A DNA stretch of 64,000 bases from an uncultured Erythrobacter sp. Lineage in GTDB: Bacteria > Pseudomonadota > Alphaproteobacteria > Sphingomonadales > Sphingomonadaceae. How positions within the stretch are numbered: position 1 is the stretch's first letter; each line of letters begins with the position of its first letter. The notes beneath the pieces were generated by a model. The model was not told the origin of the DNA, did no database searches, and saw nothing but the letters and a program-made list of their open reading frames with translations. The stretch covers positions 906,861-970,860 of the forward strand of contig CANLZI010000001.1 in assembly GCA_947495555.1 (NCBI GenBank), read 5' to 3'. Of the stretch, positions 1-64,000 are shown one piece after another. A program made the position numbers and the translations under genes.

Positions 1-2
1 TG

Positions 3-137
3 GTGGAAATTCGCAAGGGCTGCATTGCTGAAGGATTGGCCGCAGGCGTGCGCGATGTGGGCGAAGTTTTGAGCGAGCACTTCCCCCGATCCGAAGATGA
101 CGAGAACGAGCTTCCCGATCGGCTGATCGAGGTTTAA
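3..137 (+). CDS. C-terminal end of a TPM-domain-like protein (partial)
   Basis: An open frame enters from the left edge and ends at TAA 135-137, giving 44 residues ending ELPDRLIEV. The pattern of a small amphipathic segment followed by HFPR, an acidic stretch and NELPD resembles the C-terminus of TPM-domain (TLP18.3/Psb32-like, COG3762-type) proteins, which are usually membrane-associated. The start and most of the gene lie outside the window, so the family assignment is tentative. It sits 11 bases upstream of the Nudix gene on the same strand and could be in one transcript with it. Confidence 0.5.
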   Translation: MEIRKGCIAEGLAAGVRDVGEVLSEHFPRSEDDENELPDRLIEV

Positions 138-148
138 GATCTCATCTC

Positions 149-697
149 ATGACAGTTTCAGACCATGAAGCAGATGAGCAAATCGTCTGGCAGGGCAAAT
201 TCATCACCACCAAGACGCGCGGCCGCTGGGAATATGTTGGCCGAGCGCGCAACATCCGCGCCGCCGTTATTCTGGCGGTAGAGGATGGCCATATCTTGCT
301 GGTCGAGCAGTTTCGGGTGCCATTGGGGCGCAATTGCCTCGAATTGCCCGCCGGACTGATCGGCGATGGCGATGACAGCGCTGGCGAAGATGATCTGTCC
401 GCCGCCGGACGCGAGCTGGAAGAAGAGACCGGATACCGCGCCGAGATATTGGAAGATTACGGCCAATTCTATTCCTCTCCTGGCATGGTCAGCGAGAGCT
501 TCACTCTGGTCCGCGCACGCGGTCTGACCAGGATTGGTGAAGGAGGAGGCGTGGAGGGTGAGAACATCGCCGTGCACCGTGTAGCCTTGGCTGATCTCGA
601 CACATTTATCGCAGCCAAGCGAGAGGAAGGTTGCGGGATCGACGTCCGCATGCTCTTGGCATTGGGCAACAAAATTTTGGTTGGAGAGACACTATGA
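149..697 (+). CDS. Nudix hydrolase, ADP-ribose pyrophosphatase-like
   Basis: This 182-residue cytoplasmic protein carries a perfect Nudix box. The order is G, five residues, E, seven residues, then RELEEETGY, matching Gx5Ex7REUxEExGU, the Mg2+-binding catalytic helix. The N-terminal strand pattern (WEYVGRA, ILLVEQFR, LELPAGLIGDG) and the SSPGMVSESF loop after the box are typical of ADP-ribose/nucleoside-diphosphate-sugar pyrophosphatases. The exact substrate cannot be read from the sequence. The stop TGA overlaps the start of the following dehydrogenase (ATGA), so the two are probably translationally coupled. Confidence 0.85.
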   Translation: MTVSDHEADEQIVWQGKFITTKTRGRWEYVGRARNIRAAVILAVEDGHILLVEQFRVPLGRNCLELPAGLIGDGDDSAGEDDLSAAGRELEEETGYRAEILEDYGQFYSSPGMVSESFTLVRARGLTRIGEGGGVEGENIAVHRVALADLDTFIAAKREEGCGIDVRMLLALGNKILVGETL

Positions 698-1476
698 CAG
701 GTCGCGTAGCAGGCAAGATGGCATTGGTTACCGGCGCAGCACAGGGCCTAGGCGCGGCCCACAGCGCGCTGCTCGCCCAAGAGGGCGCTCGCGTTCTGTG
801 TACCGATATCAATGGCGAAGGCGCGGCTGAAACGGCGGCCTCGATCAACAAGGCGCTGGGCGATGGCACAGCCTACAGCATCCAGCATGATGTGACCGAC
901 CGAGCGGCATGGGACGCTGCGGTGGAGATGGCGCGCGACAAGCTTGGCGGTTTGAACGTGCTGGTCAACAATGCCGGAATGGGTGTGTCGGGCGATATTG
1001 AAAGCTGCACCTTCGAAGATTGGCAAAAGTGCTTTTCCGTCAATGTGGATTCAATCTTCCACTCTTGTCAGGCTGCATTGCCCTTGATGCGCGAACATGC
1101 GCCTGGCTCTATTGTGAACATCAGTTCCATCGCCGGTCTGATCGCGAGCCATAATATGCCTGCCTATAACACCAGCAAGGCGGCTGTTTGGATGCAGTCC
1201 AAAGCGATTGCTCTTTATTGTGCCAAGAAGAATATGCAGATCCGGTGCAATTCGGTGCACCCGACCTTTGTCGACACGCCAATATTGGATGGCACAGCGA
1301 TCAATTCCGGATTGGACAAGGATGTGCTGATGGAGAAACTGGCGCGGCAAATTCCGCTCAAATTTGTAGGTGAGCCCAATGATATCGCCAATGCAGTGCT
1401 GTATCTTGCCAGCGACGAAAGCCGCTTCATGACCGGGGCCGAGCTGAAGCTGGATGGCGGCATTTCGGCAATGTAA
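694..1476 (+). CDS. Short-chain dehydrogenase/reductase (SDR) family oxidoreductase
   Basis: A 260-residue classical SDR. The cofactor motif TGAAQGLG is at residues 13-20, the structural NNAG motif follows VLV, and the catalytic set is visible as SS at 144-145, Tyr158 and Lys162 (YNTSK). The C-terminus ends MTGAELKLDGG, usual for the family. The start at 694 is preferred over the in-frame ATG at 631 because the latter lies deep inside the Nudix gene and would add 21 residues before the Rossmann fold; 694 gives a 4-base ATGA overlap. It resembles hydroxysteroid- or cyclopentanol-type dehydrogenases, but the substrate is unknown. Confidence 0.88.
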   Translation: MTGRVAGKMALVTGAAQGLGAAHSALLAQEGARVLCTDINGEGAAETAASINKALGDGTAYSIQHDVTDRAAWDAAVEMARDKLGGLNVLVNNAGMGVSGDIESCTFEDWQKCFSVNVDSIFHSCQAALPLMREHAPGSIVNISSIAGLIASHNMPAYNTSKAAVWMQSKAIALYCAKKNMQIRCNSVHPTFVDTPILDGTAINSGLDKDVLMEKLARQIPLKFVGEPNDIANAVLYLASDESRFMTGAELKLDGGISAM

Positions 1477-1606
1477 ATAGGCCCGCCGGAGGCGCTCTGT
1501 TTCGGGCCAATCAGGCAGGCAAGCACGACTGTGCGCCGGTCGATAGACCGCCCCTCGGAGGCGATCGTGAAGCGATCTGCCGTGAGAGTCAGAACACGCA
1601 ACAAAA

Positions 1607-1627
1607 GAGGGGCCAAATTGGCCCCTC
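1607..1627 (-). terminator. Rho-independent terminator for the PspC mini-operon
   Basis: A perfect inverted repeat (GAGGGGCCAA paired with TTGGCCCCTC around one central base). On the minus strand it is followed directly by TTTT. It lies 65 bases past the pspC-like stop and so fits termination of the leftward transcript. It is also downstream of the rightward SDR gene and might serve both. Confidence 0.7.
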
Positions 1628-1692
1628 CCGGTTCGTATAGTTCGGGTGCGTAGCGGTCCGAAAAACCGGGATCCGCTTTCTCTGCTACGCGC

Positions 1693-1911
1693 TTAGTCGG
1701 CAATCAGTCCGATCGCCAGATAGATCAAAGCGGCTGTTCCTACGCTTAGGAATGCTCCAACTACAAAACCAAGTCTTACAAACATGGGATCTATGCCGAA
1801 ATAGTTTGCGATCCCGCCGCATACGCCCATCACTTTGCCATTGTATTTGTCGAGGCTGAAACCACCTGCGGATGGCGGTCCGCCGGCACTGCTTTTGCCG
1901 ATATTGCTCAT
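1693..1911 (-). CDS. PspC domain protein
   Basis: A 72-residue protein with a short Gly/Ser/Pro-rich head followed by a PspC-type core: LDKYNGKVMGVCGGIANYF, then a hydrophobic segment (about residues 46-70) ending LAIGLIAD. The G-V-C-G-G-I-A-x-Y-F motif is the PspC hallmark. PspC proteins are inner-membrane parts of the phage-shock envelope-stress response. The ATG at 1909-1911 overlaps the stop of the upstream 39-residue peptide (ATGA), implying translational coupling. The operon appears to be headed by a sigma54-like promoter, which is how psp genes are expressed in enterobacteria. Confidence 0.85.
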   Translation of the reverse strand: MSNIGKSSAGGPPSAGGFSLDKYNGKVMGVCGGIANYFGIDPMFVRLGFVVGAFLSVGTAALIYLAIGLIAD

Positions 1912-2027
1912 GCCAAAATTCCAGCAGGGCTAGCAGGGATGATGGCTGTTGCCATGAACATGGCAGAGATTGCCAGGGCAGATGCGGCAGCGAAGAAACG
2001 AGTGCCTACTTCTGAATTGCTAAACAT
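1908..2027 (-). CDS. 39-residue hydrophobic peptide B, paralogue of the next upstream ORF
   Basis: A small frame starting MFSNSEVGTRFF and ending IIPASPAGILA, with a central Ala/Ile/Met-rich membrane-spanning stretch (about residues 12-31). A good Shine-Dalgarno (AAAGGA) precedes the ATG, and the stop overlaps the start of the PspC gene. By eye it is identical to the neighbouring 39-residue peptide at 31 of 39 positions, and the substitutions are mostly conservative. That argues for two real, recently duplicated genes. No known family recognised; the location suggests a membrane role in envelope stress. Confidence 0.7.
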   Translation of the reverse strand: MFSNSEVGTRFFAAASALAISAMFMATAIIPASPAGILA

Positions 2028-2060
2028 GGGAAATGGTCCTTTCAAAACTTGGAGGGTGAA

Positions 2061-2180
2061 TTAGGCGAGGATACCGGCTGGTGTCGCTGGGATGATTGCG
2101 GTGGCCATAAAGAAGGCAGAAATTGCCAGGGCTGATACGGCGGCAAATACGCGGTTGCCGGATTCTGAAGCGATAAACAT
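2061..2180 (-). CDS. 39-residue hydrophobic peptide A, first gene of the PspC mini-operon
   Basis: A small frame starting MFIASESGNRVF and ending IIPATPAGILA, with one hydrophobic helix at about residues 12-31 and a canonical AAGGAG 8 bases before the ATG. It is the tandem duplicate of the peptide at 1908-2027; the 33-base gap between them holds the second ribosome-binding site. The same length, spacing and C-terminal PxPAGILA ending in both copies support coding. Function unknown; possibly a small regulatory membrane peptide acting with PspC. Confidence 0.7.
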   Translation of the reverse strand: MFIASESGNRVFAAVSALAISAFFMATAIIPATPAGILA

Positions 2181-2239
2181 GATTGTAATCTCCTTTGTGT
2201 TTCAGTTGTTGGAGCTATTCGCTCCCGATGCCCAAAAGG

Positions 2240-2257
2240 TTGCAGGAGGTGTGCCAA
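2240..2257 (-). promoter_or_regulatory. Putative sigma54 (-24/-12) promoter of the small-peptide/PspC operon
   Basis: Read on the minus strand the element is TTGGCACACCTCCTGCAA. The invariant GG and GC are separated by exactly 10 bases, and TTGGCAC matches the -24 consensus. The predicted transcription start would fall about 50 bases before the first ATG. Sigma54 control by PspF is established for psp operons in enterobacteria. Here it is inference from a single match; no activator gene is in the window. Confidence 0.5.
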
Positions 2258-2418
2258 ACTCGAAAAACGGCGGAATTCTGCGGTTTTCTGAATATTCGTT
2301 CATGAAGGCCTTGTTCATCAATCCGAAAGGTTGGGAAATTTCACCAACTATTAGAACCGCGACAAAGTTTGCGCATTTTCGTGGAGAAATCGCCCGGCAA
2401 TGCTAGGCAGTCCGCACC

Positions 2419-3501
2419 ATGGCGCTCGACCGAATTTCCCTGTCCCACTTCCGCAACCACCAGCTTTCCGAGCTGTCGGACACGCGCGCATTCAATTTGC
2501 TGATCGGGGAAAATGGTGCGGGCAAAACCAATGTGCTGGAGGCATTATCCCTATTGGCGCCAGGCCGCGGACTCCGCCGGGCCCCAATGGCTGATATGGC
2601 GGGACCCAAGGGACAGGGCGGCTTTGCAATTGGTGCAAGTCTGCGCGAATCCGGCCATGAAAGCGCGCGATTGGGCAGCTATGTCGAGACCGAGCAGCCT
2701 GGCCGCCGCTTGGTTCGGATCAATGGCGCAGAGGCCAGCGCATCCAGTCTGGGCGAATGGCTGGCCATCAGTTGGTTGACCCCGACAATGGATGGCTTGT
2801 TTCTGGACAGCGCAGGCGCGCGCAGACGCTATGTTGATCGATTGGCGCTGGCTATCGACCCAACCCATGGACGCAATGTCTCGCGCTATGAAACCGCCTT
2901 ACGCGAACGCAACAAGCTGTTGGAAAGCGATGCCGACAGCGCATGGCTGGACGCGGTCGAGGCCCAGGCCGCCAATTATGGCGCGCAAGTCGTCGCCGGG
3001 CGTTTGGCGCTGATCGCCGAATTGCGAGAGGCCTTGTCCGCCCTGCCGGACGAGCCCTTTGCCCGGCCCATCCTGACGTATCTTTCGACCAGCCCCGCCT
3101 CAGCGGGCGCATTGCAACAAGAATTTCGTGACAACCGCGCCCGCGATCGCGCCGCTGGCCGCAGTTTGTCGGGGCCACAACGCGATGACTTGGATGTGGT
3201 GATGGGCGGTACCGATCAACCCGCCGCATCCTGCTCCACCGGCGAGCAGAAGGCGATGCTGATCTCCATCACCCTCGCCCATGCCGAGCTAGCGGCACAA
3301 GGCCGACCCAGCTTGTTGCTATTGGACGAGGTTGCCGCTCACCTTGATCCGGTCCGCCGCTCTGCTTTGTTCGATCGATTACGCAGCGCGGGCGTGCAAT
3401 GCTGGATGACCGGGACCGAAATGGCTCCGTTCAGCGCGGTAGAGCAGGAAGCCGCCCTATGGATAGTAAGCGGCGGGACGGTTGAGCGACAGCCCGACTG
3501 A
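2419..3501 (+). CDS. recF: DNA replication and repair protein RecF
   Basis: A 360-residue SMC-like ATPase that loads RecA at gaps with RecO and RecR. The Walker A motif GENGAGKT is at residues 30-37, the family signature LSGPQRDD is in the C-terminal half, and the Walker B region is LLLLDEVAAHLD, followed by the switch-like TGTE. The N-terminal LSHFRNHQ is typical of RecF. Length is normal. It is not flanked by dnaN or gyrB here, so it stands apart from the classic dnaA-dnaN-recF cluster. It diverges from the PspC mini-operon across 238 bases. Confidence 0.95.
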   Translation: MALDRISLSHFRNHQLSELSDTRAFNLLIGENGAGKTNVLEALSLLAPGRGLRRAPMADMAGPKGQGGFAIGASLRESGHESARLGSYVETEQPGRRLVRINGAEASASSLGEWLAISWLTPTMDGLFLDSAGARRRYVDRLALAIDPTHGRNVSRYETALRERNKLLESDADSAWLDAVEAQAANYGAQVVAGRLALIAELREALSALPDEPFARPILTYLSTSPASAGALQQEFRDNRARDRAAGRSLSGPQRDDLDVVMGGTDQPAASCSTGEQKAMLISITLAHAELAAQGRPSLLLLDEVAAHLDPVRRSALFDRLRSAGVQCWMTGTEMAPFSAVEQEAALWIVSGGTVERQPD

Positions 3502-3521
3502 TAGCTGGGTTTGCGATTGAG

Positions 3522-4286
3522 TTACGTGTCATCGTCTTTCGGAACTGCAGCGGCAACTTTATCCAAGGTCGCTTCGACCAGCAATTCGATACCGTCAGCG
3601 GTGGGATGAATCCGGTCTTGCTGGATCAAATCTGGGCGGGCAGCGACTGGCTCCACCCAAAAGGGGATCAACGCAATCCCATATTGCGCCGCGAGATCGG
3701 GATAGATGCTGTCAAAGTCCGCTTGATATTCCGGCCCGTAATTGGGTGGAGCGCGCATTCCCATTAACAACACATCCATCCCGCGCTGCTGGGCTGCCTC
3801 GATCATGGCGGCCAGATTGGCGCGCGTTTGATCGGGCGATATCTGGCGAAGCAAATCATTCCCGCCCAGCTCAAGGATGAGAAGATCCGGCGTTTGTTCC
3901 TGACCGTTCAACGTGAACTCGAACCGCTGCAGCCCCGCCGCGCTGGTATCGCCCGACACACCGGCATTGCTGACCTGCGCGTTGATGCCCTTGGCCCTTA
4001 ATGCATTTTGCAATTTGGACGGATAGCTGTCCTTGGGATCGACATTATAGCCGGCAAACAAACTGTCCCCAAAGGCCAGAATGTTTTTCTCGGGACCCAT
4101 AATCGGGATCTCTGCGTTGACTAAAGAACCCGAAGATGACGGACCCTCGTTGCGGCCTTGATTTTGCTCCACGGGTGCTTCGCTGCCGCAGGCGGCCAGT
4201 GCCAGTGACATCACCATCAGCCAGGCGCTGCCCCAGGGGGATGGCATCTGACGGATCGACGAACGACCCACTCGCTTCTTTGACAT
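3522..4286 (-). CDS. SGNH/GDSL-family arylesterase/lysophospholipase, predicted lipoprotein (TesA-like)
   Basis: A 254-residue protein when started at the ATG giving MSKKRVG; in-frame starts upstream add only seven residues. The N-terminal hydrophobic segment ends in a lipobox (LALAAC), predicting an outer-membrane or periplasmic lipoprotein. All SGNH blocks are visible: AFGDSLFAGY (nucleophile Ser), NAGVSGDTS (Gly), LELGGNDLL (Asn) and DRIHPTADG (Asp/His). It diverges from an ABC ATPase/permease pair. This is the same grouping as E. coli tesA-ybbA-ybbP, which supports the TesA-like assignment. Confidence 0.88.
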   Translation of the reverse strand: MSKKRVGRSSIRQMPSPWGSAWLMVMSLALAACGSEAPVEQNQGRNEGPSSSGSLVNAEIPIMGPEKNILAFGDSLFAGYNVDPKDSYPSKLQNALRAKGINAQVSNAGVSGDTSAAGLQRFEFTLNGQEQTPDLLILELGGNDLLRQISPDQTRANLAAMIEAAQQRGMDVLLMGMRAPPNYGPEYQADFDSIYPDLAAQYGIALIPFWVEPVAARPDLIQQDRIHPTADGIELLVEATLDKVAAAVPKDDDT

Positions 4287-4324
4287 ACCTTGTTCCATAG
4301 GTTGCAATATGCCATCGGATTACC

Positions 4325-5047
4325 GTGACTGATACCCCCAACAAGACCGAAACTCGGCAAATCGCCATATCTGCGCGTCAATTGACCCTATCGCTTGGCT
4401 CTGAGGCCGCCCCGGTAGAGATTTTGCGCGGGATTGATCTCGACATTCATGAAGGCGAGATCGTCGCCCTGCTGGGGCCGTCCGGTTCTGGCAAAAGCTC
4501 TCTGATGGCGGTGCTGTCCGGCTTGGAGCGAGCGACATCGGGTCAACTGACCGTGGCCGGGCAAGACTTTACCTCACTGGATGAAGATGGCCTTGCGCAA
4601 GCGCGTCGCGGCAGGATCGGCATTGTTCTTCAGGCCTTCCATTTGCTGCCAACCATGACCGCGGCTGAAAATGTCGCAACACCGATGGAATTGTCGGGCG
4701 AAAAGGACGTGCGCGTGCGGGCCGAGCAGGAACTGACCTCGGTTGGATTGGGCCACCGGATCACCCATTATCCCACCCAGCTTTCTGGCGGGGAGCAACA
4801 GCGCGTTGCCATCGCCCGGGCCACCGCCCCGCGTCCGCAATTGATCTTTGCTGACGAACCGACCGGCAATCTGGACGTCGCAACCGGTCACGAAATCATC
4901 GAATTGCTGTTCGATCGTTGCGCAGAGACCGGCGCAACCTTGCTGGTGATCACGCATGATCCAGAGCTGGCAGAGCGCTGCGATCGGGTCATCACCTTGG
5001 CCGATGGCAAGATTGCCAGCGATACAGCCACGGGCAATGCCAAGTGA
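4325..5047 (+). CDS. ABC transporter ATP-binding protein (YbbA/LolD family)
   Basis: A 240-residue ATPase with Walker A GPSGSGKS at residues 51-58, the ABC signature [14 protein letters not shown], Walker [13 protein letters not shown] and the switch His in VITHDPELA. It belongs to the MacB/LolD/YbbA group that energises FtsX-like permeases. The start is GTG at 4325. Its last codons overlap the permease start (GTGA), so the two subunits are coupled. Substrate unknown; a role in envelope lipid or lipoprotein handling is suggested by the divergent esterase gene. Confidence 0.92.
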
Positions 5048-7584
5048 GCTCTGCTGCAGCGACAATTTCGTGGGGTACGGCTTGGCGCATAGCTCGGCGA
5101 GACCTCAACGCGCGCTTTCGCGGGCTGCGGCTGCTGTTGGTCTGCATCTTTTTGGGCACAGGAGCTTTGGCTGCCATCGGCACGCTGACATCGGCGATCG
5201 AAGGCGAGTTGGAGAGCAATGGCCAAGTGCTGCTGGGCGGCGATCTGCAAGTTGAGATTTGGCAACGCGGATTGAGCAGCGAGGAGCTCTCTTTCCTCGG
5301 TCAATATGGCACCATCTCTGGCGGCACCCGATTACAAGCCATGGCGACCGTGCCTGACGGAACTGCTCCGGTAGAATTGAAAGCGGTCGACCAGAACTGG
5401 CCGCTGTATGGCGAACTAACGCTGGCAGACGGAACAATTGTCGCCGCGCCGCAAGACAGTGAGGCCTGGGTTGCCCAAGGCGCCTTGGACCGGCTGGGCA
5501 TAGCGGTGGGTGACAAATTCACGGTCGGCACTGTGGAACTGACCGCCACTGGCGTTATCGGCACCGAGCCTGATCGCTTGTCCGAAGGGTTCCAATTGGG
5601 ACCTACGGTGATTGTGGCCGAGCAAGTTCCGCAAGTCGCCGGACTGCTGCAACCGGGATCCTTGTATGAAAGCAAATATCGGATCGCATTTGACGATCAA
5701 TCGCTTGATCCCGAGGAGATCGAGACAGCGCTGAATGATGCCTTCCCCAATGCCGGATATGATTTTCGGGACCGGGACCGCGCCTCGCCCGGCGCTGACC
5801 GGTTTGTTGGCCGCATGGGAGACTTCCTGACGCTGGTCGGTCTGGCTGCATTGGTGATCGCTGGGATCGGCATTGCTGGCGGCGTGTCCTCCTATCTGGA
5901 AGCCCGACGCGGCAGCATCGCTACGCTGAAAGTGCTTGGCGCGTCCTCAGGCGACATTTTGCGCATTTATGCCCTTCAGGTGGGCGTAGCAGCTGTGATC
6001 GGCAGTGCAGCGGGCCTGGCGGTGGGTGTGCTGGTTACGCCCGTGCTGGGCGCTGCATTGCAAGGGTTGCTTCCGGTTGCCAGCGGCTTTGTGATCAAAC
6101 CTGCCCCCCTTATCCTTGCTGCAAGTTACGGCCTGTTGGTTGCCTTTGCCTTTGCCGCGACACCCCTGCTGCGCGCGCGCACATTCCCCGCAATGGCGCT
6201 GATGCGGTCTGGCGTATCGCCCTTGGCACGCGATCGCCGCGCCATGGTCTGGACCATCGCAGGCATTGCCGCGATCTGCGCCCTGGCGATCGGCACTACA
6301 GCACAACCCCAACTATCTGCCGGATTCCTGGCGGGTGCCGGCGGTGCATTGCTGGTGCTGGCGGGCCTCGGTCTTGGCATCCAACGGTTGGCCCGCTCGG
6401 TCCCACGCCCATCCAACCCCTTGCTCCGTAGCGCTTTGACCAATCTACATCGCCCCGGAGCCCCCACCGGAGCATTGGTGACAGCGCTAGGCTTTGGATT
6501 GGCTTCTTTCGTGCTGTTGGCCGCCGTGCAAAGCGCCATCGACGGCAATATCGAACGCAGCGTTCCGCAGCAGGCGCCAGACTATTTCGCGTTGGATGTG
6601 CCTGTCGCTCAGGAAGAGGCGTTCAGAACGCTTGTAACCGATAGCGCTCCCGATGCCGATATTGTCGCCGTGCCCACATTGCGCGGCGCAGTGCTGGCCT
6701 TTGGGCCAAGGGACAATATGCAGCGCGTAGCCGATTTGGAGAGCATTCCCGATGGCGCATGGGCGCTGCGCGGCGAGCGAGGCATCACCTATGCTGACGC
6801 ACTTCCGCAAGGCAATCGGCTGGTAGAAGGCGAATGGTGGGACGAGGCGGGCAATGCCGAACGCTTGGTCTCCATCGATTCAGAATTTGCCAGTGCAGCC
6901 GGATTGGAGATTGGCGATTATCTGACCATCAGTGTGCTGGGCACCGAACGCGACGTTCGCATTGCCAATTTGAGGCAGATCGAATGGGAAAACATGGGCT
7001 TTAACTTCACCATGGTGTTCTCTCGTGGGGCGATTGCCGATGCGCCGCACAATCTGTCGGCCACCATCAGCCTGCCGCAAGCGCAATCAGACGAGGCCCG
7101 TTCGCAATTGCTGCGCAATGTGGTTCGCCAGTTCCCTTCTAGCTCCATCATCGAAGTTGGCGGGATCCTGACGCAAGCCCGCACCATCCTTGAACAGGTT
7201 AGCGTGGCAACGCTGGCTGCGGCTTCTGTCGCGGTGTTGGCTGGTCTGGCAGTGCTGATGGGAGCGATTGCAGCCGCACGCGCCTCGCGCATGTATGACA
7301 CAGTTGTGCTACGCGTATTGGGCGCAAGCCGACGGCAAGTTCTGCTGATTCAATTGGCAGAATATGGAATTTTGGCTGGGCTGCTCGCGCTGGTCGCGCT
7401 GGCCTTGGGATCAACCCTGGCTTGGGTGATCATCACGCAATTGTTCGAATTTGATTGGCTGCCCGATTGGGGCGAAATTCTGGCCGTCTTGGGCCTGGGT
7501 CTCGCCATCGTCATCGGATTTGCGCTGGCCGGCTCGCTCCCTTTACTGAGAGCGAAACCGGCGCGCGCATTACGAGAACTATAA
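5044..7584 (+). CDS. ABC transporter permease, FtsX/YbbP-like
   Basis: An 846-residue inner-membrane protein. It has one N-terminal helix (about 29-48), a large periplasmic region, a block of helices near 260-450, a second periplasmic domain (about 500-700), and three C-terminal helices. This is the duplicated FtsX/MacB_PCD layout of YbbP-type permeases. The GTG start at 5044 lies within the stop of the ATPase gene. It forms a full transporter with the upstream ATPase. No adaptor or outer-membrane factor is adjacent. Confidence 0.9.
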   Translation: MSSAAATISWGTAWRIARRDLNARFRGLRLLLVCIFLGTGALAAIGTLTSAIEGELESNGQVLLGGDLQVEIWQRGLSSEELSFLGQYGTISGGTRLQAMATVPDGTAPVELKAVDQNWPLYGELTLADGTIVAAPQDSEAWVAQGALDRLGIAVGDKFTVGTVELTATGVIGTEPDRLSEGFQLGPTVIVAEQVPQVAGLLQPGSLYESKYRIAFDDQSLDPEEIETALNDAFPNAGYDFRDRDRASPGADRFVGRMGDFLTLVGLAALVIAGIGIAGGVSSYLEARRGSIATLKVLGASSGDILRIYALQVGVAAVIGSAAGLAVGVLVTPVLGAALQGLLPVASGFVIKPAPLILAASYGLLVAFAFAATPLLRARTFPAMALMRSGVSPLARDRRAMVWTIAGIAAICALAIGTTAQPQLSAGFLAGAGGALLVLAGLGLGIQRLARSVPRPSNPLLRSALTNLHRPGAPTGALVTALGFGLASFVLLAAVQSAIDGNIERSVPQQAPDYFALDVPVAQEEAFRTLVTDSAPDADIVAVPTLRGAVLAFGPRDNMQRVADLESIPDGAWALRGERGITYADALPQGNRLVEGEWWDEAGNAERLVSIDSEFASAAGLEIGDYLTISVLGTERDVRIANLRQIEWENMGFNFTMVFSRGAIADAPHNLSATISLPQAQSDEARSQLLRNVVRQFPSSSIIEVGGILTQARTILEQVSVATLAAASVAVLAGLAVLMGAIAAARASRMYDTVVLRVLGASRRQVLLIQLAEYGILAGLLALVALALGSTLAWVIITQLFEFDWLPDWGEILAVLGLGLAIVIGFALAGSLPLLRAKPARALREL

Positions 7585-7589
7585 GAAAT

Positions 7590-8069
7590 TTACTCGAATA
7601 CTGAGGTATCAACGCCTGCTTCACCAGGCGTCGCCTTCAGCACCAAAGTGCTACAGATCATATCGTGCAGACCTTGCTTGCGCTCAGTAAAGCCGACCAT
7701 GATATAGCCGATGAACAGGATGATGCCTGACAGGATCTTTGCAAAATAGCGGCCAAAGGCGCGCAAGAAGCTGATCCGGTTGCCATCAACATCCACAACA
7801 ATCAGGCCCAGAGCCATCTTGCCAACAGTGGCCTGCTTGGCCGAGCTTTCCATGAGTGCGAAATACAAAATCCCGCCTACAGTTGTGATGAGGTATGCGA
7901 TTCCGGCCCCTGTGTTAGCAAAGGCATCCCCTGCGGCCGGGTCAAGCGCATCGGCGCCAATCATGCTGACACCAAAAACAGCAAAAATAGCCGTCTGGGC
8001 AATCAAAAGAATGATGCTGTCGATAATATAAGCACCGACCCGTATCCAAAAACCTGCGTAATTTTCCAA
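7590..8069 (-). CDS. RDD family membrane protein
   Basis: A 159-residue protein beginning MENYAGFWIRVGAYIIDSIIL, which holds the RDD-family arginine and aspartate (WIRVGAYIID). Three or four hydrophobic helices follow, with the motif QATVGKMALGLIVVDVDG typical of the family. RDD proteins are small integral membrane proteins, some implicated in ion transport, but the function here is unknown. It converges with the permease gene, leaving only five bases between stops. Confidence 0.85.
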   Translation of the reverse strand: MENYAGFWIRVGAYIIDSIILLIAQTAIFAVFGVSMIGADALDPAAGDAFANTGAGIAYLITTVGGILYFALMESSAKQATVGKMALGLIVVDVDGNRISFLRAFGRYFAKILSGIILFIGYIMVGFTERKQGLHDMICSTLVLKATPGEAGVDTSVFE

Positions 8070-8154
8070 CAGTCCCTCCCCTAAAAGAAGCGCTGATAAT
8101 CACGCCTATCCGGCGGAACCGCAAGGGAAAAATCCGATACTTCAACAGCTGACA

Positions 8155-8188
8155 ACAAAAAAGGGGCCCGCAACCGCGAGCCCCTTTC
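8155..8188 (-). terminator. Terminator of the TonB-dependent receptor gene
   Basis: Inverted repeat AAAGGGGC / GCCCCTTT (arms 8160-8167 and 8180-8187) with a 12-base loop. On the minus strand it is followed by a run of T residues. It sits just past the receptor stop at 8210 and separates it from the downstream RDD gene. Confidence 0.75.
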
Positions 8189-8209
8189 ATGAATTTTGGA
8201 TGCTTCGAA

Positions 8210-10822
8210 TTAGAATTTGAAGCGAACAACGCCGCCGTAAGTCCGTGGTGCGCTGGGGTAACCCGAGACAGTGCCAGATTGAGCAACACCGTCGAACACT
8301 GTCAGAATATACTGATCATTGAACAGGTTACGGGCATATGCGCCCACTTCAACACCGTTGTTCAGTTTCAGTGTGATCGAGGTGTTCACCAGGTTCACTT
8401 CACGCTCGAACAATTGCGTGTTGCCAAGGGCTGCGTTGAATTCTGGCAGGCCGTTGTTGATCTGCGTGTTGCTTTCATGATTGTAATCAACACGCGTGAT
8501 CAACTGCATCCCGCTATCCCACTCATGCGTGTAAGTCGCAGAAGTCGCGATTGCGATTTCAGGGATACCAGCCGGACGAACACCGGTCAGATCACCAATA
8601 ACGCTTCCGGGGAAGTCGTCGAACAGGGGATCAAGATAGGTGGTTGCAAAGGTCAGAACCAAACCGTCCGTCGGAACGATCGTTGCATCGAATTCCAGAC
8701 CTTTAACCGATTGCTGACCAGCGTTTTGCAGGGCGAAGCCGGTGCCTGTAAAGGCAAGGCTTTGGAAGCCTTTGATCGTTTGGTCGAACAGAGCAAGGTT
8801 GAAACCAAAGCCTGGCCATTGTGCTTTCAAGCCAACTTCATAAACCTCAGCATCTTCAGGTCCGGCGAAGCGCGTGCCTGTTCCAAGGTTTGGAATGGCC
8901 AGACCGGCATCCAGGATCGGCGACGATGGAGCCGCAAACGTGGAGTTACCCGGACCTGGCGTGAAATCGGCCGATGTTGGACGACTGTCACGCGACAAAT
9001 TGACCGAGCTTGCTTTGAAGCCGGTCGCATAGCTGGCGTAGACATTGACTTCGTTCGACACCTGATACGCTGCGCGGAACAGATAGGTCAGTTTGTCGTC
9101 ACTGGTCTTGCCATCTTCAACCGCGTTCGGGATCGTCAAGAACGGTGGTTGGAACTGGAAGCCGGACAAAGGCAACAGTGTGTTCACTGCGGGATTGGTT
9201 GCCAATGCCAGAAGCGCATCCTGGTTTGCCTGCGGCAATGCCTGGAACTGATCGCGGGTAGTTACGGTGCCACCGCTGGCCAAGGTGATGAATGCATCAA
9301 CCAGATTGACCTGACCCAATGGGTCTGGGCTCAGCTGGCTTAGGGCAAAGTCCTTGCTATCATCGGTGTAGTTAAAGCCACCAGTGAACACGAGACCATC
9401 GGTCGGTTCGAAATCGACCGTACCGAAGATCGAATAGGACGTGTTTTCCATCCGGAAGGTTTCTTCCGAAAGAAGCGGTGTCCGGAAGATGCTTTCTTGA
9501 GGCAAGCCAAGAGCTGCTTCAACATCGTTGAATACTGAAGGGGCACCGGTCAAAACGTCGACTGGATCACCTCCAGCCAACAATTCAAACACGTCACGAA
9601 TGTTCGCTCCGTTCTGAATTGCACTGTCTTGCGAGATGGTTTCGTCGAAGTAGTAACCACCCAACAGGAAGTTGATCGGGCCGTCAAAGTCTGACGCGAT
9701 CCGGAATTCCTGTGTGAATGTTTTCACTTCCTGATCGCGGGTTTCCGTTGCGAGAGACGCGCTGGAATAATCGATGTCTGACAGGAAGAAGTTCTTCAGT
9801 TCGCGATAGGCCGTGATCGATGTCAGCGAAATCGGTCCGGCTTGATAGTCCATCTGAACAGAGCCGCCATAATTGTCGACTTCGTTGGTTGGGACAAAGT
9901 TCAAGAACGCATCATAGCTGAAGAAATCGGTGCTGATCTGACCGCCGACGGCGTTGATCGCCCCCGTAACTGGGCCAGAAACCAGCGTGCTGACCTGGCA
10001 GCAAACTTCGTCAATACGAGAGTAATCCGCGATTGCACGGATCTTGAAGTCAGGTGTTGGTTCGAACAGCAACTGACCACGAAGTGACCAGCGGTTACGA
10101 TCGTTTTGCTCTTCATCAAGATTGACGATTGTCGCGTAACCATCACGCTGTTGATAGCTGCCATCTACAGAGAAGGCGACCGTATCGGACAATGGCCCGG
10201 TTACATCACCTTTCAGTACGACAGTGTTGAAGTTGCCATAAACGGCTTCAACCGCGCCGCCGAACTGGAATTGAGGTTCACGCGTAACAACCGAAATAAC
10301 ACCGGCTGAAGCGTTCTTACCAAACAGCGTAGATTGTGGTCCGTTCAGAACCTCGATCCGCTGAACATTGGGAAGATCAGACAGGGCCGCAGCTGAGCGC
10401 GACCGGAAAACACCGTCGATAAACACGCCAACAGAAGGTTCGATGCCGAAGTTGTTATCGCCATTACCAAAACCACGAATGATAAAGGTCGAAGCAGACG
10501 ATGTTTGAAGCTGGCTAACGCGCAGCGATGGGGTCACCGTTTGCAGGTCAAGAACGTCGCGGATTTGGGCATTTTCCAGCGTTTCGCCGCTGGTAACCGA
10601 TACCGAGATCGGTGTTTCTTGCAAAGTTTGCTCACGCTTGGTGGCGGTAACAATGATGGTGCTGTCAAAGCCACCATCATCAAAGCTGGTTTCTGCTGCA
10701 TCATCGGTATCGTCAGCATCTTGCGCCAGGGCGGCGCCCGGAATTGCCAACGCAACTGCTGCAGCCCCGGTCAATAGGGTGAATCGGGACATACCGGCAG
10801 AGCCGGAAAAAATAGAACGCAT
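8210..10822 (-). CDS. TonB-dependent outer-membrane receptor
   Basis: An 870-residue receptor. The chosen ATG (10820-10822) gives MRSIFSGSAG and is preceded by GAGGAG; in-frame codons further upstream lack a site. A signal peptide ends near GAALAQDADD. The TonB-box region is STIIVTATKREQ, followed by a plug domain (ETPISVSV, DVLDLQTVTPSL, RGFGNGDNNFG, VEVLNGP-like RIEVLNGPQSTLFGKNASAG). The rest is a long beta-barrel with the C-terminal GVVRFKF ending in Phe. This resembles the sphingomonad receptors for plant or organic compounds more than siderophore types, but the ligand is unknown. The next gene has no obvious transport role. Confidence 0.93.
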   Translation of the reverse strand: MRSIFSGSAGMSRFTLLTGAAAVALAIPGAALAQDADDTDDAAETSFDDGGFDSTIIVTATKREQTLQETPISVSVTSGETLENAQIRDVLDLQTVTPSLRVSQLQTSSASTFIIRGFGNGDNNFGIEPSVGVFIDGVFRSRSAAALSDLPNVQRIEVLNGPQSTLFGKNASAGVISVVTREPQFQFGGAVEAVYGNFNTVVLKGDVTGPLSDTVAFSVDGSYQQRDGYATIVNLDEEQNDRNRWSLRGQLLFEPTPDFKIRAIADYSRIDEVCCQVSTLVSGPVTGAINAVGGQISTDFFSYDAFLNFVPTNEVDNYGGSVQMDYQAGPISLTSITAYRELKNFFLSDIDYSSASLATETRDQEVKTFTQEFRIASDFDGPINFLLGGYYFDETISQDSAIQNGANIRDVFELLAGGDPVDVLTGAPSVFNDVEAALGLPQESIFRTPLLSEETFRMENTSYSIFGTVDFEPTDGLVFTGGFNYTDDSKDFALSQLSPDPLGQVNLVDAFITLASGGTVTTRDQFQALPQANQDALLALATNPAVNTLLPLSGFQFQPPFLTIPNAVEDGKTSDDKLTYLFRAAYQVSNEVNVYASYATGFKASSVNLSRDSRPTSADFTPGPGNSTFAAPSSPILDAGLAIPNLGTGTRFAGPEDAEVYEVGLKAQWPGFGFNLALFDQTIKGFQSLAFTGTGFALQNAGQQSVKGLEFDATIVPTDGLVLTFATTYLDPLFDDFPGSVIGDLTGVRPAGIPEIAIATSATYTHEWDSGMQLITRVDYNHESNTQINNGLPEFNAALGNTQLFEREVNLVNTSITLKLNNGVEVGAYARNLFNDQYILTVFDGVAQSGTVSGYPSAPRTYGGVVRFKF

Positions 10823-11072
10823 GTGAACTCCTCTCACGGTTTCACGACCCGGACTGGCATCCCCAAATGCTTCTATGTCCGATCGATTGCCAAGGACGTT
10901 AGCCGTTGGGAGTCTTGCAAACAAGTTTCATTGATCACGATTATTGTCTCGCAAGCCACTATTGTTGCTTCAGAGTCACACCTTCACCACTTGCCGTTAC
11001 GGCCCGCTTCAGCTAGGCGACGCGCGATTGTGCGCCGCAACATGGCGCTTTCTCATTCTCCTAAGGCCCAAT

Positions 11073-12905
11073 ATGTCAAATTCACTTCGCAACATCGCGA
11101 TCATCGCGCACGTTGACCACGGCAAAACTACGCTGGTCGACCAACTTTTCCGCCAATCTGGCACCTATCGCGAAAACCAGCGCATTGAAGAACGTGCGAT
11201 GGATTCCAACGATCTGGAAAAAGAGCGCGGCATCACGATTCTGGCCAAATGCACCTCCGTAGAGTGGGAGCATGACGGCGAGACGACCCGTATCAACATC
11301 GTTGATACACCGGGCCACGCCGACTTTGGCGCCGAGGTTGAACGCATCTTGTCGATGGTCGACGGCGTTATCCTGCTGGTAGACAGTGCCGAAGGCGCCA
11401 TGCCGCAAACCAAATTCGTAACTGGCAAAGCATTGGCGCTGGGCCTTCGACCCATTGTAGTCGTCAACAAGATTGACCGCCCTGATGGCCGCCCGCAAGA
11501 AGTGCTGGACGAAGTTTTCGACCTGTTCGTTAGCCTGGACGCAACTGACGAGCAGTTGGACTTCCCTGTCCTGTATGCCTCGGGCCGCGACGGATATTCC
11601 AGCGACGATCAAGAAGCGCGCGAAGGCACGCTCGATCCATTGTTCGAAAAAATCGTCGAGCATGTCCCCTCGCCCGGTTTGGATGCCTCTGGCCCATTCA
11701 GCTTCTTGGCCACCCTGTTGGATCGTGACAATTTCATGGGCCGCGTTCTTACTGGACGTGTTCAATCAGGCACAATCAACGTCAACGATCCAATCCACGC
11801 CATCGATATGGACGGCAATGTGGTGGAAACCGGCCGTGCCACCAAACTGATGAGCTTTGACGGGTTGGACCGCGTACCGGTTGAAACCGCATCTGCGGGC
11901 GACATCATCGCGCTGGCAGGTCTGGAGAAGGCAACCGTTGCCAACACCATCGCAGATACGTCCGTCACAACGCCAATTGAAGCACAACCGATTGATCCGC
12001 CCACACTAGCGATGCGCTTTGCTGTGAACGACAGTCCCTTGGCTGGCCGCGAAGGCAGCAAAGTCACCAGCCGGATGATCCGCGATCGCCTGTATCGCGA
12101 AGCCGAAACCAATGTCGCCATTCGCATCACCGAAAGCGAAGACAAGGACAGCTTCGAAGTGGCTGGCCGCGGCGAATTGCAATTGGGCGTGTTGATCGAA
12201 ACCATGCGCCGCGAAGGCTTTGAGCTGGGTATTTCTCGCCCGAAAGTGCTGTTCCGCGAAGAAGACGGCAAGCGCATGGAGCCGTATGAAACTGTCGTGA
12301 TCGACGTGGATGACGAGCACTCAGGCACTGTTGTCGAGAAGATGCAGCGCCGAAAGGCTGACCTGACCGAAATGCGCCCATCTGGCCTCGGCAAGACCCG
12401 CATCACCTTCTCTGCCCCGTCACGCGGGCTGATCGGGTATCACGGCGAATTCCTGTCCGACACGCGCGGCACTGGTATCATGAACCGCCTGTTCGAAAAA
12501 TACGGTCCCTACAAAGGCCCGATCGAAGGCCGTATCAACGGCGTGTTGATTTCCAACGGCGATGGCGAATCCAACGCCTATGCGTTGAACATGCTGGAAG
12601 AGCGCGGCGAATTGTTCGTTGGCTCTTCGATGAAGCTGTATGAAGGCATGATCATTGGCGAGAATTCCAAGCCGGACGATCTGGAAGTCAATCCGATGAA
12701 GGCCAAACAGCTGACCAACATCCGTTCTTCAGGCAAAGACGATTCCATCCGTTTGACCCCGCCACGCCGCATGAGCCTGGAGCAGTCGATCGCCTATATC
12801 GATGATGATGAAATGGTCGAAGTGACGCCGGAATCGATCCGTCTTCGCAAGGCATTGCTGTGCCCGCATGAGCGCAAGAAGGCCAAGCGCAAAAAAGAGG
12901 GCTAA
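11073..12905 (+). CDS. typA: Ribosome-associated GTPase TypA/BipA
   Basis: A 610-residue translational GTPase starting [22 protein letters not shown]1 is AHVDHGKT, the switch I region is RGITI, G3 is DTPGHADFG and G4 is NKIDRPD. EF-G-like domains follow, then the BipA-specific C-terminal domain ending in a Lys-rich tail ([12 protein letters not shown]). It acts on the ribosome under stress and at low temperature and in 50S assembly. The in-frame ATG at 10944 was rejected because the added 43 residues are not conserved-looking and precede the G1 motif unnaturally. AAGG lies 8-10 bases before 11073. Confidence 0.95.
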
Positions 12906-12967
12906 TCGCTCGCGCCAATTTACTCTTTCTGCTGAAGGCCTTGCCCAAGCGAGCTGGCGCAACTAAC

Positions 12968-12992
12968 CCCGTGGTCATTGTTATGACACGGG
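12968..12992 (+). promoter_or_regulatory. Hairpin between typA and the gamma-glutamyltransferase gene, overlapping the latter's Shine-Dalgarno
   Basis: CCCGTG-G-TCAT pairs with ATGA-CACGGG around a TGTT loop (10 pairs, one bulged G). There is no T-run after it. The likely ribosome-binding site GGAG (12991-12994) begins inside the 3' arm. It could be a weak typA terminator or could dampen translation of the next gene. Confidence 0.45.
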
Positions 12993-13001
12993 AGTCTCCA
13001 G

Positions 13002-14807
13002 ATGCGTACGCTGCCTCTTATCATCGCAGCCGGCCTGATGGCCGCGCTTGGTGGGTGCAATCAGGCAGAGGAAATGCCTGAAGCAAAGCCGATCGAGCAG
13101 CAAATTGGTGCTGGTGGACGTCCGGTTGGAACGCCTTGGTCGCGCAGCCCCGTCTATTCCAGCAATGGCATGGCCGCGACCGCACACCCGCTCGCAACTC
13201 AAGTCGCGCTGGATATTTTGAAAGCTGGCGGCAGTGCGGTTGATGCCGCCATCGCCGCCAACGCTGCGCTTGGCCTGATGGAGCCAACCGGCAATGGCAT
13301 CGGCGGCGATTTGTTCGCAATCATCTATGATCCGGCCAGCAAGGAGCTTTACGGTCTCAACGCCTCGGGCCGCAGCCCCGCTGGACAAACGCTTGACCAA
13401 TTGAAGCAGCAATTGGGCGATGCCGATTCTATCCCGCCATTAGGACATCTTCCCGTCACCGTCCCTGGCACAGTGGACGGCTGGTTCGCCATGCATGGCC
13501 GCTTTGGCAAATTGCCGATGCGCCAAGTGCTCGCGCCTACGATTGATTATGCCCGCAACGGACATCCTGTCGCTCCAGTTATTGCCATGTATTATGAGCG
13601 CAATTTGAGCGCGTTCGAACGCCGGATGGAGACAACCGAGTTCGAATTCGACAATGCCCGGGCGACCTATTTCGCCAATGGCGCGCCCAAAGCAGGCGAA
13701 ATCTTCAAGAATCCAGATCTGGCCGACACATTGTCCCGCATCGCGCGCAATGGTCGCGATGAATTCTACAGCGGCGTTACCGCGCGGGTGATGGTGGATT
13801 ACCTGCAAAAGCAGGGCAGCGCCTTTGCGATGGAGGATTTCGCTGGACATACCAGCGAATGGGTCGATCCGGCCTGTGCGGCCTATCGCGATGGTTATGA
13901 ACTGTGCGAGCTTCCGCCAAATTCGCAAGGCTTCGCCGCCCTGCAAATGGTCAACATCCTCAAGAATGTCGACCTGCGCCAATGGGATCGCGGCAGCCCC
14001 GAGGTGATCCACTATATCACCGAGGCCAAGCGTTTGGCCCATGCCGATGTCGCGCGGTTTTATGCTGACCCCACCTTCTCGGCATTGCCCGAAGAACTGC
14101 TCACCGAGGCATATGGCAAGCAGCGCTTTGACCTGATCAATCCGGATAAGGTCACCCCCGAATTCATGCCGGGGGAGATAGAGATTGCACCCAAGCTGGA
14201 GGGCGAAGGCGACACGACCTATCTGACGGTGGTGGATGGCAATGGCATGATGGTCAGCCTGATCCAGTCCAACTATCGCGGCATGGGCGGCGGCCTGGTT
14301 CCCGATGGTCTGGGCTTTATGTTTCAGGACCGCGGCGAGCTGTTCAGCCTCGATCCGGCCCATCCCAACGCGTATGAACCAGGCAAGCGACCGTTTCACA
14401 CCATCATTCCAGCTTTCGTAAAGAAAGATGGCAAGCCCTTCATGACGCTGGGCCTGATGGGCGGCGGCATGCAACCGCAAGGCCATGTGCAAGTCCTGAT
14501 CAACATCGTTGATTATGGAATGAACCTGCAGGAAGCTGGCGATGCCGCGCGCATCAACCACGATGGTGGCCGTTCACCCACGGAGCCATTGGATGGCCCC
14601 GCCATTGATCCGCTTGGCACGCTCAATGTCGAGGCTGGCATTCCCGAAGCAACGCGTAAGCGGTTGTCCGCTATGGGGCATCAGGTGGAATTGGTCGAAA
14701 ACGGCGTGATGTTTGGCGGCTATCAGGCGATTGCGCGCGATCCAGAGACAGGCGTGCTGACGGGCGCAACCGAGATGCGCAAGGACGGTCAGGCTCAAGG
14801 ATATTAG
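13002..14807 (+). CDS. ggt: Gamma-glutamyltransferase, predicted lipoprotein
   Basis: A 601-residue N-terminal-nucleophile hydrolase that cleaves and transfers the gamma-glutamyl group of glutathione. The N-terminus is a lipoprotein signal with lipobox LGGC (Cys19). The large-subunit start is seen in MAATAHPLATQVALDILKAGG and GNGIGGDLF. The autoprocessing site is DTTYLTVVD, where the first Thr would become the N-terminus of the small subunit. The downstream GGG and GLMGGG oxyanion/glycine motifs and the PFHTIIP segment are present. Expected to work in the periplasm. Start chosen for the signal peptide and the upstream GGAG. Confidence 0.92.
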   Translation: MRTLPLIIAAGLMAALGGCNQAEEMPEAKPIEQQIGAGGRPVGTPWSRSPVYSSNGMAATAHPLATQVALDILKAGGSAVDAAIAANAALGLMEPTGNGIGGDLFAIIYDPASKELYGLNASGRSPAGQTLDQLKQQLGDADSIPPLGHLPVTVPGTVDGWFAMHGRFGKLPMRQVLAPTIDYARNGHPVAPVIAMYYERNLSAFERRMETTEFEFDNARATYFANGAPKAGEIFKNPDLADTLSRIARNGRDEFYSGVTARVMVDYLQKQGSAFAMEDFAGHTSEWVDPACAAYRDGYELCELPPNSQGFAALQMVNILKNVDLRQWDRGSPEVIHYITEAKRLAHADVARFYADPTFSALPEELLTEAYGKQRFDLINPDKVTPEFMPGEIEIAPKLEGEGDTTYLTVVDGNGMMVSLIQSNYRGMGGGLVPDGLGFMFQDRGELFSLDPAHPNAYEPGKRPFHTIIPAFVKKDGKPFMTLGLMGGGMQPQGHVQVLINIVDYGMNLQEAGDAARINHDGGRSPTEPLDGPAIDPLGTLNVEAGIPEATRKRLSAMGHQVELVENGVMFGGYQAIARDPETGVLTGATEMRKDGQAQGY

Positions 14808-14890
14808 GCGCAGATCCTGCCAAATGGCCTGATTTTTCCTTTGGTGGGTGTATCATGCGACCGGCAAGACAGATTGTGATGGAGGGTTGA

Positions 14891-15268
14891 ATGGCGAGTG
14901 TGACTGGATTGGGCGGTGTCTTTTATGTGGTCGAGGACCCAGCCAAGACCCGTGAATGGTACCGGGAAATCCTGGGCATCGACGGCCCCTATGGCCCGCA
15001 ATTGGCGTGGGCGGACGAGCCAAAGACCAACCCCTATTCGCTGATCAGCCATTTCAAGGATGATACGTATGTGAAGCCCGGCAAAGGCGGCTTCATGATC
15101 AATTTGCGGGTCGATGATTTGGATGGCTTCGTGAAAGCGATCAAAAAGAAGGGCGCCAAAATCCTCGATACAGCGGACGAAGGCTATGGAAAATTCGCCT
15201 GGCTGCTGGACCCTGATGGAATCAAGATCGAGCTGTGGGAACAAGTCGCCGACGAACTGCCCAGTTGA
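14891..15268 (+). CDS. VOC-superfamily (glyoxalase/dioxygenase-fold) protein
   Basis: A 125-residue single-module VOC protein: VFYVVEDPAKTREWYREILGI at the N-terminus and FAWLLDPDGIKIELWEQ at the C-terminus, with the metal-ligand Glu in IELWE. Such proteins include glyoxalases, fosfomycin-resistance enzymes and orphan lyases. The second typical His ligand is not obvious at the start, so the catalytic type is unresolved. GGAGGG 7-12 bases before the ATG supports the start. Confidence 0.82.
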   Translation: MASVTGLGGVFYVVEDPAKTREWYREILGIDGPYGPQLAWADEPKTNPYSLISHFKDDTYVKPGKGGFMINLRVDDLDGFVKAIKKKGAKILDTADEGYGKFAWLLDPDGIKIELWEQVADELPS

Positions 15269-15286
15269 TCCTGACACACTGCCAAA

Positions 15287-15985
15287 ATGGTCGCATTTCG
15301 CACTAGCATAGGATTATCCGCCGCCTTAGCGCTGGGCGCATGCGGAGCGGTGCCCGATGGCAGAGCAGGCTCAACCGTACCCGGCAGCAATTCGCCACCC
15401 ATCGCAAAGCCCCGCTCGGCGCCCAATCCGGCACAACTCAGCCGCAATGCGCGCATTTGCCTGGCCCAATTGGGGGAGACCGGATCGCGCTTTGCCGCCT
15501 TGCCCGACCGCGATTATGGATCGGGCTGTCGGCGCGAAAACTCTGTGCTTTTGTCCGCCTTGCAAGGGGATCGATCGCAGTTCGCGATCAGCAATATTGG
15601 CGCGGTGGAATGCGAAACGGCGCGCTTATTTTCGGCATGGGCACGTTTTGGCGTGGACCGCGCAGCACGGCAAATCCTGGGCAGTCCACTGGACCGGATT
15701 GAGACCATGGGAAGCTATGCCTGCCGCAATGTGGCCGGAACGGGGCGCCGCTCTGCCCATTCGCGCGCAGCGGCAATCGATATCTCCGCATTTGTGCTTG
15801 AGGATGGTCGAAGGATCAGCGTGTTGAGCGATTGGACCCAAGGCAGAGAGAAGGAGCGCGAGTTTTTACGCGTGGTCCATCGCAGCGCCTGCAAAAGGTT
15901 CGGAACGGTGTTGGGGCCAGACTACAACAGCGCGCATCGCGACCATTTGCATCTTGAACAAGGCGACGGCAGCTTTTGCCGATAA
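15287..15985 (+). CDS. Extensin-like C-terminal domain protein, predicted lipoprotein
   Basis: A 232-residue secreted protein with lipobox LGACG near residue 19, a Pro/Ser-rich linker and an extensin-like C-terminal (PF06904-type) domain: Cys-rich, with GSYACRNV, RSAHSRAAAIDISAF and SAHRDHLHLE. The SxHxxxxAxD and HxDHxH arrangement resembles the zinc site of LAS/VanY-type peptidases. A peptidoglycan-related activity is therefore possible, but that is inference. It converges with a regulator gene across a 220-base region that holds short tandem repeats. Confidence 0.82.
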   Translation: MVAFRTSIGLSAALALGACGAVPDGRAGSTVPGSNSPPIAKPRSAPNPAQLSRNARICLAQLGETGSRFAALPDRDYGSGCRRENSVLLSALQGDRSQFAISNIGAVECETARLFSAWARFGVDRAARQILGSPLDRIETMGSYACRNVAGTGRRSAHSRAAAIDISAFVLEDGRRISVLSDWTQGREKEREFLRVVHRSACKRFGTVLGPDYNSAHRDHLHLEQGDGSFCR

Positions 15986-16090
15986 GGATTCCCCTGCCCC
16001 CACAAATATTTCAGCCGCCAAATACAGTACCGCGCGATCGCAGGGGGATGTTTGCGGTCACGCGGCCCATTACAATGGCGTGCATTGATC

Positions 16091-16159
16091 AACCCGTTTC
16101 TGGGCGTATTGGCCACCCGTCACTGGGTGTACTGGCGACCCGATTTGGGGTGCGATGGT
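16091..16159. repeat. Three tandem imperfect 23-base repeats, each with an ACCC...GGG dyad
   Basis: Units at 16091-16113, 16114-16136 and 16137-16159. Units 1 and 2 agree at 18 of 23 positions; unit 3 agrees less well (13 of 23 with unit 2). The core is ACCCG-N4/5-GGG-N-G...TGG. They lie between two convergent genes and are followed at 16164-16179 by the perfect inverted repeat TCAACTC-TG-GAGTTGA. No spacers, so not CRISPR. Multiple short end repeats of this type occur at the ends of IS21-like elements; no transposase remains. Confidence 0.6.
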
Positions 16160-16206
16160 CGGCTCAACTCTGGAGTTGATGTCCGACCCGCTCGGGCACT
16201 CGAAGA

Positions 16207-16839
16207 TCAGATGGCTCTATTCTCCATCTGATTGTCTTCCATCTGCGCTTCCAGTTTCAACCGGACAGCCTCGGCCGCATGCCGCGCGCCCAGCTTTGAC
16301 ATCATATTGGCGCGGTGAATTTCCACCGTACGCGGACTGATCTCCAGCTCTCTGGCGATCATCTTATTGCTGCGACCTTCGGCCAACCAATCCAGCACTT
16401 CGCGTTCGCGGCAAGATAGGTTTGAAATGCGATTGCGCGCCTCGATCATGCGCTTGCGCGCTTCGCCAAACACCTCGGCCTCACCTGCGATACGGTCAAG
16501 ACAGCGTTCAAAGCGAGCAGGATCAAGTGGTAGGTTGAGATAGTCCAATGCGCCGGCCTTGATTGCCTCTACAATGCGGCCAGGCCGTGGTTGACTGTCC
16601 ACTGCGATCACCTGCAGCCAGACACCCAATCGGCTCAACCGTTCAAGCACCAAGGCCACTCCGCCCTCTTCCGCAGCATCGCGAGCGATGATGATCCCAT
16701 CACGCGGCGGATGGACAGACAGATCAGAGATGTCCCCATAAACTTCGGAGTGATGCCCCAGCCCAAAACCGGTGCGTGCCAGCTCAGCGCGAGAGCGGCT
16801 GGAGCTGTCGATGAAATGCAAAGTTGGTTTCCCGTTCAT
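16207..16839 (-). CDS. FixJ/NarL-like regulator with degenerate receiver domain
   Basis: A 210-residue protein with an N-terminal receiver-like domain (about 1-120) and a C-terminal LuxR-type helix-turn-helix (about 135-200: LSCREREVLDWLAEGRSNKMIARELEISPRTVEIHRANMMSKL). The HTH is a full match. The receiver lacks the usual tandem acidic pair at the N-terminus (FIDSSSRSR) and the KPF switch lysine (NLPLD instead), and the Asp strand reads IIIARDAAEEG. It is therefore probably a phosphorylation-independent pseudo-receiver. No kinase adjoins it; the Anbu operon lies upstream on the same strand, 178 bases away. Confidence 0.82.
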   Translation of the reverse strand: MNGKPTLHFIDSSSRSRAELARTGFGLGHHSEVYGDISDLSVHPPRDGIIIARDAAEEGGVALVLERLSRLGVWLQVIAVDSQPRPGRIVEAIKAGALDYLNLPLDPARFERCLDRIAGEAEVFGEARKRMIEARNRISNLSCREREVLDWLAEGRSNKMIARELEISPRTVEIHRANMMSKLGARHAAEAVRLKLEAQMEDNQMENRAI

Positions 16840-17017
16840 GCGGGCAAGAATGCAGAGAATGGGGGTTCAAAGCACGTCAGACTAGGCCCAATTTGGAGCA
16901 TTAACAGGCCGATAACCAGCCGATTGCCTCAATTTTAGCCGAAAAAAAAGCCGCCACTTCGGATCAAACTTACGCATTTATACGCGGGCATTTGCCCTTA
17001 TTGACCCGATCCGAGCG

Positions 17018-17761
17018 TTATTCCGACGAAAATTTGTAGTCGGGCAGCGAATGAAAAGCGCTCCGCAACGCATCGCCCCAACTTGAGGAGATTGCATCAA
17101 AATAGGGGTCATCCTGAGTGATCCGGCGCTTGTGCGTCGCTGCAAAGTCATCGCGCCCAATCACCATCAGATCCAAAGGCAAACCAACCGAAAGATTGGC
17201 CTTAAGAGTTGAATCGAAGGACACCATCAGCAATTTGACCGCGTCTTCAAAACTCATATCGCGATCATATCCGCGAATGATGATTGGCCGGCCATATTTA
17301 GTCTCACCGATCTGGAAGAACGGCGTATCGAGGCTGGCTTCGATGAAATTGCCTTCGGGATAAACCATGAAAAGCCGAGGCTCCATACCGGCAATCTGTC
17401 CGGCGACAATGATGGAGGCTGTGAATTTACCTTTGCCAGAATTTCCATTGGCTGCCTGCCGCTCGCTGATCGTGCTGCGCAACAGTTTGCCAACATCTGA
17501 GGCGACCTGAAACATCGTCGGTGCCTCGAACAACGTGTTTTCGCGTTCGTCGGGTGCCTTCGTGCGTTCTTCCAGTTTTCCAATGACGTGCTGTGTGGTC
17601 GCCAAATTACCCGCGGTCATGACGGTGATGATCCGTTCTCCAGGGACATTCCAATGGAACATCTTGCTGAATACCGAGATATTATCGACGCCAGAATTGG
17701 TGCGCGTATCGCTCATCAGAACGAGCCCGCGCTCCACCACCATGCCCACGCAATAGGTCAT
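17018..17761 (-). CDS. Anbu, proteasome beta-subunit-like peptidase (COG3484)
   Basis: A 247-residue Ntn-hydrolase of the bacterial proteasome-related Anbu family. After Met removal the catalytic Thr is the first residue (MTYCVGM); Asp (VLMSDTRTN) and Lys (FSKMFHW) fall where the 20S beta-subunit Asp17 and Lys33 lie. It is the last gene of a four-gene operon encoding a circularly permuted ATP-grasp, an alpha-E protein and a transglutaminase-like protein, the grouping known for Anbu. It overlaps the transglutaminase gene by four bases. A role in peptide processing linked to ATP-grasp ligase products has been proposed for the family; the substrate is unknown. Confidence 0.9.
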   Translation of the reverse strand: MTYCVGMVVERGLVLMSDTRTNSGVDNISVFSKMFHWNVPGERIITVMTAGNLATTQHVIGKLEERTKAPDERENTLFEAPTMFQVASDVGKLLRSTISERQAANGNSGKGKFTASIIVAGQIAGMEPRLFMVYPEGNFIEASLDTPFFQIGETKYGRPIIIRGYDRDMSFEDAVKLLMVSFDSTLKANLSVGLPLDLMVIGRDDFAATHKRRITQDDPYFDAISSSWGDALRSAFHSLPDYKFSSE

Positions 17762-18582
17762 TGCTGTTGTGTATCCATTGATTGCTGTTCGACTGCCACA
17801 TCAACCGTAAGCCTTTGCTCGGTCCCACCAAAACTGATCCCAGTCATCGGCGCAGCGTCGCGATAGTCCAATCCGGTTGCCACGCGCACATAGCGGGGAT
17901 CGGGGCTGATGCCATTAGAAATGTCAAACCCGACCCAGCCCAGTCCATCGACATGCGCTTCAGCCCAGGCATGAGTAGCCTCTTGATTGATCCGATCGTT
18001 CATCATCAGATAACCGCTGACATAACGCGCCGGTATATTCATAGCGCGCGCAGCACCAATAAAGATGTGCGCGTGATCCTGACAAACCCCATGGCCTGCC
18101 TCCACCGCCTCTTCCGCCGTGGTGAACACATTGGTGCGGCCCGTTTCGTAAGCAACTTCTTGCGCAATTTTTGATGACAGCGCGTGGAGGTAATCCAGCT
18201 TGGTCCCTTCAGGCGCCGGCAGGTCACGGATCAGCGCCTTTACCTTTGGTCCAGGCTTGGTCAGCTTGGTCTGAGACAGGAAGCTCCAAAGCGGCATATG
18301 TCCCGAATGGCGTCCAATCACACCGGCATTGTCTTCGGTGTCGATCATGCCCTTGCAAGTCACCACAAATTCGGTTGTGCCTGGCTCTATTGCGACCAGT
18401 GTGATGGTGTTGAAATGCTGGTCATCATAATCGATTTCGCGCGTCGCATTTTCAAATTCCATCTCCCAATCCAAGATCTTTTGACCCTGGGTTTCTTTGG
18501 GAGTGAGACGCAGCCGCTGCAGCGCATGAACCACTGGTTCTGCAAAGCTGTAACGCGTTGTATGACGGATCGACAGTCTCAT
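17758..18582 (-). CDS. Transglutaminase-like cysteine protease domain protein
   Basis: A 274-residue protein with an N-terminal bacterial transglutaminase-like domain (IRHTTRYSFAEPV) and a papain-fold core: Cys in GHGVCQDHAH, His in THAWAEAHV and Asp in VGFDISNG. This family is the standard partner of alpha-E and circularly permuted ATP-grasp proteins. Its likely activity is peptidase or amide transfer on small peptides made by the ligase. Overlaps with both neighbours are 4 bases (ATGA), implying coupled translation. Confidence 0.9.
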   Translation of the reverse strand: MRLSIRHTTRYSFAEPVVHALQRLRLTPKETQGQKILDWEMEFENATREIDYDDQHFNTITLVAIEPGTTEFVVTCKGMIDTEDNAGVIGRHSGHMPLWSFLSQTKLTKPGPKVKALIRDLPAPEGTKLDYLHALSSKIAQEVAYETGRTNVFTTAEEAVEAGHGVCQDHAHIFIGAARAMNIPARYVSGYLMMNDRINQEATHAWAEAHVDGLGWVGFDISNGISPDPRYVRVATGLDYRDAAPMTGISFGGTEQRLTVDVAVEQQSMDTQQQ

Positions 18583-19523
18583 GCCAGGAACCTGTAATCT
18601 TCGGCAATCGCTTGCCCGATGTCTGCATTGGCTGCTTCGAATTGAACCAAAAACTCGTGCAAGCCTTGTTCAAAAATCGCCTCGACCGTCATGTCTGAAA
18701 TGTTGATATCGGCCTCTCGCATCAATTGATTGCTGCCCGCATCGGTCCCGTGCAGGCGCGCCAGAGCGAACAGATGATCCCGCAGCGCCCCGTGGCAAAA
18801 AGCCAAGGATCGCGGAAACCGATCATCCAACACCAAAAATTCAACAATGCCGCGAGCATCCATCTGGCCTGCGTTTAGCCAGCTGTAGGCTCTATCTCCG
18901 CCAACTGAGCGCAGAACCGTATCCCATTGGCCATTGTCCAGACTAGACCCAACATAATTGAGTGATGGGAGCAGCAGGTAATACTTGATATCCAGCAATC
19001 GCGCTGTGCTGTCGGCGCGCTCTACAAAAGTCCCCGCCCGCGCGAAATGATAGCCTTCATTGCGAAGCATCGACCCTTCCAGAGCGCCATGGACTAAGGT
19101 GCCAGCCAAACGGATCGCCCGGACAACTTCGCCTACGGCTGATTGACTGACCGGCCGCGCGAGCAGCTTCTCAAGGCGCATCCAACTTTCATTGACGGCC
19201 TCCCAAACTTCTCCGCTGATCGCGTTCCGCGCCATTCGCGCGTTCTGACGAACAGCGCCAAACATCTCGCGGACATTGGCCGGATTGTCCTTGCCGCGCA
19301 GAATGAAGTTCCACGCATCTGCTCCAGCATAGCCATCATGATTGGCCTCATACAGTCGCCTTTGTCCGGTCACGGTAATGACCGAACGCCATTCTTCTTC
19401 TGCCGTCGCCAGATCGCGAGTAAGCGCCAGTCGGATCCCTGCATCCAGCAGTCGCGCAGTGTTCTCGGCCCGCTCAAGATAGCGGAACATCCAGAACAAT
19501 CCGTTGGCTGTGCGCCCTAACAT
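18579..19523 (-). CDS. Alpha-E domain protein (DUF403)
   Basis: A 314-residue, nearly all-helical protein beginning MLGRTANGLFWMFRYLERAENTARLL, the hallmark of alpha-E proteins (LFW..RYLERAE). Its function is unknown, but it always travels with circularly permuted ATP-grasp enzymes and is thought to be part of the same peptide-synthesis system. It starts 16 bases after the ATP-grasp stop and overlaps the transglutaminase gene by four bases. Confidence 0.9.
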   Translation of the reverse strand: MLGRTANGLFWMFRYLERAENTARLLDAGIRLALTRDLATAEEEWRSVITVTGQRRLYEANHDGYAGADAWNFILRGKDNPANVREMFGAVRQNARMARNAISGEVWEAVNESWMRLEKLLARPVSQSAVGEVVRAIRLAGTLVHGALEGSMLRNEGYHFARAGTFVERADSTARLLDIKYYLLLPSLNYVGSSLDNGQWDTVLRSVGGDRAYSWLNAGQMDARGIVEFLVLDDRFPRSLAFCHGALRDHLFALARLHGTDAGSNQLMREADINISDMTVEAIFEQGLHEFLVQFEAANADIGQAIAEDYRFLA

Positions 19524-19539
19524 GATGCCTGCCTTGCCA

Positions 19540-20967
19540 TCAGTCTTTCAGCACCCAAGTGTCTTTGGTCCCGCCGCCTTGGCTGGAATTGACCACCAGT
19601 GAACCCTGTTTCAAAGCCACCCGGGTCAAACCGCCAGGTGTGATGTCGACGCCATTGGGGGACACCAGAACAAATGGTCTCAGATCGACATGGCGCGGTG
19701 CAAGGCCCTTCTTGGTGAAGATCGGACAGGTCGACAAAGACAAGGTTGGCTGGGCAATATAATTTTGCGGATTGGCCGTCAGCTTCTTGCGGAAGTCAGC
19801 GATTTCTTTCTTCGAAGACGTTGGCCCAATCAACATGCCATAGCCGCCCGAGCCGTGCACTTCCTTCACCACCAGCTCAGCCAGATTGTCCAGCACATAG
19901 GCCAAACTATCCTCATCGGCGCAGCGCCATGTTTGGACATTGGGCAGCAAGGGTTTCTGACCGGTATAAAATTCAACGATCTCAGGCATGAAGCTGTAAA
20001 TCGCTTTATCGTCAGCGACGCCTGCTCCAGGAGCATTAGCGATCGTAATTCCGCCAGCGCGATAAACGTCCATGATGCCGGGCACGCCCAACATGCTGTC
20101 GGGATTGAAGGTCAGCGGATCGAGGTACTCATCATCGACCCGGCGATACAGCACATCAACCGGCTCAAATCCGCGGGTGGTGCGCATTTGCACACGCCCG
20201 CCAACCACGCGTAAATCGCTCGCCTCAACCAGCTCGGCCCCCATCTGATCGGCCAAAAAGGCATGCTCAAAATAGGCCGAATTGAAGATACCCGGCGTCA
20301 GAACGGCAACCTTGGGCTTTCCATTCGTTGCCGCAGGCGCGCAGGCCGCCAAACTGCGCGCAAGGCGGCGCGGATAGTTTGACACGCTTTCAACCGCGAC
20401 ACGCGAGAACAGTTCGGGGAACATGCTCATCATCGTCTCGCGATTTTCGAGCATGTAAGACACGCCGGAGGGCGTCCGCGCATTGTCCTCTAAAACAAAG
20501 AATTCATCCGGCCCGGTCCGCACCAGATCGATCCCTACAATATGCGTATAAATCCCGCCCGGAGGGGTAAAGCCAACCATTTGCTGCAACCACGCCGCAT
20601 TGTCCTGAAACAGGCGTGCCGGGATGCGGCCCGCCCGAATAATCTCTTGGCGATGGTACAGATCATAAAGCAGCGAATTGATCGCGCTGACGCGTTGTTC
20701 GATCCCCTTGGTCACCTTGCGCCATTCCGCAGCGGTGATGATGCGGGGGACCATATCGAAGGGGATCAGGCGCTCTTCGGCTTCATCCTCGCCATAGACG
20801 TTAAAGGTGATGCCCGTTCGCCGAAAGCTGTCGTCAGCCTCTGCGTCCTTGCGCTGCAACCATTTGGGGTCTTGCTCGTCATACCAACCGCAAAAATCGG
20901 CATAGCCCGGTCGCACACCGCCATCGGCAGCGAACATCTCGTCAAAATTGGCCGAAGAACGGTCCAT
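19540..20967 (-). CDS. Circularly permuted ATP-grasp protein (DUF404/407, carboxylate-amine ligase type)
   Basis: A 475-residue enzyme, first in the Anbu operon. Family features include GWYDEQDPKWLQRKD near the N-terminus, GVSYMLENRE, the RRVDDEYLDPL stretch and the ATP-binding ELVVKEVHGSGGYGMLIGP. The C-terminus has HVDLRPFVLV and the typical GGLTRVAL ending. Such enzymes are predicted to form peptide bonds using ATP. Neighbouring genes suggest it makes a small peptide or tag acted on by the transglutaminase and Anbu. The ATG is 62 bases from the preceding hydrolase gene. Confidence 0.9.
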   Translation of the reverse strand: MDRSSANFDEMFAADGGVRPGYADFCGWYDEQDPKWLQRKDAEADDSFRRTGITFNVYGEDEAEERLIPFDMVPRIITAAEWRKVTKGIEQRVSAINSLLYDLYHRQEIIRAGRIPARLFQDNAAWLQQMVGFTPPGGIYTHIVGIDLVRTGPDEFFVLEDNARTPSGVSYMLENRETMMSMFPELFSRVAVESVSNYPRRLARSLAACAPAATNGKPKVAVLTPGIFNSAYFEHAFLADQMGAELVEASDLRVVGGRVQMRTTRGFEPVDVLYRRVDDEYLDPLTFNPDSMLGVPGIMDVYRAGGITIANAPGAGVADDKAIYSFMPEIVEFYTGQKPLLPNVQTWRCADEDSLAYVLDNLAELVVKEVHGSGGYGMLIGPTSSKKEIADFRKKLTANPQNYIAQPTLSLSTCPIFTKKGLAPRHVDLRPFVLVSPNGVDITPGGLTRVALKQGSLVVNSSQGGGTKDTWVLKD

Positions 20968-21029
20968 TAGCCCCCAAAGGAATTGATTGTTGCGCGCAAG
21001 CGTAGGCGCGCCTGTAGAAATGAAAAGGA

Positions 21030-21752
21030 TTACTTGCGATCAAGTTCCCGCAGAACTGCATAAATCGCCTTTGGATCGTAAGAAAAGCCGATATGCGTGC
21101 AATCGACCTCGATATGTCGGTCGCGCAAGGCATCGGTCCCTTTGGCGCTGTGCGGCGGGATCACACCGTCAATCGCGCTCCACATGGCAATTGTTTCCAC
21201 CGGCGGCTTTGCGTCCAGATTTACCTCCACCGGCAGACTATCGATCGCGTGACCGGCCACCAATTGATAGGCGCGCCAGGCATTGTTGGCCCGCTTGTCC
21301 CCTGCAATGGGTGACCCCATGGTGATTGCGCGTTCAACCATTTCGGGTCGGCGATGGGCAAGTTCGCGGGCGAATATCCCGCCCAAGCTCCACCCCAGCA
21401 ACACCACTTTTTGCCCATAGCGTTCATGCACAGCGGCCAGCCTATTTTCCAAGGTGCTGAGGCGTTGAGGAGAGGCACCCAGATTGGCTCCCATGCCCCA
21501 TTTTTTTACGGTATGGCCCGCTGCCTCAATCTGCCGCGCGAGATAGCGCATCTGCAATGGACTGGCGATAAAACCAGGCAGCAACATCACCACCTTGGGT
21601 GTATCCGCTGGTGCAATCTCCAATTTGCGAAAAGGGCGACGCAGCGGCTCTGCCAGCAGATCCAATTCGCCCGCAAGCCTACGCAAAGACGGCTTTGGCT
21701 CGGACGCTGTGTAAGGCTGGAAGACAAGCTTCAGCCGGCGCATCACGCCCAT
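21030..21752 (-). CDS. Alpha/beta-hydrolase
   Basis: A 240-residue hydrolase. The nucleophile elbow is GWSLGG, an oxyanion segment is VVMLLPGFIASP, and a late His is CTHIGFSYD. It looks like a triacylglycerol-lipase or esterase-type fold (PGFIASPLQMRYLARQIEAAGH). No signal peptide is evident. It starts seven bases after the stop of a DUF3617 lipoprotein gene, so the two may be cotranscribed, and it precedes the Anbu operon on the same strand. Confidence 0.8.
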   Translation of the reverse strand: MGVMRRLKLVFQPYTASEPKPSLRRLAGELDLLAEPLRRPFRKLEIAPADTPKVVMLLPGFIASPLQMRYLARQIEAAGHTVKKWGMGANLGASPQRLSTLENRLAAVHERYGQKVVLLGWSLGGIFARELAHRRPEMVERAITMGSPIAGDKRANNAWRAYQLVAGHAIDSLPVEVNLDAKPPVETIAMWSAIDGVIPPHSAKGTDALRDRHIEVDCTHIGFSYDPKAIYAVLRELDRK

Positions 21753-21759
21753 ATTACTA

Positions 21760-22299
21760 TCATCCCGCGCAATCGCCGGTGCGTTCGTGGATCGCTTTTA
21801 GCCGAATGGTGGAATCGCCCATGCCGGTCATATTACCCTCCATGGTCATTTCCATTTCCGAACGGGTCGCACTGCCCGTTCCGGCAATTGTCATGGTCAT
21901 TGTTCCCTGACCGGGCACATCGCAGACCATCTTGCCATCAAGCTTACCGCCATCAAATTCATAGCGTTCAAATGAACAATCATCATTTTCCTGCGATTGC
22001 TTGGCCATCTCTTCAAAGCCATTGTCCGCGTCTTCCTGCGTCATGCAATAAGAATGCGCGCGCTGGCCCATCATGTCTTTCATCATCGTGACGGCGGATT
22101 CCGGCGCACCGGGAATATCCATCTCGAGCACTTCCATAGATACAGAATATTGCCCCGGTTCTGGCTTGATCGCATTTTCCTGAGTGATGGCGGCAACCTT
22201 GCCCATGCTGATGGAATCGCCCTCACCAGCCTCGTCGCTGCTGCCACATGCGGCCAGCATCAGTGATGCCAGTGGAGCGAGAAAAATAATCTTGCGCAT
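21760..22299 (-). CDS. DUF3617-type lipoprotein
   Basis: A 179-residue protein when started at the ATG (22297-22299) giving MRKIIFLAPLASLMLAAC. This is a clean lipoprotein signal with AAGAGG upstream; the longer frame to 22362 adds an unlikely N-terminus. The body has EPGQYSVSMEVLEMDIPGAP, SYCMTQEDAD and a Cys pair (CSFERYEF, MVCDVPGQGTM), the DUF3617 pattern. The C-terminal part is notably Met/Thr-rich. Function unknown; periplasmic face expected. Confidence 0.8.
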   Translation of the reverse strand: MRKIIFLAPLASLMLAACGSSDEAGEGDSISMGKVAAITQENAIKPEPGQYSVSMEVLEMDIPGAPESAVTMMKDMMGQRAHSYCMTQEDADNGFEEMAKQSQENDDCSFERYEFDGGKLDGKMVCDVPGQGTMTMTIAGTGSATRSEMEMTMEGNMTGMGDSTIRLKAIHERTGDCAG

Positions 22300-22388
22300 A
22301 TCAAAACCTCTTTTCAACCCAGCCATCAGACTAACACCAAGCCACCGCGCTGCCAATTGCAACCCCGTTTGGTGAAACTACACGGCCC

Positions 22389-22895
22389 CTAGCAATCACC
22401 CAGCCGCTTGCCGTCCTGCACCGCAACCGCCCTGACATAGCGACTGCCATTTCCGCCGGGTATTTCGGCGCTGCCCTCAAGGATAACCTCCATTTGATAG
22501 GAAGCCTCCGATTGCGAGACGGAAAAGCCGATGATCGGCTCGAAATCCACCTGCATGGCAGATGCCTGGCATCGTCCGCGTCCCGAAACAAACGTGTCGG
22601 TCACATCATATTGATCGAAGGTGCAACTGCCCGGAATGCGCGAAATAATGTCATTTTCCTGCCAATCCTTGTCGATAAACATCGGCTCGCCGCATTGCTT
22701 TTCTGTGCCAGCAAGATCGCGCACCTGCTGCGGCATGCTGCTGACCGGGATTGGCCTGCCATCGACGGTCAGACTCTTGATCTTTGTGGTCATTTCCCAC
22801 TCGCCATAGAGCGGAACATTATCGGGATTGTCGCCCGCGCATGCCGTCAGGGCGATCACCGAGGTCATCAACAATCCCATTTGAATCTGTCGCAA
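22389..22895 (-). CDS. Second DUF3617-type lipoprotein
   Basis: A 168-residue protein with signal and lipobox (ALTAC). The layout resembles the downstream neighbour: GEWEMTTKIKSLTVDG, EKQCGEPM, CTFDQYDVTD and RCQAS, the DUF3617 Cys pattern. The two genes probably arose by an old duplication but are now very different in sequence. The gap between them is about 90 bases. Function unknown. Confidence 0.75.
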   Translation of the reverse strand: MRQIQMGLLMTSVIALTACAGDNPDNVPLYGEWEMTTKIKSLTVDGRPIPVSSMPQQVRDLAGTEKQCGEPMFIDKDWQENDIISRIPGSCTFDQYDVTDTFVSGRGRCQASAMQVDFEPIIGFSVSQSEASYQMEVILEGSAEIPGGNGSRYVRAVAVQDGKRLGDC

Positions 22896-23030
22896 AATCC
22901 ATCTCCCCTATTGTCAGCCAAAACTTGTCCGGCTCGATCATAGGCCCATCACGACCGCTTTATCCAGACAGCAATTTTACAGCTATCATGGCCATTGCGA
23001 TCTGAGTATTTGTGCCCCATATGTTCGCCT

Positions 23031-25217
23031 ATGGCTGAATTGGTAATTAGACGCGGATTGCAAGAACCCGATACCTCGGGCGAGTTTACTCCGCACCGTC
23101 CCGCTCGGCCGGAAAAATCCATGCCGGGCAAGCGTTTCGAGCTGGTTTCGGAGTACGAGCCTGCGGGCGATCAGCCCACCGCCATTGCCGAACTGGTGGG
23201 CAGTGCACGGCAGGATGAGCAAACGCAGGTGCTGTTGGGGGTGACCGGATCGGGCAAGACCTTCACCATGGCCAAGATGATCGAGGAGTTGCAGCGCCCC
23301 GCATTGGTGCTCGCGCCCAACAAGATCCTGGCCGCGCAGCTTTACGGCGAGTTCAAAAGCTTCTTTCCCAACAATGCGGTCGAGTATTTCGTCAGCTATT
23401 ACGACTATTACCAGCCCGAGGCCTATGTCCCGCGTTCGGACACCTATATCGAGAAGGAATCGAGCGTAAACGAGGCGATTGACCGGATGCGTCACTCGGC
23501 CACACGGTCACTGCTGGAACGCGATGATGTGATCATCGTCGCATCGGTTTCGTGCCTTTACGGTATTGGTTCGGTAGAAACCTATTCCGCGATGATCTTC
23601 GACATCAAAAAGGATGCGGTGATCGATCAGCGTGAGTTGATCCGCAAGCTGGTGGCGCTGCAATATAAGCGCAATGACACCGCCTTTGCGCGGGGATGTT
23701 TCCGGGTGCGCGGGGACAATCTGGAAATCTTCCCCAGCCACTATGAAGACATGGCGTGGCGGATCAGCTTCTTCGGTGACGAGATCGAGGAAATCGCAGA
23801 ATTTGACCCGCTGACGGGCAAGAAGGGCGCATCGCTAGATACCGTGCGCGTCTATGCCAATTCGCACTATGTCACGCCCGGCCCTACGATGAAGCAGGCC
23901 ACCCAAGCGATTAAATTTGAACTGACCGAACGGCTCAAAGAACTGCACGAAGAAGGGCAGTTACTGGAAGCCCAGCGGTTGGAACAGCGGACCAATTTCG
24001 ACCTTGAAATGATCGCGGCAACCGGCAGCTGTGCAGGCATCGAGAATTACTCGCGCTTTTTAACCGGACGCTTGCCCGGTGAACCGCCGCCAACCCTGTT
24101 TGAATATCTGCCCGAAAATGCTTTGCTGTTCGTGGATGAGAGCCACCAGACGGTGCCGCAAATCGGTGCGATGGCGCGCGGGGATCACCGGCGCAAAATC
24201 ACCCTTGCGGAATATGGATTCCGTTTGCCCAGCTGTATCGACAACCGGCCGTTGCGCTTCAACGAATGGGACGCCATGCGCCCGCAAACCATTGCTGTAT
24301 CGGCCACGCCGGGCAATTGGGAAATGGAGCAAACCGGCGGCGTTTTTGCCGAACAGGTTATCCGTCCCACGGGATTGATCGATCCACCGGTCAACATTCG
24401 TCCGGTCGAAGATCAGGTGCAGGATTGTATTGAGGAATGCCGCAAGACAGCGGCCAATGGTTATCGCACGCTGGTCACCACTTTGACCAAGCGGATGGCC
24501 GAGGATTTGACCGAGTTTATGCATGAGGCCGGGCTGAGGGTCCGCTATATGCACTCCGACGTTGAAACGCTGGAGCGGATTGAGCTGATCCGTGACCTGC
24601 GACTTGGCGTGTATGATGTGTTGGTCGGCATCAATCTGCTGCGCGAAGGGCTCGACATTCCTGAATGCGGGCTGGTTTGTATTCTGGATGCGGACAAGGA
24701 AGGCTTCCTGCGTTCAGAAACGTCGCTGGTTCAAACTATTGGCCGTGCGGCACGCAATGTGGATGGCAAGGTCATCCTCTACGCTGACCGGATCACCGGC
24801 AGCATGGAACGCGCTATGGCCGAAACCGATCGCCGCCGCGAGAAACAGCGCGCCTATAATGACAAGCACGGCATTACCCCGCAGACTATCAAGCGCGACA
24901 TCGCCGATATCGTTGCCCATACCGCCAGCAAAGACAGCGTTACCATCGGCACCGGAGATGACGAGGTCAACAATCTGGTTGGCCACAACCTGCGCGCCTA
25001 TATCGAGGATCTGGAAAAACGCATGCGCGCTGCCGCTGCTGACCTTGAGTTCGAGGAAGCTGGCCGTTTGCGCGATGAAATCCGCAAATTGGAGGCGGAT
25101 GAATTGGGTCTGCCCGATGGTCAACAAAAGGCACCGCGCGTGGGCCGTTCTAACGAAGGCAAACCCGGCACGCGCAAAACGCGCTACGGTAAAACCCAGC
25201 GGAAGTTTGGCCGATGA
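23031..25217 (+). CDS. uvrB: Excinuclease ABC subunit UvrB
   Basis: A 728-residue nucleotide-excision-repair helicase. Walker A GVTGSGKT is at residues 70-77; the beta-hairpin region [21 protein letters not shown], the helicase motif VDESHQ, motif V/VI ([21 protein letters not shown]) and the C-terminal UVR motif ([17 protein letters not shown]) are all present. The start at [10 protein letters not shown] is preferred to the ATG at 22995 because the 12 extra residues are Cys/Pro-rich and atypical. The stop overlaps the next lipoprotein gene by four bases. Confidence 0.96.
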
Positions 25218-25804
25218 GGATTCCAGTGCTGATCTTGATGCCATTGGCTGTCACGCTTGGACTTTCATCATGCAAGCCTCCCCCAACCGACGAGGTCATG
25301 GACCGCTCACTGCCCGAGGAAGTGCCCACTGGTCCGTCCGAACCGATCGACTCGCCAGACAGCGAAGGGGCCATCTGGTCGCCCAGCATGATCGAAAATC
25401 GCCTCATCTATGGACAGCCGGGACAGGCGCCAATGCTGGCCCTATCGTGTGAGCAGAGCGGCGACGAACCCACCATGCAGATCACACGCTATGCTCAGGC
25501 GGATGAAGGCGCAGGCGCGTTTCTGGCGCTGGTTGGCAATGGCCATATTGCGCGTATTCCGGTGGATGCGGTGGAGCATCGCAGTGGTTTTGTCTGGCAG
25601 GGCAGCATTGCCGCATCGCAGCCCAATGTCGAAGTCCTGACCGGACCGCGACAGATCACTGCGACTTTGCCGGGGGCAGGTATGATCACCCTCAATCCCA
25701 GCACATTGCCCGGTGTATTGATTGAAAATTGTCGCAGCTCGGCTGATGCGGAAACGCTTAATTCAAGCCAACAAGATCAAGCCGCTTTGCAGCCATCCGT
25801 CTGA
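25214..25804 (+). CDS. Hypothetical lipoprotein coupled to uvrB
   Basis: A 196-residue protein with a lipoprotein signal ending in LGLSSC (Cys20) and then an acidic Pro-rich stretch. The remainder is a compact domain with [31 protein letters not shown] and [16 protein letters not shown]. No known family recognised; it might be a small periplasmic beta domain. Its start lies inside the uvrB stop (ATGA), so it is translated with the repair gene although it is predicted to be exported. Confidence 0.75.
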
Positions 25805-25808
25805 CGGA

Positions 25809-27884
25809 TTACCTTGTCCGCTGGGCGCGCTCCACCAGCATGTCAGCGGTCAAGACTTGGGGCAAAGTCTCGGCATCTGCGTTGGGCTCATACCATAGAT
25901 ACAGCGGCACTCCGGCAACGCCTTGCTCCGTCAGGAACTGGCTGATCTGGGCATCACGCTGGGTCCAATCACCCACCATCGCCACAACGCCAGCTTCTTC
26001 AAATGCTGCGCGGGTCACTTCGCGTTCAATGGCAACGCCTTCATTGACCTTACAGGTGACGCACCAATCCGCCGTGAACCACACAAACACAGGGTTTCCG
26101 CTTGCACGCGCTTTGGCCAAGGCCTTCGGACTGAACACCTCGGGTTCCAACAATGATTGTGCCGCGCTGCTTTCCTGCGGCTGATAGCTGGATGGCAATG
26201 CGAAGGCACCAAAGAGCAGGAACGGAGCCGCGATCAAGCCAAAGGCTGGCCAGGCCAATTTGCCCGCGCGTTGCAACCGGCCCACCACCGCCAGGGCGAG
26301 CACAATTCCGAAGGTCACCACCAGCGCGAACAGCGCAAAGCCCTCCCCGCCCAATTGCTTGGTCAGCCAGATCAGTGCCAATGCAGTCAGCCCCATAGGA
26401 ATGGCCATGATCTTGCGGAAACGATCCATCCAAGCGCCTGGCTTGGGAAGCATGGCCCGCAGTGCTGGCACGAAACCGATTAGCAGAAACGGTAACGCCA
26501 GCCCCAACCCCAAGGCAGCGAACAACAGCAAGGCCTGCACAGGTGGCAGCAGCAGCGCTGCCCCCAGGGCCACCGCCATGAACGGCCCCGTGCAAGGTGT
26601 AGCCACAAAGGCGGCCAGCAATCCGGTGGCAAATGCGCTGGCGGGTTCCCCTTTGCGCGTGATGGACAATGAAGGCAGCTCGAACAGGCCCGCCAGATTG
26701 ACCGTGATTACGACCGCGAGCAGCAGCAAAGTGACAACCACATTGGGCTCTTGCAGCTGGAAGGCCCAGCCCACATTCTCGCCCGCAGCGCGCAATATCA
26801 ACAGCACTGCGCCCAGCCCCACACAGGCCAGCACCACCCCGCCCGTATATGCCAAACCCTCGCGTCGCGCTTGTGATTGGCTCTCACCCGCGCGTGCCAG
26901 ACTGATCGCTTTCAGGCTGAGGATAGGGAACACGCATGGCATGATGTTGAGCAACAATCCGCCCGCCAACGCGCCCAGCAACAACAAGTGCAACGGAGGA
27001 ATATCTGGCTTCTCCATCAAAACCGATTTGACCGGTAGCACCGGCACCGCACCCGGATCGGCCTCAAAGCGAACACCAATCCCGTCGCCAAATGCGAAAA
27101 TGCCGCTCAGTGTGCTTGGTTTGTCGGTGCCGAATTGATCGCGCGGGATATCAACGATCAATGTGTCCCCCTCGCGCGAGAAGGTCTGCACAGCGGAATA
27201 TTCCACCAGCCGCTCGTTCGCGACAAACACATGCGGAGCAGGCAAATCAACCGATGCCGGCAATGGGATCATGATCCGGACACGGTCAGCGGCCACCTCA
27301 AAGCTACCGCGCGCATCCAGCAATGGCGCGATCTCTGCCTGCCACCGCGCAAATTGAGGGTCGCCCTCGGCATCAGGATCACTCGACAGGAACATCGACA
27401 GCGTTCCGCCCTCGGGTACGCAAATCTTATCGGTACAGGCGAGCCATTGCCCCTCGACCGAGATCGGGATCGACCCGCTCGGCATAAAATCGTCGGGAAT
27501 TTTGATCGGAACCAACACCGCATATTCGCCTTCGAATATGTGGTTCATCAAATCGGCTATCATCAGCCTCTTGGGCACGGGATAGAGCGGCTCACCCACT
27601 TCCCAACCGGGCGGCAAATCCCACTCCAGCTGCATTCCCAAACCTGCATCGCCCGGATTCTTCCAATAGCCATGCCATTCCGGCGCCACCGGATCGAACA
27701 CGATCGCCAGCGTAACGGTCTCGCCCGCGCGCGCGGGTCCATTGGACACCAATCGCGCTTCAAGATTATTGGACGGGTTGAGCCCGGATTGTGCACGCGC
27801 CGCATCCGTGGCCAGATATGGCGCACACAACGCGGCAGCAGCCAGCAAAAGAATGGCCACAAAAGCGCGAATGGGGGGGGACAT
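25809..27884 (-). CDS. DsbD/ScsB-type thiol:disulfide interchange protein
   Basis: A 691-residue membrane protein with three parts. First comes a signal peptide and a periplasmic DsbD-alpha-like domain with the Cys pair in LACTDKICVPEGG. About eight helices follow with Cys in MPCVFPI and TPCTGPF. Last is a C-terminal thioredoxin domain with the active site WCVTC (Cys608/Cys611). It passes electrons from cytoplasmic thioredoxin to periplasmic partners. The ATG at 27882-27884 with GAGG five bases upstream is preferred to a GTG five codons earlier. It diverges from the UbiH-type gene with 65 bases between. Confidence 0.92.
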   Translation of the reverse strand: MSPPIRAFVAILLLAAAALCAPYLATDAARAQSGLNPSNNLEARLVSNGPARAGETVTLAIVFDPVAPEWHGYWKNPGDAGLGMQLEWDLPPGWEVGEPLYPVPKRLMIADLMNHIFEGEYAVLVPIKIPDDFMPSGSIPISVEGQWLACTDKICVPEGGTLSMFLSSDPDAEGDPQFARWQAEIAPLLDARGSFEVAADRVRIMIPLPASVDLPAPHVFVANERLVEYSAVQTFSREGDTLIVDIPRDQFGTDKPSTLSGIFAFGDGIGVRFEADPGAVPVLPVKSVLMEKPDIPPLHLLLLGALAGGLLLNIMPCVFPILSLKAISLARAGESQSQARREGLAYTGGVVLACVGLGAVLLILRAAGENVGWAFQLQEPNVVVTLLLLAVVITVNLAGLFELPSLSITRKGEPASAFATGLLAAFVATPCTGPFMAVALGAALLLPPVQALLLFAALGLGLALPFLLIGFVPALRAMLPKPGAWMDRFRKIMAIPMGLTALALIWLTKQLGGEGFALFALVVTFGIVLALAVVGRLQRAGKLAWPAFGLIAAPFLLFGAFALPSSYQPQESSAAQSLLEPEVFSPKALAKARASGNPVFVWFTADWCVTCKVNEGVAIEREVTRAAFEEAGVVAMVGDWTQRDAQISQFLTEQGVAGVPLYLWYEPNADAETLPQVLTADMLVERAQRTR

Positions 27885-27949
27885 CCTTGCCTCGATCACA
27901 TATCACCATCTAGGGCGGCGGATAAACATACGCAACAAGGCTTTGACGA

Positions 27950-29188
27950 GTGACATCAGCGATGGACGAAGTGATGGATGGACGGCGCGACCTATTGATA
28001 ATTGGCGGCGGGCTGGTGGGCATGACGCTGGCGTTAGCGGCGGCTCGCAAGGGCTTCTCCAGCCATGTGGTCGATCGGGCCGATCCGGCCGAGTTGACCG
28101 CCGAAGGTTTCGATGGCCGCGCCTCGGCCATATCCACCGCCAGCTGGAACCTGTTCACCAATATCGGCATCGCCGATGCTCTGGAACCATTTGCCAGTCC
28201 GATTGCCTCCATAGCGGTTACAGATCAGGCAAGGCCGGGTCGCTTGGATTTCCAACCCGAGCCGCATGAAGGATCGCTTGGCCGAATGTTCGCCAACCGC
28301 CAATTGCGCCTAGCATTGTTTGAGGCAGCCGAAAAAGATGATCTGATCACCTGGCACTCAAAGGCCGAAGTGACCCACAGAGAGCGAGGCGAACATGGTG
28401 TCAGTGTTACGCTGGGTGATGGCCAAAGTTTGAGCGCCAGCCTGATGGTTGCTGCCGAAGGGCGCGGATCGCCCACTCGCGCCGAGGCAGGATTGGTTGT
28501 GGCCAAGTGGGACTACCAGCACCGCGCCATTATCGCCGGGTTGACCCATGAAAAGCCGCACGATCAGGTGGCGTGGGAGATATTCTATCCCGCTGGCCCC
28601 TTTGCTTTGTTGCCCATGCGCGACACGGCTGATGGCAAGCATTCCAGCGCGATGGTTTGGACCGTCGACGAGAAGGACGCAGCCGGCGTCTTAAAGCTTG
28701 GCGAGCGGGCGTTTCTGGCTGAAGTTGAAAAGCGGATGGGCGGCGTGTTTGGCACTGTCGACAGCGTTGGCCCGCGATCATCCTTTCCACTGGGGTTCCA
28801 TCATACCGCCCGTATCACCGAGCATCGGCTGGCGCTGATCGGCGATGCCGCCCACGGCATTCACCCGATAGCTGGCCAGGGCCTCAATCTGGGATTGCGC
28901 GATGTTGGTGCTTTGGTTGAGGTGATCGAGGAGGGTCGCCTGATCGGCCTGGAGCCGGGCGATGCCCAATTGCTCAAACGCTATGAACGCTGGCGCGGGT
29001 TGGACAGTTTTATGGTCGCTCTGGCCACAGACGGCCTAACCCGGCTGTTCGGCATCCCCAGCAAGAGCGCATCAGCGGTGCGCCGTTTGGGTATGGCTGG
29101 AGTTCAGCGCGCACCCATTTTGAAGCGCTGGTTCATGGATGAAGCGCGCGGAATGTCCGGCGATTTGCCAGAATTGCTGAGAGCCTAA
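27950..29188 (+). CDS. UbiH/UbiF/VisC-type FAD-dependent hydroxylase (ubiquinone biosynthesis)
   Basis: A 412-residue flavoprotein monooxygenase. The FAD-binding GGGLVGMT lies near the N-terminus, a DG-type motif DGRASAISTAS follows, and ALIGDAAHGIHPIAGQGLNLGLRD is the UbiH-family signature. It hydroxylates an aromatic precursor ring of ubiquinone, but the ring position cannot be told. The start is GTG at 27950, with an ATG four codons in (27962) as an alternative. Confident on family. Confidence 0.92.
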   Translation: MTSAMDEVMDGRRDLLIIGGGLVGMTLALAAARKGFSSHVVDRADPAELTAEGFDGRASAISTASWNLFTNIGIADALEPFASPIASIAVTDQARPGRLDFQPEPHEGSLGRMFANRQLRLALFEAAEKDDLITWHSKAEVTHRERGEHGVSVTLGDGQSLSASLMVAAEGRGSPTRAEAGLVVAKWDYQHRAIIAGLTHEKPHDQVAWEIFYPAGPFALLPMRDTADGKHSSAMVWTVDEKDAAGVLKLGERAFLAEVEKRMGGVFGTVDSVGPRSSFPLGFHHTARITEHRLALIGDAAHGIHPIAGQGLNLGLRDVGALVEVIEEGRLIGLEPGDAQLLKRYERWRGLDSFMVALATDGLTRLFGIPSKSASAVRRLGMAGVQRAPILKRWFMDEARGMSGDLPELLRA

Positions 29189-29206
29189 GCGCCCTAATTT
29201 GCGGGA

Positions 29207-30127
29207 CTAATTCGCGCTGCCAGCCTCAACCGGGCTGATCTGGTCGATCGGATTGCCGGCGCCGTCGCGCAAACGCCGTGGTTCCAGAACCGCTGCAGTT
29301 TCCACCAAATCCAGCGCCTGCATGGCAGCTGACAACCGTTTGGCATCAGCAATCCATCCCTCAGCCTTGGCGGCACCAGGAAGATTTTCAACCTCGGCGA
29401 TGGCCGCATCGATCCGACCGCTTTCAAGGAATAGACGAGCGCGATCCAACCGGCTTTCAGGCTGAGGCGATGGGGTGTCCTCGCGGCGGATAACGAACAA
29501 TTCAGCAATCTCTCGCTTGAATTCGTCCCACGATGCGTCGCGGTCGCCTTCGCTCAATTGCGGGCCAAGGCCTTCCAGCCGGGCCAATAATTCGTCCAGT
29601 GTGACCGGGTTTCTAGAGGCGCTGATGATGGTGCTGACGGCATTGGGCAAAGCATCACCAAAACGCAGCCGCAATTGATCTGCCAGATAACCCAGTTCTG
29701 CCCCGCGTTCGATGGCGCGGCGCGTTGCAAAAGCGATCAACAATCCCTCTGCCCGCGCTGCGTTGCCCGCAGCTGCTTGCGCCTGCAAATCGAGCCGAGC
29801 CAAACGTTGTTCTGCAGCAGCCAACCGTTGGTCTAACCCGCCCTGCTGTTCAGCAACGCGCTCAACCGCTTCAGCAGCCTCGGCAACTTCAATAGCTTCA
29901 CTGGCAGAGGCCGATGGACTGGGTTCGGGGCTGGCTTCCGTCTCTATCTGCTCTGCTTCAACAGCGGGCACATCTTGAGCGACCTGCGCGATTTGTTCGT
30001 CAGCGTCGTCGTTAAACCAATAGAAATAACCGACCAACGCCGCTCCCAATAGGAACGAGCTGAGCGCAACACCCAAAATCGCCTTATTAGAGCCGGTTTT
30101 TCGCCGACTGCCGTATTTCGATTCCAT
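29207..30127 (-). CDS. Mic60/mitofilin-like inner-membrane protein
   Basis: A 306-residue protein from the ATG giving MESKYGSRRKTG; a GTG ten codons upstream is possible. One N-terminal transmembrane helix (SSFLLGAALVGYFYWF) is followed by an acidic Ala/Glu/Pro-rich linker, a coiled-coil stretch (QRLAAAEQRLARLDLQAQAAA) and a C-terminal mitofilin-like segment (RLDRARLFLESGRIDAAIAEVENLPG ... W..DAKR). Its place directly after hemD is the known location of alphaproteobacterial Mic60, the relative of the mitochondrial cristae protein. Compared with longer homologues the coiled coil is short. Confidence 0.75.
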   Translation of the reverse strand: MESKYGSRRKTGSNKAILGVALSSFLLGAALVGYFYWFNDDADEQIAQVAQDVPAVEAEQIETEASPEPSPSASASEAIEVAEAAEAVERVAEQQGGLDQRLAAAEQRLARLDLQAQAAAGNAARAEGLLIAFATRRAIERGAELGYLADQLRLRFGDALPNAVSTIISASRNPVTLDELLARLEGLGPQLSEGDRDASWDEFKREIAELFVIRREDTPSPQPESRLDRARLFLESGRIDAAIAEVENLPGAAKAEGWIADAKRLSAAMQALDLVETAAVLEPRRLRDGAGNPIDQISPVEAGSAN

Positions 30128-30184
30128 TTTCGTCCGTTCTGCGACCAGATTGAGCACTTTACCGTGCGTACTTATCCGAGCCGC

Positions 30185-30868
30185 TTAATGGCACAGGTCC
30201 CGCACCAATGCCAATAGGGCGGCATCATCGGGCGTGTCTGCTGCACGCTTTTTGCGCCATCCCATCCCCACAGGCTCCAATATCCGAGGCCCCAGGGCAG
30301 CCAGAGTTATCTGCCCTCGAGCGATCTCCATTCGATTGCATTCAGAGGCAAAATGCGCCGCAGCGCTGGCCGAGTGCAGTAAGACGATTGCCTCTGACCT
30401 CAGGAAGTTTGCAAAATCTTCCTCCATCGCAATGGTTTGCATTCGATAGGCGATGCGGGTGGTCAAATTGACATGAGCCGGCCGGTCCAACGCCACATGA
30501 TCCTCGCCCGCCAATCGCAACAAATGTCGCGGTTTACTGGGCAAATCGTCGAGCAATTGCTGCAACCCGCCCGTGCCAACACGCTCAACTGTCAGCCCGG
30601 TATCTTGTGCACAATCGGCCGTCGCTTGACCGACTGCCAGCACTGGTAGGCCCTGCAATGCTTCCAGTTTGTTTCCCGCATGGCGGATGGCGTTTGCGCT
30701 GCCGACCAGCACCCCATCGATCCCGCCAAGGTTGGGCAAGGTCCAGCCGCGCGGTTCGACCCGCGACATGGCATGGCCGATAATGGCTATGCCCTTGCTC
30801 ACACCAGCGGTGATGGTTGCTGTCAATCCGGGTTCTGGCCGGATGGCAAAGATCCGGGGTGTTGTCAT
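30185..30868 (-). CDS. hemD: Uroporphyrinogen-III synthase
   Basis: A 227-residue HemD. The family is poorly conserved; typical features here are an N-terminal TRP-like replacement (RIFAIRPEPG), VFVGSANAIRHAG, PVLAVGQATADCAQ, GGLQQLLDDL and the C-terminal AALGPRILEPVG. It closes hydroxymethylbilane to uroporphyrinogen III. The assignment rests mostly on the 4-base overlap with hemC upstream. Confidence 0.87.
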   Translation of the reverse strand: MTTPRIFAIRPEPGLTATITAGVSKGIAIIGHAMSRVEPRGWTLPNLGGIDGVLVGSANAIRHAGNKLEALQGLPVLAVGQATADCAQDTGLTVERVGTGGLQQLLDDLPSKPRHLLRLAGEDHVALDRPAHVNLTTRIAYRMQTIAMEEDFANFLRSEAIVLLHSASAAAHFASECNRMEIARGQITLAALGPRILEPVGMGWRKKRAADTPDDAALLALVRDLCH

Positions 30869-31815
30869 GACAGTCCGAAATGCGCCTGAATGCCAACCGT
30901 TGCCTTGTCCAACAACTCGCGCCCCAATTGGGTGATGGCGTTGGTGTCGGATACGTCAAACTCGGCGCGGCGCTCAATCTTTTCTGCGCCATCGGGGCTA
31001 AACAAAACCGCCCGCATAGAAATTGTACCGTTGTCGTACTGCGAGTTCACCGCGACCGGGCTGTGGCAGCTACCACCCAGGATGGCGAGCAAGCGGCGAT
31101 CCGCCTCGACCTCGGCCCGGCTGGGCATATGGTCAATTTTCGCCAATAACGATGCTGTTTGCTGATCATCGGCTCGACATTCAATGCCAATTGCCCCTTG
31201 CGCTGCGGCTGGCACCCAATCCTCACCGTCCAGCGGCGTTCCAACCCCGGTTTTCTCCAACCGTTCTAGGCCGGCCGCCGCCAGAAACGTTACATCGGCC
31301 TCTCCCGCCTGCAATTTCGCCAAGCGGGTCGCAACATTGCCTCTAAAGCTGACAATCCGGCAATCGGGACGCAAATTGAGCAATTGTGCCGCACGGCGCG
31401 GAGCGCTGGTCCCCACGGTCGCGCCCCGAGGAATCATCGTAATTGAGCTGGCTCCAATAAGGACATCACGCCGGTCAGCCCGCGGCAGAATGGCCCCGAT
31501 CGTGAAAATGTCAGGCCGCAGTGTCTCGACATCTTTCATCGAATGCACCGAGGCATCAATGTGACCATCTGCCAGCCATTGGTCCAATTCCTTGGTCCAA
31601 AGCGCTTTGCCGCCAATCTCGGCCAAGGGTCGGTCTTGGATTTTGTCCCCGCTGGCCCGCACGGGCACCAGCTCGACCTGCGCTTCGTTCCAGCCATGCG
31701 TTTCGCACAGGCGGCGGCGAGTCTCGTAAGCTTGCGCCATGGCAAGAGGAGATTCGCGCGTGCCCAAGCGAAGAACTGGAACGCTTTGGCGGTCAGGATT
31801 CAGGGCGTCATTCAT
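30865..31815 (-). CDS. hemC: Porphobilinogen deaminase (hydroxymethylbilane synthase)
   Basis: A 316-residue enzyme that polymerises four porphobilinogens. GTRESPLAMAQA is at the N-terminus, VHSMKDVET and PRADRRDVLI are conserved, and the dipyrromethane-attaching Cys is in LGGSCHSPVAV. The gene is followed by hemD and the Mic60-like gene and diverges from tsaD across 44 bases, a conserved alphaproteobacterial arrangement. Confidence 0.95.
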   Translation of the reverse strand: MNDALNPDRQSVPVLRLGTRESPLAMAQAYETRRRLCETHGWNEAQVELVPVRASGDKIQDRPLAEIGGKALWTKELDQWLADGHIDASVHSMKDVETLRPDIFTIGAILPRADRRDVLIGASSITMIPRGATVGTSAPRRAAQLLNLRPDCRIVSFRGNVATRLAKLQAGEADVTFLAAAGLERLEKTGVGTPLDGEDWVPAAAQGAIGIECRADDQQTASLLAKIDHMPSRAEVEADRRLLAILGGSCHSPVAVNSQYDNGTISMRAVLFSPDGAEKIERRAEFDVSDTNAITQLGRELLDKATVGIQAHFGLS

Positions 31816-31859
31816 GCGTTCACTTGCTCTAGCCTCGCAAGAAGCTAAGGGAAAGCGGC

Positions 31860-32894
31860 ATGAACCTCGTTTTGGGCATAGAATCCAGCTGCGATGAAAC
31901 TGCAGTCGCGCTTGTCCAGAGCGACAGGATAATCCTTGCCCAGCGCATAGCCTCGCAAGACGATCAGCACGCGCCCTATGGCGGGGTAGTGCCCGAGATT
32001 GCTGCGCGCGCGCATGCCCAGCGTTTGGCGCCGATGATCGAGGCTGTTCTGGCCGAGGGAAATGTTACGCTAGGCGATTGCGATGCGATTGCTGCCACCG
32101 CGGGCCCCGGCCTGATCGGGGGCGTGATGGTCGGTCTGGTCAGCGCCAAGGCATTGGCCATGGCCAGCGACAAGCCCTTGTTGGCAATCAACCATTTGGA
32201 GGGGCATGCTTTGTCCCCGCGATTGGCCGATCCTGCGTTGGAATTTCCCTATCTGCTGCTTTTAGTATCGGGTGGGCATTGCCAAATTCTCAGCGTTGAA
32301 GGCGTGGGTCAGTACCGCCGCCTTGCCACCACCATCGATGATGCGCTGGGCGAGGCTTATGACAAGACCGCCAAGATCCTTGGGTTGGGCTTTCCCGGGG
32401 GCCCAGCGGTCGAAAAACTGGCGCGAGAGGGCGATCCAAATGCTGTGCCTTTGCCTCGCCCCTTGCTCAAATCCAAAGAACCCCATTTTTCCTTCGCCGG
32501 GCTAAAAAGCGCCGTTCTGCGCGCGCATGACAGCGGCGATCACACCAGCGCCGACATTGCTGCTAGCTTTCAACAGGCCGCGGTGGAATGCTTGATCGAC
32601 CGGTTGCAAGTGGCTCTTGGTCGCAGCGGCCCGGCGCGCAATCTGGTTGTTGCTGGGGGCGTGGCCGCCAATATGAACATCCGCACCGCTTTGGAGACTT
32701 TCGCGCAGAAAAATGGCATGGGTTTTTCCGCACCTCCCTTGCAATTGTGCACCGACAATGCGGCGATGATTGCGTGGGCGGGCTGCGAGCGATTGGAGAT
32801 GGGCCAGAATGACCCGTTGGACTTTGTTGCAAGGCCGCGTTGGCCGCTTGACCCAGAGGCCGAGCCAGCACGCGGAGCAGGAGTGAAAGCATGA
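31860..32894 (+). CDS. tsaD: tRNA N6-adenosine threonylcarbamoyltransferase TsaD
   Basis: A 344-residue ASKHA-fold protein that transfers threonylcarbamoyl to A37 of ANN-decoding tRNAs. The start [18 protein letters not shown] is diagnostic, the metal-binding His pair is in NHLEGH, and [22 protein letters not shown] and [12 protein letters not shown] are conserved. Length is normal. The stop overlaps gpsA by four bases. Confidence 0.96.
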
Positions 32895-33913
32895 GTGCTA
32901 GCGACAAATCCGCAATCGGCGTGTTGGGCGCTGGAGCATGGGGCACCGCCTTGGCGCAGATGTTGGCGAGCGACGGCGGCGATGTTCTGATTTGGGCTTT
33001 GGAAGACGAGCTGGTCGATGAAATCAACGGCCAACACAGCAACAGCCTTTACCTGCCATCGGCTACACTCAATCCCAAGATCCGGGCGACCCATTCGCTC
33101 GAAGATTTTGCCTCTTTTTCGACGATATTGGCGGTCACACCTGCCCAGCATCTAGGGTCGGTCTTGGCCGGTCTCGCATCTGGACCACGTGATCTCGTTC
33201 TATGTTCTAAAGGAATTGAAGCAGGGTCTGGCCGCTTGATGAACGACGTGGCCAAGGCGGTTTTGCCCGATAGCGACATTGCCGTTTTGTCCGGCCCAAC
33301 TTTTGCCCATGAAGTGGCGGACGGCCTGCCCACCGCAGTAACTTTGGCTTGCAGCGGGGGCGAGACACAGTGGGATCGTCTCTCACCGATGATCGCACGG
33401 CCCGGCTTTCGGCCCTATTATTCAAGCGATGTGACGGGCGCCGAGATTGGCGGATCGATCAAGAATGTGTTGGCGATTGCCTGCGGCGTGGTTGATGGAT
33501 TGCAGCTGGGCCAAAACGCACGGGCAGCCCTGATTGCGCGCGGCTATGCCGAGATGCTGCGCTTTGGCGACACCATGGGTGCCAGAGCCGAAACGCTGGC
33601 GGGGCTGTGTGGATTGGGCGATTTGGTCCTGACCTGCTCATCCACCTCCAGCCGCAACTTCTCTTTGGGTAAAGCCTTGGGAGAAGGCGCAAACGCAGCT
33701 GACCTGATGGCCGACCGTCGCACCGTAGCAGAGGGCGCGCACACCGCCCCGGTGCTGGAGCAATTGGCACAAGACAAAGGCATCGCCATGCCGATTGTCA
33801 CCGCTGTCACCGCAATATTGCAGGGTGCCAATCCCGCAAAAGTGGTGGCTGAATTGCTCGCGCGTCCGCTGCGCGCAGAGCAAGAACGCTCTGCTCCGGA
33901 TGATGCGCATTGA
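32891..33913 (+). CDS. gpsA: Glycerol-3-phosphate dehydrogenase [NAD(P)+]
   Basis: A 340-residue enzyme that makes sn-glycerol 3-phosphate for phospholipids. The dinucleotide motif is [26 protein letters not shown] and [13 protein letters not shown] hold the substrate and catalytic Lys region; [11 protein letters not shown] is typical. It overlaps tsaD upstream and the flippase gene downstream, so the three form one coupled unit. Confidence 0.95.
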
Positions 33914-35457
33914 GCGATACGCCTTCCTCAAACGCAGCGGCGAGCGCGCCGAAGGGAGAATCGCAAGGCGACATCCAGGCACTGGCCAAAGGTGGCCGGA
34001 CCAATTTCCTCGGGTTTTTGCTGCGTTTGGCTGCGCGACTGCCCTTCTTGTTCATCGCAGGACGACTGTATGGCGCCGATGCACTGGGCCGCTTTGCCTC
34101 TGCATTGGTGGTGATCGAGCTGACTGCCTTGATTTGCTCAATGGGCGAAAAACGCGGGCTAGCGCAGCGTTTGACCGAGGGCGATGGCCAGGAACCGGTC
34201 AATCTGGTGATGGATGGATTGCTGCTGGCCCTGATATTCTCGGCCATTGCCGGGGCGATCTTCTGGATATTTCCGGCCCCGATGTTCCCCAGTGGCGAGT
34301 ATGACCCGCTAGACAAACTGCTGGTCATAGCCATTCCGGCCTATGCGCTGACCGAGATATTGTTGGCAGCCCAAGCCTATAAGTTCGATATTGCCACCAC
34401 CGTCAGGGCGAGAGCCATTGTCGAGCCATGGACGATCTCGATCATGGCCGGGGTGTTCTATTACACCGCCTATCGCGACTCTGGACTCGAGCTGGCCTAT
34501 CTCACCTCGATCTTTGCCGGACTGCTCGCCGCTGCATGGCCTTTCTTGCGCACCTATGGCTTACCCAAAAACTGGCGTCCGCATCCCATTGCGATGAGCA
34601 AGATGACAGCCCGGGCATTTCCGTTGGCCATGGCGGATGCAGTGGAATGGGGCACCCGCCGGTTGGACATTTTTATCCTTGGCTTCTTTGCCGCGCCCGC
34701 TGCGGTAGGCATCTATTATGTCGCCCAACAGGTCGCCAGCCTGCCGCAAAAACTGAAGACCAGCTTTGAGCCCATTTTGGGTCCGGTGATCACGCGCAAT
34801 CTAAAGGACAAAAACTATTCCGCCATCGCCGCGCAGGTCCGCCAAGTTGGCTTTTGGATTATCGCTGCCCAGGCAGGCATTGCGCTGGCTCTGGGCCTGC
34901 CAGGTGAAGCCGTGATGGGTCTGGTGGGACCGAACTTTGTCGGCGGAACCGGCGCGCTGGCTTTTCTGTTACTGGCAGAGGTGGTGGCCGCAACCGCCGT
35001 GGTGTCTGAATCGGCGCTGGTTTATGTTGCGCGCAAGCGCAATCTGGGGATCTCGCTTGCCACAATTGCCTTGCAAGGCGCGCTGACGATCGGCGCAATG
35101 ATGCTGGTCGAGAAACTCAATTATGCGGAGCCGTTCAAGGCTGCAGGCGCGGCCATCGCACTGATGCTGGCGCTGGGCACAGCGTCGCTGGTCAAGGCCT
35201 GGCTGCTGTCTCGTATCCTTGGCGCACCGGTAAACAATTGGCGCTGGGCACTGATTTGGGCGACCGGCCCCGCCGTAGTGGTTGGGTATTTGGCGACATT
35301 GCTGCCCGAATGGGCCGAGCTGATATTTGGCATTCCTGCTATCTTGGCGGTTTATGGCCTGGTCATTTGGCACAAAGGATTTGGACCAGAAGACCGGGTC
35401 TTGTTCCGCAAGAATGTTGGTGCTCCTCCGGCTGATCAAGCAGGCGCGAACCAGTAA
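33910..35457 (+). CDS. Polysaccharide/lipid-linked oligosaccharide flippase (MOP superfamily)
   Basis: A 515-residue integral membrane protein with about 12-14 hydrophobic helices starting at FLGFLLRLAARLPFLFIAGRLYG. The N-terminal NFLG..RLAARLPF and FIAGRLYGADALGRFA match Wzx-like polysaccharide exporters. The start is TTG, sharing four bases with the gpsA stop; no ATG is near. No glycosyltransferases are adjacent, so the cargo is unknown. Confidence 0.82.
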   Translation: MSDTPSSNAAASAPKGESQGDIQALAKGGRTNFLGFLLRLAARLPFLFIAGRLYGADALGRFASALVVIELTALICSMGEKRGLAQRLTEGDGQEPVNLVMDGLLLALIFSAIAGAIFWIFPAPMFPSGEYDPLDKLLVIAIPAYALTEILLAAQAYKFDIATTVRARAIVEPWTISIMAGVFYYTAYRDSGLELAYLTSIFAGLLAAAWPFLRTYGLPKNWRPHPIAMSKMTARAFPLAMADAVEWGTRRLDIFILGFFAAPAAVGIYYVAQQVASLPQKLKTSFEPILGPVITRNLKDKNYSAIAAQVRQVGFWIIAAQAGIALALGLPGEAVMGLVGPNFVGGTGALAFLLLAEVVAATAVVSESALVYVARKRNLGISLATIALQGALTIGAMMLVEKLNYAEPFKAAGAAIALMLALGTASLVKAWLLSRILGAPVNNWRWALIWATGPAVVVGYLATLLPEWAELIFGIPAILAVYGLVIWHKGFGPEDRVLFRKNVGAPPADQAGANQ

Positions 35458-35651
35458 TTCCGCCACCATCGGCGCCCTCTCGAATGACCTCATTTCATCG
35501 CTGAAAAAGGGCGTTCAGTCGCTGTTCACGGGCCGAGGCCAATCTTGGTTTGGTCGCGGGAGCGGGCAACGACCCCCAATTCCCCTGGTCCGCTCCCCCG
35601 ACACAGTGAGAGACGTGATAACATATCGCGCTCTGGGATGGAGGCAGACTA

Positions 35652-37442
35652 ATGGATACCCAAGATTGCAAATTTGAGACCCCCCGACGCCGCAAACTGC
35701 TGATCGGAACAAGCGTGGTGGTAGCCCACGCATTATTCCTGACGGCATGCGCCAGCCAAAGCGATCAACGGTCAGTGCAAAGCGGCGATGCACCCGATAA
35801 CGAGCGCCTGACACAAGTGGATATTCAAGAACCCGCGCTACCACCACCGCCGCCACCACCGCCGCCGCCCGTTCGATCTCAGCCAGCAGCTGAAATGGAG
35901 TCCTCTGATCAGGTGATAGTGACCGGTAGCAAGGTCAAGCAGTCCAATATGGCATCTGTTGCGCCGGCCATAGCGGTGAGCCCTGGCGCTCCGGCCTATG
36001 CAACAAGGCACCATGTTCCCCCAGTTATGGTCGCGCCAGACCCGGGCCGTGAGCGTTATGATAGCGAAGAAGTATCGCCCGTAAAGCTGGTGCAGGCAGA
36101 GCCTGTCTCAACCTTCTCGGTCGACGTAGATACTGGCGCTTATGCTAACACTCGCCGATTCCTGACGCAGGGCCAAACACCGCCGCGCGATGCCGTTCGC
36201 ACAGAGGAAATGATCAATTATTTCCGCTATGACTATCTTGCGCCAAAGGATCGCTCGCAGCCCTTCACAGTGACAACGGGCGTTGCGAAAACCCCGTGGA
36301 ATGAAAACACCTATCTCATGCGGATCGGCCTGCGCGGATATGATCTGCCTCGTTCAGAGCGACCACCGGCCAATCTGGTGTTCCTGATGGATGTGTCGGG
36401 ATCGATGGGTAGTCCTGACAAACTGCCTCTGGTCAAAAACGCATTGTCCGGCCTGGCAGGAGAATTGTCCCCACAGGATAAGGTCTCGATCGTTGTTTAT
36501 GCAGGCGCGGCTGGCCTGGTTTTGGAACCGACCAATGATACGCGCAAGATCCGTGCGGCCTTGGACAATCTGCGCGCTGGTGGCTCGACCGCAGGCGGTG
36601 CAGGCTTAAAACTGGCCTACAACATTGCCCAGGACAATATGATCAAAGGCGGTGTGAACCGCGTGATCATCGCCACCGATGGTGATTTCAACGTGGGCAT
36701 TTCAGACCGTGACGCTTTGGTCGAACTGATCGAGGATAAGCGCGACAGCGGCATCACCTTGACCACGCTTGGCTTTGGCACCGGCAATTACAACGAAGCC
36801 ATGATGGAGCAGATCGCCAATCACGGTAACGGCAATTACGCCTATATCGACAGCGCGTTAGAAGCGAAGAAGGTGCTGGGCGATGAAATGCAATCCACCT
36901 TGTTCACCATCGCCAAGGATGTGAAAATTCAGGTCGAGTTTAACCCTGCCGTGATCAGCCAATATCGATTGGTCGGGTATGAAAACCGTGCCTTGCGCGA
37001 AGAAGACTTTGATAATGACACAGTCGATGCAGGCGACATTGGTGCCGGCCATCAGGTTACCGCTATTTATGAAGTGGTTCCCACTGGCACTAAGGGCTGG
37101 ATCGCACCGCGCCGTTATGACGACAAAGTCTCTGGCGAGGCGAGCAAACGCATGGCCGAGGCTGCGCACATAAAGCTGCGTTACAAAATGCCCGGCGGAT
37201 CAAAATCCAAGCTCATTGATTATGTCGTGACCAACAAGGCGTTGCGCGATGCACGCAGGCCAACGGGCGACTTCGCATTTGCCGCATCTGTTGCTGCATT
37301 TGGTCAATTGCTGCGCGGCGATGATCTGATGACGGACTTCACATTTGACGACATTAACCGGCTGGCAGGCAAGCAGGATGATTACTGGCGTCAAGAATTC
37401 CTGCGCCTCAATGATGTCGCAAAATCGATGAAGGGCGGATAA
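35652..37442 (+). CDS. VWA-domain lipoprotein (YfbK-like) with poly-proline and TonB-box-like segment
   Basis: A 596-residue exported protein. The signal ends in a lipobox (FLTAC), followed by a run of ten prolines (about residues 63-72) and the sequence DQVIVTGSKVKQ, which resembles the N-terminal signature of TonB-dependent receptors. A VWA N-terminal region (FSVDVDTGAYANTRRFL) and a VWA domain with a complete MIDAS DVSGSMG come next, then a C-terminal DUF3520-like part. YfbK-type proteins are of unknown function; the MIDAS implies metal-dependent ligand binding on the envelope. Probably transcribed with the OmpA gene. Confidence 0.88.
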   Translation: MDTQDCKFETPRRRKLLIGTSVVVAHALFLTACASQSDQRSVQSGDAPDNERLTQVDIQEPALPPPPPPPPPPVRSQPAAEMESSDQVIVTGSKVKQSNMASVAPAIAVSPGAPAYATRHHVPPVMVAPDPGRERYDSEEVSPVKLVQAEPVSTFSVDVDTGAYANTRRFLTQGQTPPRDAVRTEEMINYFRYDYLAPKDRSQPFTVTTGVAKTPWNENTYLMRIGLRGYDLPRSERPPANLVFLMDVSGSMGSPDKLPLVKNALSGLAGELSPQDKVSIVVYAGAAGLVLEPTNDTRKIRAALDNLRAGGSTAGGAGLKLAYNIAQDNMIKGGVNRVIIATDGDFNVGISDRDALVELIEDKRDSGITLTTLGFGTGNYNEAMMEQIANHGNGNYAYIDSALEAKKVLGDEMQSTLFTIAKDVKIQVEFNPAVISQYRLVGYENRALREEDFDNDTVDAGDIGAGHQVTAIYEVVPTGTKGWIAPRRYDDKVSGEASKRMAEAAHIKLRYKMPGGSKSKLIDYVVTNKALRDARRPTGDFAFAASVAAFGQLLRGDDLMTDFTFDDINRLAGKQDDYWRQEFLRLNDVAKSMKGG

Positions 37443-37452
37443 GCTCTTTTCG

Positions 37453-37485
37453 CATGGGGATGCTCTGTCTAAGAGCGTCCCCATG
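37453..37485 (+). promoter_or_regulatory. 14-bp hairpin whose 3' arm contains the ompA-like start codon
   Basis: CATGGGGATGCTCT (37453-37466) pairs with AGAGCGTCCCCATG (37472-37485) with one G-U pair and a 5-base loop. The last three bases of the 3' arm are the ATG of the next gene. There is no T-run after it and no clear Shine-Dalgarno. It could act on translation of the OmpA gene or partly terminate the VWA transcript. Confidence 0.7.
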
Positions 37486-38223
37486 ATCGTTCGTCCTCCC
37501 ATCGCAATCCTTGCTGGAGCCTTGATTGTCACTGCGGTGGCAATCGCTGGTGCCAGCTCCACGGATCAGGACCTGTCCGCTGCGTTATCTCAGCAGGCAC
37601 AACAAAACATCCAGGAAAATGGCGGCGGCGCGATCAAGGCCCGCTTCATCAATCGCTGGGGGCACCCGACCCGCCACACAATCCTGTCTGGCGGAGAAGG
37701 TCTGGACGAAGGCACGCGTGACAAAGTGGCCAAGGCAGTGGCCGCCATTCCCGGCGTTGGCGGGATCAGCTGGAGCGATGGCAGCATGATGGCCCAAGGC
37801 GGAGAGGTCGTCCTATCGCCGCTCCATTGTCAGGAAGATGTTGACGCTTTGCTGCAGGCCCGCACAATCCGGTTTGAAGAATCCGCCAGCACCATCGATG
37901 CAAGCAGCCAGGAATTGATTGATGAGGTTGCCATGGCGCTTCGTCCGTGCCTTGGCAGTATTATCGCCATCACCGGACACACCGATGCATCAGGCCCGGA
38001 ACCCGGCAATATCCAATTATCGCGCGAAAGAGCCTTGGCCGTGCAGCGCGCCCTGATTGATCGCGGCATTCCGATCGATGGTTTGCGCGCGCAGGGTGTC
38101 GGATCAGCCGAACCGGTCGATGGCCTGTTACCGCAAGACCCGGCCAACCGCAGAATTGAATTCGCCGTGGTGGCAACCACGCCGCTTAAACCCACCCCGG
38201 TCGACACGCCGGGCCCACGCTGA
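37483..38223 (+). CDS. OmpA-family protein with C-terminal peptidoglycan-binding domain
   Basis: A 246-residue protein with an N-terminal hydrophobic signal or anchor (residues 5-24), a middle domain (about 40-120, BON-like in its VAKAVAAIPGVGGISW pattern) and an OmpA C-terminal domain (about 125-235). The latter holds IRFEESASTID, ITGHTDASG and GVGSAEPVDG...NRRIEF, including the Asp/Arg that bind diaminopimelate. It ends Pro-rich. It links the envelope to the wall. The start codon lies in a strong hairpin. Confidence 0.87.
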   Translation: MIVRPPIAILAGALIVTAVAIAGASSTDQDLSAALSQQAQQNIQENGGGAIKARFINRWGHPTRHTILSGGEGLDEGTRDKVAKAVAAIPGVGGISWSDGSMMAQGGEVVLSPLHCQEDVDALLQARTIRFEESASTIDASSQELIDEVAMALRPCLGSIIAITGHTDASGPEPGNIQLSRERALAVQRALIDRGIPIDGLRAQGVGSAEPVDGLLPQDPANRRIEFAVVATTPLKPTPVDTPGPR

Positions 38224-38242
38224 GCAAGAGAAAGGACGTTCA

Positions 38243-38365
38243 ATGCCGATATGGTCTGAAGTGCTTGTTTTGTGCCTTGCCGCCTATGCGATTGGCTTAG
38301 CCATCGGCTGGGCACTGTGGGGACGCGCTGCTCCAAATGCGCGCCAAGAATCCATCAAGGAGTGA
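38243..38365 (+). CDS. 40-residue single-helix membrane peptide
   Basis: A small frame, MPIWSEVLVLCLAAYAIGLAIGWALWG then a short charged tail, with AAAGGA 8-13 bases before the ATG. One transmembrane helix (about 6-26) with GxxxG-like spacing. It sits 7 bases before the helix-hairpin-helix protein and both have a similar membrane-anchor start. Family not recognised; probably works with its neighbour. Confidence 0.65.
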   Translation: MPIWSEVLVLCLAAYAIGLAIGWALWGRAAPNARQESIKE

Positions 38366-38372
38366 AGCATAC

Positions 38373-38870
38373 ATGCCTGAATTGATCGAAGCCTATTGGC
38401 CGTATTTTCTTATCGCGATGGCGATCGGTATTGCGGTTGCCTGGTTTGCATTCGTCGCCACGCGGCGCACCTCGGTTAAGACTGATAAGCGCGACGTTCT
38501 TGACGAAGGCGCGCCGCCTGCAGCCCGCAATCAGGCCTTGATCGATACGCCCGCTGCCGCGGCTTCATCTGCGACAGCCGCCCCCGAACCAGTGGCTGAA
38601 CCAGCTGCTGGCACCGCTGCACCAGCGCAGGGAGATGATCTGACCCGCATCAAAGGCCTTGGTCCCAAACTGGCCACACTGCTCGGCACCCATGGCATCA
38701 CCCGTTTCGACCAGGTGGCCGGATGGGATGAAGCAGAGATTGACCGGATCGATTCGCTGCTGGGTCGATTTGAGGGGCGCATTCGCCGCGACAACTGGGT
38801 CGAGCAGGCAAAACTGCTCGCCAGCGGAAACGATTCGGACTTTTCCGATAAGTTTGGTAACAATCAGTAG
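38373..38870 (+). CDS. Membrane-anchored helix-hairpin-helix protein
   Basis: A 165-residue protein. An N-terminal helix (about 6-28, YFLIAMAIGIAVAWFAFVA), an Ala/Pro/Glu linker (about 45-90), and a C-terminal HhH domain starting DDLTRIKGLGPKLATLLGTHGITRFDQVAGW. This HhH module is shared with the tails of some NADH-quinone oxidoreductase subunits and ribosomal proteins in alphaproteobacteria. The ATG at 38373 follows AAGGAG; the upstream in-frame ATG at 38337 lies within the small peptide gene. Function unknown. Confidence 0.75.
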   Translation: MPELIEAYWPYFLIAMAIGIAVAWFAFVATRRTSVKTDKRDVLDEGAPPAARNQALIDTPAAAASSATAAPEPVAEPAAGTAAPAQGDDLTRIKGLGPKLATLLGTHGITRFDQVAGWDEAEIDRIDSLLGRFEGRIRRDNWVEQAKLLASGNDSDFSDKFGNNQ

Positions 38871-38877
38871 GGCGTTC

Positions 38878-38903
38878 GGAATATTTGGTTATTTTCGTTC
38901 GTT
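38878..38903 (+). promoter_or_regulatory. Putative EcfG-type (general stress) promoter before the receiver gene
   Basis: GGAAT, 17 bases, CGTT. This is one base from the GGAAC-N16/17-CGTT pattern of alphaproteobacterial EcfG promoters and is about 40 bases before the ATG. A single match; the general stress response does use single-domain receivers, which makes it plausible. Confidence 0.35.
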
Positions 38904-38943
38904 AGAGATGATGGGGTAGTTATAATCCTAACGGGGGAACGGA

Positions 38944-39303
38944 ATGACACAGCCTAAGATCTTGGTTGCAGAGGACGAGCGAATCATCGCCTTTGATTTG
39001 TGCGAAACCGTCGAAGAAGCAGGCTATATGGTCGAAGGGCCGCATGCTGACATATCTTCCGCCATGTTGGCATTCCAAAAGGACAAGCCTGATCTGGCGA
39101 TCCTCGACATTCAACTGGACGATGGCGTGGTATTCCCACTGGCCAAGAAGCTTGAAGAAGAGAACATTCCGATCATCTTTCATTCCGGCCGCGTATCGCG
39201 CGACGAGGTCAAAGCGCACTTTCCCGAGGCCAAGACCTTGGCAAAGCCTTGCCCGCCCAGCGCAATGATTGATGCGGTATCGAAAGTTTTGGCACCCAAC
39301 TGA
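38944..39303 (+). CDS. Single-domain receiver (CheY-like) response regulator
   Basis: A 119-residue receiver with no output domain. Acidic pair E10-D11 (LVAEDE), phospho-acceptor Asp55 (LAILDIQL), Ser in IIFHSGR where Thr/Ser is expected, and switch Lys in TLAKPCPPS. It is intact and likely phosphorylated. No kinase is adjacent. It could be a phosphate sink or a part of a relay such as the general stress response. Confidence 0.88.
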   Translation: MTQPKILVAEDERIIAFDLCETVEEAGYMVEGPHADISSAMLAFQKDKPDLAILDIQLDDGVVFPLAKKLEEENIPIIFHSGRVSRDEVKAHFPEAKTLAKPCPPSAMIDAVSKVLAPN

Positions 39304-39419
39304 TTCAGAAAGTCTGCATTTCCGGCCTATTGGGATCCGCATCCCTTCCTGCCCATTTCAGACCTTCCATAGCTTTGCTGCTTGGCCTATCGCTATCGCA
39401 AGCGAGAGGAGATCCCTGA

Positions 39420-41360
39420 GTGAGTGATGCTGTTTTTCCGGTCCCACAGGAATGGGCGCAATCGGCCAAATTTGATGCTGAGCGATATAAGGAACATTAC
39501 CAGCAATCTATCACCGACATTGACGGCTTCTGGCGCACGGAAGCCCAGCGGATCGACTGGATGCGCCCTTTTGAAACGGTCAAGGACACGTCCTACAACA
39601 AGGACGATTTCCGTATTCGCTGGTTCACCGAAGGCCAGTTGAACATCACCGCCAATTGCCTTGATCGGCATTTAGAAGAGAGCGGCAATACACTCGCGAT
39701 CATTTGGGAGCCGGACAATCCGGCTGATCCGGTCCGCCGCATCACCTATGCCGAGCTGCATGCTCAGGTTTGCCAATTCGCCAATGCGTTAATCTCAAAG
39801 GACGTGAAGCGCGGTGATCGGGTCACGATCTATCTGCCTATGGTGCCCGAAGCGGCTGTGGCCATGCTTGCCTGCGCGCGCATCGGCGCTGTGCATTCGG
39901 TTGTTTTTGCAGGCTTCAGCCCCGATGCACTGGCTGGCCGGATCGAGGATTGTCAATCCAACATTGTCATCACCGCTGACGAGGGTTTGCGCGGTGGCAA
40001 GATCGTTCCATTAAAGGCCAATGTTGATGCGGCCTTGGAAAAAACGCCTACCGATACGGTGATAATGCTGGAGCATACCGGCGCCGATGTGTCGCTGGTT
40101 GAAGGCCGCGATGTGACATGGGCCGAGGCTGTGTCTGATCAACCCAGACATTGCGAGCCTGCGGTGATGGACGCCGAAGACCCGCTGTTCATCCTTTATA
40201 CCTCAGGCTCGACCGGCAAGCCCAAAGGCGTGCTGCACACCAGCGGCGGCTATGCCGTGTGGGCCAGCATGACGCATGAATATGTGTTCGATTATACGCC
40301 CGGATCGATCTACTGGTGCGCGGCCGATGTGGGCTGGGTCACGGGTCACAGCTATGTCGTGTACGGCCCGCTGCTGAACGGCGCGACCCAGGTCATGTTC
40401 GAAGGCGTGCCAAACTTCCCCGATCATTCGCGTTTTTGGGAGATCATCGACAAACATCAGGTCGAGATTTTCTATGCAGCACCAACAGCGTTGCGGGCAT
40501 TGATGGCGCAAGGAGATGACTACGTCACGCGCACCAGCCGCAAATCGCTAAGGTTGCTTGGGTCAGTGGGCGAGCCGATCAACCCTGAAGCATGGGATTG
40601 GTATCACCGCGTAGTAGGCGACCGGCGTTGCCCGATCGTGGATACGTGGTGGCAGACTGAAACCGGGGCCGCCATGATCACTCCCCTGCCCGGAGCCACC
40701 GATCTGAAACCAGGCAGTGCATCCAAACCGATGTTCGGCGTAAAGCCCGCTCTGCTCGATCCGGAAACCGGCGTGATGCTGGATGGCGCCGCGCAGGGCG
40801 CATTGGTCATCACCGACAGTTGGCCGGGCCAGATGCGCACTGTTTATGGCGATCATGCACGCTTCTTCGATACCTATTTCAGCCAATATCCCGGATATTA
40901 TTTCACCGGAGATGGATGCCGCCGGGACGAGGATGGCTATTACTGGATCACGGGCCGGATCGACGATGTGATCAATGTCTCTGGTCACCGGATGGGTACC
41001 GCTGAGGTGGAAAGTGCCTTGGTCGAGCATCCCCTAGTGGCAGAAGCCGCCGTGGTTGGCATGCCGCACGAGGTTAAGGGCCAAGGCATTTACGCCTATG
41101 TCACCACCAATGTCGGAACCGACGATTCCGAGGAATTGCGCGCCGAATTGGTGAAGTGGGTGCGCAAGGAAATCGGCCCGATCGCAACCCCCGATGTGGT
41201 GCAATTTGCCCCCGGCCTGCCCAAAACCCGCAGCGGCAAGATCATGCGCCGCATTCTTCGCAAGATTGCCGAGAATGATGTAACCAGCCTGGGTGATACC
41301 TCGACCTTGGCTGATCCATCAGTGGTGGATGATCTGGTGGCCAACCGTCCAGCAAACTGA
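39420..41360 (+). CDS. acs: Acetyl-CoA synthetase
   Basis: A 646-residue AMP-forming ligase. P-loop-like [11 protein letters not shown], the adenylate motif [31 protein letters not shown] and the acetylatable C-terminal Lys in TRSGKIMRR are all present. It activates acetate to acetyl-CoA via acetyl-AMP. The start is GTG at 39420. It stands alone, 60 bases before gcdH. Confidence 0.95.
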
Positions 41361-41420
41361 CGCTTGCCGCGCGCCGGGATTGCTGCAAAAGAGTTGAAAA
41401 TATAGTTTCAGGAGTAACTA

Positions 41421-42605
41421 ATGGCCGGAATGGTCCCGTTTAACTGGGAAGACCCCTTCGATCTGGAGACGCAATTGTCCGAAGACGAACGGATGATCCG
41501 CGACGCAGCGCACGGCTTCGCCCAAAGCGAGCTGCAACCCCGCGTCATCGAAGCCTTCAACAATGAAGTCGACGCTCCCGAATTGTTCCCACTGATGGGC
41601 CAGGCAGGATTGTTGGGCGCAACCGTGCCGGAAGAATATGGCGGGTCTGGTGCCAGCTATGTCGCTTACGGATTAATCGCGCGCGAGATTGAGCGCGTGG
41701 ACAGCGGCTATCGCTCGATGGCGTCGGTTCAGTCCAGTTTGGTGATGTATCCGATCCAGGCCTATGGCTCGGAAGAACAGCGCCGCAAATTTCTGCCCGG
41801 CCTCGCGTCCGGCGAATTAATCGGCTGCTTTGGCCTGACCGAACCCGATGCAGGATCGGATCCGGCGGGCATGAAGACCGTGGCCCGCAAGGATGGCGAC
41901 GGTTATGTCCTCAACGGATCCAAGACCTGGATATCCAACGCGCCCTTCGCCGATGTGTTTGTGGTTTGGGCCAAAAGCGAAGAGCATGGCGGCGGCATTC
42001 GCGGCTTTGTTCTGGAAAAGGGTATGAAGGGTCTTTCTGCCCCCAAGATCGAGGGCAAAATTTCCTTGCGCGCAAGCACCACCGGAATGATCGTCATGGA
42101 TGATGTGAAAGTTGGAGCCGACGCATTGTTGCCCGATGTCCAAGGCCTCAAAGGCCCGTTTGGATGCCTTAACCGCGCGCGCTATGGCATCAGCTGGGGC
42201 GCCATGGGTGCAGCCGAATTTTGCATGCATGCCGCGCGCCAATATGGCCTTGATCGCAATCAATTTGGCCGGCCCTTGGCTGGCACACAGCTGTTCCAGA
42301 AGAAGCTGGCTGACATGCTGACGGATATTGCACTGGGCCTGCAAGGATCTTTGCGGGTCGGTCGCCTGATGGATGAAGGCCGCTTTGCTCCCGATATGAT
42401 CTCGGTCGTCAAACGCAACAATGTCGGAAAGGCGCTGGATATCGCTCGCCAAGCCCGCGACATGCACGGCGGCAATGGTATCTCTGGCGAGTATCAAGTG
42501 ATCCGTCACATGGTGAATCTAGAGACGGTAAACACTTACGAGGGCACGCATGATGTTCATGCGCTCATTCTGGGCCGCGGCATCACGGGGATCGCAGCGT
42601 TCTGA
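41421..42605 (+). CDS. gcdH: Glutaryl-CoA dehydrogenase (acyl-CoA dehydrogenase family)
   Basis: A 394-residue FAD enzyme that oxidises and decarboxylates glutaryl-CoA to crotonyl-CoA in lysine/tryptophan catabolism. It begins [19 protein letters not shown], includes [13 protein letters not shown] and SKTWISNAP, and ends [19 protein letters not shown], where the Glu is the catalytic base. These features favour GcdH over other acyl-CoA dehydrogenases. It overlaps maiA by one base (TGATG). Confidence 0.92.
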
Positions 42606-43237
42606 TGAAGCTTTATGGCTATTACCGCAGCTCTACCAGCTATCGCTTGCGCATTGCGCTGGAACTTAAGGGGCTGGAATATGAGAATATTCCGGTCAAT
42701 CTGCTGAAAGCTGAGCAGAAGGGTGAAGCCTTTACCAGCCGCAACGCCTTTGGCTCTGTGCCTATGCTGGAAGCTGACGGACGCGACCGCGCACAGAGCA
42801 TGGCGCTGATTGAATGGCTGGATGAAGCCTATCCAGAAAACCCCCTGCTGCCGGCAGACTTGGAGCAGCGCTATACCGCGCGCGAACTGGCCTATGCCAT
42901 CGCCACAGAACTGCATGCTCCGCTCAATTTGCCGGTGCTGAAGTATCTGAAAAACGAATTTGGCAAGAGCCAGGACGAGATCGATATCTGGTACCGCCAT
43001 TGGCTGGCGCGCACGCTCGATCCGCTGGAAAAGAGGCTTGAGCAGCTTGGCAGCGGAGATTTCCTATTCGAGGCACCCGGCTTCTTTGAAACCGTGTTGC
43101 TGCCGCAAATTTACAACGCCCGTCGTTTCCACTTCGATTTGACGGACAAGCCGCATATCGTACGCATCGAGCAAAGCTGCCTCGCACTGGACCCATTCCA
43201 GCGCGCCTATCCCGACAACCAGCCCGAAGCCGGCTGA
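42605..43237 (+). CDS. maiA: Maleylacetoacetate isomerase (zeta-class glutathione transferase)
   Basis: A 210-residue GST-fold protein starting [19 protein letters not shown]. The SSxS motif with the catalytic Ser is the zeta-class hallmark; VPMLEADG and SMALIEWLDE follow. It uses glutathione to isomerise maleylacetoacetate in tyrosine/homogentisate breakdown. The downstream fumarylacetoacetate-hydrolase gene supplies the next step, which strengthens the call. Confidence 0.92.
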   Translation: MKLYGYYRSSTSYRLRIALELKGLEYENIPVNLLKAEQKGEAFTSRNAFGSVPMLEADGRDRAQSMALIEWLDEAYPENPLLPADLEQRYTARELAYAIATELHAPLNLPVLKYLKNEFGKSQDEIDIWYRHWLARTLDPLEKRLEQLGSGDFLFEAPGFFETVLLPQIYNARRFHFDLTDKPHIVRIEQSCLALDPFQRAYPDNQPEAG

Positions 43238-43261
43238 GAATCCGTAACAGAGGACCAATCC

Positions 43262-44272
43262 ATGAAACTCGCAACACTGAATGACGGGACACGCGACGGC
43301 AAACTTGTTGTCGTGTCAAAGGACCTCACACGCTGCTGTGCCGCAGATAATATTGCCCCCACAATGCAGGCTGCACTCGACAATTGGGACGAGATCGCAC
43401 CCAAGCTCGAAGTACTGGCCATCGATGTCGAACACGAAGCGGTACCATGCGAGCGGTTCCATGAGAGAGAGGCACACTCGCCCCTGCCCCGCGCCTATCA
43501 ATGGGCCGATGGCAGCGCCTATATCAACCACGTCGAATTGGTCCGCAAAGCCCGTAATGCCGAGGTGCCTGACAGTTTTTACCAAGATCCGCTGATGTAT
43601 CAGGGCGGATCAGACACATTCCTTGCTCCGCGCGATGATATTCCCTTGGGCGATCCTGCCTGGGGCTGCGATATGGAAGGCGAAGTGGCCGTTATCACCG
43701 ATGATGTACCAATGGGCGTCTCAGCCGACGAGGCAGCAGGCAATATCAAACTGGTGATGCTGGTGAACGATGTGTCCTTGCGCGGCCTGATCCCAGGCGA
43801 GCTGGCCAAGGGTTTTGGCTTTTTTCAGTCCAAACCATCCAGCGCCTTCTCACCCGTTGCGGTTACCCCTGATGAATTGGGCGAGGCGTGGAAAGATAAT
43901 CTGATCCACCTGCCCTTGATGGTGGATTACAACGGCCAGCCATTTGGCAGAGCGCAGGTTGGAGTGGACGCGACTTTCAACATGGCGCAATTGGTCGCTC
44001 ATGCTGCCAAGACGCGCAATCTGGGCGCTGGCGCGATCATTGGTTCAGGAACAATCAGCAACAAAGGCCCAGATGGCGGTCCGGGCAAGCCGGTGGCCGA
44101 AGGCGGATTGGGCTACAGCTGCATTGCTGAAATCCGCATGATCGAAACCATCTATGACGGCCAGGCCAAAACCGGATTCATGAAAGCCGGGGACACCGTG
44201 CGGATCGAGATGCGCGACAGCGACAACCACTCAATATTCGGTGCTATCGAACAAGAAGTGGTCGCCGTTTGA
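43262..44272 (+). CDS. Fumarylacetoacetate hydrolase family protein
   Basis: A 336-residue FAH-fold enzyme. The metal-binding Glu/Asp set lies in CDMEGEVAVI and LVNDVSLRGL, and GAGAIIGSGTISNKG matches the family. It would split fumarylacetoacetate into fumarate and acetoacetate. It is shorter than the eukaryotic type but of the length usual for bacterial two-step pathway members. A GAGG site precedes the ATG; 24 bases separate it from maiA. Confidence 0.88.
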   Translation: MKLATLNDGTRDGKLVVVSKDLTRCCAADNIAPTMQAALDNWDEIAPKLEVLAIDVEHEAVPCERFHEREAHSPLPRAYQWADGSAYINHVELVRKARNAEVPDSFYQDPLMYQGGSDTFLAPRDDIPLGDPAWGCDMEGEVAVITDDVPMGVSADEAAGNIKLVMLVNDVSLRGLIPGELAKGFGFFQSKPSSAFSPVAVTPDELGEAWKDNLIHLPLMVDYNGQPFGRAQVGVDATFNMAQLVAHAAKTRNLGAGAIIGSGTISNKGPDGGPGKPVAEGGLGYSCIAEIRMIETIYDGQAKTGFMKAGDTVRIEMRDSDNHSIFGAIEQEVVAV

Positions 44273-44276
44273 CCTA

Positions 44277-44308
44277 AACGCTGCCCTGCTTATTGCCATA
44301 TCAGCGTT
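44277..44308. terminator. Possible bidirectional terminator between two convergent genes
   Basis: AACGCTG (44277-44283) pairs with CAGCGTT (44302-44308) across an 18-base loop, in the 48-base gap between the fumarylacetoacetate hydrolase and succinate-semialdehyde dehydrogenase stops. No T-run, so a weak call. Confidence 0.3.
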
Positions 44309-44320
44309 GCCAAGCTATTG

Positions 44321-45754
44321 CTAAATGGCTTCGTGAACGGTTTTGGTGACCATGCAGGCTGTGACGCCCTCGGCACCATCTTCCAGGCCATAGCCTGACC
44401 ATTTCACGCCGCCGAACGGGGCATCTGCCGCGCTGACGGTGGCTGCATTCAAAGCGACCATGCCGGCTTCGATGTCGTCAGCCAATTGCATCCGACGCTT
44501 GGCATCCTGCGTCCAAGCATAGGCCGCCAGACCGTAAGGCAGGCGATTGGCTTCCTCGATCATCGCATCATATCCCGTCACGGGGTTGATCATTGCGACC
44601 GGACCAAATGGTTCCTCGTTCATGATCTCAGCATCCAATGGGACTTCGCTCAACACGGTGGGCTGATGGAAGAATCCTTGATTGCCAATCCGCTCACCAC
44701 CAGCCAGCAATTTGGCCCCCTTGGCTGTCGCATCGGCAATTTTGGCTTGGATTCCATCGGGCCCACGCCCGCTAGCCATCGGGCCCATCTGTGTGTCCTT
44801 GTCGAAACCATTGCCAACTTTCACGCCCTTGGCATGATCAACAAATCCGTCTCGGAACCGTTCAAAAACATCCTCCTCTACCAAGAAGCGCGTCGGGCTG
44901 ACGCAAACTTGGCCCGCGTTGCGATATTTGGCCGCCGCCATAACCTTCAATGCCTTGTCGACGTCAGCGTCATTGAAGATCAGGACCGGTCCATGGCCGC
45001 CCAGTTCCATCGTTGCGCGCTTCATGTCTTCGGCAGCGAGTTTAGCCAGATGTTTGCCAACGGCGGTTGAGCCGGTGAATGTCACCTTGCGGATAATCGA
45101 TGATCCAAGAAGGTGGCGGCTGACTTCGTCTGGCACACCAAACACCACCTGACAGGCATCGCCTGGTACGCCCGCATCCAGCAGGCACTGGACAATGGCG
45201 ATGCCCGCAGCTGGGGTTTCTTCTGATGGCTTGACGATAATCGAACAGCCCGCGGCCAACGGACCACCAATTTTGCGCATCACGTTCAGTGCAGGAAAAT
45301 TCCAAGCGGAAAATCCGGCCACGGCACCAATCGGTTCATGGCGAACCTCAACCCGTTGACCCGCCGGGCGCACCAGCGTGCGTCCATAGGTGCGCTTGCA
45401 CTCACCAGCGTAAAACTCCAGCAACATGGCGCAATAAGTCATCTCGCCCATCGCTTCTTGGATGGGTTTGCCCTGCTCACGCGTCAGCATAGCGCCAATG
45501 TCCTTGGCTCGCTCGCGGATCAATGCCGCGCCCTTGCGCAAAATTCCTTCGCGTTCGTCAGCCGAAGTGTTGCGCCATGATTTGAATCCGGCCTGCGCAT
45601 TATCCAGCGCATTATCCAGATCCTCTTTGCTAGCCATCGGGAGCGCTGCGATCACTTCTCCGCTCGATGGGTCAAGCACATCCTGAGTATCGCGCCCTGC
45701 CCCATCCAGCTTTTCTCCACCGATGAGCAAATTGAGTTGAGGATAATCAGTCAT
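44321..45754 (-). CDS. gabD: NAD(P)-dependent succinate-semialdehyde dehydrogenase
   Basis: A 477-residue aldehyde dehydrogenase. The catalytic Glu is in MELGGHGPVLIF and the nucleophile Cys in YRNAGQVCVSPTRF; SAWNFPALN and TGSTAVGKHL line the cofactor site. The PYGLAAYAWT and SGYGLEDGAEGV segments suit the GabD/succinate-semialdehyde subgroup. The ATG at 45752-45754 preceded by AAGGA is preferred to upstream in-frame codons that give an odd basic leader. It is leftward, against the catabolic genes. Confidence 0.9.
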   Translation of the reverse strand: MTDYPQLNLLIGGEKLDGAGRDTQDVLDPSSGEVIAALPMASKEDLDNALDNAQAGFKSWRNTSADEREGILRKGAALIRERAKDIGAMLTREQGKPIQEAMGEMTYCAMLLEFYAGECKRTYGRTLVRPAGQRVEVRHEPIGAVAGFSAWNFPALNVMRKIGGPLAAGCSIIVKPSEETPAAGIAIVQCLLDAGVPGDACQVVFGVPDEVSRHLLGSSIIRKVTFTGSTAVGKHLAKLAAEDMKRATMELGGHGPVLIFNDADVDKALKVMAAAKYRNAGQVCVSPTRFLVEEDVFERFRDGFVDHAKGVKVGNGFDKDTQMGPMASGRGPDGIQAKIADATAKGAKLLAGGERIGNQGFFHQPTVLSEVPLDAEIMNEEPFGPVAMINPVTGYDAMIEEANRLPYGLAAYAWTQDAKRRMQLADDIEAGMVALNAATVSAADAPFGGVKWSGYGLEDGAEGVTACMVTKTVHEAI

Positions 45755-45803
45755 AAAATTCCTTTTCACGCTGCCTTTTTGGCGGCGTATATATCTGCGA
45801 TGT

Positions 45804-46409
45804 TCAACCGTAAAAGCTGGCGCGGGCAAGCAATGATCGTTGCACCACAGTCAGCACGCACAGTCCTGAATAGACATAGGCAATGGCAGCAAAATGCTGC
45901 GGCATCAAACACATCAGTATAAAGGCGATAATTGTCTCTGCGCCTTCAGCCAGGCCAGTGCTGTAAAAGAAGCTTTTCTTGCCATGCGCGCTGGTTTCCT
46001 CACCACGCTGTCCGGCAATGGTGGCAAAGGCCAGAAAGCTGACACCGGTCAGTGTAAAGCTGGCGACCAGCACCAGCGCGGGCAGCTGATTTTCCGCTGC
46101 GGCAAGGCCGAAGCCAACCGGGACAGCAACATAGAATACAAAATCGGCAAGAATATCCAGATAGCCGCCAAAGTCGGTCATTTTGCTAGCCCGCGCGACC
46201 GCGCCATCCAATCCATCCAGCAGGCGGTTGGCCAACAGCAGACCCAGCCCCCAGCCATAGGCCTGATGCGCAATCGCTGCGCCCGCTGCCAATCCGAGCA
46301 ACAGGCCAAGCAAGGTCACGCCATTGGCAGTTATCCCTGCCCGAGCAATGCCCCGCCCCATGGCGTTTAGAGGAGGGTCAATCAGAGGCCGCAACCGCGC
46401 ATCAAGCAT
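45804..46409 (-). CDS. CDP-alcohol phosphatidyltransferase family protein
   Basis: A 201-residue membrane enzyme with the family motif LLDGLDGAVARASKMTDFGGYLD (D..DG..AR...G...D...D). About six helices. The family joins a CDP-alcohol to another alcohol in phospholipid synthesis; which lipid cannot be read. It starts 3 bases after the nucleoside transporter stop, so the two are cotranscribed. Confidence 0.85.
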   Translation of the reverse strand: MLDARLRPLIDPPLNAMGRGIARAGITANGVTLLGLLLGLAAGAAIAHQAYGWGLGLLLANRLLDGLDGAVARASKMTDFGGYLDILADFVFYVAVPVGFGLAAAENQLPALVLVASFTLTGVSFLAFATIAGQRGEETSAHGKKSFFYSTGLAEGAETIIAFILMCLMPQHFAAIAYVYSGLCVLTVVQRSLLARASFYG

Positions 46410-46412
46410 CGC

Positions 46413-47702
46413 TTAACTCCAAGTCACAAGGCCGATCACCGCGCCGGTCATTAGCGATGCCATATTGCCAGCCAGCCAGCTTCTGATGCCCAGCCCCGCC
46501 ACCTCGGCCCGCCTTTCCGGGCACAGCGCTCCGATGGTGGAGACGATCAGCCCAACGCTGGCCAGATTGGCAAATCCGCAAAGCGCATAGGTCAAAATCA
46601 CCATGCTGCGCGGATCAAGCGTTCCGGCCTCAATTGAAGACAGATCGAGAAATGCGACATATTCATTCAGGATCGCCTTCGTCCCCATATACGAACCAGC
46701 GCTAACCGCTTGCTCCCAAGGTATGCCGATCACCCACATCAACGGCGCAAACAGCCAACCGAATACTCGTCTCAAGGTCATCGGATCACCCTCTACCAAG
46801 GGCAAAAGCGCCAGCATTTGATCAACCAGATTGACCAAAGCAAACACCACGATGATCACGCCGATCACCGCCAGCACCAATTGCACCCCATCCATGGTAC
46901 CGCGAATGATCGCGTCCATGCTGCCTTCATAAGACAGCTCTGGTTCTGCTTGAGGTTCTTTGTCAGAGGCTTCTTCTGCTTGCTCATCTGGCGCCAAGGG
47001 CGGGACCATAAGGCGGGCAATCAGAACGGCTGCGGGCAAGGATATCAACGAGGCAACGATCATATGCCCAACCGCATTGGGCACAATCTCGCGCAAAGTT
47101 GTCGCGTAGAGAACCAGCGTGGCGCCCGAAATGGTCGCCATTATGATCACCATCACGCTGAACAGATCGCTGCGAGACATTCGACCAAACCAAGCTTTGA
47201 GCACTAAAGGCGTCTCAACCACGCCAAGGAAGATGGATGATCCGCCACCCAGTCCTACAACACCGCTAACGCCCAGCGTTTTGCGCAGGGCCCATGACAG
47301 ACCTCTCACGGCAGCCTTCAGCACGCCCCAATGCCACAGCAATGCAGCCAGCGCGGAAAAGACAATAACCAACGGAAGGATCTGGAACGCGACCACAACT
47401 GGCTCGCTCTCGCCCGGCTTCAGTAGGAACGGAATGGGCGCTCCGCCAGTATAGCCGAACATATAGGATGAGCCGACCAGCGTGGCTTTTTCAATCGCGG
47501 CCACACCCGAATTGGCATAGCCAACCAGCGTCCACACGATCGGCACTCGGGTCACCACCAACGCAATCGCGACTTGCAGCAGCAGGGCACCGCCAATCCA
47601 GCGCCAACCCGGACGCGCCGAGCGATTTTCTGACAAGCCCCAAGCCATCATCACCAGCAGAGCGATGCCTATCACCCCACGGAACTGATCAAAAAACTCC
47701 AA
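46413..47702 (-). CDS. Concentrative nucleoside transporter (CNT/NupC family)
   Basis: A 429-residue membrane protein with about ten helices. The GLGGGSSIFLGVVETPLVLKAW stretch (with its ETP) and the C-terminal CGFANLASVGLIVSTIGALCPERR are CNT signatures. It imports nucleosides with H+ or Na+. The start is TTG, backed by GAGGGAG 6-12 bases upstream; an ATG 17 codons later would cut into the first helix. Confidence 0.88.
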   Translation of the reverse strand: MEFFDQFRGVIGIALLVMMAWGLSENRSARPGWRWIGGALLLQVAIALVVTRVPIVWTLVGYANSGVAAIEKATLVGSSYMFGYTGGAPIPFLLKPGESEPVVVAFQILPLVIVFSALAALLWHWGVLKAAVRGLSWALRKTLGVSGVVGLGGGSSIFLGVVETPLVLKAWFGRMSRSDLFSVMVIIMATISGATLVLYATTLREIVPNAVGHMIVASLISLPAAVLIARLMVPPLAPDEQAEEASDKEPQAEPELSYEGSMDAIIRGTMDGVQLVLAVIGVIIVVFALVNLVDQMLALLPLVEGDPMTLRRVFGWLFAPLMWVIGIPWEQAVSAGSYMGTKAILNEYVAFLDLSSIEAGTLDPRSMVILTYALCGFANLASVGLIVSTIGALCPERRAEVAGLGIRSWLAGNMASLMTGAVIGLVTWS

Positions 47703-47748
47703 CTAACGCTCCCTCAAACCGGCGACATTACTGCACGACAACGCGCAA

Positions 47749-49899
47749 TCACCCACGCCGCCAATTGTGATATTTCTCTACATATTCGAGAAGTTTTTCC
47801 GGCTTGTTGGCCTTCTTCCATTCGCCCGCGGCAAATTTGTTTGCCTCCGCCATGGTTGGGTAGGGATGGATCGTTTCCAGGATCTTGTTCAGCCCCAGAC
47901 CATGCTTCATCGCGAGCGTGTATTCCGCCAATAGCTCGCCGGCATTTGCTCCGACAATAGTAGCGCCCAAAATCTTGTCCTTACCCGGAGGCGTGAGCAC
48001 TTTGACAAAACCCTTTGTCTCGCTTTCGGTGATGGCGCGATCCAGATCATCCAGGCCATAGGTGGTTACTTCGTATTCCACGCCCTGCTCTTCCGCCTCA
48101 AGTTCGTTCAGGCCGACGCGGGCGATTTCTGGATCAGTGAAGGTGACCCACGGGATAACACGGTAATCCACCTTGAACTTCTTGAATTGGCCGAACAGGG
48201 CGTTGACGCTGGCAAACCATGCTTGATGCGATGCGGTGTGGGTGAATTGATAAGGTCCCGCCACATCGCCAGCGGCGAAGATATTCGGGAACACCGTCGC
48301 CAAATAGTCATCCGTTACCACGGTGCGGTTGGTGTCGATGCCCAGCTCTTCCAAACCGTACCCGCTGAGGCGCGCCTTGCGACCCACCGCCATAATCAAT
48401 GCGTCATAACCGATCGCTGTTTCGCTTCCATCATGCTCGACAATCAGCTGTTTTTCGCCATCGGCCACTTTAACGCGCAGGGCGTTATGGCTGGTCAGCA
48501 CACGCACGCCAGAGGCCATTTGCGATTGTTTAGCCAAGGCAGAGACATCTTCGTCTTCGCGCAGCAACAGACGATCATCGCGTTCAATCTGCGTAACCTG
48601 CGCACCCAATCGGGCAAAGGCCTGCGACAATTCGCAGCCGATCGGGCCGCCGCCCAGAACAGCGATGCGCTTGGGCATCTCGTCCATTTGGACAAATGCG
48701 TCCCACATTGTGTCGCTGGTGAGATAGCCGCTGTGCTCAAGCCCTTCCAATGGCGGAACGAAGGGCTCTGCGCCCGCTGCGATGACGATGGAGCGGGTCG
48801 TCAGTTTGATGGTCTCGCCGTCGTTCTTGGCGATCTCGACCGTCCAAGGGTCAATGATTTTGGCATAGCCCTGCACCACATCCACACCCAGATCACTATA
48901 GCGTTCCACGCTGTCCTTTGGTTCAATCTCGGCAATGATGGCGTGCACCCGCTGAAAGATCGCCTTGAAGCTGAATTTTGCCTCGGCTTGGTCGAGCCCG
49001 TATTTGTCAGCATGACGCATCTGCTGAGCGACCTTGGCGCTCTTGATCAAGGCCTTGGACGGAACGCAGCCGTAATTCAGACAGTCGCCGCCCATCTTGG
49101 AGGCCTCAATCAAGGTCACCTTCGCCTTGACCGTGGCGCCGATCAAGGATGACACGAGGCCGGCTGCACCAGCACCAATGACAACCATATTGCGGTCATA
49201 TTTGGCCGGACGGGTGAAGCCTGCATAAGCGCGGCGGCTCTTGATTTTGGCCAAGACCCATTTGGCCACCCAGGGCACCAATCCCAAAGCGGCAAAAGAT
49301 GCCAGCAAGGCAGGCGAAGCAATGTCGCCCACGTCCTGAATGGCGGCGATTTGTGTTCCGGCGTTCACAAATACAATCGTTGCCAGCAACATCCCGACTT
49401 GGCTGACCCAATAATAGGTCCATGTTTTGATCGAGGTCAGCCCCATCACAAGGTTGACGACAAAGAACGGAAACGCGGGCACAAGCCTAAGCGTGAAAAG
49501 GTAAAACCCGCCTTCTTTCTCAATGCCTTGATTGATGGGCTTGAGACGATCTCCAAATTTGCTCTGGACCCAATCGCGGAACAGAAAACGTGATCCCAGA
49601 AAGGCGAATGTCGCACCAATGGCCGAGGCGAAGGAAACCACAATTGTGCCCGTGACCAAGCCGAACAATGCACCCGCCACCACCGTCATAATGGCCGCAC
49701 CCGGAATTGATGCCGCTGCCATCAACACATAGGCGACAAAGAAAATGCCGATCACCAGCAGAGGAGATTGCTGATAGATCGCATCGATCTCAGCCTGCCT
49801 CGCTTTGAAGTTCTCCAGCGTAAGCTGGCTGCCCAGATCGAAGTAGAAAAAGGCTCCTACAATCACGGCCAGAACAGCGAGGATAAGCAGTTTCTTCAC
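47749..49899 (-). CDS. Fusion of a VTT (TVP38/DedA-like) membrane domain with a class I flavoprotein disulfide reductase
   Basis: A 716-residue protein. Residues 1-225 hold five or six helices with the SNARE-associated/VTT pattern (AAASIPGAAIMTVVAGALFG, LRLVPAFPFFVVNLVMG). Residues about 235-716 are a pyridine-nucleotide-disulfide oxidoreductase with FAD GAGAAGL, redox pair CLNYGCVPSK, NAD site LGGGPIGCELSQAF, FAGDVAGPYQF and a C-terminal HPYPTMAE dimer motif. The redox pair matches mercuric/dihydrolipoamide reductases, but the N-terminal HMA or lipoyl parts are absent. The membrane anchor may bring reduction of a membrane or quinone-linked thiol. Confidence 0.88.
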   Translation of the reverse strand: MKKLLILAVLAVIVGAFFYFDLGSQLTLENFKARQAEIDAIYQQSPLLVIGIFFVAYVLMAAASIPGAAIMTVVAGALFGLVTGTIVVSFASAIGATFAFLGSRFLFRDWVQSKFGDRLKPINQGIEKEGGFYLFTLRLVPAFPFFVVNLVMGLTSIKTWTYYWVSQVGMLLATIVFVNAGTQIAAIQDVGDIASPALLASFAALGLVPWVAKWVLAKIKSRRAYAGFTRPAKYDRNMVVIGAGAAGLVSSLIGATVKAKVTLIEASKMGGDCLNYGCVPSKALIKSAKVAQQMRHADKYGLDQAEAKFSFKAIFQRVHAIIAEIEPKDSVERYSDLGVDVVQGYAKIIDPWTVEIAKNDGETIKLTTRSIVIAAGAEPFVPPLEGLEHSGYLTSDTMWDAFVQMDEMPKRIAVLGGGPIGCELSQAFARLGAQVTQIERDDRLLLREDEDVSALAKQSQMASGVRVLTSHNALRVKVADGEKQLIVEHDGSETAIGYDALIMAVGRKARLSGYGLEELGIDTNRTVVTDDYLATVFPNIFAAGDVAGPYQFTHTASHQAWFASVNALFGQFKKFKVDYRVIPWVTFTDPEIARVGLNELEAEEQGVEYEVTTYGLDDLDRAITESETKGFVKVLTPPGKDKILGATIVGANAGELLAEYTLAMKHGLGLNKILETIHPYPTMAEANKFAAGEWKKANKPEKLLEYVEKYHNWRRG

Positions 49900-50046
49900 A
49901 GGTCAAATTCCAAACATTGTTATCAATATCAGCGCGCAGCAAAACCCACGCGCCAATCAGTCAATCAGCAATCATTCGCCGCCCAGCGCCCGTTTGTTAC
50001 GAACGATATTCTGCCGGCCAGTCGTTTTCCTTCATTTTCCAATCCG

Positions 50047-51171
50047 TCATTGGGCCAACCGGCTGAACTGTTCAACAAACCGGCGATCTATGCGCTCTTT
50101 CAGCCACCACGCTGCTCGCCCTTCAGCGGAGAAATCGCCCCAAGACAAAATGGCCCGCCGATCCCCCGTCGACATCAGGTACAAAGTGGTGTTGCGAGGA
50201 TCATAGCTTTTCAACGAAACCGGTTCACTTGCCGGATGGGCCAATTGCCGCGCATTATTCGCCAAGACGGGCCCCGACTTCACCGCATGCACGCCCGAAC
50301 GCGCCAAAGGCCTATCGGTGCGCTGGGCAATGTCACCTGCGGCAAAAATATTGGGGTGCGAAGCGCTCTGCAAGGTAGGTCGCACCAAGACACATCCTTG
50401 CGGATCGCAAGCAAGGCCAGAGGCGGCAAGCCAGACCTGCGCCTGGCTGCCAGTCGCCGTAATCACCGCATCAGCAGCGATTTTCCTGCCGTCCTCCAGC
50501 GCAATCACGCCATCCTCAGTTTTGGCCCATGACCAGTGCAAATCAATGCCGCGTTCGCGCATCGCGGCAAGGACTCTTCGCCTAACGGACGATGCATGGC
50601 CCGTCAGAAAGTCAGACTTGGCTGTGATGAGAGAAACACGAAAACTATCGGCGATCTGGCTCAGCCGAGCATGCGCGGCCAAGGCCAATTCTACCCCGCC
50701 AGCTCCTCCGCCAACAATGGCCACATGGGGCGAGCGCAACTGCGGGGCGTCCGCCACGAATTGCGCCCAATCCTGCACAAAGCGTTCAACCGGACGCACG
50801 GTCAGCAATCTTGCCTCCAGCATCGCAAAGGCATCGCTAGGAACTTCTCCTCCCGTCGCCAGCGACAGAAGGTCAAACTCCAGGCTCTCGCCATTGGACA
50901 TCTGCAAGGTCTGGGCATCCGCATCGAGCGCGGTAACAAGTTCTATCACAACCCGCGCTCCAGCCTTGCGGGCCAGCTGCGCAACGGGGATGAACATCTC
51001 CTCCTCAGCGTAAATGCCTGCCATCCAGCCTGGCAACATACCCGAATAGGCAGAACGCTCAGATGGCATGATCAGCACGCGATCTTCTTGGTCACAGGGG
51101 CGCTTTAGCCATTCTGCAAGCACGGCAAGATGCGCATGCCCGCCCCCGACTAGAACAATTCGTTTGGTCAC
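50047..51171 (-). CDS. FAD-dependent NADH dehydrogenase-like protein of the SelD-associated type
   Basis: A 374-residue flavoprotein from the GTG start giving VTKRIVLVGGGHAHLAVL; a TTG 19 codons upstream would add a leader. GGGHAHL (FAD), YSGMLPGWMAG, the second Rossmann site IVGGGAGGVELAL and FAAGDIAQR are seen. This is the flavoprotein domain found fused to SelD in many bacteria, here alone. It ends in a short C-terminal DUF-like part. No selenium gene is nearby, so the role is open. Confidence 0.82.
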   Translation of the reverse strand: MTKRIVLVGGGHAHLAVLAEWLKRPCDQEDRVLIMPSERSAYSGMLPGWMAGIYAEEEMFIPVAQLARKAGARVVIELVTALDADAQTLQMSNGESLEFDLLSLATGGEVPSDAFAMLEARLLTVRPVERFVQDWAQFVADAPQLRSPHVAIVGGGAGGVELALAAHARLSQIADSFRVSLITAKSDFLTGHASSVRRRVLAAMRERGIDLHWSWAKTEDGVIALEDGRKIAADAVITATGSQAQVWLAASGLACDPQGCVLVRPTLQSASHPNIFAAGDIAQRTDRPLARSGVHAVKSGPVLANNARQLAHPASEPVSLKSYDPRNTTLYLMSTGDRRAILSWGDFSAEGRAAWWLKERIDRRFVEQFSRLAQ

Positions 51172-51312
51172 TCGGCGCGTGCCCGCAACACGACGAGCCT
51201 GTGCGCTATGCGCACATTCGCGCGGCAAGTCCGGTGGACCTTTTTATTCTGCCGGTTGACCAACTTTGCCATTCCTGCTCACTCGCAGCTCAGAACTAAC
51301 GGAGTAACGCAC

Positions 51313-52059
51313 ATGGCCGACGGCAAATGGACTGGCAAGCTTGGAAAGACATCGCGTAACGTCGCGATCATCGCACTGGTTTTGGCAGGGGTTGGACTTA
51401 CCCTCGCCCGGTACAATGTGATCGACAAGCTTGATGGCTTTTACGGCATGTTGATCGGCGCGCTGCTTGCCGCTGTTGCGTCCCTGATCGCAGTGATCAG
51501 CCTGCTGATGTCGCTCAAGGGCAATGGTGCCAGTCGCAAGCCCGCAATCATCGCCCTGGCTTTGGCCGTGCCATTTGTAGCCTTTATCGCCACTCGGCCT
51601 GCCGCCGCCGATGGAGCGCCCGCCATTCATGACATCACCACCGATTTGGCATCACCGCCTGAATTTCAAACGCTTACGATCAGAGAAGATAACTTGGCCG
51701 GTGTCGATACGGTTGAGAATTGGCAGGAGATCCACGCCGAGGCTTATGGCGATATCCAGCCCTTATTGTTCAATCGTCCGGTGCCTGAGGTAACCATTGC
51801 AGCCCATTCTGTGGCGCAAGAAAAAGGCTGGGACATCGCAGCATTCGATCCTGGGGCTGGCCGTATTGAGGCAACCGACTATGTCTCTTACATCCGGTTT
51901 GAAGACATTATCGTGATCGAAGTGACCCCATCAGCCGACAATAGCGGAAGCGAAGTCAATGTCCGGTCAGTCAGCCAGCTTGGCGTGAGCGATCTGGGCG
52001 TAAACGCCAAGCGCATCCGGGCCTTTACGGCCGATTTGGAAGCGAAGCTGGCCAATTGA
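51313..52059 (+). CDS. DUF1499 domain membrane protein
   Basis: A 248-residue protein with three hydrophobic helices in the first 115 residues (NVAIIALVLAGVGLTLA, MLIGALLAAVASLIAVISLL, PAIIALALAVPFVAFIA) and a C-terminal DUF1499 domain (IHDITTDLASPPEF, ENWQEIHAEAYGDIQPL, SYIRFEDIIVIEV, RSVSQLGVSDLGVNAKRI). Function unknown. GGAG 10 bases upstream supports the start at 51313 over earlier ones. Confidence 0.85.
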   Translation: MADGKWTGKLGKTSRNVAIIALVLAGVGLTLARYNVIDKLDGFYGMLIGALLAAVASLIAVISLLMSLKGNGASRKPAIIALALAVPFVAFIATRPAAADGAPAIHDITTDLASPPEFQTLTIREDNLAGVDTVENWQEIHAEAYGDIQPLLFNRPVPEVTIAAHSVAQEKGWDIAAFDPGAGRIEATDYVSYIRFEDIIVIEVTPSADNSGSEVNVRSVSQLGVSDLGVNAKRIRAFTADLEAKLAN

Positions 52060-52082
52060 TTGGCGGTTGAGGCGTCATTGCA

Positions 52083-52757
52083 ATGAAAGATCACGAATCC
52101 ACACCACTTGCTGACTTCGAAGAGCTCTCGCCAGAAGCAATGCTGGCTGCTTCCGAAGAATTTTTGGCATCGATGAAGCGCCGCCACAGCGTTCGCCACT
52201 TTTCTGATCGGCCCGTTGACCGCGCCGTGATCGAGGCTGCCATCGCAGCCGCTGGCCGAGCGCCCAGCGGCGCCAATCACCAGCCATGGCACTTTTGCGC
52301 CATCGGTAGCGCGGACAAGAAAAAGCAATTACGCGAACTGGCAGAGAATGAAGAACGCGCCTTTTACGAAGGCAAGGCGGGCGAAGATTGGCTCGATGCG
52401 CTAAGCCCGCTGGGGACCGATGCCAACAAGCCCTATCTGGAACATGCCCCGTGGATCATCGCCATCTTTGGTCAACGCAAAGGCGGGATTGACGGGGATG
52501 AAAGCCAGCAAAACTATTACGTGCCGGAATCGGTCGGCATCGCCATGGGGTTCCTGATCACCGCGCTGCATCAGGCCGGTTTGTGCATGTTGACCCACAC
52601 GCCCAAGCCGATGAGTTTCCTACACGATTTGTGCGACCGTCCCAAGGGCGAAAAACCCTATTTGCTGTTGGTGGTGGGCTATCCGGCGGATGATGCTACC
52701 GTGCCGCTTCATTCGCTAAAGAAGAAACCGCTGGATCAGATCGCATCGTTTATTTGA
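52083..52757 (+). CDS. Nitroreductase-family flavoprotein
   Basis: A 224-residue FMN protein: RRHSVRHFSDRPV (phosphate-binding Arg/Ser), APSGANHQPWHF, GIAMGFLITALHQAGL and a C-terminal KKKPLDQIASFI. Substrates range widely in this family (quinones, nitro compounds, iodotyrosine). It is close to IYD-like nitroreductases by the PSGANHQPWHF motif. It converges with the MACPF operon. Confidence 0.88.
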   Translation: MKDHESTPLADFEELSPEAMLAASEEFLASMKRRHSVRHFSDRPVDRAVIEAAIAAAGRAPSGANHQPWHFCAIGSADKKKQLRELAENEERAFYEGKAGEDWLDALSPLGTDANKPYLEHAPWIIAIFGQRKGGIDGDESQQNYYVPESVGIAMGFLITALHQAGLCMLTHTPKPMSFLHDLCDRPKGEKPYLLLVVGYPADDATVPLHSLKKKPLDQIASFI

Positions 52758-52816
52758 TGGGCGGGTGACCGTCAGGTCCCAGTTCAATCACGGCGGCTCT
52801 TACCCGAATTTGAACG

Positions 52817-53551
52817 CTATTTCTTCTTCCGACCGAAGAATCCGGTGAAGTAGAAGCGGCTTTTCTTCCCCTGCTTGGCCTTCTCGCGACTGACTGCAGC
52901 CTGAGTGGCCCTTTCAACGCGGGCCGCCGTTTCAACCGCGCCGCCTGGCTGTCCCAGGCGAGGCAGTACGGACGAAGCGGTGCTGTCGCGTAAGCCTTGA
53001 CCGGTTGTGCGACCTGGCCCAGCAGGATTTGCCGCCGTCTTGGACGTTTTATTTTCAGCCCGACGCTGGGTTTTCTTTGTACCTGCCTGAGCCCGTTTGG
53101 CTGCCGGAGCTTGCTTTTTCGCTCCTTGCCGTGGCGGAGCAGCCGCCCGCCCAGGGCGAGGTGCGGAATTGGGGACAGCCAACAAATTCATCGTCGTCGT
53201 CGCCGCCGCCGCATGTGCGGTGAAAGTGCCGGCATTGCGATTGCCGGGCTTGCTCTTTGTGCGTTTGGGGGAAACTGTTTTGCCCGCCACCCGGGACGGG
53301 CCCGCCTTGGAGCTTTTGCCCGCGGCCTTTCGGCTCGATTTTTTGGCACCATTGGCTCTGCTCCTTGAAGCAGAAGCTTTCTTCTTCTTACCCGAGCGCT
53401 TCTTCTTGCTGCTCTGGCGGCTACCTTGCGAGCCACCGGGAGCCGCTTCGGCTGCGCCGAGAAAGATATTGACCGATGTAGGGGCGGGTACAAACCCGCC
53501 AATGGCAAGCGCCATTGCCGCAGTGCTGGCTGTGAGTGTTTTCAGGCTCAC
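52817..53551 (-). CDS. Exported Lys/Arg/Ala-rich (histone H1-like) protein, last gene of the MACPF operon
   Basis: A 244-residue protein with a signal peptide (about 1-36, ending AAEAAPGG) and a long low-complexity body of Lys, Arg, Ala, Ser and Pro, for example SSKKKRSGKKKKASASRSR, like histone H1 tails. A short aromatic tail, RFYFTGFFGRKKK, closes it. The GTG start overlaps the stop of the LamG gene (GTGA). No family recognised. A polyanion-binding job (LPS, teichoic-like polymer, DNA) outside the cytoplasm is inference. Confidence 0.72.
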   Translation of the reverse strand: MSLKTLTASTAAMALAIGGFVPAPTSVNIFLGAAEAAPGGSQGSRQSSKKKRSGKKKKASASRSRANGAKKSSRKAAGKSSKAGPSRVAGKTVSPKRTKSKPGNRNAGTFTAHAAAATTTMNLLAVPNSAPRPGRAAAPPRQGAKKQAPAAKRAQAGTKKTQRRAENKTSKTAANPAGPGRTTGQGLRDSTASSVLPRLGQPGGAVETAARVERATQAAVSREKAKQGKKSRFYFTGFFGRKKK

Positions 53552-54252
53552 GGCAATGTCTCCATTGAATCGACCACCAGCAATTCGTCCTCGCGAAAAT
53601 CGCTCTGCGCCACCAGATATTCGGCCGCAGGGTGATCGTCACTGGCAGGATCGAGCACTTCGCGCATACGGAAATCAACAATCTCGTCTTGGGTCAAAGG
53701 CTGGCTCCAGAAACGCAATTGTGCGATCGCGCCATCCAGCGAAGCGGCTTCTTCTGACTCTAGACCACCGACAAACAGGCCGGCAGATGGCAACGCCAAG
53801 GGCATCAGATCGCTTGTCCCGATCAGTGCACCATCAAGATACACCTCGACCCCGTCTTCCATGATGTTTAGCGCGACATGGTGTAAATTGCCGCCTGACA
53901 GATCGCCGATAAAGACATCTTCGTCATTGGCATTGGCAAACACCAAACCGTCACGCTCGCGCAGGATGGAAACCTGATACAAAATGCCGTCAGGTCCGAT
54001 ATTGATAATCACCGGAGGATCATAACCAGGATCGCCCGACCAATTGGCCGCAACCCAGAATTCGATCGCACCGCCGTTTGAAAGATCAAGCTTGGGCGAC
54101 GGGTCAAAGGCGATCGGTCCACTCTCGCTGACCTCCAACACATCGGGTGTGTAGCCTTGCGCCGATGCCGCTGCGGGCATCACCACCACACCCAACGCCA
54201 TAATCGCGCCTACAAAACTGCGTTTCATCCTAGACATCCTCATTCCAATCAC
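53548..54252 (-). CDS. Exported LamG/concanavalin A-like lectin protein of the MACPF operon
   Basis: A 234-residue protein with a signal peptide ending PAAASAQG. One LamG-type domain follows: AIEFWVAANW, LHHVALNIMEDGVEVYLDGALIG, GLFVGGLESEE and IAQLRFWSQPLTQDEI. Such jelly-roll domains bind glycans or other surface ligands. The start ATG overlaps the MACPF stop by four bases and its stop overlaps the basic protein gene, so it is made with both. Confidence 0.88.
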   Translation of the reverse strand: MIGMRMSRMKRSFVGAIMALGVVVMPAAASAQGYTPDVLEVSESGPIAFDPSPKLDLSNGGAIEFWVAANWSGDPGYDPPVIINIGPDGILYQVSILRERDGLVFANANDEDVFIGDLSGGNLHHVALNIMEDGVEVYLDGALIGTSDLMPLALPSAGLFVGGLESEEAASLDGAIAQLRFWSQPLTQDEIVDFRMREVLDPASDDHPAAEYLVAQSDFREDELLVVDSMETLP

Positions 54253-56918
54253 TTGATCCGCTTAACCCTGAGATACAGCCTCAGCTCTGGTCGGCCATTG
54301 GGGCCAATTACCCATGTTGTGGTGTGCGACTTGTTCGGCGCCAGACCAGATCCCTGCATCGGCGTGGAGTTCAGCGACCGTTTGTCGGTTCTAATCTTGC
54401 CTCGCGCTGCGCCTTCATACTGCCAAGCGAAATCAATGCTCAGCTTGTATTGCTTCATCTGGGCACGCGTGCCGCGCAGCACCAGCAGACCAGGTGTGTT
54501 GTCAGAGATCGCATAGTCATAAGTCGATTTGTTGGTCTTCTTCCATTTGCAAGCCACCCGCAGCTTTTTCTGCTGAGCAAAGCCCGGCCGGTGCCCCGTG
54601 CCCGAGATCGTAACATTGCCCGAAGCTGCATTGGTCGTGCCTGGGCCCGGCTTTGTGCAGTTCATTTGCCGCACATAGACATGCCATTCCTCAATCGGTT
54701 CAACCTTTTCTGGCTCAGGATCAGGCTCAACCGGTGCCGGGGTCCAGGAGACTTTGGAGATCAGGCGTTCATTGCTGAGCGGTCTGGTTTGGCCTGCTAG
54801 ATAGCCATTGATGGCCTGCGCCAATTCCGCCCGAACCCGCGTATAAACATCGGGTTGATCGGGGAAGTTGATCGGATTGAGCAATTCATCAAGAGGCCTG
54901 AGATCGAGCAGGATAGGCGCAACGCGGTCCCCGCGCGAATAACCGCCCGAATCCCACGATCCATTTCCGCCCACTGCGACAAATCGCCCACCTTCATTGC
55001 CGATTTCGCCGGCGGTGCGGGTACCGACACTGCTCATCCCTTCATTGAACCCGCCGATGGAACTGCCCACCACCTGCACCTCGGCTTCGAACCGGTTGCC
55101 CTCGGTTTCGGTCAAGGCTTGCGAGAACACTTCGGTTGAGATGTCACGCGTCATCTTGGCATTGGCGCCATAGGTGACGGCATAGGCGTAATGCGTGCCG
55201 AAGCGGTCGATCAATTGCCGATAACTGCCTTCTTCCTGCGCATCGCCAATGGCGGTGAGGAAATCGGACGACAATTTGGTGTCGGCATGCTCGGCAATGA
55301 TCGCATAGCTTTTGGCACGAGAGTAACCCACCACCTGCGCCAGCGTGTTGTTCTGCCGCATCGTCGCCATGGAAGATTTGGTGCTGGAATATCCCACGCT
55401 AAAGCCAGTGTCGGCGACCTGGCCAGTACCGGGTATAAAGGCCAAAACCGAATTTACAGCGCCCGAAACGCTGTACACCGCATTGACACCAAAGCTGTTG
55501 CTGTTGGCGTTTTGCAGCTCTCGCTCGCTCGACACACTCGTCCGGCGATAGACATTGCCCTGCAGTGTATCGTTGCGCAGTGTGAAGCCCAACGGAACCG
55601 CATACTTTTCCTGGATGCGATATTCGTCGCGACCGCGGCGAGCGAAAACCTCTCCATTGTTATTGTTCATCAGCAGAAACGGATCCTGCGTCAGAACATT
55701 GTAGCCTTTCAGATTGGCGGCGAAATTGTCGGTTTGATACTGGATGACAAACACGTCATCGATCGACAAATCGCTCTCCACCAATGGCTCTGGCCGCAGA
55801 AATTGGCGATTGCCGATCCGCAGGCGTAAATCGCCGCCAGAAGTGTAATCCAGCGTCAGAGTAGAACCGAGATCAGACTTCCCTTCTGCCTGATAAACTT
55901 TCCTGTCTCGCGTGTTTCCAATCAAATCCGCCACGCTTTGGTCATCTGAGGACACAAAGCGGGTGTAGCGAAGGTCATTGACGCCAGACATGACATACAG
56001 CTCATTCTCTCTGTCGCCGGGCGCAATGAACATCGTTTCAGGCGTGGTGTAATTGCCATGTAGCAATCCTGTCAGCGCGGTGCCCTCAACGTCCCATGCG
56101 CTGCCATCATTGCGCGATGTGTCAAAATTCGCTTCCTGGTTTTGGACCCAAACACCATCGATGCGAGTCCAGCATTCCTTGCCATCGTCTCCAGTTGACG
56201 GAGCCGTCTCAGGGCTTGCGACAGGGGCAAATTGGCGATCGGTAATCCGGTCTCGCGGGTTGGCTGCAGGTGGACGGGCTACTGGCAGCTGATCAAAATT
56301 GTCAGGAATCGGGCAACCTCTGAATGTCTCGCCTACCGGACGGACTTCTCCAAAGGCTTCGCCCAGCGAAGCATAAGAGGCTGTCTGTTGCTCCGCTCCG
56401 CCAGCGGCATAGCGCCCATCGTCCGGGGACGGGTCGCGGCCTGATCCTGGCTGAACGAACATAGGCGGACTGCTGGGTGCTTCGTTAGTGCTGCCGCCAA
56501 CCCGGGTAAGAGTATAGCGCACTGGACCAAACAGGCCGGGCACCGATGCCTCTATCCGGTCGGGCGAGACCACTTTCATGGTCACCTTGCCCATCAAGGG
56601 TAGATCATCGCCAACATATTCGTCGTCGGCCGTCTGGTTGATGTTGCGAATGGTGACCATGTCCGGTTGCACTTTGAACACAAAGGCATGGACCCAGCCT
56701 TCAACCGCATATGCCCGCCCGCCCTCGATGCGGATGATCTTGCCAATCGTATTGACTCGCCAGTCGCCATCGATGGCCATCGGCTGGGTCGCTGGCACGG
56801 CATCCTTATTGGGCAGCAAGGCAGGTACATGAGCTTGCGCCGGTGTGACCGGAGCAATCGCAGGCGCTGCAACCATAGTCGCAGCCGCCAGTGCAAGCAG
56901 GGGCCTTGTGATGATCAC
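54249..56918 (-). CDS. Exported MACPF (perforin-like) domain protein
   Basis: An 889-residue protein with a signal peptide (about 1-29, ending TPAQAH). An N-terminal domain (about 47-140) is shared with the upstream gene. After a Pro/Ser-rich linker and a beta-rich region (about 250-400) comes a MACPF domain (about 400-690) with the full signature Y-x6-F-G-T-H-Y at residues 566-577. A Pro/Glu linker and a C-terminal domain (about 750-889) end it. MACPF proteins oligomerise on membranes and form pores; some act as adhesins. It is coupled to genes on both sides. No accessory toxin-secretion system is seen. Confidence 0.9.
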   Translation of the reverse strand: MIITRPLLALAAATMVAAPAIAPVTPAQAHVPALLPNKDAVPATQPMAIDGDWRVNTIGKIIRIEGGRAYAVEGWVHAFVFKVQPDMVTIRNINQTADDEYVGDDLPLMGKVTMKVVSPDRIEASVPGLFGPVRYTLTRVGGSTNEAPSSPPMFVQPGSGRDPSPDDGRYAAGGAEQQTASYASLGEAFGEVRPVGETFRGCPIPDNFDQLPVARPPAANPRDRITDRQFAPVASPETAPSTGDDGKECWTRIDGVWVQNQEANFDTSRNDGSAWDVEGTALTGLLHGNYTTPETMFIAPGDRENELYVMSGVNDLRYTRFVSSDDQSVADLIGNTRDRKVYQAEGKSDLGSTLTLDYTSGGDLRLRIGNRQFLRPEPLVESDLSIDDVFVIQYQTDNFAANLKGYNVLTQDPFLLMNNNNGEVFARRGRDEYRIQEKYAVPLGFTLRNDTLQGNVYRRTSVSSERELQNANSNSFGVNAVYSVSGAVNSVLAFIPGTGQVADTGFSVGYSSTKSSMATMRQNNTLAQVVGYSRAKSYAIIAEHADTKLSSDFLTAIGDAQEEGSYRQLIDRFGTHYAYAVTYGANAKMTRDISTEVFSQALTETEGNRFEAEVQVVGSSIGGFNEGMSSVGTRTAGEIGNEGGRFVAVGGNGSWDSGGYSRGDRVAPILLDLRPLDELLNPINFPDQPDVYTRVRAELAQAINGYLAGQTRPLSNERLISKVSWTPAPVEPDPEPEKVEPIEEWHVYVRQMNCTKPGPGTTNAASGNVTISGTGHRPGFAQQKKLRVACKWKKTNKSTYDYAISDNTPGLLVLRGTRAQMKQYKLSIDFAWQYEGAARGKIRTDKRSLNSTPMQGSGLAPNKSHTTTWVIGPNGRPELRLYLRVKRIK
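55188..55223 (-). other. MACPF signature motif of the perforin-like protein
   Basis: Codons for residues 566-577, YRQLIDRFGTHY. This matches the consensus Y/W-x6-F/Y-G-T-H-F/Y with no deviation and is the main evidence for the family call. Confidence 0.9.
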
Positions 56919-57856
56919 TGAACCCGCTCCATGGTGATGGTGAAGTTCAATGTCGCTTTGCTGCCGGCGACCTGAATGTCATCCCTCAGGCTTTGATTGA
57001 CATCCAGACCAGTGCCAAATGCATTATCCAACAGGTTTGACGTCTTGATGAAACTCGAACGCGGGACCGCAAGGTTTCGATAGGTGCCACGAATTTGCAG
57101 GCCGGAAAATCCGCCAGAACCAGGTGGCACCGTTATTTCGAGCGCACCGGGGCCCCGATTGTAATAGACGTAGCTTTGGCTGCGCTTCCCATTTCTGGTG
57201 CAGAAAACATCAAAATTCCGTTGTTTGGAGACCATCTTCTCTCCGTCGGGATCGGTCATCGCAATCAGCACCTGTCCGCGAAAGCGTTTGCGGGTCAGTT
57301 GCGAGCCTTCGCACTCACCCGCGCTCACATGCAGGCGATAGACATGGTCTTGCTCGACTGGTTCGGGCGGCGGTGGAGCTCCGACCGGGACGTCATCACC
57401 GGGGCCTGGACCAGGTTGGGGTGCTGGCCCTCCGGCATTACTGGTTGGAACCAAGACATATTTGGCTTCACCAAAGGCCCCTTGGACCACACCTTGCAAA
57501 GCTCCGTTGGGCTGGCGGTAAAACTTTACCTTACCCATCATTGGCAGATCGTCTGCCTCAAATTCGTCGGGGCCGGTTTGGCGAAAATTCTGCAAGGTAA
57601 CCATGCCGCGCTTGACCCGGAAGATCAGCGCATGAGTCCATGGGTCAACAACATAAGCGCGTCCGCGATCAATTGTGATACGCTTGTTGATTGTCGAGAC
57701 CATATAGGTGCCATCCGCATCCGTCGCAGCAGTAGGTTCAACACTGTCCGCGGTCGGCAACATCGCAGCCATCTGCGCCTGCGCAGGACTTGCCAGTGCG
57801 ATAGGGCTAGCAACCAACATGGCTGCCAAAATCGATTTCTTGAAAGTGTTTCGCAT
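56915..57856 (-). CDS. Exported paralogue of the MACPF protein ends, without MACPF domain; first gene of the operon
   Basis: A 313-residue protein from the ATG giving MRNTFKKSIL with AAGGGG upstream; the in-frame codons to 57898 lack a site. The signal peptide ends near PAQAQM. Residues about 45-140 align with the MACPF protein N-domain (shared GRAY.V..W.HA..F, MVT..N..QT..DE, DDLP.MGKV). A Pro/Gly linker is followed by a Cys-containing C-terminal domain (EQDHVYRLHV) that seems to match the C-terminal domain starting EEWHVYVRQ in the MACPF protein. Function unknown; a partner or inhibitor of pore assembly is possible. Confidence 0.82.
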   Translation of the reverse strand: MRNTFKKSILAAMLVASPIALASPAQAQMAAMLPTADSVEPTAATDADGTYMVSTINKRITIDRGRAYVVDPWTHALIFRVKRGMVTLQNFRQTGPDEFEADDLPMMGKVKFYRQPNGALQGVVQGAFGEAKYVLVPTSNAGGPAPQPGPGPGDDVPVGAPPPPEPVEQDHVYRLHVSAGECEGSQLTRKRFRGQVLIAMTDPDGEKMVSKQRNFDVFCTRNGKRSQSYVYYNRGPGALEITVPPGSGGFSGLQIRGTYRNLAVPRSSFIKTSNLLDNAFGTGLDVNQSLRDDIQVAGSKATLNFTITMERVQ

Positions 57857-58183
57857 AGCAATTCCCCTTGTCCGGTGCGGCCCAATGCGCCTGAGCACCG
57901 AAGCCGTTTAGAAAATTCGTTAGGCCGAACCGGTGTGAATGAGGTTCCGCTGCCCGATGATGTTGCAAGAGATAACCGAGCCATTGTTGGCTGCCGATGG
58001 GGTGGATCCCCCATCGCGCTAGGCACCGCGCAGGCATGGGCAAAATGGGCTCCAGCAAAGCCGTCACGCGAGCTTTCACACCCGCATGATGCCCAATTTA
58101 CCAAAAGCGCGGATTTGCAAGCGGGCCAGAAACCGATTTAAGACAGTGTCTAAGCAGCTATTTTCAGGGATAATGGCACAATA
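57857..58183. promoter_or_regulatory. Divergent intergenic region between the MACPF operon and the response regulator/kinase pair
   Basis: 327 bases with no convincing gene; small frames here are shadows of the flanks. It must hold the promoters of both operons. It contains a perfect inverted repeat CGATGGGG-TGGATC-CCCCATCG at 57995-58016, roughly central, without a T-run. It may be an operator or hairpin. No clear -35/-10 pair was recognised. Confidence 0.6.
57995..58016. repeat. Perfect 8-bp inverted repeat in the divergent promoter region
   Basis: Arms CGATGGGG (57995-58002) and CCCCATCG (58009-58016) with a 6-base loop. Location between two divergent operons suggests a regulator-binding site, but a structural hairpin is as likely. 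Confidence 0.55.
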
Positions 58184-58816
58184 ATGGCTTCTACCCGCGC
58201 AATCATCGCCGACGATCATGCCATCGTGCGCAATTCGCTTGCGGCCATTCTGGATGAACTTGGCGATGTAGAGGTGGTGGCGCAGGCCGAAAACGGGCTT
58301 GAGACCATTGCGCTGGTCAAACAACATTTGCCGGACCTTCTGTTGCTGGATGCCGCCATGCCGCTGGCCCGCGGAGTAGAGGTTTATGGCGAGGCGCGGC
58401 GATGGTCGCCAGACACACGCATAATAGTGGTGACTGGCTTTACCGGCACATCCATGTTGGCCGATTGGCTGTCAGCCGGTGTCGATGGGCTATTTTTGAA
58501 AAGCGCCGATCCCGAAGAAATGAAAACCGGCTTTTCGCAAGTGATTGCGGGCGGCAAATTTGTCTCCCAAGCGGTGGCGGACAAGCTGGCGGCTGAACCC
58601 GAACGAGAGCCTTTGACCGACCGCGAGCGCGAGGTGCTGGCTCTGTTGGCGGCGGGCCATCAAAACGTGGCCATCGGAGAGAAACTGTTCATCAGCCCAA
58701 AAACGGTTGAAAAACACCGCGCCAGCCTGATGGCTAAATTGGGCGTCAATTCGGTTTCTGCGCTACTGACCTATGCCTTGCGAGAGGGATTGCTGGACGA
58801 ACATCGCCAGCTATGA
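58184..58816 (+). CDS. NarL/LuxR-family response regulator
   Basis: A 210-residue regulator. Acidic pair in AIIADDHAIVR, phospho-acceptor Asp56 (LLLLDAAMP), Thr in VVTGF and Lys in LFLKSAD form an intact receiver. The LuxR HTH is at about 145-205 (LTDREREVLALLAAGHQNVAIGEKLFISPKTVEKHRASLMAKL). Its stop overlaps the sensor kinase start (ATGA). It diverges from the MACPF operon and is the natural candidate for its activator. Confidence 0.93.
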   Translation: MASTRAIIADDHAIVRNSLAAILDELGDVEVVAQAENGLETIALVKQHLPDLLLLDAAMPLARGVEVYGEARRWSPDTRIIVVTGFTGTSMLADWLSAGVDGLFLKSADPEEMKTGFSQVIAGGKFVSQAVADKLAAEPEREPLTDREREVLALLAAGHQNVAIGEKLFISPKTVEKHRASLMAKLGVNSVSALLTYALREGLLDEHRQL

Positions 58817-60942
58817 TTTTTGCAGCCAAACCAGCGCGCGCAAACCGATGGGGTATCTGCCCCATGTTGATCGATCCGGCGCTGGCCTACCCCCTTGCCA
58901 TGATCAAGCGAACTGCCCTTCAATTCCGGGCCGCATTGTGGCGGTTATTTGCTGGCATGCTCGCATTGTTTGCAGCATGTGGCGCACCCTTGGCGGCGCA
59001 AAGCGATGGACAAAGCGATGGGTTTAGCGATCTGGCAGCCGTCTCGCTTCCGGTCGGCAATAATCATTCTCAGCCTTTTGCAGATCTTCGTTATCTCATC
59101 ATCGACATGCCGCAACTCGACGCGCTGCTTGATCCTCAGGCGGCTTTGGACAGGCGCGATGAATTTGAAGCTCTGCGCAGCCCGTGGGTCGATTTTGGGG
59201 ACCGGGATGGCGCCATTTGGTTGCTGATGCGGGTGCGCAATGACAGCGGTCGACCAGGCGAATGGATGGTCGACATCCAGCGCCCCTTCGTCGATCAATT
59301 GCTGGTCCAGAAACTGGCTGCAGACCAGCCGCCGCAAACCCTGTTGAATGTCGACAGCACCACCCATTTCTCAGAGCGTCCGGTGGTCAGCCAATATCTG
59401 GTTGCTCCGCTATGGATGGAGGCAGGCGAGAGCGCCGACATTTTGATCGGGATGCGATCCTCCACCGGCAGCTGGATGCCAGTCACTTTTGCCACGCCGG
59501 AACGCATGCGCACGGCCCATATGCAAGAGGCGCGAACCAATTGGTTGATCAATGGCGCGATGCTTTCCTTGATCATCATCGCCCTGATTATGGGCCGCCT
59601 GGTCGGTTGGCCGCTGGTTATCGCCTTTGCCTGCTATGTCGGTCTGAGCGCGCTGTTTGTGGCCAATAACGAAGGCTATCTTCACCGCTTTGTCTGGCCC
59701 GGATCGATGGGCGCCTATGAACCCGCCAATCTGCTGCTGCTATGCGGCATGATGATTGCGGTGCTGCAATTCGCCAGATTGTTCGCCGGCCTGCGGACGA
59801 ACCGACCCACAGCCAACCGCGCGGTCACGGCCTTGCAACTGGTCTTGGGCTTTGCCGCCGTGGCCAGCGCGATCTGGTGGCAATCCGATGCCGTGCGCTG
59901 GAGCGTGTTCGTGCTCGTTCCATTCGTTGCCCTTGCCTATTTCACCACCGCCATTCTGGCTTGGAGGGATAAGGTGCTGGGCGCCCTTCCCTTCCTGCTC
60001 GGTTCGCTCGCTATTCTGTTTACCGTTGCGACCATCGCCGCAGTCTTGTTGTCACCCGGCAAATTTCCGATGACCGTCGCGCTGGACTATTTCCACGCAA
60101 CCGTCCTGTTCGAAAGTCTGGCGTTTCTGGTCGCCATATTGGTCAGAATGCTGGCCATCCAGAAAGAGCTGAACCGGTCGCTGCAGGCAGAAGTTTCCAG
60201 CTCCAACGAGAAGCTGAGGCTGGCCGAAAACCTTCGGGAAAGCCGCGACCGATATGATCAGGCGCGCAACCGCGCCGATGGCCTGCGCGCCAAATTGGCC
60301 TCTACCTCGCATGATTTGCAGCAACCCTTGATATCCTTGCGTCAAGAACTGGCAGAGATATCCGCCCGCGACCCAGAGGCCGCCGCCAATTTGCAAGCCG
60401 CCTTGACCTATATCGAAGGTGTAACCGAGGCTGGTCTGAGCCACAGCAAGCCTGAATCGGCCGATCATTTGATGGCGGGCGAACAACCCGACAGCGGCGT
60501 TGAGGACTTCCCCATCTCGGCTGTTCTGGCCAATTGCGATGCCATGTTCCGTGCAGAGGCCGAGAGCAAAGGCACGCAAATGACGGTTAGGCCATCGCAA
60601 TCCATCGTGCGCACCGAACCCATTGAGCTGATGCGCGCAGTGAGCAATCTGATCTCCAACGCGCTCAAACATGGGCATGCCAGCAAGCTGTTGATCGGCT
60701 CGCAAAACCGCCGCGACCATATTGTGTTGCGGGTGATCGATAATGGCGTTGGCATGAGCGAGGATCAGCTTGCCGAAGCGACCCGTGCCTATGCCAAGGG
60801 TGATGGCAGCGATGGTCATGGACTTGGTCTGCATCTGGTCAACCGCTTTGGCGGGCGGCCGGGCCACCGGCTGTCGATGCAATCATCCCCCGACAAAGGC
60901 ACCTGCATCACAATCCGCATTCCCAAAGGCGATAGCGGTTGA
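58813..60942 (+). CDS. Sensor histidine kinase with 7TMR-DISM periplasmic and membrane module
   Basis: A 709-residue kinase. An N-terminal signal or first helix (about 40-62), a periplasmic 7TMR-DISMED2-like beta domain (about 75-230), seven helices (about 245-450), a coiled stretch, then HisKA with His500 (STSHDLQQP) and HATPase with NLISNALKHG, VIDNGVGM and GHGLGLHLV. DISM-type extracellular domains are carbohydrate-binding-like folds, so a glycan or small ligand may be sensed. The start is coupled to the regulator; internal ATGs at 58864 and 58900 are alternatives. Confidence 0.9.
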   Translation: MIFAAKPARANRWGICPMLIDPALAYPLAMIKRTALQFRAALWRLFAGMLALFAACGAPLAAQSDGQSDGFSDLAAVSLPVGNNHSQPFADLRYLIIDMPQLDALLDPQAALDRRDEFEALRSPWVDFGDRDGAIWLLMRVRNDSGRPGEWMVDIQRPFVDQLLVQKLAADQPPQTLLNVDSTTHFSERPVVSQYLVAPLWMEAGESADILIGMRSSTGSWMPVTFATPERMRTAHMQEARTNWLINGAMLSLIIIALIMGRLVGWPLVIAFACYVGLSALFVANNEGYLHRFVWPGSMGAYEPANLLLLCGMMIAVLQFARLFAGLRTNRPTANRAVTALQLVLGFAAVASAIWWQSDAVRWSVFVLVPFVALAYFTTAILAWRDKVLGALPFLLGSLAILFTVATIAAVLLSPGKFPMTVALDYFHATVLFESLAFLVAILVRMLAIQKELNRSLQAEVSSSNEKLRLAENLRESRDRYDQARNRADGLRAKLASTSHDLQQPLISLRQELAEISARDPEAAANLQAALTYIEGVTEAGLSHSKPESADHLMAGEQPDSGVEDFPISAVLANCDAMFRAEAESKGTQMTVRPSQSIVRTEPIELMRAVSNLISNALKHGHASKLLIGSQNRRDHIVLRVIDNGVGMSEDQLAEATRAYAKGDGSDGHGLGLHLVNRFGGRPGHRLSMQSSPDKGTCITIRIPKGDSG

Positions 60943-60948
60943 TCGCAT

Positions 60949-60964
60949 TGGGGTTTCAACCCCA
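60949..60964 (+). terminator. Short hairpin after the sensor kinase gene
   Basis: TGGGGTT-TC-AACCCCA, a perfect inverted repeat 7 bases past the kinase stop. No T-run, so it may be a weak terminator or a processing signal. Confidence 0.4.
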
Positions 60965-61012
60965 TGGCAATTGCACCTGGTGGACTCCATTCCTGTATGA
61001 AAGGAGCCACTC

Positions 61013-61582
61013 ATGCGAACCTCCATCACTTGTCCGAAACGGATTATCAATTTGGTATGCATCGCTGCATTGGCGATGGCTTGCGCCCCTGCCACGCATG
61101 TAGCTGAAACCTCCACCACGCTGGGCAATGCGGTTGATTGCAAGGCTGATGAAGAGCTAGTCTTCGCTGGAGACGTCGAGGATGATTTTGGACTGAGCAT
61201 AACGGTATGCCTAATGCCGGGCACCGACCCGCACGAGCCGACAGTGACCATCATCTATTCCGGCGAAGGCGGCACCCGTTCGGTTTCGTGCAAACCCTCG
61301 GAATGTTCGGGCTTCATCGATTTCACCCATTATGTGCGACCGCGCTTCACCATCCTCGCTCTTACCTGGCGTGACGAAAACGGCGAGCAGCGCCTGGTCG
61401 AAACATTCGATGCCCAAGCGCTGGACAGCGATCCGATCCACTCCGTCAGCCATTCATGGGCCACGCCACCGATGCAGGGCCAGACTGACGGGAACCAGGA
61501 CGAGCCACCGCTAAGCTACCAAGTGGTACCGCAAACACAGCCACTCTCCATGCTGAGGCTGGACGGAATTCTCGCGCGCTAG
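61013..61582 (+). CDS. Hypothetical lipoprotein
   Basis: A 189-residue protein with a lipoprotein signal (IAALAMAC, Cys at about 24). The body has several Cys (VDCKADEE, TVCLMPG, VSCKPSECSGF) and beta-rich stretches, and the C-terminus is Gln/Pro-rich. AAAGGAG lies about 7 bases before the ATG. No family recognised. Its position after the kinase could tie it to the MACPF locus, but the intervening hairpin and its own ribosome-binding site leave that open. Confidence 0.7.
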   Translation: MRTSITCPKRIINLVCIAALAMACAPATHVAETSTTLGNAVDCKADEELVFAGDVEDDFGLSITVCLMPGTDPHEPTVTIIYSGEGGTRSVSCKPSECSGFIDFTHYVRPRFTILALTWRDENGEQRLVETFDAQALDSDPIHSVSHSWATPPMQGQTDGNQDEPPLSYQVVPQTQPLSMLRLDGILAR

Positions 61583-61760
61583 GCCTCCCGGGTACCCATC
61601 CTTACTGGCACATCTGGCATTGCCACCAGCGGCACAATCCTCCAACGCGAACCTACCATGGTCCAGTTGCATATGCGGCTGGCCAATCAATCTTGCCGAA
61701 CCCAATCAAGTAAAGTTAGAAGCCACGCCAAAGCCGACCGCCGAAAGGGTCAGTTACCCA

Positions 61761-63023
61761 ATGCAACAATCGACGGATCACGTGCCAGACCAGGCCACAG
61801 GTCTTCCCTCAGCCGAAACGGGCCGCTGGTTGTTGCTGGCAATGGTCAGCCTGGTGTTCTTTGTGACCACCGGCGGCACATTCTCGTCGCTGGGTGTGTT
61901 GCTGCCTGCCATGGTCGGTGAATTACAGTGGAGTTGGACCGAGGCTGGCCTTGGCTTCACGGTGCTTGCGCTGTTTACTGGGCTTTCCAGCACATTTCCT
62001 GCGACCATTATCAAATGGTTCGGGATCAAAGCCCCCTATCTGGCTGGCGGGATCATGCTGGCGTCTGGCTTTTTCATCCTGTCGATCACGCAGTCGGTCG
62101 CGATTTACCTGTGCGGGGCTGGCTTGGTCGGGCTCGGTTATAGTCTGACGGGTGCGGTGCCAGCGGTTACAATCCTGAGCAGTTGGTTCAGCGAGAAGCG
62201 ATCTTTGGCGATTGGCGTCTTCTTCACATTTGGTGCCTTGGGCAGCGTATGCGCGCCTTTGATCGCCAATTATGTGCTGAGTGCTGACATGTCCTGGCGG
62301 CTCTATTGGCAAGCAATGGCCGCAATAACTGGTGGCCTGTCGCTGGTGCTGGCCGTCGCCGCAGTCCTGAGGGCCAAACCGAAGCCAGAACCGGACAATG
62401 AAGCCGCCATGTTGGAGGATGAAAGCCAGAATTGGACCTTTGGTGAAGTGCTGCGCAATTACCAATATCATGTCATCACATTGGCGGTGACGATTACCTT
62501 GCTAGGCACATTGACGATGAACACCTGGCAAGTGACCCATCTGCAAAATCTGGGTGTTTCAGCGACGATTGCGGCCAGCGCGCTCAGCATGCATGCCCTG
62601 TTCAACGCGGCATCGCGGATTGGTGGGGGGCTGATTATCGACCGCGTGGGTGCCAAGCTGATGTTCTGCTTTGGCTTGGTTTCAGGCGTCATCGGCATGT
62701 TCGCCCTGTCCATTGCAGACAGCTATCCCTTGATCCTGATCTTTGCGATTGGCGATGGGATTTGCTTTGGCATCGTAACCTTTGCCAGCTCGATCCTACT
62801 GCTGGAATATTTCGGCGCGAGAAACAATCCGATGATCCTGGGCTTCCAAAATCTGGTCACAACACTGGCCATGGTCGGTCCGGTTATGGCCGGCGGCATG
62901 GCGGATCGGATTGGCGGATTTACCGAGGTGTTCATGATTGCCAGCGGGCTGATGTTTATTGTCTTTTTGCTGAGCTTGACCATGAAAAAGCCTGTCCGTC
63001 CCTCTATCCGCGACGCCGCCTAA
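61761..63023 (+). CDS. MFS transporter (monocarboxylate/OFA-like)
   Basis: A 420-residue transporter from the ATG giving MQQSTDHV; the longer frame to 61620 adds a Pro/Cys-rich leader with no support. Twelve helices, with a GLGYSLTGAVPAVTILSSWF stretch and central charged loop (KPKPEPDNEAAMLEDE) typical of the monocarboxylate/oxalate-formate branch. The following TonB receptor suggests uptake of the same compound, such as a siderophore or organic acid, as inference. Confidence 0.85.
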   Translation: MQQSTDHVPDQATGLPSAETGRWLLLAMVSLVFFVTTGGTFSSLGVLLPAMVGELQWSWTEAGLGFTVLALFTGLSSTFPATIIKWFGIKAPYLAGGIMLASGFFILSITQSVAIYLCGAGLVGLGYSLTGAVPAVTILSSWFSEKRSLAIGVFFTFGALGSVCAPLIANYVLSADMSWRLYWQAMAAITGGLSLVLAVAAVLRAKPKPEPDNEAAMLEDESQNWTFGEVLRNYQYHVITLAVTITLLGTLTMNTWQVTHLQNLGVSATIAASALSMHALFNAASRIGGGLIIDRVGAKLMFCFGLVSGVIGMFALSIADSYPLILIFAIGDGICFGIVTFASSILLLEYFGARNNPMILGFQNLVTTLAMVGPVMAGGMADRIGGFTEVFMIASGLMFIVFLLSLTMKKPVRPSIRDAA

Positions 63024-63052
63024 CTCTACAAATCTCAGGAATATTGGCAGAT

Positions 63053-63105
63053 GTTCCGTAACGGAACCTTCGCCAAGTCATTTGAGCCCCATCAACTTTG
63101 GGGCT
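63053..63105 (+). promoter_or_regulatory. Dyad and terminator-like hairpin between the MFS gene and the TonB receptor
   Basis: GTTCCG-TAA-CGGAAC (63053-63067) is a perfect dyad of operator type. It is followed by AGCCCCA / TGGGGCT (63085-63091 and 63099-63105), a 7-bp hairpin with 7-base loop that could end the MFS transcript. The rest of the 230-base gap is AT-richer before the receptor start and probably holds its promoter. Confidence 0.5.
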
Positions 63106-63253
63106 TGTGTGAGCAAAATTCGATCCTAATTCGAGACTGAAACTTGGATGTTTGCGCCCCCAAGGGGACTTGAGATCAGCGCCGATTAATCCAAAACAAC
63201 AAAAAATATCGGTATGGATCGGTCATGGCCCGGTCCCAGCCGCAGGGGTCGCA

Positions 63254-64000
63254 ATGCTTAGACTATCTACCGGATTGAAATTTTCAGCGATGCTGCTTGC
63301 AACGGCGTCCGTAAACGGGCTCGCATTGGCCCAGGATAATGCAGAGGCCGGTCCAGAACAGACCGCGGATCAACCAGCTTCCGTGGACCCTGATACGATT
63401 GTCGTAACCGCGGACAGGGTCGGGCTGTTGGAAACCCGGCCAACCGACACCGTGCTTGGTTTTGATCGCTCTGTGGTCGAAACGCCGCGCGCAATCAGCG
63501 TGATAAGTGATGTCACTATTGAGCGGTATTTGATTGAAGATATTGATGATTTCATCACCACCACACCCGGAACCTTTGGCGGCAGCTTCTTTGGCGTGCC
63601 CGGTTCGATCTCCAGCCGCGGCAGCATTTCGGAAACCTATTTTCGCGGCTTTAAGCGCACGCTGAACAATGGCCTGTTCCCCACCCCCATTGGTGCAGCC
63701 GAACGGGTTGAGGTAGTGCGCGGCGCTCCGCCGGTTATCTATGGTGCAGGCCGGGTTGGCGGGTTTTTGAACTTCCATCCAAAGGCAGCCAAGGCCTCTG
63801 ACCAGCGCAATTTCGACGCAGTCGAAGGCGCGTTGAGCGTGACCGCAGGGTCTTATGACAAATTCAACCTGACCGGCGAGATTCAGATTCCGGTTTCTCT
63901 TGGTGACCGCAAAGGCGGTATTTCTTTGTATGGCGAAATTGAGGATTCGGGCAGCTATTATCGCGGGCGCAATCCAGAACACACCTTATTTCAGGCCGAT
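63254..64000 (+). CDS. TonB-dependent siderophore-type receptor (N-terminal part)
   Basis: 249 codons are present and the gene runs off the right edge. The signal ends ALAQDNAEA; the TonB box is DTIVVTADR. The plug has VVETPRAISVIS, RGFKRTLNNGLFPTPIG and VEVVRGAPPVIYGAGRVGGFLN. The motif set (GFDRS..ETPRAISVIS) is typical of siderophore or FhuA/FecA-type receptors. The start at 63254 is the first ATG giving an intact signal peptide. Confidence 0.88.
   Translation, partial: MLRLSTGLKFSAMLLATASVNGLALAQDNAEAGPEQTADQPASVDPDTIVVTADRVGLLETRPTDTVLGFDRSVVETPRAISVISDVTIERYLIEDIDDFITTTPGTFGGSFFGVPGSISSRGSISETYFRGFKRTLNNGLFPTPIGAAERVEVVRGAPPVIYGAGRVGGFLNFHPKAAKASDQRNFDAVEGALSVTAGSYDKFNLTGEIQIPVSLGDRKGGISLYGEIEDSGSYYRGRNPEHTLFQAD

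Follow-up and report, generated by a model that had tools for sequence, protein, structure and literature searches.

Bacterial MACPF proteins are best studied as toxins of Bacteroidales. The Bacteroidales secreted antimicrobial MACPF proteins (BSAPs) carry an export signal and are lipoproteins of the cell surface, and the C-terminal domain of BSAP-1 drives its receptor binding, as stated in the available part of the source (PMC12853789). BSAP-2 is encoded in a three-gene operon but needs only its MACPF gene, according to the portion at hand of a second report (PMC4999547). A different arrangement is found in the CDCL/short CDCL pairs of Elizabethkingia and other bacteria, in which the operon of a pore protein also encodes a partner that is related to a portion of that protein; this partner, the short CDCL, is without the C-terminal region and itself oligomerises (PMC7527733, available excerpt). 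More generally, bacterial MACPF domains are sporadic in occurrence, with proteobacteria among the holders, in the accessible part of a structure paper (PMC2954219).

Here, we describe a MACPF locus in a stretch of 64,000 nucleotides from an uncultured Erythrobacter sp. (the window), in which a leftward set of four genes (A–D) faces a divergent sensor pair. The features of the locus are given in Table 1. The divergent sensor-regulator pair, a palindromic DNA site (the box) and a lipoprotein gene downstream of the pair were not part of an earlier, sequence-only reading of the window, which had dealt with A–D.

Organization of the locus

The four genes were proposed to form a leftward operon with 4-base overlaps, and this layout is confirmed, with GTGA at every junction (57856-52817). 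The overlaps require that B, C and D start at GTG codons. Since further-in, in-frame ATGs are present in C, and since C starts ~20 bases past the end of B in two other loci (L024 and L069), the overlap between B and C in the window is probable, but not certain. Signal peptides had been reported on all four products, and by eye each indeed has a Sec-type N-terminus; for D, a simple scripted test gave the same result. No lipobox was found in B or C of the window by pattern, or in A or D by eye. Searches of A–D against PADLOC, PHROGs and NCBIfam gave no useful match, and neither A nor D has a credible match in Pfam.

No obvious immunity gene lies near A–D. The neighbours, as judged by eye, are a nitroreductase-like gene, the sensor pair, a lipoprotein gene, a transporter and a receptor-like gene from 63152, and no gene for a resistant form of a target was recognised among them. 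Elsewhere in the window (47749-49899), a DedA/TVP38-like membrane part appears, also by eye, to be fused to a mercuric-reductase-like enzyme.

Table 1. Features of the MACPF locus (window coordinates; residue numbers refer to protein B)
Feature	Position	Strand	Description
Gene D	52817-53551	-	244 aa; exported Lys/Arg-rich low-complexity protein with aromatic-basic C-terminal tail
Gene C	53548-54252	-	234 aa; exported LamG / ConA-like lectin-fold protein
Gene B	54249-56918	-	889 aa; exported MACPF protein
B C-terminal domain	54252-54698	-	residues 741-889; two cysteines; more variable than MACPF core
B MACPF core	54771-55772	-	residues 383-716
MACPF signature Y-x6-F-G-T-H-Y	55188-55223	-	exact; residues 566-577
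B N-terminal domain	56496-56828	-	residues 31-141; common to A, also in caspase and ricin-lectin fusions elsewhere
Gene A	56915-57856	-	313 aa; exported paralogue of B without MACPF core
A C-terminal domain	56918-57352	-	common to B
A N-terminal domain	about 57443-57772	-	common to B
Box ATGGGG-N6-CCCCAT	57997-58014		between regulator and A
LuxR/NarL-type response regulator	58184-58816	+	divergent from A
7TMR-DISM sensor histidine kinase	58813-60942	+	downstream of regulator
Box ATGGGG-N6-CCCCAT	58848-58865		regulator/kinase junction, before probable kinase start
Box with one outer-base mismatch	60948-60965		47 bases upstream of E
Gene E	61013-61582	+	small lipoprotein, lipobox by eye

The MACPF protein B

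B is the product in which an exact MACPF signature had been noticed. With the signature taken as Y-x6-[FY]-G-T-H-[FY], the matching segment is Y-RQLIDR-FGTHY. The Pfam MACPF family (PF01823) matches residues 524-706 (E 1.9e-9, 38.4 bits against a cut-off of 21.5), and it is matched at E <= 0.001 by 21 of 21 cores of the B family. The glycine and histidine of the signature, at core positions 192 and 194, are the same in all 21 sequences, and a glycine motif is also kept in the core alignment. A phmmer search of the PDB with B alone returned only an unrelated match (E 0.66). The profile of the core found MPEG1 (best, E 4.4e-8) and perforin, with a weak match to 2qp2, which we take to be Plu-MACPF. 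An AlphaFold model of the core, calculated from the 21 sequences, is of low confidence (mean pLDDT 57); its best fold matches are perforin-2, perforin and C9 in their pore states (TM-scores of 0.3-0.45), with astrotactin also among the matches and weak matches to 2qp2 and to 3kk7, a B. thetaiotaomicron entry. Structural alignments to perforin-2/MPEG1, perforin-1 and C9 have ~12-18% identity. A full-length AlphaFold model of B from 9 sequences (pLDDT 40) was discarded. A MACPF fold around residues 400-690 is thus supported by the Pfam matches, by the profile matches in the PDB and by the low-confidence model, and we conclude that the core of B is predicted to adopt this fold.

MACPF proteins need not be lytic. 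A crude test of the hairpin regions of B detected an amphipathic β pattern in the second and none in the first. The first hairpin region is only ~20 residues long in five distant relatives, and some of these proteins may therefore not span a membrane. Such short regions would fit a non-lytic surface assembly, in which B would act as an adhesin or coat in oligomeric form, C would bind glycans and D would stick like a glue to LPS or to extracellular DNA, the whole serving attachment or biofilm formation. The presence of astrotactin among the fold matches, the lectin fold of C and the polycationic nature of D are all consistent with this explanation. However, the core keeps the signature glycine and histidine as well as the glycine motif, and its best matches are pore states, albeit for a model of low confidence, so that we regard a non-lytic assembly as unlikely.

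The C-terminal domain of B changes faster than its core. Between the window and L024, identity is 56% in the C-terminal domain, 62% in the middle domain and 79% in the core, and the linker also changes faster than the core. A fast-changing C-terminal domain would fit a receptor domain; the argument is weak, because the linkers and the middle domain outpace the core as well. The nearest named relative of B is 94% identical and lies on an uncultured Erythrobacter contig, and the next is 76% identical, in a Pontixanthobacter record. At least one carrier is represented by an isolate record, Pontixanthobacter sp. CEM42. No match to B was found in a plasmid collection. The lipobox pattern is absent from the 20 other B proteins, though the frames of at least L136, L138 and L139 were too long or truncated, which weakens the test for them. 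GspD gave no match above the cut-off in the genome of the window, where two secretin-like matches fell below it, and exit by a type II route is thus possible.

Gene A and the domain it shares with B

Gene A had been described as a MACPF-less paralogue of B, and sequence and profile comparisons agree: A consists of the end domains of B minus the MACPF part. The N-terminal domains are 41% identical over 140 columns (E 4e-29). Between the C-terminal domains, BLAST gave no significant match, whereas a comparison of profiles relates them with a probability of 97 (E 1.8e-10); the same comparison yielded no match in three control pairings of other domains. A is present at 7 of 20 MACPF loci, once as a split gene. 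The split copy comprises two ORFs (L132:8523-9497) and is either broken or the result of a sequencing error.

Pfam names nothing in the N-terminal domain of A or of B. At eight further loci (L032, L033, L034, L036, L037, L072, L075 and L076), the same domain is found at the C-terminus of caspase (Peptidase_C14) proteins; by eye, some of these loci are near purC and others near glyS, and an M16 peptidase (Pfam) is also present in L032. Three more loci (L038:6721-7752, L071:1058-2032 and L027:6054-7856) encode fusions of the domain, with a ricin-B lectin at two of them and with a basic Gly/Ala-rich region at the other, and a sensor pair of the same kind as in the window adjoins these fusions.

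The exported partners C and D

The assignment of C as a LamG lectin is upheld by its match to Laminin_G_3 (E 2.9e-12, 47.4 bits against a Pfam cut-off of 27.6). D was previously termed H1-like, a likeness for which we found support in its composition only: its mature part contains 52 Lys/Arg and 6 Asp/Glu residues, and no Pfam histone family matched at E <= 1, a search that low-complexity sequence can escape. The D proteins are diverse in sequence. Several have an aromatic-basic C-terminal tail, and four of those listed have an RKVTFR-like segment within their sequence. In a distant subgroup, two related lipoprotein-like genes come straight after D (L035:3410-4384 and L139:13071-13979, by eye), and perhaps encode a further partner there.

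Being exported and basic is an uncommon combination at these loci. As a control, we took greedy ORFs of 130 aa or longer from 28 fetched loci, 310 in all, of which 9 passed: 6 D genes, 1 D-like gene beside A in L071 and 2 others.

Co-occurrence of B, C and D

The genomes searched were overlapping draws of 298 and 397 genomes of the family, 289 of the class, 114 of the genus and 32 of a second genus. They yielded 20 distinct MACPF loci of the family of B, the window, L023 and L131 included, all of which were annotated with custom HMMs. Because they are on the same contig, L022 and L131 are treated as a single locus, and a MACPF fragment in G371 was left out, being below the cut-off. MACPF genes are rare in Alphaproteobacteria (4 of 289 class genomes, including that of the window) and were matched in 14 of 114 genomes of the same genus. 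Two MACPF proteins from a different alphaproteobacterial family (L082 and L083) have none of the partners nearby.

The C family is present at 19/20 MACPF loci, and a D-type exported polycation likewise at 19/20. The D count comprises 17 genes picked by eye from a scripted list of basic ORFs near C, all of which passed the signal-sequence test, plus those of L136 and L139, taken from ORF lists. C and D of L024 and L069, which lie beneath longer overlapping ORFs, and the D-type genes of L025, L026, L035 and L070 were found via tblastn, reading frames and HMMs. The exception is L138, a contig of 3957 bases, on which neither C nor D occurs in the 1.4 kb past B. At L134, two B genes are in tandem (7999-12503).

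Gene order is less constant. D is convergent with C, on the opposite strand, in L025, L026, L134, L135 and L136, and follows C on the same strand elsewhere; in L070, the sensor pair sits between B and C. As the strand of D differs among loci, the link between B, C and D is not that of one frozen operon. The identity of the core to that of B in the window is as low as 22%, and the values for distant members (22-38%) argue against a very recent common ancestor of the loci.

Thus, B, C and D recur together beyond chance. The sequence-only reading had treated all four genes as one set and asked for conserved linkage and order. Linkage stands for B, C and D, whereas A is too infrequent to belong to a fixed set and more than one gene order exists. 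That the genes are unrelated neighbours sharing strand and export signals by coincidence is accordingly very improbable. Tight overlaps alone can arise by chance, and A is not fixed, but the joint presence of the other three in more than one arrangement and the small number of exported-and-basic ORFs in the control both speak against coincidence.

The divergent sensor pair and its neighbours

The kinase has Pfam matches to 7TM, extracellular DISMED2 and HATPase domains, with no HisKA match listed, and its true start is perhaps near 58900, after the box. Relatives of regulator and kinase are present at 13/20 MACPF loci, at 12 of them with a kinase of close form. They also accompany the A/B N-terminal domain where no MACPF protein is present, at 12 of 13 fetched loci of this kind, and occur at none of 8 fetched caspase-fusion loci, these 13 and 8 being a subset of the loci of either kind. 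This distribution indicates that the sensor pair is associated with the MACPF system and its relatives rather than with the N-terminal domain as such.

Homologues of the lipoprotein gene E were found at L131, L132, L133, L145, L025, L136, L026 and L134. A second exported family, X, occurs at 8/20 MACPF loci, with one weak match; it has no credible Pfam match and was not found in the genome of the window. Members of X are at L022:8862-9779, L025:9243-10058 and L026:7059-7913, and in the latter two loci X is divergent from B with boxes between them.

A recurring palindrome

The box was found by a motif search of 12 selected regulator upstream regions, where it scored 240 at width 16, compared to 118-129 in six base-shuffled sets (starting points of 150 versus 60). 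The exact 18-base box occurs three times in the whole genome, twice in the window. Its inner 16 bases have five sites in the genome, three of them in the window, versus one for a backward-read control. With up to 2 mismatches allowed, the window contains 4 sites versus a chance mean of 4.8, and therefore only exact or near-exact boxes count.

Across 28 selected genomes, exact boxes are present in 16, and the backward-read control is absent from all 28. All 12 genomes with a close sensor pair have exact boxes, in each case at the locus. The exact box is absent from seven of seven genomes of the same genus without a match to B, and also from G001, G003 and G354, the last of which has a more distant kinase. 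Of five MACPF genomes without the sensor pair, two are boxless and three have 1 or 2 boxes away from the locus; at the MACPF loci without the pair, no box was found in the 6 scanned of the 7. A genome picked as a negative (G002) has four boxes, three of them beside an E-kinase-regulator-X cluster at which MACPF, C and A are absent. Based on this co-occurrence, we infer that the regulator binds the box.

One further exact box in the genome of the window (C1:2107169-2107186; L150:1500-1517, L160) is located 68 bases before a gene for a 144-aa lipoprotein-like protein, which adjoins a GroEL-like gene (by eye). The arrangement is kept in a close relative (L161), and the lipoprotein-like gene is a possible further target of the regulator.

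An envelope-stress or self-protection system is an alternative explanation, with which the place of this box, before a small lipoprotein gene that neighbours a GroEL-like one, would be consistent. In such a response, the kinase would sense envelope damage and the exported proteins would bind and seal or remodel the cell's own surface, with E and X belonging to the same response. The signal sequences on all four products, the adjoining sensor pair and the recurrence of the same sensor type at 12 of 13 fetched loci without MACPF would agree with it. However, the patchy spread of the MACPF gene within the genus (see above) is more in keeping with an accessory trait than with a core response, and we consider this explanation unlikely, slightly more so than the non-lytic assembly.

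Proposed function

We tentatively favour, at slightly less than an even chance, a sensor-induced, Sec-exported multi-protein MACPF system that is probably pore-forming and antagonistic. A cue at the cell surface would lead the kinase to activate the regulator, which would bind the palindromes and raise expression of A–D, of E and of its own genes. Exported B may then oligomerise via its MACPF core and insert β-hairpins into a target membrane, with its C-terminal domain selecting the target, by analogy with BSAP-1. C would bind surface glycans, as its fold suggests, and D, to judge by its composition, could bridge anionic surfaces through its polycationic part and tail, so that C and D would keep B in place, on the envelope or on the target. 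A, with the end domains and no pore core, might compete with or cap B and thereby tune assembly. The most likely use would be antagonism of neighbouring cells, either bacterial rivals or protist grazers.

We counted in favour of this sensor-induced system the MACPF domain and fold, the near-constant association of B, C and D, the distribution of the sensor pair, the co-occurrence of the box and the fast-changing C-terminal domain of B. Counted against it were the low confidence of the core model, the lack of an amphipathic β pattern in the first hairpin region of B, the shortness of this region in some relatives, the absence of a lipobox, of a GspD match above the cut-off and of an obvious immunity gene, the 7/20 MACPF loci without a sensor pair and the one locus without C and D.

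A broader proposal is possible, though somewhat doubtful: the locus may be one version of a modular envelope weapon of sphingomonad-type bacteria. One type of sensor and regulator and one palindrome would control a family of exported effectors, many of them sharing a domain, and the MACPF version would need three proteins for pore formation, the MACPF protein itself together with the LamG lectin and the polycation with its membrane-active tail.

Comparison with known systems

The sequence-only reading knew of no described system of this composition, and we found none in the literature covered, from which most subscription journals are absent. Within the same coverage, no account was found of MACPF proteins with Erythrobacter, with LamG or with a two-component system, nor any relevant report linking a 7TMR-DISM/LuxR-type pair to a MACPF operon. 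What the locus adds is an alphaproteobacterial MACPF protein whose two exported partners are conserved and which, at most loci, is joined by a sensor pair and a recurring DNA site. If our reading holds, the inducer of a bacterial MACPF protein, the partners that it needs and its exit without lipidation become directly testable.

The closest parallels each share part of this design. B resembles the BSAPs, as far as these are described in the available parts of the sources, in being exported and in having a variable C-terminal domain attached to a MACPF core of the bacterial kind. It differs from them in that B of the window is without a lipobox, that C and D are conserved partners and that a sensor pair lies alongside. 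A is reminiscent of the short CDCL as a partner related to part of the pore protein but, in contrast to the short CDCL as presented in the accessible excerpt, retains the end domains and is without the MACPF core. BT_3439 of Bacteroides thetaiotaomicron and Plu-MACPF of Photorhabdus likewise combine a bacterial MACPF fold with extra domains; their accessory domains are different, and a LamG or polycation partner is not described for them in the available part of the source (PMC2954219). Perforin-2/MPEG1, perforin-1 and C9 provide the best profile or fold matches of the core of B, but they are eukaryotic immune proteins. The sensor pair has the same domain make-up as known pairs of 7TMR-DISM kinase and LuxR/NarL regulator, whereas here it is divergent from a MACPF operon and accompanied by a recurring palindrome. 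We conclude that this is a real, conserved multi-gene MACPF system with a linked sensor pair and box, built around a core of a known kind and new, as far as we have searched, in its composition and control.
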